Source of the DNA: Syntrophomonadaceae bacterium | Lineage (GTDB): Bacteria > Bacillota > Syntrophomonadia > Syntrophomonadales > Syntrophomonadaceae | NCBI GenBank assembly: GCA_012729715.1 | Contig: JAAYCQ010000062.1 | Coordinates: forward strand, 1-36,086 | Reading direction: 5' to 3' | Length of the DNA stretch: 36,086 nt | Part shown: piece after piece, positions 1 to 36,086 of the stretch | Position numbering within the stretch: the stretch's first letter is position 1 | Layout of the letters: every line of letters begins with the position of its first letter | The notes under the pieces: model-generated | The model's database searches: none | What the model saw: only the letters and a program-made list of their open reading frames with translations | What the model was told of the DNA's origin: nothing | Program-made: the position numbers and the translations under genes

Positions 1-57
1 GACCTGCGCTTCGATTATCCGGTAGCACTGGGATTAGCTTTAAGGGGGGGAGCATAA
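1..57 (+). CDS. pilM: C-terminal end of a PilM-like type IV pilus assembly protein (partial, runs off the left edge)
   Basis: Frame 1 reads DLRFDYPVALGLALRGGA then TAA at 55-57; the ending resembles PilM C-termini and it sits directly upstream of pilN/pilO-like genes. Confidence 0.6.
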   Translation, partial: DLRFDYPVALGLALRGGA

Positions 58-60
58 GCA

Positions 61-624
61 ATGACGGTCAGAAAAGAATCTCGGATTAACCTGCTGCGCT
101 ACCAGCAGGAAGAGACCCTGGAAAGTAGACAGAATATCCAGTTAGTACTGATACTGGGTTTGGCAGCCCTGCTGTTGGTAGGTGCTATGGGGGGGGTCTG
201 GTGGATGCAGAATCAAAAACTGCAGGCTGTGAAAGCTGAAAATAAACAACTGCAGCAGCAGGTAGACAAACTGACCAGCTCAGTAGTTTCCACTGATACC
301 GTTGCTAAAAGCTCAGGTGAGGCAGATAAACGCATTTCTATGATTAACACTCTGGAAAAACAGGTAAAAGTAAAATCCAAACATTTTCAGGACATTTACC
401 TGTTAAGTATTCCCAGTATTACCATTGGAAAAATGGATGTAAAATCCGATAATAATTTTACCATGTCGGCTTATTGCACCAGCCAGGGTAATTTTATTAA
501 ATTTTTAGAACAACTGCGCGGGTTAGATTTCATTAAGGAAGTAAAAAATATATCCTCCAAATGCAATGATAAAACCGGGGAAGTTAATTTTAATTTAACC
601 CTGGTATGGGAGGAGGGCGAATAA
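61..624 (+). CDS. pilN: PilN-like type IV pilus assembly protein
   Basis: Starts MTVRKESRINLLRYQQEE, one TM segment, coiled-coil, then a small periplasmic-type domain; followed by a PilO-like gene. Confidence 0.75.
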   Translation: MTVRKESRINLLRYQQEETLESRQNIQLVLILGLAALLLVGAMGGVWWMQNQKLQAVKAENKQLQQQVDKLTSSVVSTDTVAKSSGEADKRISMINTLEKQVKVKSKHFQDIYLLSIPSITIGKMDVKSDNNFTMSAYCTSQGNFIKFLEQLRGLDFIKEVKNISSKCNDKTGEVNFNLTLVWEEGE

Positions 625-1388
625 TGAATTTATCACGTCGGGATCAGTACCTATTGATATTTCTGGTGGTAATCCTAATTGGATTTGGGTTTTTCCGCCT
701 GGTATATTTACCGATGAATAAAGAGATTAAAACTATTACTACTAACAACCAGCAGCTGCAGTTAGAGAAAGAACGTTTGCAGGCGCAAGTTAAGCAACAT
801 CCGAAAAAAACTGAAGAAACTGAGGATAAGTTTGCCCATCTGAACAAGCGTTTACCTACCGAAGACGAAATGATTCCGCTGTTGACTATGCTGGATGAAA
901 CCACCGGCAAATATGGTTTGCCTTTTGCTTCGCTGGATTACAAAGGGGCAGAAAAACCGGATGAAACTGGTGCTCAGATCCTTGTATTTACCATAGGCAC
1001 CAAAGGCAAAATAGCCGAGTTATTTAATTTCCTGGATGAGTTGGAGAAAGCGGAGCGATTAATCAGCGTAGAAGATGTTTCTTTTAATGCAGTCAAGGCA
1101 GAGGCGCAGGAAACAGCGGAAGCAGTTGAACCAGGACCTCCGGCGTATTACATAGCTCCTCCGGGAATCCCTGAGGCCAAACTGCAAAGAATCAAGTTCG
1201 AGGTCGTAGAAGAAGCAGCAGAACCCCCAACTCAGTCCGAAAGACCGGTGGCAGATAGTTTCATGCCGGGCAACTTTGAAATGAAAATGACTATTAAGGC
1301 TTATTATGCTGCTACTGACGAATCTGCTCCAGCTCCGGAGGCTAATAATGAGAGTAAACCGGCAAACGATTCCGGGGGGGAGGTTTAA
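624..1388 (+). CDS. pilO: PilO-like type IV pilus assembly protein
   Basis: MNLSRRDQYLLIFLVVILIGFGFFRLVYLPMNKEI..., TM plus coiled-coil. ATG at 624 follows the GGAGG of the pilN end; the listed ORF start at 606 is upstream of it. Confidence 0.75.
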   Translation: MNLSRRDQYLLIFLVVILIGFGFFRLVYLPMNKEIKTITTNNQQLQLEKERLQAQVKQHPKKTEETEDKFAHLNKRLPTEDEMIPLLTMLDETTGKYGLPFASLDYKGAEKPDETGAQILVFTIGTKGKIAELFNFLDELEKAERLISVEDVSFNAVKAEAQETAEAVEPGPPAYYIAPPGIPEAKLQRIKFEVVEEAAEPPTQSERPVADSFMPGNFEMKMTIKAYYAATDESAPAPEANNESKPANDSGGEV

Positions 1389-1391
1389 TTA

Positions 1392-3563
1392 ATGAAACTG
1401 CCGACTATGTTTATCAACACTCCCGGTCCAATTCGGAAATGGCGATATATATTGGTAGCTGCTTTATCCTTGAGCTTATTTCTTGGTTTTATGTTTGTAT
1501 CTGAAGCAGAGGCGGAAGTTTCACCACTGCTTCAGGGAGGACAGATAACCCTTTCTGGTGTAGTCGGTGATACCCAAATCTATCCTCTGGGTAATAGCTA
1601 TATGCTGATTAGCAAGGAATCAAAAGATAAGGAAACTGACCTGTTACTTGAAAAGCTGACTGCTAAAGGCCAGCGTGAATGGAGCTTGCCTTTAGCTCAA
1701 CCTGGTGAGGAAAAGCTGGAATTAATGCAAATGGTCGGTAATGATATAGTAATTATCCTATCAACGTCGGGTAAGGCTGGGTTTTCTTATCGAATGTTGC
1801 GTTTGGACGGTACGGGCAAGATAATATGGCAAAGGAACCTGCCCCTAAAAAAAGTAAGTACAATGAATACAACCAATGACGATGGTCTAATCGTAATTGG
1901 GGTTAAATCTTCGGGTATTGGGCGTAACAGCCTGGTAGCCCTGAAAATGGATAATAAGGGTTCCTGGAATGCTGTTGCCGATGATGTTTCCAGATGGGAA
2001 GTTACTCTGGGAAATGAGAACTATTGCCAAATATATGACATAAAACAGGTTTTGGACCAGAATGACTACAATGACGGCTATATCATAGCCGGATACAAAC
2101 AAATGGGCGGGCAGAATCAAAAAGATGCCATGCTGATAAAACTGGATACCTACGGACGACTCTGTTGGCAGCATACCTACAGCCGTGCCGGGAATGACGA
2201 AGCTTTTTCCGTAACCCCTTTGCGTGATGAGAATAAAAATCTTACCGGCTATGCATTGACGGGATACTGTACCCGTATCAACGGACAGGAGATGTATCTG
2301 CTGCACACAGGTACAACCGGCAGCCTGAATCGTTGGCCCGGAATCGACCGGGCGATTGATGGCGATGCGGTAAAATTCTATGGTAGGGGTTATGAAACGG
2401 TTGGAGTTGGAGTATATCCGGTCCCCAAATCGTTTGAAGGTTCGCGTACCATTGGCAAAGAGAGTTTTGATGGAGATGCCGGTGTATTGCTGGTTGGATT
2501 ACAGACCATAGAAACCGAAAAAAAATTACTGGTAGTACGTATCAGCGAAAAAGGACGGGACAAGTGGGAATCCCGGCAGGATATCCCCGGGGAAACGCTT
2601 ATAATGGGTGAAGCCAATCAGGCCAGCACTGTTCAGCTGAATGTAGTTTATAGTTCAAGCGTACCGGATGATTTGCAGGAACCCATTACGGTTAATCTGT
2701 TAAAGCTGTATATGCAAAATGTCAGTGAAAATGATAAAACTAAAAGCCAAACGGAGGTATATACTCAGAAGACCGAAGACATGCTCTGGGAAACAGTTAC
2801 TTTAACCTATGAAACACCTGAAGATAAAGCGGGTCGTACCGAGGATATCAAAAAATTGCTGGCCAGGCAGTCGGTTCCGGCACTGGTTAGTCCACGCAGC
2901 GGCCGGGGAGAGATAAATTGGCCGGATACCAGCTATTATCTAGGTAATTTAGTAATCGGAAAAGCTGATGGGGAAGGGACCCTGCTGTTCCCCAATGGTG
3001 TATGGTATAAAGGTGCCTGGAAAAATAATATGTTCAACGGTAAAGGTTATCTGCGTTTTCCCACGGGAGAATATTACCAGGGTGAGTTTAAGGAGCATAT
3101 GATGAAGGGTAAAGGCATAATGAGCTGGCCTACCGGTGAAAAATATGAAGGTGAGTTTCTCAATAATCAGCGTGATGGCCAGGGCAAATTAACTTGGAAG
3201 AATGGAACCTTCTATGAAGGTGGATTTAAGGAAGGTCAAGCCTCCGGCATGGGTCTTATTCGCTGGCCCAACGGTGAACGCTACGAAGGGCAGATGACTG
3301 GTGGCAATGCAACTGGTCAGGGCAGTTATTACTTCCCCAGCGGTGAGTGGTACCGGGGAGAAATAGCAAACCTGGCCTTTGAAGGTGTGGGAGTTTATCA
3401 CTGGCCGGATGGTTCGTACTATGTGGGTGAATTCAAACAGGATCGCTTGAACGGCGAAGGTTATTATGTATGGCCTAATGGGGTGCAACAGTGGGGATAC
3501 TGGAAAGATGACCGTTATCTGGGTACCAATCCCGATGCCGTTAAGACGAGAGAGAACTGGTAA
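1392..3563 (+). CDS. Exported protein with N-terminal hydrophobic segment, propeller-like middle and C-terminal MORN repeats
   Basis: Signal/TM-like segment (YILVAALSLSLFLGFMFVSEAEA), propeller-like motifs (DGYIIAGYKQMGG...DAMLIKLDTYGRLCWQ), then about 8 repeats of about 23 aa such as GEYYQGEFKEHMMKGKGIMSWPTGEKYEGEF. Confidence 0.8.
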   Translation: MKLPTMFINTPGPIRKWRYILVAALSLSLFLGFMFVSEAEAEVSPLLQGGQITLSGVVGDTQIYPLGNSYMLISKESKDKETDLLLEKLTAKGQREWSLPLAQPGEEKLELMQMVGNDIVIILSTSGKAGFSYRMLRLDGTGKIIWQRNLPLKKVSTMNTTNDDGLIVIGVKSSGIGRNSLVALKMDNKGSWNAVADDVSRWEVTLGNENYCQIYDIKQVLDQNDYNDGYIIAGYKQMGGQNQKDAMLIKLDTYGRLCWQHTYSRAGNDEAFSVTPLRDENKNLTGYALTGYCTRINGQEMYLLHTGTTGSLNRWPGIDRAIDGDAVKFYGRGYETVGVGVYPVPKSFEGSRTIGKESFDGDAGVLLVGLQTIETEKKLLVVRISEKGRDKWESRQDIPGETLIMGEANQASTVQLNVVYSSSVPDDLQEPITVNLLKLYMQNVSENDKTKSQTEVYTQKTEDMLWETVTLTYETPEDKAGRTEDIKKLLARQSVPALVSPRSGRGEINWPDTSYYLGNLVIGKADGEGTLLFPNGVWYKGAWKNNMFNGKGYLRFPTGEYYQGEFKEHMMKGKGIMSWPTGEKYEGEFLNNQRDGQGKLTWKNGTFYEGGFKEGQASGMGLIRWPNGERYEGQMTGGNATGQGSYYFPSGEWYRGEIANLAFEGVGVYHWPDGSYYVGEFKQDRLNGEGYYVWPNGVQQWGYWKDDRYLGTNPDAVKTRENW

Positions 3564-3574
3564 TCTAAACTTAT

Positions 3575-3600
3575 AAAGGGGGGCTGAGCCCCCTTTTTTA
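3575..3600. terminator. Rho-independent terminator between convergent genes
   Basis: AAAGGGGGGCTGAGCCCCCTTTTTT: GC hairpin flanked by A and T runs. Confidence 0.8.
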
Positions 3601-3605
3601 TATGG

Positions 3606-4727
3606 TTATGGCAATAAAACTAAACTACTCTTTAAAGCGTTTGAAACAGCCGACCTGACCATTGGTACCGAACCATAGGATAGCGTTTCCAGAGTTGGAA
3701 TATTATCACCTTTTTCATGTTGCAGGAAGCCGGCGTCAATCATTTGTTGGTCAATCAAATACTGCAGTGACATTTCCATAGTAAGCATACCAAACTGGCT
3801 GCCGGTAAAAATAGCGTTGGGTATCTGATGATACTTGCCATCTCTAATGAGATTACGGATGGCATTGGTGCAAATCATTAATTCAGTTGCCACTACCATA
3901 CGTTCATTGGTTATATTGGGAAGCAAACGCTGTGATATGACTGCTCGCAGGCAGTTGGCCAATTGTACCCGTATCTGCTGCTGATGGGTGGAGGGAAAAA
4001 CATCTATCATGCGCTCTACCGTTTGAGCAGCGTTGATGGTGTGCAGAGTGGCTAATACCAGATGTCCCGTTTCTGCTGCGGTGATAGCGGTAGAAATGGT
4101 CTCCAGGTCACGTAATTCACCAATCATAATTACATCCGGGTCTTGACGCAGCGCAGCCCGCAGGGCCTGGGCGAAATCTTTGCTGTCCATACCGATTTCC
4201 CGCTGGGTGATATAACTTTTTTTATTCTGGTGAATGTACTCTATAGGGTCTTCCAGGGTGACAATATGACAGGCGCGTTCACTGTTTATAATATCAATCA
4301 TAGTGGCCATAGTAGTTGATTTACCATTGCCGGTAGGTCCGGTTATGAGGATAAGCCCGCTGGAATAGCGGGCCAGCGAAGCAACCGTTACTGGTAATCC
4401 CAGGTAGTCCAAATCAGGAATCTTTGTCTGGATGATGCGCGCCGCTATGGCCACCATTCCCTGATGACGATAAATGTTGACGCGAAAATTTCCCACATCT
4501 TCAATCCGGTAAGAAGTATCAATCTCACCTTCCACCATAAACACCCGGTGGGCCTTATCACCAAGTATTTCCAGTGCCATTTGTTCCAGTTCTTCTTTTT
4601 CTAAAACAGTATCATTAAGTTCAATCAAACGGGTATTAAAGCGGATAATCGGCGGCGTCAGTGGGGACAGATGAACATCTGAAGCTCCGCGGTCAACCGC
4701 TGCTTTAAGGATTTCATTTAATTGCAT
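3606..4727 (-). CDS. pilT: PilT-type type IV pilus retraction ATPase
   Basis: Walker A GPTGNGKST, TLEDPIEYIHQNKKSYITQREIG, ALRQDPDVIMIGELRD, HLVLATLHT. Confidence 0.93.
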   Translation of the reverse strand: MQLNEILKAAVDRGASDVHLSPLTPPIIRFNTRLIELNDTVLEKEELEQMALEILGDKAHRVFMVEGEIDTSYRIEDVGNFRVNIYRHQGMVAIAARIIQTKIPDLDYLGLPVTVASLARYSSGLILITGPTGNGKSTTMATMIDIINSERACHIVTLEDPIEYIHQNKKSYITQREIGMDSKDFAQALRAALRQDPDVIMIGELRDLETISTAITAAETGHLVLATLHTINAAQTVERMIDVFPSTHQQQIRVQLANCLRAVISQRLLPNITNERMVVATELMICTNAIRNLIRDGKYHQIPNAIFTGSQFGMLTMEMSLQYLIDQQMIDAGFLQHEKGDNIPTLETLSYGSVPMVRSAVSNALKSSLVLLP

Positions 4728-4743
4728 AATTACACTCTCCCTA

Positions 4744-5592
4744 TCAAGTTAATACTAATTCTCTAATCTTAACTATCTTTATTAAGAGCACTCCCAGGCT
4801 CAGGCCGGCAATTATTAGATACAGCCAGGGCAATAAATGAAGAAAGGTTCCGGTTTCAGGGTTAGCCCGCAGACAAAACAGTCCCAATCGTGTGAGTGAA
4901 TATAGTCCCGCGGTAAGTAAGAAAACGAATCCAGGCATGGCTTTTTTGCGAAGTAAGTACAATGCCATAAATAATAAAATAAGAGCAATACCACTTTCAT
5001 AAAGCTGTACAGGATGTATCCTGTCCGAATAGACCTGCCAGGACTGCCCCTGTAGATTGTTAAAAGCTTGAACAATGTAATAATTATAAGCCTGGCTCTC
5101 TGAAGCGTAATGGATTCCCCAGGGCATAATAGTAGGTGTCCCAAAACAGCACCCATTGAGAAAACAGCCGCTTTTACCCAGAAAGGCACAGCTCATTAAT
5201 CCCGGGATATGATAATCCAGCCAGTTCCATACCGGAATACGGCTCAACCAGGCTGCTGCCGTAGCATATATAACCACCATGAGCAATCCGCCATAGAGGG
5301 AAAAACCATATAGTTTCATGTCAGTAAGATGAACAGATGGGTTGCTTAAATTAACATATAAAAGCAAATAGAATAAACGAGCGCCAAAAAGAAAGACCAG
5401 GGGTATAGCCGTAATATAAATTAGTGTGTTATACCGGTTAAGCCTATTGTGTTGGGCAGCATATACCGCAAACCCAATTAAAAGCAGCATACCCGCGATG
5501 TTTAAAACGAGATATTCCCAATTCTGAAATGATTCCATGTGTATTATGGCTATAGCTAACATAAATTCCTCTATTAATACTTTCTTGCTCAA
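4744..5592 (-). CDS. Lgt-like (prolipoprotein diacylglyceryl transferase family) membrane protein
   Basis: Multi-TM; GKSGCFLNGCCFGTPT, PWGIHYASES, RIHPVQLYESGIALILL match the Lgt signature pattern with a Cys-rich variant. Confidence 0.75.
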   Translation of the reverse strand: MSKKVLIEEFMLAIAIIHMESFQNWEYLVLNIAGMLLLIGFAVYAAQHNRLNRYNTLIYITAIPLVFLFGARLFYLLLYVNLSNPSVHLTDMKLYGFSLYGGLLMVVIYATAAAWLSRIPVWNWLDYHIPGLMSCAFLGKSGCFLNGCCFGTPTIMPWGIHYASESQAYNYYIVQAFNNLQGQSWQVYSDRIHPVQLYESGIALILLFMALYLLRKKAMPGFVFLLTAGLYSLTRLGLFCLRANPETGTFLHLLPWLYLIIAGLSLGVLLIKIVKIRELVLT

Positions 5593-5595
5593 ATG

Positions 5596-6285
5596 CTATA
5601 AACCACAGGTGAATCCGCCACCGGGAGCAGTAGGAACAAATAGCTGTACCGTAGTCCGGTAGAGGATACGATCACCCGGAGTGCAATTAGTGGTTTGTGA
5701 GTATAGTGACTCAGCGCTAATAGGAAATCCACTGCCTTCGAGCATATTGCTTATCAGTACAGCTGAGTTGCTGGAATAAATAACCGCCTTTTCTGGAATT
5801 CCGTCTCCATCCTCGTCTGCTCCATCCTTGTCCTTATACCGGGCCTTAACGGAAAACTTGAGTGAATTGTCCAAATAAGAATCAGGTATATTATTATCGG
5901 CCGGTTTGGAAAAGGACAGTTCCAGGGTGCTTTTTTCTGTGTGCGCAATGGTTGTATCAACATTACCGGCAGCTGTGATTTCACGTAAAACAATATCCCC
6001 AGCGTTATTAATAAATATAAGGCGGTCATTCTCCTGAACCTCAGTGCTGGCCCAATCATCAGCTTGCTTGCGGATTTCCAGGTAACTGGCGTAATTTACT
6101 TCATTGGTAATCACCAGACTGGCGAGCCGTACTGCTGCTTCCGCTTCCTGTCTTATTACATAATTTTCCCAGGCCTTCAGCCCGTAAGCAAAGGCATTAT
6201 AACCGATTGCCAGAACTACTGAAATCAGAATAATGGTTAAGAGAAGTTCTACCAGAGAAAATCCACGCTGGTCAGCTTTTAACAA
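5596..6285 (-). CDS. Type IV prepilin-like protein (PilW/GspJ-like)
   Basis: N-terminus LKADQRGFSLVELLLTIILISVVLAIGYNAF: canonical prepilin motif with Glu5. Confidence 0.8.
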   Translation of the reverse strand: MLKADQRGFSLVELLLTIILISVVLAIGYNAFAYGLKAWENYVIRQEAEAAVRLASLVITNEVNYASYLEIRKQADDWASTEVQENDRLIFINNAGDIVLREITAAGNVDTTIAHTEKSTLELSFSKPADNNIPDSYLDNSLKFSVKARYKDKDGADEDGDGIPEKAVIYSSNSAVLISNMLEGSGFPISAESLYSQTTNCTPGDRILYRTTVQLFVPTAPGGGFTCGL

Positions 6286-6322
6286 AATCGTTGCTCCCCC
6301 CTTATTGCAATTCCATACTCTA

Positions 6323-8824
6323 TTAGCGCAGACAAGCAGCTAATAAATCAGTGGTGGTATCTGAATTTCCAGGATCCCAATCGGCGGAATTATCTTTGGC
6401 GTAATATATGTTGCCGCCGCTGCCTACGACCAACAGGGTTTTTCCATAAGGATAATGAACAATATCATTCATAAAAAAGTAGGTTGGACCCGAAAACTCC
6501 TTTTCACGTGTATGATTCCCCGGCTCCTTTAAGCCGACGATATAACTTTTTTTAGCAGTTTTGACTGTGTTGTCATCTAACAGGGCCACAAAACGGCTCC
6601 CGGTAAAGAGCATGTCTTCCAGGGTATATTGAACCGGTTTGGCCATGATAGCATTTAGTTTTTCGTTATCCTGCTTGATATCGTTAGGATTATCAAAATA
6701 AATCAGGTTGCGGCGATCTCCTCCGGCATACAGTACCCCGTCATCGTCACAGGCTACCGCATTCAATGGGGCCCCAACAGCAGGGTTGGTGTTACTGCCA
6801 CTGCTGCCAGAGCCGGAACGATCTCTCCATACTGTAACCTGGTTGGCATCCGCAAAGGTTAAAGAGTTAGCATTCAACCATAGTGGGAGTGGTACCCCCC
6901 CCGTTGAATCCAGGCACAGACCTGGATAATTGGTGGGATGTTTGTAAAATGGCCAGTATTTATAATCTCCGAATAGGATTTTTTCCTGCCATGTAGACCA
7001 ATCCATTGTACCTAATCGGGGTGTATAAGTACCACCGTGATAATACAAAGCATCAATCTCAGCCTCATTGACTAGTTCAATACCGTACTTGACGGATAAA
7101 TACTTATTGACAATATCCATCTCGGAAGCAAATGTTACGGATACAGGTATTAAGCCAATCCAGATAGTACCGGGGTGTCTGGTACTATCCAGGGCTCCAT
7201 CAAAGATAAAAACCTCGGCTATTGAACCGGTAAAAGGCAGGGGGTTAGTATAACTGGTCAGGGGATTGCTTCCTATCTGAGCAGGATCATTGGTGCCGCC
7301 GGGAGTTATACTGCCGATATTTAGAACTTCCGGTAAAGAAGCATTCTTGTACAGGCGCACATCGGGAGCTTCATAGCGACAGGCTATAATTGAAGCTGTA
7401 TCGTTGGCCAAATCCAAGTTGTGGGTTACCGGAGGTGCCGGAAAAACATTATCAGGGCTGGTTCCCACTACCAGTTTTTGATCATCATTGGTCCTGAAGG
7501 TAAAATAACTATCAGATGACCCCAGGGTCAGAAGACTGGTATTAACCGGTTCCCCGGTTGGTTGGACAACCATAAAGACAGTGAATTTATTATCTGCATT
7601 GGTTACCGGGTTTTGCCGGGTTTTCAGGTATTCCCCTTCACCCGAGAAAGCTACCGCTTTTCTGCCATTAATATAATCTGCCGCCGCAACCATCAGGGGA
7701 TTGCTGTGCAGCCGGGTCCATGTCTCAGTATTGGAGGAAGTCAGCATAATCCCGTCGTCACCCACACAAAAATATCTACTATTTGTTTTATTGTAAGTTA
7801 TAGCACGCAGGTTGGAGGTAGTTCCTGAGGTTCTTGTAACCCAGCTTTTGCCATCGGTGGAATGAAGAATTAACCCACCATCTCCTACAACCAGCCAATC
7901 ACCGGCACCAACTGCCACGATGTTATTCAAATTGGCAGTGATACCTGTTAAAGTTAACCTTTGCCAATCCTTTCCGTTCTCCCAGAGGTAAATACTGCCG
8001 CTATTACCTACGGCAATAAATTGAGCCGATCTATCCGAAGCGCCAGCGGAAACAATTTTATTAATCTGATAAGTAAAATTGGTGTCCTTCTTGACCCAGT
8101 TGCTATTGCCGATGCTATCAACCCAGTTATCGGGATTGGGCGATGAAGCTATCAATAAATCTCCGTTGTTATCGGCAATAACGGCACGCGGCAGATGAAC
8201 CATCAGCAGAGACGTCAAATCTTTTCCGTCAGTAGTTACCGTGATGGTATACAGGCTATTAAGGTTGGTAAAACGGTCACTGACAGTGGGAAGGGTAATA
8301 GTTGCTTTTTCTGCGCTGATGACAGGAGAGCCATCAAGATAACCTGTAACATCATTATTGTTTTTATCAGTAACTTTTACGGTGGAGGTATCTGTAATGG
8401 ATTTATCCTCTATGGTGATTATAGCCTCTTCAGCGGTATAGCCTTCATAGCGTTCAAACAGATCATACTCGGAACCAAGGTTTGAAGCCAGGAAACGTAT
8501 CAACTTGGACTTTTTTACGGTCATACCCGGAACCCAGGTTGTTTCTCCATCCAGTAGAACCGGGAAAAAATCTTTGGGTACAAAGGTACCATCTATTAAA
8601 TAAGCGCCGTCTTTGGTTACGGCTATTATCTCAATATCCTCCTGAACCCCAAACAACTGAGAGGCAATGGTGCTGGACTGATTAACAACCTGCAAACTCT
8701 GAGTAACCAGGGGGAAAACAGCAATCAATAGCATTCCCAGTATTACCAGGGCTACCAGGATTTCCACCAGGGTCATGCCGGAATAGTTTTTTAATGGTTT
8801 AAGCACTTTTTCCATATAAATCAC
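6323..8824 (-). CDS. Very large prepilin-like protein (833 aa) with propeller and LamG/concanavalin-like domains
   Basis: NYSGMTLVEILVALVILGMLLIAVFPL; propeller blades (FIAVGNSGSIYLWENGKDW, WLVVGDGGLILHSTDGKSW, YFCVGDDGIMLTSSNTETW); LamG-like INGRKAVAFSGEGEYL...GSIAEVFIFDGAL...VNKYLSVKYGIEL. Confidence 0.85.
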   Translation of the reverse strand: MIYMEKVLKPLKNYSGMTLVEILVALVILGMLLIAVFPLVTQSLQVVNQSSTIASQLFGVQEDIEIIAVTKDGAYLIDGTFVPKDFFPVLLDGETTWVPGMTVKKSKLIRFLASNLGSEYDLFERYEGYTAEEAIITIEDKSITDTSTVKVTDKNNNDVTGYLDGSPVISAEKATITLPTVSDRFTNLNSLYTITVTTDGKDLTSLLMVHLPRAVIADNNGDLLIASSPNPDNWVDSIGNSNWVKKDTNFTYQINKIVSAGASDRSAQFIAVGNSGSIYLWENGKDWQRLTLTGITANLNNIVAVGAGDWLVVGDGGLILHSTDGKSWVTRTSGTTSNLRAITYNKTNSRYFCVGDDGIMLTSSNTETWTRLHSNPLMVAAADYINGRKAVAFSGEGEYLKTRQNPVTNADNKFTVFMVVQPTGEPVNTSLLTLGSSDSYFTFRTNDDQKLVVGTSPDNVFPAPPVTHNLDLANDTASIIACRYEAPDVRLYKNASLPEVLNIGSITPGGTNDPAQIGSNPLTSYTNPLPFTGSIAEVFIFDGALDSTRHPGTIWIGLIPVSVTFASEMDIVNKYLSVKYGIELVNEAEIDALYYHGGTYTPRLGTMDWSTWQEKILFGDYKYWPFYKHPTNYPGLCLDSTGGVPLPLWLNANSLTFADANQVTVWRDRSGSGSSGSNTNPAVGAPLNAVACDDDGVLYAGGDRRNLIYFDNPNDIKQDNEKLNAIMAKPVQYTLEDMLFTGSRFVALLDDNTVKTAKKSYIVGLKEPGNHTREKEFSGPTYFFMNDIVHYPYGKTLLVVGSGGNIYYAKDNSADWDPGNSDTTTDLLAACLR

Positions 8825-8839
8825 CCAGCCTATTTATAG

Positions 8840-10309
8840 TTATTTATAGAAAAACAGAACATCATAATAGGAAGCTACATCATCGTTGGTTGCAGGAATG
8901 AGATAGCCTTTTTCCAGCAGAGTTTTCAAACGGCAATCGTTTTCGGTTGCTGTCCAGCCAAACAAATCGGCTATATCGGAGAAGGTATTAGGCTCAGTAC
9001 CTATGCCCAGGGCTTTTTCACCCATGACACGGAAGAAAAATGACTTATTACTAATCTGGGCAGGGTCATTATCTTCAAGGTTACCAACTAAAGAACCATT
9101 AATCACGACATTATTAAACCTGACCAGTCCGTATTTGGCGGTCAAATTGATTTTGGCTAAATCGACCTTTTCTGCATCGGGTCTTGTTTTATTGGCATCT
9201 ACTACCCGCTTATGCACGACTTCGCCAGGTATTCCTGTGCCTGGAGGAATGCTCAGGGTCAGGTTACCGAAAGCAGAATCGCCTATGGTAAGATTCTGCT
9301 GAAATACGATGGTTTCCGCACAAACAATCAGACTGTGGGGATTAGGAACAGCTTTGACACTGAGCGGTATTAACGAAGTATTATAATAAAGATCAAGGGG
9401 ACAGTTAAATCTTATGCGTTTGGCCTGCAGACCGGTAACCGAATAATTAAATAAGTCCTGATTGAGTAGATCGGCATTTCCTGCGAGTGCTTGAAATATA
9501 AAATTTATCACGTCTATCATATATAAAAACGTATTTCCAAGACCTGAAGTTCGAGCTTCAATCTCCTCCCGCAGGGTACCGTTGGCATAGAGGGTTTCAT
9601 CGGAAGCAGTTACAGTATCTGTATTAATTTCCACAATACCTTCAGTTACGTGGTAGGTAGCAGTATACTCCTGACCATTCTTGTCAGTGACAACTCTGCT
9701 GGACGGACCCGGTATAATAGTCCAATTGTACCATTTGTAGGGGGGGGTTAATGAAATGCCTAATAAAGAGTTTATTTGGGATTCGTATTCACGGCATTCA
9801 TACCATGAATCACCACTTGTAACATCAGCATCATTCAATTTTTCTGACTCAGCGGTTACCGTTGCCGAATGGGAACCTATGCTGACCGTAGAAGTTACGG
9901 TACAGATACCTGCACTGGCGTCAAAGGTTTGTACTGTTGTGACGATGCTGTCCTGGCCTGCATTGGCAGCAGTCTCCTCTTTAAACTCGTTGTCGCCGGA
10001 ATCATAACGGGTATAAAAAGTGAAATTTTCATCTGTTGCACCGATGCCGGTATATTTGCTGGGGTCAGCCAGGAATTTAGCCGTCCAGGCTTCCTTGGTA
10101 GCGTCCACGGCAGAGCGGGCCAGGTATTTGCACCGCAGATCCGGATTCAGCCTGGTGGATTGCTTGAGCGAACTCTGGCTGGCAGTATAGGCAGTTGTAC
10201 CCAGCAGGGTAAATACCACCAGCAGCATTAATACCAGTGGCAATGCTATACCGGAATTATTAAGCAGAGGTGACTTTTGCCGAGCCCATCTGTTATTTAC
10301 CAAATTCAT
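8840..10309 (-). CDS. PilX/GspK-like minor pilin protein (489 aa)
   Basis: LLNNSGIALPLVLMLLVVFTLLGTTAYTASQSSLKQSTR...LARSAVDATKEAW; pilin-like N-terminal helix without Glu5. Confidence 0.7.
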   Translation of the reverse strand: MNLVNNRWARQKSPLLNNSGIALPLVLMLLVVFTLLGTTAYTASQSSLKQSTRLNPDLRCKYLARSAVDATKEAWTAKFLADPSKYTGIGATDENFTFYTRYDSGDNEFKEETAANAGQDSIVTTVQTFDASAGICTVTSTVSIGSHSATVTAESEKLNDADVTSGDSWYECREYESQINSLLGISLTPPYKWYNWTIIPGPSSRVVTDKNGQEYTATYHVTEGIVEINTDTVTASDETLYANGTLREEIEARTSGLGNTFLYMIDVINFIFQALAGNADLLNQDLFNYSVTGLQAKRIRFNCPLDLYYNTSLIPLSVKAVPNPHSLIVCAETIVFQQNLTIGDSAFGNLTLSIPPGTGIPGEVVHKRVVDANKTRPDAEKVDLAKINLTAKYGLVRFNNVVINGSLVGNLEDNDPAQISNKSFFFRVMGEKALGIGTEPNTFSDIADLFGWTATENDCRLKTLLEKGYLIPATNDDVASYYDVLFFYK

Positions 10310-10637
10310 TCTCCCTTACATAAATGTTCAGGCCACATAGCCCAATTTATAATAGATGATATGTAGCAACCATTAATACCATAACTAAGATTAAGTGTAA
10401 TAATTGAGAACATTTTCCTCCTTATATCATGATAACATCACTATCTGAAGAAATAAATAGATTCTTTTATATTATTTACCAATAGCAAATATTCTGATAT
10501 ATGGGACTATAAGCCTGGGTACGGTATGAAATAGTATTCCTTTTTAAGTATATGCGGCACAAAGTACTTTGCTGATAGTTATTTATTTTAGTCAATTTTA
10601 TGGAGGAATATGGTAAAAAAGGTAGAATAACAACTAA

Positions 10638-11108
10638 ATGAAGTTTAATCTGTTAATGCAGTTGCAGGTTGCGAATAGCACATTTAATCGGTCGAATCAT
10701 TGCTTAAGGCAGTCCGTATATGCAGAAGACGGGCTTACCCTGCTGGAAGTGATCGTATCCCTGGCACTAACTTTGATATTAATCGGAGGGTTATTGAATT
10801 TGATGTTGCTGGGGATAAATAATGTGTCTCAGGGTGGAGGGCGAACTGCGGCCTGTATTTATGCCAGTTCTTTACTAGAGGAAATGAAAGCTCGTCCGGA
10901 GTTATTGGCAGGAGTAGTTGGGCCAGGGCAGATAAGTGCTGACAGCATGCCTTTTTTACCGTGTCCCCCACCCGGAATTGAGGCCCAGATAGAATATAAA
11001 CCTTTGGCCGGGACACAACATTTATATATAGTCAATGTAAAGGTTTTAACGACCGGGGGGAACCATCAGTGGGAAGAAAGCGTGGTAGGAGTAGTTCCGG
11101 TGCCTTAA
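10638..11108 (+). CDS. Type IV prepilin-like protein (PilV/GspI-like)
   Basis: AEDGLTLLEVIVSLALTLILIGGLLNLMLL. Confidence 0.75.
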   Translation: MKFNLLMQLQVANSTFNRSNHCLRQSVYAEDGLTLLEVIVSLALTLILIGGLLNLMLLGINNVSQGGGRTAACIYASSLLEEMKARPELLAGVVGPGQISADSMPFLPCPPPGIEAQIEYKPLAGTQHLYIVNVKVLTTGGNHQWEESVVGVVPVP

Positions 11109-11584
11109 ATTGCGGTGATTTCTTTTTCTCTGGTAATGATGAGCGGGGAATGATGCTGATGGACTTGTTGTTGGGATTGGCATTAGCTCTATTATTGATA
11201 GGAATTCTGCAACAGGTAGCGGGGTTGGTTCTTAGTGGATATAACACCAGCAGCAATCGTGCCCAGCTGCAGTATTCATCACGCATGGCCATGAATTGCA
11301 TACAGCAGGATATAAGAACTTCAAGGGATTTTCAGGTTAGTGCGGATGGCACCCAGCTGATTATTAACGATGCTAGTAATGAAAATGTCAAAATATATGC
11401 CAAGTATGGGAATCTTTATCGTACCTATGAGGGCACAGCTGTTCCGGTGGCGGAAAATTTGACCTCCGTTAATTTTATAAAGTTTGGTTCCAAACTACAG
11501 TGCGAATTGAAATTGCATAGTCAGGATGATGATTATGAGGTCAATTTCTTTTGTTTTTCCCGGGTGTTGCAGATGCAGGGGTAG
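11069..11584 (+). CDS. Pilin-like protein (PilW/GspJ-like); start uncertain
   Basis: NDERGMMLMDLLLGLALALLLIGILQQ: prepilin-like N-terminus with Asp at mature position 5. Confidence 0.65.
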   Translation: MGRKRGRSSSGALNCGDFFFSGNDERGMMLMDLLLGLALALLLIGILQQVAGLVLSGYNTSSNRAQLQYSSRMAMNCIQQDIRTSRDFQVSADGTQLIINDASNENVKIYAKYGNLYRTYEGTAVPVAENLTSVNFIKFGSKLQCELKLHSQDDDYEVNFFCFSRVLQMQG

Positions 11585-12119
11585 GGGTAGGAATAAGTTA
11601 ACACTAGACCCGATAAAACATGATGAAGGCTATGTGATGGTCGGGGTTCTTTTTTATTTTCTGCTTTTGTATATTATTGCAATTGCCTTTATGGATTCTT
11701 CTTTCCTGGAGGGGTTAATAAGTATTAATCACCGCCAGGATGCTCAGGCTTTTGAAATGGCAGAGGGGGGTATACTGGTGGGGGTGGAAGAGATTTATAG
11801 TATTCTAAAAAGTGATTACAGCCACAGTCAGGACATTCCCACCGAGCTTATCCTGTCCCAAAAGGAATGGATTTTGCATGAGTCCGGAAAGGAAATTAGG
11901 TTTTATCTGGATAATCCAAAGTGTGTTTATGTTGATGAGGATGAGTGCCATTTTAAGTTTACCAGTAAAGGAGTCAGCCTTCCAGCGCAGAAAAGTTTGG
12001 TAGCAGAAGTACAGGTGGAATTTCTGGATATTTACAAAATCGCAGCTGATGGAGGGCTCGTATTTGACCGCCGCGAGTTTATTCCTCCGGCGAAAATTAT
12101 TTCATTTCAGTATAAATGA
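11526..12119 (+). CDS. PilX/GspK-like minor pilin protein
   Basis: HDEGYVMVGVLFYFLLLYIIAIAFMDSSFLEGLISINHRQDAQAFEMAEGGI; no Glu5; overlaps the preceding pilin gene by 59 nt. Confidence 0.6.
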   Translation: MMIMRSISFVFPGCCRCRGRGRNKLTLDPIKHDEGYVMVGVLFYFLLLYIIAIAFMDSSFLEGLISINHRQDAQAFEMAEGGILVGVEEIYSILKSDYSHSQDIPTELILSQKEWILHESGKEIRFYLDNPKCVYVDEDECHFKFTSKGVSLPAQKSLVAEVQVEFLDIYKIAADGGLVFDRREFIPPAKIISFQYK

Positions 12120-12267
12120 ACAGGGGAAGCAAATCTAATCCTTAATGCAGTCATTTTTATTTTTTAGCAGGAATATGCACATTTTACCTGAATTAATAGA
12201 CAGAAGCTAATTAATATGGACAATGAATGGGAATTATATTTAAAAGTGCTATTTTGGAGGGAGTATA

Positions 12268-13686
12268 CTGGATAAAGCAATACTGGAAAGAGTACTGGAA
12301 GAGGCTCTGAAAAAGGGCGGAGATTTTGCCGAGATATATATTGAAGAAAAACAGCTGAGCAATGTTTTTTGTGAAGATAACCGGATTGAAAAGGTTAATA
12401 GCGGCAGGGAAAAGGGTGCTGGGATCAGGGTAGTTAAGGACGGCAAAACGGCCTATGTCTATACTACCGATTTGAGCGAAGAAGGCTTGCTTAAAGCTGC
12501 TGCGGTAGCCCGGCATGCTTCTATAAACGGTAAGGAGACCCGCCCGATAGCGCTCTCACCTAAACAGCCTGCCTTTGCCATCAGCTGTAAACGTCTTCCG
12601 GATACCGTAAGTTTTGATGAAAAAATAGAATATGTGCTGGCGGCTAATAAAAGCGCTCGTGATGTTTCGGAGCAGATTCGCCAGGTTACGGTGGCGGCAG
12701 GGGATTTACACAAGAAGGTGATTATAGCTAATAGTGATGGTGAGCTGGCTGAGGACGAACGCACCCGCATCAGGGTGATAGTTAGTACCGTAGCTGCCCG
12801 TGATGGTATTATTCAGACCGGTTATGAATCGGCAGGAGGAGTATGCGGCTGGGAACTGCTGGAGGAAATTGCTTTTGAAGATATGGCTGAGAAGGCTGCC
12901 CGGTTGGCGGTTAATATGCTTTCAGCCCGACCCGCCCCGGCAGGGCGGATGCCGGTAGTAATGTCGTCCGAAGCTGGGGGGACTATGGTGCATGAAGCCT
13001 GCGGTCATGGCCTGGAGGCTGATTTAGTACAAAAAGGATTGTCGGTTTATAAGGATAAGATAGGTGAAAAGGTAGCAGCAAACGGGGTGAGTGTTATTGA
13101 TGACGCTACCCTGGATGGTAAGTACGGTACCTTTAGTTTCGATGATGAAGGCAACTACGGCCAGCGTACAGTTTTAATAAATGACGGGTTCTTAGAGCAG
13201 TATATGTATGACCGGTTGAGTGCTGTTAAAGATGGCCGGGATTCCACCGGTAACGGCCGGCGCGAGTCTTACCAGGATAAGCCTATTCCCCGTATGAGCA
13301 ACACCTTTATTGCTTCCGGCAAGGATGATCCGGAAACAATTATTAAGTCCACCACATCCGGCCTGCTGGTTAAAAAAATGGGTGGGGGACAGGTTAATAC
13401 TACTAATGGTGATTTTGTTTTTGATGTGCAGGAAGCCTTTATGATAGAAGACGGGGAAGTCGCATACCCGGTTCGGGGTGCCACCCTGACGGGCAACGGG
13501 CCCAGGGTGTTAAATAGTATAGACATGATAGGCAAAGACCTGGGTTTTAGTATCGGGGTCTGTGGTAAAGATGGCCAGGGGGTACCGGTAGCGGATGCCC
13601 AGCCTACTATTCGCATTAAAGAGTTAACCGTTGGAGGAACTGCCCCCACTGGCGGTCCGGCCAAACGCAAAATACGGAGAGTGTAG
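12268..13686 (+). CDS. tldD: TldD-family metalloprotease; start extended upstream of the listed ORF, apparently CTG
   Basis: HEACGHGLEADLVQKG (HExxxH-type motif). N-terminal TldD sequence LDKAILERVLEEALKKGGDFAEIYIEEKQ... is encoded in frame upstream of the listed TTG at 12472, preceded by GGAGG at 12256-12260. Confidence 0.88.
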   Translation: MDKAILERVLEEALKKGGDFAEIYIEEKQLSNVFCEDNRIEKVNSGREKGAGIRVVKDGKTAYVYTTDLSEEGLLKAAAVARHASINGKETRPIALSPKQPAFAISCKRLPDTVSFDEKIEYVLAANKSARDVSEQIRQVTVAAGDLHKKVIIANSDGELAEDERTRIRVIVSTVAARDGIIQTGYESAGGVCGWELLEEIAFEDMAEKAARLAVNMLSARPAPAGRMPVVMSSEAGGTMVHEACGHGLEADLVQKGLSVYKDKIGEKVAANGVSVIDDATLDGKYGTFSFDDEGNYGQRTVLINDGFLEQYMYDRLSAVKDGRDSTGNGRRESYQDKPIPRMSNTFIASGKDDPETIIKSTTSGLLVKKMGGGQVNTTNGDFVFDVQEAFMIEDGEVAYPVRGATLTGNGPRVLNSIDMIGKDLGFSIGVCGKDGQGVPVADAQPTIRIKELTVGGTAPTGGPAKRKIRRV

Positions 13687-13861
13687 CGGGGAAACGGAAT
13701 TTTTCGACGCGGAAGGACGCGGATACTCTTCGGGAATTACGTGGTTCCATTAACCTGAGTGAAGTCTGGGTTGAGTGCCGGACTCTTTATTTTAATCCTA
13801 AACAAATCCGCGTGGTTCCCTATAATGTCCGCGGAATCCGCGTCTAAATAGGTGGTGTAGT

Positions 13862-15205
13862 TTGATGGAAAGTTTTTTAAGAAATACAGGGGAGAAGGCT
13901 CTGGAGTTGGCCCGGAAAAGAGGGGTGGAGGCGGAAGCTTTTCTGCTGCAGGGCCGGGAATTAAGTATAGAGGTTATAGAGGGACAGGTCGAGACCTTTA
14001 AGGAAGCAGAAGAGGCAGGTCTGGGACTAAGAGTAATCAACCAGGGCCGGCTGGGCTTTGTTTTTACCAGTGATCTGTCGGACCAGGCGGTAAAGCAAGT
14101 GGTTGAAGACGCTATCAGTATTTCCCGTTACACCGAAGCCGACCCTCATAATTGCATACCCCAGGGTAAATATGACTATCCGGTTTTAGAGGTTTATGAT
14201 CCGGCCATACCTGCTGCCAGCTTGGAGGCTAAAATTGAGCTGGCCCGGGAAGTGGAGCGGGTTGCCCGCTTAAGTGATTCTAGAATTAGTATTGTCGAGC
14301 GGGCTGGTTACGAGGATGGTGAATTTACCAGTGTTATTATGAATACTAACGGGGTTTATGCCAGCGGCAGGGGTAATTTCTGTGGCATTTATATCTTTCT
14401 GGTAGGAGAGGAAAATGGGGATGCTCAGAATGGTTTTTCCGTAATGATGAGGAAAAACTATAAGGATTTGGATGCAGGTTTTACCGGGAGGGAAGCTGCC
14501 GACAATGCCCTAAGAGCTCTTCATGCCCGTACTATAAATTCAGCCCATTTGCCCTGTGTGATGGAACCTTATGTAGTTACCCGCTTTTTAAGTTTGCTGG
14601 CACAAATGGTAGATGCCGGGATGGTACAAAAGGGCAAGTCTCTTTTTGCGGGAAAGCTGGAACAAGCAGTAGCGGCACCGGTGATAAATTTGGTAGACGA
14701 TGCTACCTGGACCGGTGGAATAGGGACTTTTCCCTTTGACGGTGAAGGGGTTCCATCTCGGAAAAATATTATTATTAAGGATGGGATTCTGTCTGGTTAT
14801 CTTTATGACTGCTATAGCGCCAGCAAAGCCGGGGTTAAACCTTCTGGCAATGGGCAGCGGGGCTCATTTCGCAGTCTGCCTTCGGTGGGCACCAGTAATT
14901 TTATCTTGCAGGCTGGCAGCCTGAGCCAGCAAGAATTGTATGCTGATATTGAAAAGGGTTTATATATAACAGAAGTAATGGGTATGCATACGGCTAATCC
15001 GATATCAGGAGATTTCTCCGTAGGTGCCGCCGGTATTATGATAGAAAACGGTAAATTAACTTATCCGGTACGGGGTGCAACTATTGCCGGTAACCTGGGA
15101 GACTTTTTCTTGGATATTGAAGCATTAGGTAATGATCTGAGGTTTTTCGGAGGTAAAGCTGCCCCCAGCATACGCCTGAAGAGTCTCAGTATAGCGGGCG
15201 AGTAA
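13862..15205 (+). CDS. pmbA: TldE/PmbA-family protein
   Basis: LELARKRGVEAEAFLLQGRELSIEVIEGQVETFKEAEEAGLGLRVI, GIGTFPFDGEGVPSRKNIIIKDGILSGYLYDCYSASK; paired with tldD. Confidence 0.88.
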   Translation: MMESFLRNTGEKALELARKRGVEAEAFLLQGRELSIEVIEGQVETFKEAEEAGLGLRVINQGRLGFVFTSDLSDQAVKQVVEDAISISRYTEADPHNCIPQGKYDYPVLEVYDPAIPAASLEAKIELAREVERVARLSDSRISIVERAGYEDGEFTSVIMNTNGVYASGRGNFCGIYIFLVGEENGDAQNGFSVMMRKNYKDLDAGFTGREAADNALRALHARTINSAHLPCVMEPYVVTRFLSLLAQMVDAGMVQKGKSLFAGKLEQAVAAPVINLVDDATWTGGIGTFPFDGEGVPSRKNIIIKDGILSGYLYDCYSASKAGVKPSGNGQRGSFRSLPSVGTSNFILQAGSLSQQELYADIEKGLYITEVMGMHTANPISGDFSVGAAGIMIENGKLTYPVRGATIAGNLGDFFLDIEALGNDLRFFGGKAAPSIRLKSLSIAGE

Positions 15206-15212
15206 TAGAGGA

Positions 15213-15680
15213 GTGGATAGTTTGAGCGGGGGAATTTTAGTATTAAACGGACCTAATCTTAATTTGCTGGGACAGCGGGAACCAACTCTTTATGGCAACC
15301 AGAGCCTGGAGGAAATTAACCAGGAATTGGAGGAGATGGCGTCTGCGACAGGAATAAGGGTTGAGTTCTTCCAGTCTAATCATGAGGGTGAGCTGGTAGA
15401 TCGTATACAGCAGGCCCGGGATGATTTTGAACTTATTATTATAAATGCCGGCGCCTTTTCTCATTACAGCATTGCCCTCCATGATGCGCTGCGGGCAGTT
15501 AATCTACCGGTTATTGAAGTTCACCTGTCTAATATTTATACTCGCGAGGAATTCCGGCATCAATCCCTCATTTCGCCGGTAGCAGTAGGAGGAATTTTTG
15601 GCTTCGGAGCCCTGTCTTACCGCCTGGCCTTTTTGGCTGCCTGTGAGATTATTAAAAAGGGCGTAAGAAGTAAGGGGTGA
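15213..15680 (+). CDS. aroQ: Type II 3-dehydroquinate dehydratase (a TTG at 15222 is an alternative start)
   Basis: LVLNGPNLNLLGQREPTLYG, IINAGAFSHYSIALHDAL, EVHLSNIYTREEFRHQS. Confidence 0.95.
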   Translation: MDSLSGGILVLNGPNLNLLGQREPTLYGNQSLEEINQELEEMASATGIRVEFFQSNHEGELVDRIQQARDDFELIIINAGAFSHYSIALHDALRAVNLPVIEVHLSNIYTREEFRHQSLISPVAVGGIFGFGALSYRLAFLAACEIIKKGVRSKG

Positions 15681-15711
15681 GGGGTTAGGATTTAGAAATC
15701 GGCGGTCGGCC

Positions 15712-15738
15712 GGGCAGACACACGGGTCTGCCCCTACA
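15712..15738. repeat. Palindromic intergenic repeat GGGCAGACACACGGGTCTGCCCCTACA
   Basis: 8-bp stem GGGCAGAC/GTCTGCCC; same sequence recurs at 20251-20277. Confidence 0.85.
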
Positions 15739-15787
15739 ATCCCAGAGCACACGCAACCAGGCGGCTGCCTATCCGCTTAATACTCTA

Positions 15788-15821
15788 TTTTGTTTCACGT
15801 GAAATAATGCGTGAAACAAAA
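15788..15821. promoter_or_regulatory. parS-like palindrome TGTTTCACGTGAAATA inside a longer inverted repeat
   Basis: 15791-15806 matches TGTTNCACGTGAAACA at all but one position; arms TTTTGTTTCACG and CGTGAAACAAAA flank a 10-nt centre. Confidence 0.55.
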
Positions 15822-15847
15822 CATCAGCACCTATTCTATTTATTTAT

Positions 15848-15875
15848 TTTACATAAAGCCCGGTTACGGTAAAAT
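15848..15875 (+). promoter_or_regulatory. Candidate sigma-A promoter upstream of the peptidase gene
   Basis: TTTACA-N16-TAAAAT. Confidence 0.5.
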
Positions 15876-15919
15876 AGAAAAGTAATCTATGTCTATTACC
15901 CCCAAAAGCGAGGATAATA

Positions 15920-16984
15920 ATGAACGAACGAATCAAGAAAATGCTGCTGTATATGGAAGGGAACCGGCTGGATGCATTTCTGGTAAGTAAAGGTGAGAAT
16001 ATTCGTTACCTTTCGGAATTTACCGGAGGTGAAGACGCCCGCTTGCTATTAACTCCACATCATCGCTATATATTTACTGATTCGCGCTACTTCGAGCAGG
16101 TAAAGCGGGAATGTCCGGAGTGGGAACTGGTGGAAATTCGGCCACCCGGAATAGAAGAACTGCACAAGGTTACTTCCAGGATGAATCGTATTGGGGTTGA
16201 GGGTCATGTTATCAGTTACAGCTCTTATCACCAGCTGGAACAATCCTTGCCGGAAAAATTAGTCCCACTAACCAATGTAGTTGAAAAACTACGCCAGGTA
16301 AAAGATGAAGGTGAGCTGCAAATGATACGGGAAGCTGCCCGTATCGGGGATGAGGTTTTTAGTGAGCTATGCCGGTATAAAATAGCTCCGGGAGTGAGCG
16401 AACGAGAGTTGGCCAGTCAGATAGTATATCTCTTAAGAAATAAAGGTTGTGATAATGAAGCCTTTCCTACCATTGCATTGGCCGGGGAGAATGCTGCTCT
16501 GCCCCATGGTCAACCGGGTGAAAGGCGGATAAAGCCAGGGGACATGCTTACCCTGGATTTTGGCGGATTTTATTCAGGTTATGCTTCTGATATGACCCGT
16601 ACCGTTGCTATTAGTGAAGCTCCGGCCGATTTTCAGCATAGATACCAGGTAGTACTGGAGGCTCAAAAACTGGGGGTTTCGCTGGTTAAGGCGGGGGCAG
16701 CTTGCCGAGATATTGATACGGCGGTGAGAAATTGTCTGAAGGATTACGGCCTGGGGGAATACTTTCAGCATGGCACCGGCCACAGCCTGGGACTGGAAAT
16801 TCATGAAGCACCGGCCATTTCCTCTCGCAGTGATGCCGTACTGGAAGAGAATATGGTAGTAACGGTGGAACCAGGTGTATATATAGCGGGATGGGGAGGA
16901 ATCCGGATTGAAGATACCGTAATAGTAAAAAACGGGGGATGCGAAGTCATAACCCACAGTGATAAAAACCTATTAATTATTTGA
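15920..16984 (+). CDS. M24-family Xaa-Pro aminopeptidase/dipeptidase
   Basis: TLDFGGFYSGYASDMTRTV, HGTGHSLGLEIHEAP, VVTVEPGVYI metal-site motifs. Confidence 0.93.
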   Translation: MNERIKKMLLYMEGNRLDAFLVSKGENIRYLSEFTGGEDARLLLTPHHRYIFTDSRYFEQVKRECPEWELVEIRPPGIEELHKVTSRMNRIGVEGHVISYSSYHQLEQSLPEKLVPLTNVVEKLRQVKDEGELQMIREAARIGDEVFSELCRYKIAPGVSERELASQIVYLLRNKGCDNEAFPTIALAGENAALPHGQPGERRIKPGDMLTLDFGGFYSGYASDMTRTVAISEAPADFQHRYQVVLEAQKLGVSLVKAGAACRDIDTAVRNCLKDYGLGEYFQHGTGHSLGLEIHEAPAISSRSDAVLEENMVVTVEPGVYIAGWGGIRIEDTVIVKNGGCEVITHSDKNLLII

Positions 16985-16996
16985 TGGAGGGATAAG

Positions 16997-17554
16997 ATGA
17001 TATCGGTTAATGACTTTAAGACCGGAGTAACTATTGAAATGGATGGACAGGCCTGGCAGGTAGTGGAGTTTCAACATGTAAAACCAGGGAAAGGTGCCGC
17101 ATTCGTACGGGCTAAACTGAAAAATGTTAAAACTGGAGGCTCGGTCGAAAAAACCTTCCGCGGAGGGGAAAAAGTACCCCGTGCTCACCTGGATAAAAGA
17201 GAAATGCAGTATCTTTATAATGATGGTGAAGGTTATGTCTGCATGGATACGGAAAATTACGAGCAGATAACTATTAATGCGGAAGCCTTGGGTGACGGGG
17301 TTAAGTGGTTGCTGGAAAACATGAATATACATGTGCTTCTATATCAGGGAAACATACTCGGTCTGGAACTTCCTAATTTTGTGGAATTGGAGGTAACCGA
17401 AACGGAGCCCGGGGTAAAGGGTGACACTGCTACCGGGGCTACTAAAAATGCTACCCTGGAAACTGGTGCTACGGTGAAGGTCCCTCTATTTATAAATACT
17501 GGTGATAGAATCAGAATAGATACGCGTATTGGCGAATATTTGGACCGGGCCTAA
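16997..17554 (+). CDS. efp: Elongation factor P
   Basis: [43 protein letters not shown]...GEYLDRA. Confidence 0.97.
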
Positions 17555-17556
17555 AA

Positions 17557-17598
17557 GAGCAAGTGGGGACGGTTCTTGCGAGCCGTCCCCACTTGCTC
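17557..17598. terminator. Very stable 19-bp hairpin between convergent genes; repeat-like and possibly terminator
   Basis: GAGCAAGTGGGGACGGTTC-TTGC-GAGCCGTCCCCACTTGCTC: 19-bp stem with one G-U position. Confidence 0.7.
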
Positions 17599-17630
17599 AG
17601 GGCAGATCTGTGCGTTAAGCCCCTACACCC

Positions 17631-18515
17631 CTAACTTTTCTGTTTATATAACTGTTCCATCATATCATAGCTGTTCTCCAGTACTTTCATATAGAAGTCG
17701 AAGCCTTTTTCTGGATCAGCCATCTGGGCACGGCCATTCCCCAGGTACAGGCCATAGGGGTCAAGGATCCGCATAATCTCTACCTGTTCCCGGGTTGGCC
17801 TTTCGGTCACGGTACAATCCGGGTGAATTTTTAGATCCCAGGAGACATTTGCTTTAACCTGTTCCGGTTCTAGACCGGGGTGACAGCTAGCAAGGTACAT
17901 TTCCTTACTATCAGGCTCAAAACGGAATACCCCCATATCAGTTATTACTGCCGCGGGACCGCCGCCTAATAAGCCGGCTTTCTGCCGGGAATCACCTCCG
18001 GAAAGAAAACCCGGAGTGGTTAGATAATCCACCCGTTCGATGAAGCGTCTTCTTTCCTGGCGCATCATTACTAGCAAGCGACCTACGGAAGAGCCAATAT
18101 CGTTGCCACCGCCGCTGCCGGCTACCCGAACCTTGGCTCGAGGATAACCCCCGATGGCGGTAGTGTTTAAATTACCGAATTTATCGATTTGAGCCGCCCC
18201 AATTAAGCCTACGTTAAAAAATCCCCGTTGCTGGTCGCCAAACAATCGCCACATAGGCAGGCAACTATAGGCTTTTTCATCTATGGTACTATCGGCTATA
18301 CAGGTGAGAAGCCGGCGTGGCGCAGAACCAATAGCTCCGCCTTCTACGGCTATAGTCATATTCGGACCATGGGTAAATTTGGCTACCATGGCGGCTATTA
18401 ATGGTGGACCAATACCTACAAAGGCGGTTTCCGTATCACGAAATTCCCGGGCCATGGTGGCGGCCATTAATTCCATCAAGGTATAGTCACTGACATATTC
18501 ATTGCTGGTCATCAT
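17631..18515 (-). CDS. Class I CoA-transferase, beta subunit
   Basis: GIGPPLIAAMVAKFTHGPNMTIAVEGGAIGSAPRRL; GSGGGNDIGS; glutaconate CoA-transferase B-like. Confidence 0.82.
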   Translation of the reverse strand: MMTSNEYVSDYTLMELMAATMAREFRDTETAFVGIGPPLIAAMVAKFTHGPNMTIAVEGGAIGSAPRRLLTCIADSTIDEKAYSCLPMWRLFGDQQRGFFNVGLIGAAQIDKFGNLNTTAIGGYPRAKVRVAGSGGGNDIGSSVGRLLVMMRQERRRFIERVDYLTTPGFLSGGDSRQKAGLLGGGPAAVITDMGVFRFEPDSKEMYLASCHPGLEPEQVKANVSWDLKIHPDCTVTERPTREQVEIMRILDPYGLYLGNGRAQMADPEKGFDFYMKVLENSYDMMEQLYKQKS

Positions 18516-18518
18516 AAA

Positions 18519-19460
18519 CTACCGCACCTCCCCATATTTCTGGTAACGTTGTTCGGCCCTGGCCAGGCGTATTAATCTGTCCCAGCCGATTTTTTGGCAG
18601 TAACCCTCCCAGTCATCCACTCCATAAATCCATTCTTCGGCCCAGCGTTTGAAGCTTTCTTGCGTAGCCCAGGCCTTATTAACTTGGTTACCATAGGGAA
18701 CGTCCATAGCATAGCAGTATGAACAACCCCGGCCATGAGAGCCGAAGGGAACATGGACTACCGCATCTACACAATAATAAGGAATACAGGTGAGGTTAGG
18801 GTGACGACGTATTTCATCGGTAGGAACAATCTCCTCGGTAGTAATAACAACGTACTCAGCTGCCCGGGCCAGGGAATCATCATCACCTATGTGCCCCAGG
18901 ATCTGGGCATTACCTATGGGGTCACAACGCTGCACATGGATGAAGGCTACATCGGGATAGGCAGCAGGTACCAGGGCTACTGGTTCACCAGTATAGGGAT
19001 CATCAATTATTTTAATCCTGGTATTATGTAGAGGAATATCCGAACCTAACAGAGATTTTACCGGCATGAAAGAGAGGCCCATGGAAGCAGCCAGAAAACG
19101 CATCCCGGTAGACAGGTTGGAATATTCCTCGATTTCAATCCGCTGGGGTATTTCCTGTTCCAGGGCGCGGCGATAAACTGCATCCGAGCCCCAAATGCCA
19201 CCCCAGTTGTAGGCAATTTCGAATTTATCTACCAGACCCAGGCCGATAAGTATGGAATCGTGTACAAATGATACCGATGTATCACTAACCAGGCTTAAAT
19301 TCTTTTTACCTTGTCGGGCTACCTCATGTATTGCTGCGGTTGGAGTTCGGTCACCAATTCCACCAAAACTAAGATACGCGCCGTCCTGTACAAATTGAGC
19401 TACAGCCTGTTTAAGGCTCATTACTTTGTTAACCGGTGCCGTGTGATGCTTTTTCTGCAT
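18519..19460 (-). CDS. Class I CoA-transferase, alpha subunit
   Basis: VQDGAYLSFGGIGDRTPTAAIHEVARQGKKNLSLVSD; IHVQRCDPIGNAQILGH; adjacent to the beta subunit. Confidence 0.82.
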   Translation of the reverse strand: MQKKHHTAPVNKVMSLKQAVAQFVQDGAYLSFGGIGDRTPTAAIHEVARQGKKNLSLVSDTSVSFVHDSILIGLGLVDKFEIAYNWGGIWGSDAVYRRALEQEIPQRIEIEEYSNLSTGMRFLAASMGLSFMPVKSLLGSDIPLHNTRIKIIDDPYTGEPVALVPAAYPDVAFIHVQRCDPIGNAQILGHIGDDDSLARAAEYVVITTEEIVPTDEIRRHPNLTCIPYYCVDAVVHVPFGSHGRGCSYCYAMDVPYGNQVNKAWATQESFKRWAEEWIYGVDDWEGYCQKIGWDRLIRLARAEQRYQKYGEVR

Positions 19461-19499
19461 TCTCTATCTCCCCCTTATTTAGTTGTCATCTTAAATACC

Positions 19500-19712
19500 A
19501 TGAGAAACCGGCAATGGAAAGTAATATTATATCTGACTCTATTTACCATGATTATACATCTTTCTATATTTTTTGACAATCAATGGAAAGAAATTATTCA
19601 CCCCTATTTGTACTTACAGGGATTATTTCTTTCTTTTTTAGCAATAATATTAATGCAAACATTATTCTATGCCCTAAATGAAAAAAGGAGGCAAGGTTGT
19701 GAGGGATATTAG
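19500..19712 (+). CDS. Small membrane protein (70 aa), uncharacterised
   Basis: ATG at 19500 inside the listed 19311 ORF: MRNRQWKVILYLTLFTMIIHLSIFFDNQWKEIIHPYLYLQGLFLSFLAIILMQTLFYALNEKRRQGCEGY, two hydrophobic segments. Confidence 0.45.
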   Translation: MRNRQWKVILYLTLFTMIIHLSIFFDNQWKEIIHPYLYLQGLFLSFLAIILMQTLFYALNEKRRQGCEGY

Positions 19713-20133
19713 TGAAAAAGTCAGCTATCTGCAGGGGTTGAGTGAAGGGTTAAATATTAGTGATGGCAACCCCCAGGGTAAGATTATTACCGGTATTTTG
19801 GCGGTGTTGGACGACATTTCCGGGATACTGGTAGATATGCGTTCCGAGTTTAACATAGTTAAAGAATATATTGAAAGTATTGATGATGATCTTTTTGAAC
19901 TGGAAGAGAATTTCAAACAGGACAGAGATGTAATAGAGCTAAGATGTGATAATTGCGGAGAAGAACTCTGTTTTGATGCGGATTTAATTGAAGATGACGA
20001 TGTAATCGAAATAATATGCCCGCGTTGTAACGAAGTTGTTTTTGTTAATGATGGTTCCTTTGACTATGAATATAGTGATTATGATGATGAGATGGGAGAT
20101 GAGCAGGAGATCAGAAGGAACACCGATTCCTAA
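19699..20133 (+). CDS. CD1247-like zinc-ribbon protein
   Basis: VSYLQGLSEGLNI...QGKIITGILAVLDDI; CDNCGEELCFDADL...CPRCNEVV. GTG at 19699 follows AAGGAGG; the listed ATG at 19678 lies upstream of that ribosome-binding site. Confidence 0.65.
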   Translation: MRDISEKVSYLQGLSEGLNISDGNPQGKIITGILAVLDDISGILVDMRSEFNIVKEYIESIDDDLFELEENFKQDRDVIELRCDNCGEELCFDADLIEDDDVIEIICPRCNEVVFVNDGSFDYEYSDYDDEMGDEQEIRRNTDS

Positions 20134-20156
20134 TTATCTAAACTCACCAATTGTTA

Positions 20157-20181
20157 AGGGCTGCTGCGGCAGCTCTTTTTT
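20157..20181 (+). terminator. Rho-independent terminator
   Basis: AGGGCTGC-TGCG-GCAGCTCT then a T run. Confidence 0.8.
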
Positions 20182-20250
20182 ATTCCTCCCATAAACTCTC
20201 TTTCCAATCCTGCTGTCTGTAAATTTTAGAGTGTGGGTTAGTGGTCGACA

Positions 20251-20277
20251 GGGCAGACACACGGGTCTGCCCCTACA
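20251..20277. repeat. Second copy of GGGCAGACACACGGGTCTGCCCCTACA
   Basis: Identical to 15712-15738. Confidence 0.85.
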
Positions 20278-20295
20278 ACCTTGCTCCTCACCCGT

Positions 20296-20345
20296 CGCTC
20301 CTCGCCTCTCGCTCCTCGCCTCTCGCCCCTCGCCCCTCGCCCCTC
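20296..20345. repeat. Heptanucleotide tandem repeat (GCYYCTC), about 7 units
   Basis: GCTCCTC GCCTCTC GCTCCTC GCCTCTC GCCCCTC GCCCCTC GCCCCTC. Confidence 0.8.
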
Positions 20346-20450
20346 ACCCTATATGCATTCAAGCGTCTGTTTTGTTATTACTTCTGCAGTATAAATGGCA
20401 TATTTTCCACCACTAACCAATATTTATGGTAAAGCAGGGAGGTGTTATCG

Positions 20451-21407
20451 TTGCCAGGTCTTGGTAAGGAGTTGCTGAAAAGAGAAATACTTCCCTTCTT
20501 TGCGCAACCGGTTAAGCATTTGTTGCTGGGTCTAGGGGAAGATAGCTGTTTGCTGCTGGAAGAAATACGCCTACGTTGTGGTCAACCCCTGTTATTAAAA
20601 GTAGGGGATAGGGATTATACCCTGGACTCGCGGGGGCGGCTTAGTACAGACATCTTTAGTGGCTATGTTATAGGTGAGGAGGATATATACCGAACTATTG
20701 CTGCCATAAGTGATAATTCCCTTTATGCCTTTGAAGAAGAGATAAGACGAGGGTTTATAACCGTAGCCGGCGGACACCGGGTGGGATTGGCAGGACAGGT
20801 TGTGCTGCAGGGGGAGTTGGTTAAAACTATGAAAGACTTCTCCAGCCTTTGTTTTCGAATAGCACGGGAAGTAAAAGACTGTGCCCTTTCCCTGCTTCCT
20901 TACATAAATGGCGGTAGTGGCAGGACTAGCATCAATACTCTGATTATTTCTCCTCCCCGTTGTGGCAAGACCACTATTTTAAGGGATTTGGCCCGACTTC
21001 TAGCTTATGGCAGCCAACGCTTTCCAGCTCGTAATGTGGTTATAGTTGATGAACGTTCGGAATTGGCCGGAAGTTACCGGGGGATACCACAGCTTGATGT
21101 AGGCCCACGAACAGACGTTTTAGATGCCTGCCCCAAAGCGCAGGGCATGATTATGGCTTTGCGTTCGCTATCTCCTCAGGTAATTATTACTGATGAAATT
21201 GGTCGTCAGGAGGATGTAACGGCTATCCAGGAATGTGTTAATGCCGGGGTGGCAGTTATCAGCAGTGTGCATGCCAGTAATCTGGACGAACTGCAAAAAC
21301 GCCCGGTGATGAGGGAGTTATTGTCAACCCAGGCTTTTAAACTGGCAGTGATACTATCACGGCAAAATGGCCCGGGTCACATACAAGATATTGTCAGGTG
21401 GGATTAG
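20451..21407 (+). CDS. spoIIIAA: Stage III sporulation protein AA (ATPase)
   Basis: EEIRLRCGQPLLL, ISPPRCGKTTILRDLAR, VIVDERSELAGSYRGIPQLDVGPRTDVLDACPK. Start taken as TTG 20451 after GGGAGGTG; the listed GTG at 20442 overlaps that site. Confidence 0.93.
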   Translation: MPGLGKELLKREILPFFAQPVKHLLLGLGEDSCLLLEEIRLRCGQPLLLKVGDRDYTLDSRGRLSTDIFSGYVIGEEDIYRTIAAISDNSLYAFEEEIRRGFITVAGGHRVGLAGQVVLQGELVKTMKDFSSLCFRIAREVKDCALSLLPYINGGSGRTSINTLIISPPRCGKTTILRDLARLLAYGSQRFPARNVVIVDERSELAGSYRGIPQLDVGPRTDVLDACPKAQGMIMALRSLSPQVIITDEIGRQEDVTAIQECVNAGVAVISSVHASNLDELQKRPVMRELLSTQAFKLAVILSRQNGPGHIQDIVRWD

Positions 21408-21422
21408 TATGATAATAGGGCC

Positions 21423-21540
21423 CTGGTAGCGGACGGTATATGTAGGGCATAGTTCGGGGGTAACCCAAAAGACGGGGTTAATTAAGAATTATGAATTTTG
21501 AATTAATGTAGAAATGCTAACGCATTTCCCTTAATAGGGA
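21423..21540 (+). repeat. Dispersed hairpin-ended intergenic repeat, copy 1
   Basis: CTGGTAGC...GGTAACCCAAAAGACGGGGTTAATTAAG...GAAATGCTAACGCATTTC (hairpin 21511-21528). Confidence 0.75.
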
Positions 21541-21547
21541 GGAGAAG

Positions 21548-22069
21548 ATGTTTTTTAAAACTATGGGTATTGCCTTAATAATAGGAGGTTTTGGCGCTTT
21601 TGGATTAAGCGGAGCCCGGCGCTTCGAAAGGAGAGTAGACGAACTAAAGAATATGAGGTTGGCTTTGGGATTTCTGGAAAAGGAAATCACCTGTACTTAT
21701 ACCCCTCTTTCCCGGGCTCTGGATCGAACGGCAGTATTCTGTGAAAAGCCGGTGTCTTTACTGTTCCAGGAAGGTGCTGACCTATTACAGGCCGGTGAGG
21801 GTATTACTGCCGGGGAAGCATGGAGGAAGGGCCTGAAAAAATTGGCCCGGGATTCATCGTTAAACGATGGGGATTTGCAGCTTTTAAATAGTGTAGCAGC
21901 ACAACTGGGAATGTCTGATGCTAAGGAGCAGAAGAAGGTGTTTAACCTGTTACAGGAAGAGTTAAGGATGCAAGAGGAAAAGGCCCGGGACGAACTGAAG
22001 TCAGGCCACAAGCTCTGGGCATATGGGGGATTTATTATGGGTTCTGTGGTGGTACTGCTGCTTATATAA
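21548..22069 (+). CDS. spoIIIAB: Stage III sporulation protein AB
   Basis: RRFERRVDELKNMRLALGFLEKEITCTYTPLSRAL; gene order in spoIIIA. Confidence 0.9.
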   Translation: MFFKTMGIALIIGGFGAFGLSGARRFERRVDELKNMRLALGFLEKEITCTYTPLSRALDRTAVFCEKPVSLLFQEGADLLQAGEGITAGEAWRKGLKKLARDSSLNDGDLQLLNSVAAQLGMSDAKEQKKVFNLLQEELRMQEEKARDELKSGHKLWAYGGFIMGSVVVLLLI

Positions 22070-22117
22070 ACGGAAGTCGGAGGTCGGAAGGCAGACCTCA
22101 AATATCAGGCGCCGGTA

Positions 22118-22147
22118 TTGTAGGGGCGGACCCATGTGTCCGCCCGG
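22118..22147. repeat. Palindromic repeat TTGTAGGGGCGGACCCATGTGTCCGCCCGG
   Basis: Inverted repeat GGGCGGAC/GTCCGCCC; related copy at 22190-22218. Confidence 0.8.
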
Positions 22148-22189
22148 CCAAGCACTAACATTCAGGAGTAAGGAGCAAGGTGTGTATTT

Positions 22190-22218
22190 TGTAGAGGCGG
22201 ACCCATGTGTCCGCCCGG
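22190..22218. repeat. Palindromic repeat TGTAGAGGCGGACCCATGTGTCCGCCCGG
   Basis: Near-identical to 22118-22147. Confidence 0.8.
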
Positions 22219-22292
22219 TTTGGCACCAACATTTGTGGTTATTCAAGGCATGCGTTAACCATGTCTATCAACTAAGTAAAGGGGCGGTTGGG

Positions 22293-22487
22293 ATGAACAT
22301 CGATATAATTTTTCGTATCGCCGGCATAGGGATACTAATTTCAGTATTATCAATCGTACTAAAACAGGCCAAAAAGGAAGAGCAGGCTGAGATGCTGACC
22401 CTGGCCGGGGTGGTAGTAGTCCTAATCATAGTAGTGCAGCTAATGAACCAACTTTTTACCGTGGTAAGGTCTGTTTTTAATCTGTAA
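22293..22487 (+). CDS. spoIIIAC: Stage III sporulation protein AC
   Basis: MNIDIIFRIAGIGILISVLSIVLKQAKKEEQAEMLTLAGVVVVLIIVVQLMNQLF; start corrected from the listed 22023. Confidence 0.93.
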   Translation: MNIDIIFRIAGIGILISVLSIVLKQAKKEEQAEMLTLAGVVVVLIIVVQLMNQLFTVVRSVFNL

Positions 22488-22498
22488 GGAGCGATGCC

Positions 22499-22888
22499 AT
22501 GGAAATTGCACAAATTGTTGGATTAGCCCTTGTAACAACTATTATGCTCTTAATTCTGCGCCAGGAAAAACCTGTTCTGGCAGTGTTATTAAGCATAGTT
22601 TTCAGCATTATTATCTTTACCCTCATGATGGGTAAGATGGCCTCAATCCTCAACGTGATGCGGGAACTGACCCGCCGTGCTGAGGTAAATTATTTTTTCT
22701 TTGCCACTATTTTAAAGATACTGGGGGTAGCCTACCTGGCTGAATTTGCAGTTGCCATATGCCAGGATGCAGGTGAACAAGCTGTAGCTAAAAAGGTGGA
22801 GTTTGCCTCAAAAATAATTATTGCCGTTCTGGCCCTGCCCATAATGATAGCCATACTGGAATCATTAATGCAGCTAATGCCGGGGTAA
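22499..22888 (+). CDS. spoIIIAD: Stage III sporulation protein AD
   Basis: MEIAQIVGLALVTTIMLLILRQEKPVLAVLLSIVFSIIIF; gene order. Confidence 0.92.
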   Translation: MEIAQIVGLALVTTIMLLILRQEKPVLAVLLSIVFSIIIFTLMMGKMASILNVMRELTRRAEVNYFFFATILKILGVAYLAEFAVAICQDAGEQAVAKKVEFASKIIIAVLALPIMIAILESLMQLMPG

Positions 22889-22922
22889 ACGGAAGGCGGA
22901 GGTCAGATGCCGGAGGTCAGGG

Positions 22923-24194
22923 ATGGAGAAGCAAGAAAATGAGGGAGGGGAGATTGTGCTAGAGATACCGGCAAAAAAAACAGTATTGACCAGAAAGCGC
23001 TCCCTAACTACAGGCAAAACTTGGCGCCGGAGCCTGATGGCTGGGTTGATACTGGTTTTCTTCCTCACTAGTGGCTTACCTCTGGCCTCTGCTGCTGATA
23101 GTGAGCCCGTTTTCTCTTTCGAGGATACGGTAAAGGACCTGGATTTGATGGCTTTGGAAGAATACCGGGACAAACTGGATAATGAAGTGTCTTCCATGAT
23201 GGAGGGTAAGCCCTTGAAGGAGTGGCTGCTGGATTTCATCAGGGGAGATTGGAAATTTAATATAAAGGAAATAGGGGACAGTTTTTTGCGTCTCCTGTTT
23301 AGAGAAATACTGGCTAATTCTAATTTGTTGGGTAAGATTTTAATTCTATCAGTTATATCTGCACTCCTTATTAATTTACAAACGGCTTTTTCCTCATCGG
23401 TAGCTCAAATGTCTTATCTGGCATGTTTTATGGCTCTATGTGCCATAGCTTTAAGCTCTTTTAAAATTGTTCTGGGTATTGGCCAGCAAACTATAGATAA
23501 TATGGTTGGTTTTATGACTGCTATGCTTCCCCAGATGCTGGTTTTAACTGCTGGCCTGGGTAATATAAATGCTTCGGCTATGCTTTTTCCATTATTAATG
23601 ACCGTATCTACAGCTTTTGCCACTACGGTTAAGAATGTAGTATTTCCCTTGATTATTCTCTCTGCCATTCTTAACCTGGTTAACCATATGTCAAATACCT
23701 TGAAGGTGGAGAGGATGGGCAAATTTTTTACCCAGTTGGCCCAATTATCACTGGGGTTTTTTCTAACTATTTTCGTTGGTATTATCACCCTGCGGGCAGT
23801 ATATGCTGCTACTTTGGACAAGGTCGCTCTAAGAACTACGAAGTTCGTTACTGATAACGCCATACCGGTAGTGGGAAAGATGTTTTCGGACACCATCGAG
23901 GTAGCTGCAGGTTACGTCGTAATGATAAAACAGGCCCTGGGCATATATGGGGTATTGGTGATTGTAGGGATGATTTTAGCACCGCTGCTGAAAATCGGCG
24001 CTATAGCCCTCATTTATAAGGTTTCTGCCGCTATAGTGGAACCCCTGGGAGATTCGCGAACCGCCGGAATACTGGAGGTTATGAGCGCCCATATTTTTCT
24101 AATGCTGGCTACCGTCGCAGCAGTAGGCCTGATGTTTTTTATTATGATAGCCATTGTAGCCGGAATGGCCAATAACCTGGGAATGCTGCGGTGA
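22923..24194 (+). CDS. spoIIIAE: Stage III sporulation protein AE
   Basis: Polytopic protein with signal-like N-terminus; FMTAMLPQMLVLTAGLGNINASAMLFPLL; gene order. Confidence 0.92.
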   Translation: MEKQENEGGEIVLEIPAKKTVLTRKRSLTTGKTWRRSLMAGLILVFFLTSGLPLASAADSEPVFSFEDTVKDLDLMALEEYRDKLDNEVSSMMEGKPLKEWLLDFIRGDWKFNIKEIGDSFLRLLFREILANSNLLGKILILSVISALLINLQTAFSSSVAQMSYLACFMALCAIALSSFKIVLGIGQQTIDNMVGFMTAMLPQMLVLTAGLGNINASAMLFPLLMTVSTAFATTVKNVVFPLIILSAILNLVNHMSNTLKVERMGKFFTQLAQLSLGFFLTIFVGIITLRAVYAATLDKVALRTTKFVTDNAIPVVGKMFSDTIEVAAGYVVMIKQALGIYGVLVIVGMILAPLLKIGAIALIYKVSAAIVEPLGDSRTAGILEVMSAHIFLMLATVAAVGLMFFIMIAIVAGMANNLGMLR

Positions 24195-24216
24195 GGGGTA
24201 AATAAGGAGGATTGGA

Positions 24217-24801
24217 ATGGCGGTACTTGCCGGAATGGTAAAGAATGTGCTGGTAATAATTATCCTGGCCAGTTTTTTAGAAGTGCTTTTGCCCGAGGGG
24301 CGGGTTAAACCATTTGTCCGCTTTGCTATTGGCCTGTTTATCATCATAGCCGTATTAAATCCGGTTTTAAATGCGCTGTTTGAGGAAAGGGAGTTTGAAA
24401 TAAATCTCTGGGATTACCAGGTCAGTTCGGAGCAGGAAAGAGAAATCCTGGAAAAGGGCAATCGCCTTAATCAGCAAATAGCCGCAAGTACCGGAACTGG
24501 TATCAAAGAAAAAATCGAGGGTCAGGTAAGTGCAGTAGCTATGCTGGTACCGGGGGTAAAAGAGGTGAAAACTAATGCTAGCCTGAATGACCAGGGGGGA
24601 CTAAACCAATTGAATTTAACCGTAAGGCTGGAAGAGAGTAAACAATTGCAGAAGGGAGGAGAAGTAAACGTTTTCCTGGGTGGGGGTGATGCTCCTGATA
24701 CTGAAGATAAAAAACAGATAGAAGAAAAAATTCGGGGCGTGATTAGCAATCTTTATGGTTTCGATAACCTGAAAATAAGTGTTCAATTTGAGGGGGGATA
24801 A
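24217..24801 (+). CDS. spoIIIAF: Stage III sporulation protein AF
   Basis: ASFLEVLLPEGRVKPFVRFAIGLFIIIAVLNPVL; gene order. Confidence 0.9.
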   Translation: MAVLAGMVKNVLVIIILASFLEVLLPEGRVKPFVRFAIGLFIIIAVLNPVLNALFEEREFEINLWDYQVSSEQEREILEKGNRLNQQIAASTGTGIKEKIEGQVSAVAMLVPGVKEVKTNASLNDQGGLNQLNLTVRLEESKQLQKGGEVNVFLGGGDAPDTEDKKQIEEKIRGVISNLYGFDNLKISVQFEGG

Positions 24802-24803
24802 AC

Positions 24804-25376
24804 ATGTTGTATGAGTGGATTAGGGGAGAGAATAACGATGATGGCGATAGGCCTTCATTCCCTAATAAAAAGAGCCGGTATATTCTGGTTATTGCTATCT
24901 GTCTGGGGCTTTTAGCTTTAATTTGGCCGGTTACCCGTACTGACAAAACAGGGAATAGTACGGTCAGGACCAGCACAATTAGCAATGATAAAAAACTTAA
25001 TCAGCAATTAGCATCGGAATTGGAGTATATATTATCACGCATTGACGGTGCAGGTAAGGTAAAAGTAAGTATAAGCCTGGCTTCAGGGGGATTAAAAACT
25101 TATGCTGCTAATACCCGCAACGAAAGCCGTGCCATTGAAGAGAGTCAGAATGGAGCTAATAAGAAAACCACCGAAACTAATATGTCTCGTGATCTGGCCG
25201 TATCTGCCGGAGCACCCCTCCTGGTTGAAAATAAAACTCCGGAAGTTACCGGAGTACTGGTAGTAGCTGAAGGTGCTAAATCGCCAATAATTCAGGAGAA
25301 ATTAGTTCAGGCAACCTCAACCTTATTAAATATATCACCCCATCAGGTATGTGTAATGCCGGGAGGGGACATTTAG
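24804..25376 (+). CDS. spoIIIAG: Stage III sporulation protein AG
   Basis: LEYILSRIDGAGKVKVSISLASG...VTGVLVVAEGAKSPIIQEKLVQATSTLLNISPHQVCVMPG. Confidence 0.92.
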   Translation: MLYEWIRGENNDDGDRPSFPNKKSRYILVIAICLGLLALIWPVTRTDKTGNSTVRTSTISNDKKLNQQLASELEYILSRIDGAGKVKVSISLASGGLKTYAANTRNESRAIEESQNGANKKTTETNMSRDLAVSAGAPLLVENKTPEVTGVLVVAEGAKSPIIQEKLVQATSTLLNISPHQVCVMPGGDI

Positions 25377-25395
25377 GTGAAGGGAGAGATGGGCT

Positions 25396-25941
25396 GTGGT
25401 GGTGGAATTTAGAAAGGTAAAAAAATTTGCGGTAATTACAGGTTTACTACTGGTAATTATAGTAGGGGCCAATGTATTCTGGGGAGGACAAAGCTCCAAA
25501 GAACCTGCTGATAATCCAGATAATATTCCTGATAAAACTGTAACATCGGAAAAAAAAGAGATTACACCAGTAGATGCCAGCAGTGAAGCTGATTTTTTTG
25601 CAGAGTATCGCCTGCAAAGGGAACAGAGCCGCAGCCGTGAGCTGCAAGTTCTGCAGGAGTTAACTCGTAGTGAGGAGCAGAGCAAAGCGACCCGGGAGGC
25701 AGCCTCCATGAAAATTATGCGCATTATGGAAGATAGGGAGAAAGAGATAAAGGCAGAAAACCTGGTGAAATCTCGGGGTATAGAGGAATGTGTAATAATT
25801 AGTGAAGGGGGAATGAGCACGGTAATCATTGAGGGTTCAAAAGCAGCGATTAATGAGGATGATATTAAAGACCTGGTTGCCCCGGTGCTAAAACTTAAAG
25901 ACAACGAAATATGTATGGTTTTCCGTAATACCGAGCAATAG
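25396..25941 (+). CDS. spoIIIAH: Stage III sporulation protein AH
   Basis: FFAEYRLQREQSRSRELQVLQEL...EECVIISEGGMSTVIIEGSKAAINEDDIKDLVAPVLKLKDNEICMVF. Confidence 0.92.
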   Translation: MVVEFRKVKKFAVITGLLLVIIVGANVFWGGQSSKEPADNPDNIPDKTVTSEKKEITPVDASSEADFFAEYRLQREQSRSRELQVLQELTRSEEQSKATREAASMKIMRIMEDREKEIKAENLVKSRGIEECVIISEGGMSTVIIEGSKAAINEDDIKDLVAPVLKLKDNEICMVFRNTEQ

Positions 25942-25970
25942 ACACACGTAAAATAGCAGATGGTGTTGTG

Positions 25971-26100
25971 TTAAGTGTAATAAAGAGAAATGCATAAGCA
26001 TTTCTACGTTAATTAAGAATTCAAAATTAAAAATTCAAAATTGACCTCGTACTTTGGGTTATCCCTGAACTTTGCCATACTTATACCATTTGCTACCAGC
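25971..26100 (-). repeat. Dispersed hairpin-ended intergenic repeat, copy 2 (inverted)
   Basis: Reverse complement aligns with copy 1; hairpin GAAATGCATAAGCATTTC at 25987-26004. Confidence 0.75.
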
Positions 26101-26138
26101 AGGCTTTCTCTTATTAATGTATACATTTGCGAAAATGA

Positions 26139-26167
26139 TTGAAATAGAAAGGCTTTATTTTTATAAT
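26139..26167 (+). promoter_or_regulatory. Strong sigma-A-type promoter for the carboxylase operon
   Basis: TTGAAA-N17-TATAAT. Confidence 0.75.
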
Positions 26168-26194
26168 AGTAACAAGTGTTGCAGGACTAATTTG

Positions 26195-26213
26195 CTCAGG
26201 CCACTGGCCTGAG
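26195..26213. promoter_or_regulatory. 19-bp perfect palindrome in the presumed 5' UTR
   Basis: CTCAGGCCACTGGCCTGAG: 9-bp arms around one central base. Confidence 0.5.
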
Positions 26214-26275
26214 TATATTTGTATATAGACACAGAGCCGGGCTGCGATCATAAGGTTACTACTGGGAGGTAAGTA

Positions 26276-28171
26276 ATGGGAAGAATTAAAATCACCGACA
26301 CCAGTTTAAGGGATGGGCACCAGAGCCTGTGGGCTACCAGGATGACTACTGAAGATATGCTACCCGTACTGTATAACATGGATAATGCAGGATACTACTC
26401 GCTGGAGGTATGGGGTGGCGCTACTTTTGATGTCTGTATCCGCTATCTAAACGAAGATCCCTGGGAAAGGCTTAGAACTATCCGCCAGGAAATTAAGAAC
26501 ACTAAACTACAAATGCTCTTACGGGGACAATCACTGGTGGGATATAATCATTATCCCGATGATGTAGTAGAAAAATTTGTGGAGAAAGCAGCAGAAAACG
26601 GCATAGATATCTTCCGGGCCTTTGATGCCCTGAATGATATTCGTAACCTGGAAACCTGTATGAAGGCTATTAAAGAGACCGGTAAACATGCCCAACCCTG
26701 TGTGGTCTATACTATTAGCCCGGTTCATTCGGTACAACATTTTGTGGATACCGCCCTGCGGCTAAGAGATATGGGGGCAGATTCCATTTGTATCAAAGAC
26801 ATGGCGGGATTGCTGTCACCTTATGCTTCCTATGAACTGGTGCAGGCCCTAAAGGCCAATCTGGATGTACCCATTCAGTTGCATACCCACTATATAGGGG
26901 GATTAGCTATTGCTACTCTGATTAAGGCCATAGAAGCGGGAGTAGATATTATTGATACCGCCAGCGTACCGATGGCTTTTGGTTCTTCCCAGCCGCCGGT
27001 AGAAACCATTGTTCGTGCCCTGCAGGGTACGGAATGGGATACGGGTATGGAACTGCATAAGCTCTTTGAAATTGCCAATCACTTTGAACAGTTGCGTAAA
27101 CATAAGGGCTTTGAACGTGGGGTTACCCGGATTTCCGACATGAAGGTATTTGAACACCAGGTACCAGGTGGAATGATTTCTAATTTTCATGCCCAGTTGG
27201 AACAGCAGAAGGCTTCCCATCGTATTGATGAAGTTCTGGAGGAGATACCCCGGGTAAGGCAAGATATGGGATATCCACCGTTGGTTACTCCTACCAGTCA
27301 GATTATAGGGATTCAAGCGGTATTAAATGTTTTAATGGGAGAAAGATATAAACTGTGTCCGGGAGAGGTTAAAGATTATGTACGCGGTTACTATGGTAAA
27401 CCACCGGTACCTATTAAAGAAGAGATAAGTAAAAAAATCATAGGGGATGAGCAGATAATCCAGGTTAGACCGGCTGATTTAATTGAACCCGGATTGGAAA
27501 GGGCCCGTCAGGAGGTAGCTCATTGGAGTGACAAAGATGAAGATATTTTAACCTATGCCCTCTTCCCCCAGGTAGCAACCAAGTTTTTTGAGTACCGAGA
27601 AGGGAGAATGCTTGAAGATACTCCCCAGATTTCACCCCGTGATGAACTGGGAGAGGAACTGCAGGATGGACAGCAGCCGGTGGTTAAGATGCCATCAGCT
27701 CGGGTAATTGAGATGCAAAGCAGGGGAGACAGTGAAATGAATATCGATGAAATAAGAGAATTGATTTTAATGTTGGATCAAACCAGCGTTGCCGAACTGG
27801 AACTACAAAGAGATGATTGTAAACTGAGTCTGCGTAAAACGGTATCTGCCGGGCAGAATAAAATAGAAACCAGCAGCAGTTCAGGTAATCCGGTTTCTGC
27901 AGAAGAGAATATACCGGTTGCCAGCCAAAATATTACTGAAGTAGTATCTCCCATGGTAGGTACTTTTTATGCGGCTCCGGCCCCCGATGCTCCTGCTTTT
28001 GTCAAACTGGGAGACCGAGTGGCACAGGGACAGACGCTTTGTATTCTGGAAGCTATGAAGCTGATGAACGAAATCAAGTCTGAAGTTTCTGGAACCATAG
28101 TTGATATCCTGGTGGGGAATGCAGAAGCGGTTGAATACGGCCAGGCATTATTCCTGATAGAAAAAGACTAG
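26276..28171 (+). CDS. Pyruvate carboxylase subunit B / oxaloacetate decarboxylase alpha-type carboxyltransferase fused to an AccB-like biotin carrier
   Basis: ITDTSLRDGHQSLWATRMTTEDMLPVL; C-terminal MNIDEIRELILMLDQTSVAELELQRDDCKLSLRK and ILEAMKLMNEIKSEVSGTI biotinylation motif. Confidence 0.93.
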   Translation: MGRIKITDTSLRDGHQSLWATRMTTEDMLPVLYNMDNAGYYSLEVWGGATFDVCIRYLNEDPWERLRTIRQEIKNTKLQMLLRGQSLVGYNHYPDDVVEKFVEKAAENGIDIFRAFDALNDIRNLETCMKAIKETGKHAQPCVVYTISPVHSVQHFVDTALRLRDMGADSICIKDMAGLLSPYASYELVQALKANLDVPIQLHTHYIGGLAIATLIKAIEAGVDIIDTASVPMAFGSSQPPVETIVRALQGTEWDTGMELHKLFEIANHFEQLRKHKGFERGVTRISDMKVFEHQVPGGMISNFHAQLEQQKASHRIDEVLEEIPRVRQDMGYPPLVTPTSQIIGIQAVLNVLMGERYKLCPGEVKDYVRGYYGKPPVPIKEEISKKIIGDEQIIQVRPADLIEPGLERARQEVAHWSDKDEDILTYALFPQVATKFFEYREGRMLEDTPQISPRDELGEELQDGQQPVVKMPSARVIEMQSRGDSEMNIDEIRELILMLDQTSVAELELQRDDCKLSLRKTVSAGQNKIETSSSSGNPVSAEENIPVASQNITEVVSPMVGTFYAAPAPDAPAFVKLGDRVAQGQTLCILEAMKLMNEIKSEVSGTIVDILVGNAEAVEYGQALFLIEKD

Positions 28172-28181
28172 GGGTGGTAAT

Positions 28182-29525
28182 TTGTTTTCCAGGGTACTAA
28201 TAGCTAATCGTGGTGAAATAGCTCTTCGGGTTATAAGGGCTTGCCGGGAACTGGGTATAAAAACGGTAGCAGTCTACTCAACCGCTGATAGTAACAGCCT
28301 GCATGTGCTGGCGGCAGATGAAAAGGTATGTATAGGTGGGCCACCTGCTCGGGAAAGTTATTTGAACATAGCTAATATAATAGCGGCAGCGCAGAATAAA
28401 GGGGTGGATGCTATTCACCCCGGTTATGGTTTTATGGCTGAAAATGCGTATTTTGCCGAGCTTTGTGAAACCCATGGGATTAAGTTCATCGGCCCCCAAC
28501 CTCAGGTTATCAAATTGATGGGAGACAAGGTTAAAGCCCGGGAAGTAGTTAGTAAAGCAGGAGTTCCCCTGGTACCAGGCAGTAATGGAGCTGTAAATAG
28601 CTACGAAGAAGCAGCGGCGGTAGCAGGGGAGATAGGATATCCGGTAATGATCAAGGCTTCTGCTGGAGGCGGGGGCAAGGGAATGCGCCTGGCCCAGGGC
28701 GAAGCTTCTTTGAAGGAATCTTTGGAAATGGCTCAGATGGAAGCAGGTGCTGCTTTTGATAATAGTGAGGTATATATTGAAAAATACATTGAAGAACCCC
28801 GGCACATAGAGTTTCAGATATTAGGTGATGAACAGGGCAACATTATTCATCTGGGAGAGAGGGACTGTTCTTTGCAGAGGCGCAACCAGAAACTGCTGGA
28901 AGAGGCCCCTTCAACCTTTCTGGATGATGAACTGCGCGAGCGTATGGGTACGGTAGCAGTTAATGCCGCTCGGGCAGCCGGGTATTTTAGTGCCGGTACG
29001 GTAGAGTTTTTGGTAGACAAAAACCGTAATTTCTACTTTATTGAGATGAATACCCGTATACAGGTTGAGCATCCAGTAACCGAGATGGTAACCGGGGTAG
29101 ATATAGTAAAAGAACAGATAAGGATTGCTGCCGGCATGCCCCTGCGCTATACCCAGGAGGATATTAAAATAAACGGCTGCGCCATGGAATGCCGAATTAA
29201 TGCTGAAGATGCTGAAAATGATTTTCGCCCTTCACCAGGTACCGTAGGTCAGTATCTGATTCCCGGCGGTCCTGGGGTCAGGGTGGATTCCTGTGTATAT
29301 TCCAATTACACCATACCCCCTTATTATGATTCCATGGTAGCCAAGCTCATAGTCTGGGCTCCGGATCGACAGGAAGTTATCGGCAGAATGAGAAGGGCTC
29401 TTAAGGAGTTTAAGATTGAAAATATTGCTACTACTATACCATTTCACCTCAAAGTCCTGGACAATGCGTTTTTCCAGCGGGGAGAGGTATACACCAACTT
29501 TATCCAGAGAAGAATGAGTATATAA
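28182..29525 (+). CDS. accC: Biotin carboxylase
   Basis: MFSRVLIANRGEIALRVIRACRELGIKTVAVYSTAD; KASAGGGGKGMR; EMNTRIQVEHPVTEMVTG. Confidence 0.97.
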   Translation: MFSRVLIANRGEIALRVIRACRELGIKTVAVYSTADSNSLHVLAADEKVCIGGPPARESYLNIANIIAAAQNKGVDAIHPGYGFMAENAYFAELCETHGIKFIGPQPQVIKLMGDKVKAREVVSKAGVPLVPGSNGAVNSYEEAAAVAGEIGYPVMIKASAGGGGKGMRLAQGEASLKESLEMAQMEAGAAFDNSEVYIEKYIEEPRHIEFQILGDEQGNIIHLGERDCSLQRRNQKLLEEAPSTFLDDELRERMGTVAVNAARAAGYFSAGTVEFLVDKNRNFYFIEMNTRIQVEHPVTEMVTGVDIVKEQIRIAAGMPLRYTQEDIKINGCAMECRINAEDAENDFRPSPGTVGQYLIPGGPGVRVDSCVYSNYTIPPYYDSMVAKLIVWAPDRQEVIGRMRRALKEFKIENIATTIPFHLKVLDNAFFQRGEVYTNFIQRRMSI

Positions 29526-29621
29526 TCATGCTTGGTTTCCAGAATAAGTTAATGTGTTATTTGCTAAATCGTTTTTGCATGCTAAAATATCAAGTATATA
29601 ATAATATGGAGGTGGATAAGT

Positions 29622-30029
29622 ATGGATAGTACTAAACCAGAAATCAACAACGAGTTCGGAGCAATAAGAATTGCTGACGAAGTAGTAGCTACAGTTGCCG
29701 GTCTGGCTGCTGCTGAGGTTGAAGGTGTTGCTTCCATGAGTGGTGGGTGGAGTACCGACCTGGTAGAAAAACTGGGCAGAAAAAGTTACGGCAAAGGGAT
29801 TAAGGTTGAGGTAATAGATGAACAGACTAAAATTGATATATTTATAGTAGTGGAATTTGGCTTTCAAATTCCTGACGTAGCTGAAAATGTTCAAAAAGAG
29901 GTCAAAATGGCAGTTGAAACCATGACCGGTCTGTCTGTTACCGCGGTTAATGTGCATATTGTGGGTGTATCGATGAAGAAATTAGCCGGAAACAATGAAG
30001 AAGTCGGTGATGACCTGATTATAGAATAA
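29622..30029 (+). CDS. Asp23/Gls24-family protein
   Basis: IRIADEVVATVAGLAAAEVEGVASMSGG...VAENVQKEVKMAVETMTGLSVTAVNVHIVGV. Confidence 0.93.
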   Translation: MDSTKPEINNEFGAIRIADEVVATVAGLAAAEVEGVASMSGGWSTDLVEKLGRKSYGKGIKVEVIDEQTKIDIFIVVEFGFQIPDVAENVQKEVKMAVETMTGLSVTAVNVHIVGVSMKKLAGNNEEVGDDLIIE

Positions 30030-30051
30030 TGCTGCTATTATTGATATGGAC

Positions 30052-30075
30052 AACCCCCTGCTTTTCCAGGGGGTT
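30052..30075. other. Stable intergenic hairpin without a clear T-run
   Basis: AACCCCCTG-CTTTTC-CAGGGGGTT, 9-bp perfect stem between asp23 and amaP. Confidence 0.6.
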
Positions 30076-30108
30076 ATCTGTATTATAACCAGTGAAAGAG
30101 GTGGAGTT

Positions 30109-30648
30109 ATGAATAGCATTTGGCGCTTACTCCTGTTTGTATATAACCTGTTGCTGATTATCTTGTCCGGTATGCTTATAGCCGCGGCGGTAGGCCGACC
30201 TGAACCCCTGCACTACATAGAAATGGCCCTGTCTACTACCGAAAATCGAATAATTACGGGAATAGTAGGTGTTATATTGCTTACCCTGGGTGTTTATGTT
30301 TTTATATCCACCATCAAACTACAACCTCGGGTTAAGTCGGTAGAGGTTGACCGCAGCCTGGCCGGGGAAGTATCCATTACTATTCCTGCCATCAAGTTAA
30401 TCATAATGAAAGCGGTAAAAAAGGTAGAAGGGATTAAAGAAATTAAACCAGTAGTAAATAGCGGCCGGGATGGGCTGGAGGTTTATCTGCATATGATGAT
30501 AAACCCGGATGTAAGTATTCCCGAACTCAGCAAAAATGTTCAGGATGCGGTAAGAAAGTATCTGGAGGATATAGGAGGCCTGAAGGTTGCTGAGGTTAAG
30601 GTTCTGGTTGATGACTTGGGCCCGAGCTTTAAGAGTAGCACCAGTTAA
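30109..30648 (+). CDS. amaP: AmaP-like alkaline shock response membrane anchor protein
   Basis: Two TM segments then an Asp23-like domain; start corrected from the listed 30046 to the ATG after GGTGGAG. Confidence 0.85.
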   Translation: MNSIWRLLLFVYNLLLIILSGMLIAAAVGRPEPLHYIEMALSTTENRIITGIVGVILLTLGVYVFISTIKLQPRVKSVEVDRSLAGEVSITIPAIKLIIMKAVKKVEGIKEIKPVVNSGRDGLEVYLHMMINPDVSIPELSKNVQDAVRKYLEDIGGLKVAEVKVLVDDLGPSFKSSTS

Positions 30649-30662
30649 AGGGGGCATTACTT

Positions 30663-30884
30663 ATGTGGGAAAATCTTTTTCGAATCATATTTGAACAGCA
30701 TAGAGGTAAAGCTATAGGCATAGTGCTGGGATTGCTGGCCAGTATCCTGTTTATAAGTTATGGGTTCTGGCGCACTATTTTTATTATCGTCTGTATTGCC
30801 CTGGGATTTTTTATTGGTAAGGAAATAGATGAAAATAAGAACTTTGACCAATGGTTAAAACAAATATTTAAAGATAAACACTAA
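30663..30884 (+). CDS. DUF2273-like small membrane protein
   Basis: HRGKAIGIVLGLLASILFISYGFWRTIFIIVCIALGFFIGKEIDEN; sits after amaP. Confidence 0.85.
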   Translation: MWENLFRIIFEQHRGKAIGIVLGLLASILFISYGFWRTIFIIVCIALGFFIGKEIDENKNFDQWLKQIFKDKH

Positions 30885-30895
30885 TACCAAAATAA

Positions 30896-31035
30896 AGTGC
30901 CAGTAAAAATGGATAGGGGTATTGACTAAAATAAAGGTAACTCAAAGTATGGGGTTAATTAAAAATTAATAATTTTGAATTATGAATTATTGTTGAAATG
31001 CGTACGCATTTCTCTTTATTATACTTAACGTAACT
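30896..31035 (+). repeat. Dispersed hairpin-ended intergenic repeat, copy 3
   Basis: GCCAGTAAAAATGG...GGTAACTCAAAGTATGGGGTTAATTAA...GAAATGCGTACGCATTTCTCTTTATTATACTTAAC (hairpin 30995-31012). Confidence 0.75.
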
Positions 31036-31108
31036 CCAGTTGTTATTTTCATTAGTGGCTTTGTATGCCCTTGCAAAAAGGGTGATTAATTAAGGAAGGA
31101 GAGCAGGT

Positions 31109-31510
31109 TTGAGCAGGAGAAAGGCACGGGAATTTGCTTTTAAGGTTTTGTTTCAAGTTGATCAAGTTAATGCCGACCCCCGCCACGCATTCCGGTACCT
31201 GCTACAAGAGAATACCCTGGCGGAAAAGGACCAGAGTTTTTCCTGGGAGTTAATTGCCGGCAGCTTGGACCACCTGGAACAGATTGATAAGGAAATCGGT
31301 ACTTATGCCAGGGACTGGTCTATAAATCGTATGTCGGCTGTAGATCGTAATATTATACGGGTGGCCGGGTATGAGATTATGTTTTACGAGCATTCGCAAC
31401 CGGTAGTGGCTATAGATGAAGCCCTGGAAATAGCCAAAAAATATGGAGATGATAATTCCGTTAGTTTTATAAATGCAATATTGGATAAAATGCTGGGAGA
31501 ATCAAAATGA
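31109..31510 (+). CDS. nusB: Transcription antitermination factor NusB (TTG start)
   Basis: SRRKAREFAFKVLFQVDQVN...AVDRNIIRVAGYEIMF...VAIDEALEIAKKYGDDNSVSFINAILDKM. Confidence 0.95.
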   Translation: MSRRKAREFAFKVLFQVDQVNADPRHAFRYLLQENTLAEKDQSFSWELIAGSLDHLEQIDKEIGTYARDWSINRMSAVDRNIIRVAGYEIMFYEHSQPVVAIDEALEIAKKYGDDNSVSFINAILDKMLGESK

Positions 31511-32478
31511 AACTCTATTTGGGTATAGATACCAGCGCCTATACCACATCGCTGGCGGTTGTTGATGGTGATTACAACATTATATGTGACCATCGCAGAG
31601 TACTGGAGGTTAAACAGGGAGAAAAAGGATTGCAGCAATCGGAAGCCCTTTTTCAACACCTGAAGAACCTTCCTTTTTTATTTGTGCAGTTGCCGGCGGG
31701 GGTGACCGAACAGGTAGCAGCAATGGCCGTAAGCGCATTTCCTCGCAATGTGGAGGGAAGTTATATGCCGGTATTTACGGCCGGTCTGTCGCAGGCTCAA
31801 GCCCTTAGCTCCTATACCGGTACCCCGCTGTTTTTACTCAGTCACCAGGAAGGACATATTATGGCCGGAATAAAAGGTAATGAAGAATTAATGGCGAAAA
31901 ATGAATTTATAGCCTGTCATTTTTCCGGGGGAACCTCAGAGATATTACTGGTACGCCGGGGGCAAAAAGGGGTTTTTGATATAGAAATTACTATGACCGG
32001 TTCTGACCTTCATGCCGGTCAACTGGTAGACCGGGTAGGGGTGGCGATGGGACTGCCCTTTCCGGCGGGTAAACACATGGAAGAGCTTGCCCTTAAGCTA
32101 AACCAGGATAAACATCCGGCTATACCATCAGCAGTTAAGGAAAACTCCTTCTCCTTTTCCGGGCCGGAAACTTGCGCCCTGAAGTTATTGCAAGAGGGAG
32201 AGCCGGCTGGTGCCGTAGCCAGCAGTGTTTTCCGGGTGATAGCCAATACCCTGGAAAAGTGCCTGCTTAAAGCAGCTGAAAAGAGCGGCTTAAGGGAGGT
32301 ATTGTTGGTAGGAGGGGTTATGGCCAACACCCTTATACGGCAGCGCCTGTTGGACAGGCTGGAGCACCCGTCTGTAGGGTTAAAGCTCTATTTTGCTGAG
32401 CCCCATTTAAGTACTGATAACGCCGTAGGTATAGCCATGCTGGCTGCCTACCTGGATGCAAGTGGGGGCGGTTCTTAA
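31507..32478 (+). CDS. TsaD/Kae1-like paralog
   Basis: MKLYLGIDTSAYTTSLAVVDGD; LLSHQEGHIMAGI (HxxxH retained); FSGGTSEILLV; VGGVMANTLIR; STDNAVGIAMLA. Confidence 0.82.
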   Translation: MKLYLGIDTSAYTTSLAVVDGDYNIICDHRRVLEVKQGEKGLQQSEALFQHLKNLPFLFVQLPAGVTEQVAAMAVSAFPRNVEGSYMPVFTAGLSQAQALSSYTGTPLFLLSHQEGHIMAGIKGNEELMAKNEFIACHFSGGTSEILLVRRGQKGVFDIEITMTGSDLHAGQLVDRVGVAMGLPFPAGKHMEELALKLNQDKHPAIPSAVKENSFSFSGPETCALKLLQEGEPAGAVASSVFRVIANTLEKCLLKAAEKSGLREVLLVGGVMANTLIRQRLLDRLEHPSVGLKLYFAEPHLSTDNAVGIAMLAAYLDASGGGS

Positions 32479-32500
32479 TTAATTTTTTGGGGTATGAGAT

Positions 32501-32548
32501 AGGTGACAGAGGATACCCTAAAGGGCACACGTGGTTCCTTTGTTACCT
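32501..32548. repeat. Imperfect inverted repeat upstream of folD
   Basis: AGGTGACAGAGGATACC ... GGTTCCTTTGTTACCT. Confidence 0.6.
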
Positions 32549-32573
32549 CCAAAATTAAATAGAGGTGTGAGAG

Positions 32574-33404
32574 ATGGAAATTATTAGTGGGACAAAGATT
32601 GCTGCAGAGATTCGGGAGAGTTTGCGGGAGGCCAATGAAAAAGAGGATATTAAGCCGGTATTGGCTGTAATCGTGGTAGGAGATAATCAGGAAAACCTGG
32701 TTTATGTGGGATTAAAGGAAAAGGCGGTTGCCTCTGTAGGGGGGGAGACTCGCCTGATAGTAATGCCGGGAAACAGCAGCAAACAAAGTTTGATAAATAC
32801 TATTAATGAGCTTAACCAGAATGATAATATAGATGGCATTTTACTACAGTTGCCCATGCCTGACCATTTAGAGGAAGATAAAGAAGAAATCTTGTCAGTT
32901 ATCCAGTTGGAGAAAGACGTAGACGGCTTTACCCCAACTAACCGCGGTTTGCTGGCCGGTGAGGGAGCCTGGTTTGTCAGTTGTGCAGCTTTAGCCTGCC
33001 TGGAGGTAATAGATAGGGTTTATCCCCGATTGCAGGGAAAAAGAGTAGTACTGGCAGGGGATTCATTCGATGTTATAGTACCCTTAGCCACTATTTTGCT
33101 CAGACGGGGTTATCCGGTTAGCATTTACCCTCAATACCAGGAAGGCCTTGTTAACCTTGCCGATATACTGGTGGTTGAAAAAGGCGGCCCGGAGATTATT
33201 AAAGGTGCAGATATAAATGGAAGTCCGCTCATTATTGATGCCGGCTTTTATTGGGAAGCAGGTCATAGCTGTGGAAACGTGCAGCGTGATTCGGTAGAAT
33301 CCAACGAGGGATACCTGTTGCCGGTTCCGGGGGGATTGGGACCGATACTGATTGCCAAACTATGTGAAAATTTGTCCCGGGCGGGACGCCAAAATCGGGG
33401 ATAA
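32574..33404 (+). CDS. folD: FolD-like methylene-THF dehydrogenase/cyclohydrolase, divergent
   Basis: YVGLKEKA, GILLQLPMP, KDVDGFTPTNRGLL, LLPVPGGLGPILIAKL. Confidence 0.8.
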   Translation: MEIISGTKIAAEIRESLREANEKEDIKPVLAVIVVGDNQENLVYVGLKEKAVASVGGETRLIVMPGNSSKQSLINTINELNQNDNIDGILLQLPMPDHLEEDKEEILSVIQLEKDVDGFTPTNRGLLAGEGAWFVSCAALACLEVIDRVYPRLQGKRVVLAGDSFDVIVPLATILLRRGYPVSIYPQYQEGLVNLADILVVEKGGPEIIKGADINGSPLIIDAGFYWEAGHSCGNVQRDSVESNEGYLLPVPGGLGPILIAKLCENLSRAGRQNRG

Positions 33405-33405
33405 T

Positions 33406-34623
33406 ATGAACGAATATTTGAGTGTTAGCCAATTGAATAATTATATAAACCGGTTGTTAATCGGTGATAGCATACTGCAGGATTTTTGGCTGAAAGGGGA
33501 AATTTCAGGTTTCAGGTTATACCAGCAGTCAGGTCATGCCTATTTTACCTTGAAAGATGAAGAAGCGGCGGTAAGCTGTGTTATGTTTAAGAGCAGAGTC
33601 CGCCACCTGAAGTTTAAACCCGAAGATGGCATGGAAGTTTTAATCCGGGGATCGATTGCTGTTTATGCCCGCCAGGGGAAATACCAGATTTATGCTGAAG
33701 AAATGCAGCCATACGGAATTGGAGAGCTATTTTTATATCTGGAACAACTTAAAAACAGGTTAAAAGCCGAAGGCTATTTTGACCCGGATAAAAAGAAGCC
33801 CATTCCTGCTCTGGTTAACCGGGTGGGGGTGGTTACCTCCCAGGATGGTGCTGCTTTTCAAGATATATTAAGGGTTTTAAGACAGAGGCATCCGGGAGTA
33901 GAGATTATACTGGTGCACAGCTCAGTACAGGGGGTAGATGCTCCTTTGGAACTGGCTGCTGGAATAAAGATTTTAAATGATTATTCTACTGCGGATGTTA
34001 TAATTGTAGGCCGTGGAGGCGGTTCGTTTGAAGATTTGATGGCGTTTAACAGCGAAGAAGTGGTGAAAGCTATTTATGAATCAAAGCTGCCGGTTATTTC
34101 GGCAGTAGGACATGAAGTTGATTACAGCCTGGCTGATTTGGCGGCTGACCTGAGGGCTGCAACTCCCACCCAGGCAGCTCAGTTGGCAGTACCGGATATG
34201 CTGCAGTTGCAGGCGGGCATTGATGACTATCAACAAAGACTTTTACGGGCAACTGGCAACAGGATAAACCAATGCAGTGAGACTCTGGATCGGCTAATGA
34301 TGCACCGGGTATGGCGGGAACCGGAAATAGTATTGGGCAAAAGCGAGGAAAAATTGGCTGCCTTACAAAAGGAACTGTTGGATGTCGTTATTGAGAATTG
34401 GAAGGTAAAAGAACGTGAATTTTCGGTAAGTGTTATTGCTCTGGATAAACTTAGTCCTTTGAAGGTATTAAGCCGGGGTTATGCGGTTGTTCGCCAGGGA
34501 GATAAAATCGTTCAGCTGGTGGAAGAGGTTACACCAGGCAGCCGATTGCAAATTGATTTGTCCGATGGGATAGTCGATGCTACGGTAACGAACAGGGAGA
34601 GGGTGGAACGATGGAAGAGATGA
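33406..34623 (+). CDS. xseA: Exodeoxyribonuclease VII large subunit
   Basis: [55 protein letters not shown]; start corrected from the listed 33352. Confidence 0.96.
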
Positions 34624-34826
34624 AGTTTGAAGATGCCCTGAAAATGCTGGAGGATATTGTGGAGAAACTGGAGTCAGGCAGCCTGGAACTGGAACAATCT
34701 ATCCAGTTATTTGAACAGGGAGTCAAGCTGTCACTATATTGCCAGCAGCAGTTAAAACAGGCAGAAGGAAGGGTACAACGCCTGGTTAAAAATCTGAATG
34801 GCGAATTCAAACTGCTCGATTTGTAG
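34611..34826 (+). CDS. xseB: Exodeoxyribonuclease VII small subunit
   Basis: [37 protein letters not shown]; overlaps the xseA end. Confidence 0.96.
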
Positions 34827-34846
34827 TAAAGAAAAAGGAGAGCTAT

Positions 34847-35752
34847 ATGGAATTTGATTTGGCACAGTTTCAACAGGAATTAGAGAAGCGCAAACAATAT
34901 ATCGATCGCTGCCTGCAAAAGTACTTGACCCCTTCCGATGCTTACCCTCCAATTGTCCATGAAGCCATGCATTATGCCATATTTAATGGAGGAAAAAGGC
35001 TTAGGCCTATCATGGTTTTAGAAGGGGCCACATTGGCAGGAGGAAACCAGGAAAGTACAGTCCCGGTTGCCTGTGCTTTAGAGATGATACATTCATATTC
35101 TTTGGTTCATGATGACCTGCCTGCTATGGATGATGATGACCTGCGCCGGGGTAAACCTACCTGCCATATAGTATTCGGTGAAGCCAATGCTATATTGACC
35201 GGAGATGCCTTGTTAACCGGGGCCTTTGCGGTAATGACTGAATCTGTCGGGATGGTGGGAGTAAAACCGGATAATTTAATCCGGGTAATAAGGGAAATAG
35301 CTGAGGCTGCTGGGAGCCAGGGTATGATAGGGGGGCAAGTTATTGACCTGCAATCGGAAGGCCAGGATATCGACTACGAGACCCTTAAAACTTTGCATAG
35401 CTTAAAAACGGGAAAGTTGTTTCAGGCGGCTTTACGCTCCGGGGGTATACTCAATGATATGAATGAGCAGGGCCTGCAATCTATTGATGAATATGCCAGG
35501 AATTTTGGCCTGGCTTTTCAAATTACTGATGATATATTGGACGTAAATGGGAATGAGGAAGTAACTGGTAAACATGCAGGTAGTGATGCAAAGAATGCCA
35601 AAACTACCTACCCTGGTTTATTTGGTCTGGAAAAATCCCGGCAACTGGCTGAGGAATGTGTAAAAGCCTGTATAGCAAGCCTGCAGGAATTTGGCCCTGA
35701 AGCGGATTTCCTCCGTCAGCTGGCTTACTTCACCCTGGAGCGGCAAAACTAG
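34847..35752 (+). CDS. ispA: Polyprenyl (farnesyl/geranylgeranyl) diphosphate synthase
   Basis: YSLVHDDLPAMDDDDLRRGKPT first Asp-rich motif; FGLAFQITDDILD second Asp-rich motif. Confidence 0.95.
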   Translation: MEFDLAQFQQELEKRKQYIDRCLQKYLTPSDAYPPIVHEAMHYAIFNGGKRLRPIMVLEGATLAGGNQESTVPVACALEMIHSYSLVHDDLPAMDDDDLRRGKPTCHIVFGEANAILTGDALLTGAFAVMTESVGMVGVKPDNLIRVIREIAEAAGSQGMIGGQVIDLQSEGQDIDYETLKTLHSLKTGKLFQAALRSGGILNDMNEQGLQSIDEYARNFGLAFQITDDILDVNGNEEVTGKHAGSDAKNAKTTYPGLFGLEKSRQLAEECVKACIASLQEFGPEADFLRQLAYFTLERQN

Positions 35753-35918
35753 AATGGGGAATGGACGCGGGGAAAATAGACGCGGACTCGCTTCGCTCGC
35801 GCGGATTCTGTAGGGATTACGCAGATTTTCTTATTCAAAATTCACCCTAACGGGTATACGGCAAAATTAAGAATTCAGAATTAAAATACTACCTATGTCT
35901 AATAATTTTAGGGTAATT

Positions 35919-35948
35919 TTGAAAGAAAAGTACTGGCTATGATATAAT
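35919..35948 (+). promoter_or_regulatory. Strong sigma-A-type promoter
   Basis: TTGAAA-N18-TATAAT. Confidence 0.75.
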
Positions 35949-35956
35949 ATATTACT

Positions 35957-36086
35957 GAAAAGCGACCTGGCGAAAGGTTGCAGTATTCTAGTCAACCCTA
36001 TTAGTTTTGAAAACGGGGCTAAAAATCCGTTAAGGGCACAACGATGAAGCTTCTGGTTTTGGCTTTTGACGCCCAGTCAGGGGTCA
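35957..36086 (+). ncRNA. Candidate structured leader RNA (unassigned, runs off the right edge)
   Basis: Directly after the promoter; GCGACCT-GGCGAA-AGGTTGC hairpin at 35962-35981 and further complementary segments; no ORF listed here. Confidence 0.4.

Follow-up and report, generated by a model that had tools for sequence, protein, structure and literature searches.

Circular permutation, in which a protein or domain keeps its parts in a changed order, has been described in a few well-known systems. In concanavalin A, a ConA-like jelly-roll lectin as is the domain described here, the order is permuted relative to its homologues, favin and other legume lectins (PMC3320104), but the change is post-translational and involves the whole protein, whereas in the present case it is encoded in the gene itself and affects a domain that is nested within another. 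Gene-level permutation is shared with saposin/swaposin and similar cases, generally ascribed to duplication followed by trimming (PMC3320104). In contrast to those, the change presented here occurred inside a host domain, and no duplicated intermediate is known. Most known circular permutations lie between distant proteins, and their origin is consequently guessed.

The closest counterparts among pili come from the modular pilins, of which more than 1,200 have been counted in 264 architectures (PMC8179133). PilC of Streptococcus sanguinis, from a Gram-positive-type pilus system, shares with our protein a pilin N-terminus and a ConA-like lectin module; this module binds glycans and has been modelled and predicted at the pilus tip (PMC9934059). 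In PilC the lectin is appended through a short linker, whereas here it is inserted in a propeller and permuted, and the likeness considered here is one of architecture. The PilY1/PilC tip adhesins of diderm type IV pili have a beta-propeller in common with our protein (PMC8179133), but they are not pilins. Searches with Pfam and NCBIfam models found no PilY1 family match in the protein of the window.

In the neuraminidase of Vibrio cholerae, one lectin domain is inserted between the blades of the propeller. A fold comparison with our propeller model recovered this enzyme (6eks) among bacterial and trypanosomal sialidases, which combine a propeller with ConA-like lectin domains. These sialidases gave low overall TM-scores and are not pilins, the analogy being restricted to the fold level, and no sialidase family match was found in the protein of the window. 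In the open-licence literature, we found no paper on permuted LamG domains or on permuted domains nested in propellers.

In this work, we describe a gene of a Syntrophomonadaceae bacterium whose product is very probably a type IV pilin of the modular kind. Its propeller, predicted to be seven-bladed, houses a nested LamG domain, circularly permuted in the clade to which this genome belongs. The window, that is, the whole stretch of DNA that was analysed, comprises 36,086 nucleotides of contig JAAYCQ010000062.1. Its open reading frame 8824-6323 on the minus strand encodes 833 amino acids and runs uninterrupted across both LamG joins. The gene, its parts and its same-strand neighbours are organized as follows:

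8840..10309, minus strand: PilX-like pilus assembly protein, upstream neighbour (PilX_N E=0.0035, a weak match below the cut-off)
6323..8824, minus strand: prepilin-like protein of modular build, its beta-propeller interrupted by the permuted LamG (833-aa ORF)
8714..8791, minus strand: N-terminal type IV prepilin cleavage/methylation motif, residues 12-37, SGMTLVEILVALVILG (Pfam N_methyl PF07963)
8195..8713, minus strand: pilin body and Ig-like linker region, characteristic of the host family, about residues 38-210 (profile A1)
7703..8194, minus strand: beta-propeller blades 1-4, about residues 211-374 (AlphaFold2 four-strand units, blades counted by eye)
7073..7696, minus strand: LamG C-part, placed first, residues 377-584, LMVAAADYINGRKAVAF...YLSVKYGIEL, canonical model positions about 46-222 (PF13385 and canonical LamG profile)
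6893..7072, minus strand: linker bridging the former C- and N-termini of the LamG, residues 585-644 (boundaries from the order-restoring analysis)
6782..6892, minus strand: LamG N-part, placed last, residues 645-681, PLPLWLNANSL...VTVWRDRSGSGS, canonical model positions about 3-40 (profile, score gain and orthologue model)
6326..6781, minus strand: beta-propeller blades 5-7 and closing strand, residues 682-833 (AlphaFold2 strands, collinear in orthologues)
5596..6285, minus strand: second prepilin-like protein, downstream neighbour (PF07963 29.6 bits; TIGR02532 28.3 bits)
4744-5592, minus strand: Lgt-like gene of the prolipoprotein diacylglyceryl transferase family (Pfam LGT 107.6 bits)
3606..4727, minus strand: PilT-family retraction ATPase (TIGR01420 424.6 bits, cut-off 319.1)

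The N-terminus of the 833-aa protein carries a class III prepilin signal and N-methyl motif with Glu5 (G|MTLVE), recognized by PF07963 (E=2.9e-6, 27.0 bits against a cut-off of 21.2) and by TIGR02532 (16.8 against 16.3). The propeller and the LamG are additional, non-pilin modules, as is proper to a modular pilin. Because a PilX-like protein, another prepilin, an Lgt-like membrane protein and an ATPase of the PilT family are encoded alongside the gene on the same strand, the region is a pilus gene cluster. Moreover, a PilX-like homologue is found upstream of the host gene in all members with readable flanks (L039-L044). The Lgt-like protein of the cluster scores far below the NCBIfam equivalog cut-offs; a separate, stronger Lgt (221 bits) is encoded on another contig of the same genome, and the cluster copy also adjoins the host orthologues in three further genomes (G030, G014 and G023, named below). 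Next to the pilus cluster, but on the plus strand, the window encodes a MORN-repeat protein of 723 aa (1392-3563; Pfam 112.9 bits, six stretches).

The initial annotation had placed the usual N-terminal motif of LamG after its usual continuation, at 6782-7697. The Pfam family Laminin_G_3 (PF13385) recognizes the C-part, with a match that spans residues 395-547 (E=2.6e-9, 37.8 bits against a cut-off of 27.6). We compared the protein with a canonical LamG profile of 222 positions, built from 72 domains of viral contigs, a phage, a plasmid and two pilin/surface proteins. Model positions 46-207 matched residues 382-548 (41.9 bits) and positions 207-222 matched residues 567-582, with positions 3-30 appearing only later, at residues 648-673. 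The profile thus matches in swapped order, at coordinates that fit the annotated ones well. Taken by itself, the N-part gave 1.5 bits in the window protein (G000), a weak match, and 7.0, 18.9 and 6.2 bits in the orthologues of G002, G030 and G014, respectively.

The annotation had also claimed that swapping the joins restores the canonical order, and the scores agree. With the N- and C-parts joined canonically, the best single-domain score rose to 57.2 bits in the window protein and to 58.7, 47.4 and 58.1 in G002, G030 and G014, compared with 44.5, 39.5, 29.7 and 43.6 for the native LamG order and 46.1, 41.1, 31.3 and 45.0 for the C-part without the N-part (same order of proteins). Among 300 control joins per protein, in which the N-part was shuffled or replaced by other segments of the same protein, the top scores were 47.7, 43.7, 34.0 and 53.0. 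Restoring the order therefore added 11-19 bits to the score of the native order or of the C-part alone, against 1 to 8 bits for the best controls, and produced one single match from model position 2/3 to 207/208. The swapped LamG order in the window protein is thereby confirmed: the domain departs from the canonical N-to-C order by having the C-part followed by the N-part, which makes it a permuted member.

Given five sequences, AlphaFold2 modelled the propeller well within residues 204-833, as repeated four-strand units with pLDDT mostly 76-93. Counted by eye, and hence with modest confidence, the strand pattern corresponds to seven units and a closing C-terminal strand, with blades 1-4 before the LamG and blades 5-7 after it, in accordance with the annotated interruption of the propeller. 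Foldseek matched this propeller model to the seven-bladed 7bid (TMt 0.53) and to YCF48 (5ojr). In the same five-sequence run the LamG core of the window protein was of moderate quality and its N-part was left unplaced (pLDDT about 30).

For the G014 orthologue, the permuted LamG unit was modelled as one compact domain of 295 residues (pLDDT 82.3, pTM 0.86), from an alignment of 51 rows into which canonical N- and C-fragments were entered as separate rows. An alignment of 94 rows was discarded, its N-fragments being misplaced. In the model, the N-part forms the strands 254-265 and 270-276 (pLDDT 92-95), and the linker is the weakest inner part. Foldseek matched it to ConA-like folds, namely laminin G modules, neurexin LNS domains, pentraxins, sialidase CBM40 domains and other lectin-like modules found within larger proteins. 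The full jelly-roll, N-terminal strands included, is thus present in the model of the G014 orthologue and not in that of the window's own protein; with this scope, the permuted LamG is confidently predicted to fold as a single domain, as expected from the annotation.

A search for relatives in either order recovered both. The host protein (profile A1, pilin body and Ig-like region, full-length matches) is found in seven of the 54 family genomes, five with the permuted and two with the canonical order. The permuted order is kept, at 38-83% identity, in five Syntrophomonadaceae genomes that include that of the window. Syntrophomonas sp. UBA5432 (G002), of the same genus as the window genome, has a full-length homologue (residues 1-833, 83% identity); it is followed by Syntrophomonadaceae bacterium AS10tlH2TH_207 (G030; residues 10-833, 46%) and Syntrophomonas sp. 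DTU018 (G014; 43%). In Syntrophomonadaceae bacterium AS06rmzACSIP_353 (G023), the gene extends over two contigs with an identical overlap of 42 residues (48% identity across the first part). The canonical order occupies the identical site between blades 4 and 5 of the orthologous gene in AS06rmzACSIP_426 (G013; L006/L043) and in Syntrophomonas palmitatica JCM 14374 (G031; L007/L044), in both cases flanked by a PilX-like gene and a pilin gene. One terminal piece has been relocated, all pieces have been kept, and both orders exist in orthologues at the same site, which is what defines a circular permutation. In S. palmitatica, the frame of the canonical-order copy is split within the LamG into two overlapping frames (about L044:7415-7522), which may reflect a sequencing error or a broken gene. 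A pilin-like match in G001 was rejected as a host orthologue, being a different pilin.

Canonical LamGs were searched for in the 54 family genomes, and matches were obtained only in G013, G031, G061 and G014; neither tandem LamG arrays nor duplicated intermediates (N-C-N-C) were seen among these genomes. In G061 (L060), of the same genus as G014, a pilin-like protein ends in a canonical-order LamG, with no propeller in the part read. Since this pilin also ends in a LamG, LamG-bearing pilins occur more than once in the family. Plasmid-borne glycosyltransferases of Priestia (e.g., L066 1432-3225) have an N-terminal LamG-like stretch, 40.8% similar to the LamG of the G061 pilin, that aligns with the C-part only of the latter (query residues 80-224). 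A profile of the permuted LamG found no match beyond the window in a phylum sample of 399 genomes, and a PDB sequence search with the canonical LamG returned nothing relevant.

In an order-corrected LamG tree, the five permuted LamGs were grouped with support 99/96, and an unrooted tree of the host proteins split the permuted from the canonical types with support 100/99. As each of the two trees unites the permuted forms, one permutation event suffices, and we infer a single permutation at this site in their common ancestor. The LamG tree, in which branches are long, leaves the nearest kin of the permuted LamGs unplaced among the canonical LamGs of the same host protein and those of G061 and G126. 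A tree of blades 5-7 was discarded for its implausible branch lengths.

The initial annotation had also pointed to a short CCCTG-like motif at both joins. CCCTG is indeed present at both (7694-7698 and 6781-6785, minus strand), but it has no evidential value. The window contains 133 copies of it, it is gone from the second join in the 83%-identical G002 orthologue, and the remaining permuted members with readable junctions lack it there; the likeness between the joins is therefore coincidental. The linker between the old ends measures 60 aa in the window protein and 35 aa in G014. Strings of the type L-x-x-I-x-Y and W-x-x-W, noticed by eye, raised the possibility that it is a remnant of a duplicated propeller blade. 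This was rejected, a blade profile giving no signal above shuffles on the linker, although the test is a weak one, blade 6 itself being missed by the profile. We found no trace of the route of the permutation, be it duplication with trimming or another. Permutation by duplication is the textbook route (PMC3320104) and would be the default here as well.

The window genome is fragmented in 298 contigs, and a misassembly or a recent recombination might have joined parts of two genes in one contig, an option that the initial annotation had raised for two pilin genes. However, the order and both joins recur at corresponding places in G002, G030 and G014, on other contigs of other assemblies and at 43-83% identity, and also, in separate pieces, in G023. 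The gene is collinear and conserved, the two halves of the propeller belong to one host protein, and the junction motif is neither rare nor conserved. Because the permuted order is conserved across independently assembled genomes, the sequences exclude an assembly artefact, and the joining of two genes has practically no chance of being correct. Five independent assemblies with the same order, together with canonical orthologues at the same site, speak for the other option of the annotation, a natural circular permutation through domain insertion. One might still suppose that the stretch WLNA...WRDRSG lies outside the sandwich, as a leftover or a separate small element, and that the C-part folds without the first strands. 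Residues 395-547 alone satisfy Laminin_G_3, and the stretch was left unplaced in the five-sequence AlphaFold2 run. We consider this very unlikely, however: all five permuted members have retained the motif, the restored order forms a single match (model 2/3-208) with gains above those of all controls, and the compact G014 model includes the stretch at the pLDDT given above.

An alternative that deserves somewhat more weight, but that we still regard as rather unlikely, is that the permuted and canonical clades each gained their own LamG between blades 4 and 5, the permuted clade by taking a "C-linker-N" slice from an array of tandem LamGs. Such a slice would yield the permuted order in one step, and the LamG tree, with its long branches, does not decide how the permuted and the canonical LamGs of the host are related. 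Two independent insertions would nevertheless have to hit an identical site in orthologous genes with the same neighbours, and the tandem array they call for is unseen in the family genomes. The direction of the change also has to be considered. Five genomes from four genera have the permuted order, against two genomes from a single genus with the canonical one, which, with an unrooted host tree, would fit a host protein that was permuted from the start, the canonical order of the S. palmitatica type being a later reversal or replacement. We give this only a slim chance, considering that the 72 LamGs of the profile, including those of pilins and phage proteins, are all canonical. The permuted order is probably the derived state, as judged from this generality of the canonical order, to which the G061 pilin also conforms, rather than from a host-gene outgroup.

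Our favoured reading remains that of a nested LamG permuted within its propeller. Under it, the first two strands of the LamG, some 37 residues, would have been relocated from its front to its back, with the old ends bridged by a linker of 35-60 residues and the former loop after the first two strands becoming the new tether to the propeller. The moved piece corresponds to one two-strand unit. In a sandwich, the beginning of its first strand and the end of its second are expected on a common edge, and a cut shifted from the former to the latter would keep the two tethers together there, as an inserted domain requires. The new ends thus probably emerge on the edge used by the old ones, and the propeller could then have taken the LamG without refolding. 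On balance, we lean towards a nested LamG that was permuted in place within a single bacterial family, by a shift of exactly one two-strand unit and with its tether points kept on the same edge, and towards orthologous pilus adhesins that still use both orders at the identical site.

The permuted LamG presumably still works as a lectin. By analogy with PilC of S. sanguinis, the protein is most likely located at the pilus tip, where lectin and propeller would act as an adhesin towards glycans, surfaces or the partner cells of methanogenic consortia; this role is the least certain step of our proposal.

Circular permutations and lectin-bearing pilins were both already known, but it is unusual, and makes for a clean case, that orthologues carry the two orders at one and the same nested site. 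With both orders available at one site, it becomes feasible to test the route of the permutation, the structural rule of a shift by one two-strand unit and the functional consequence for a lectin at the cell surface. The modular pilins of syntrophic bacteria are also seen to comprise an architecture, a lectin nested in a propeller, that Pfam and NCBIfam annotate only in part. If our interpretation is correct, these pilins would represent a natural experiment on how the permutation of an inserted lectin alters its orientation and binding.
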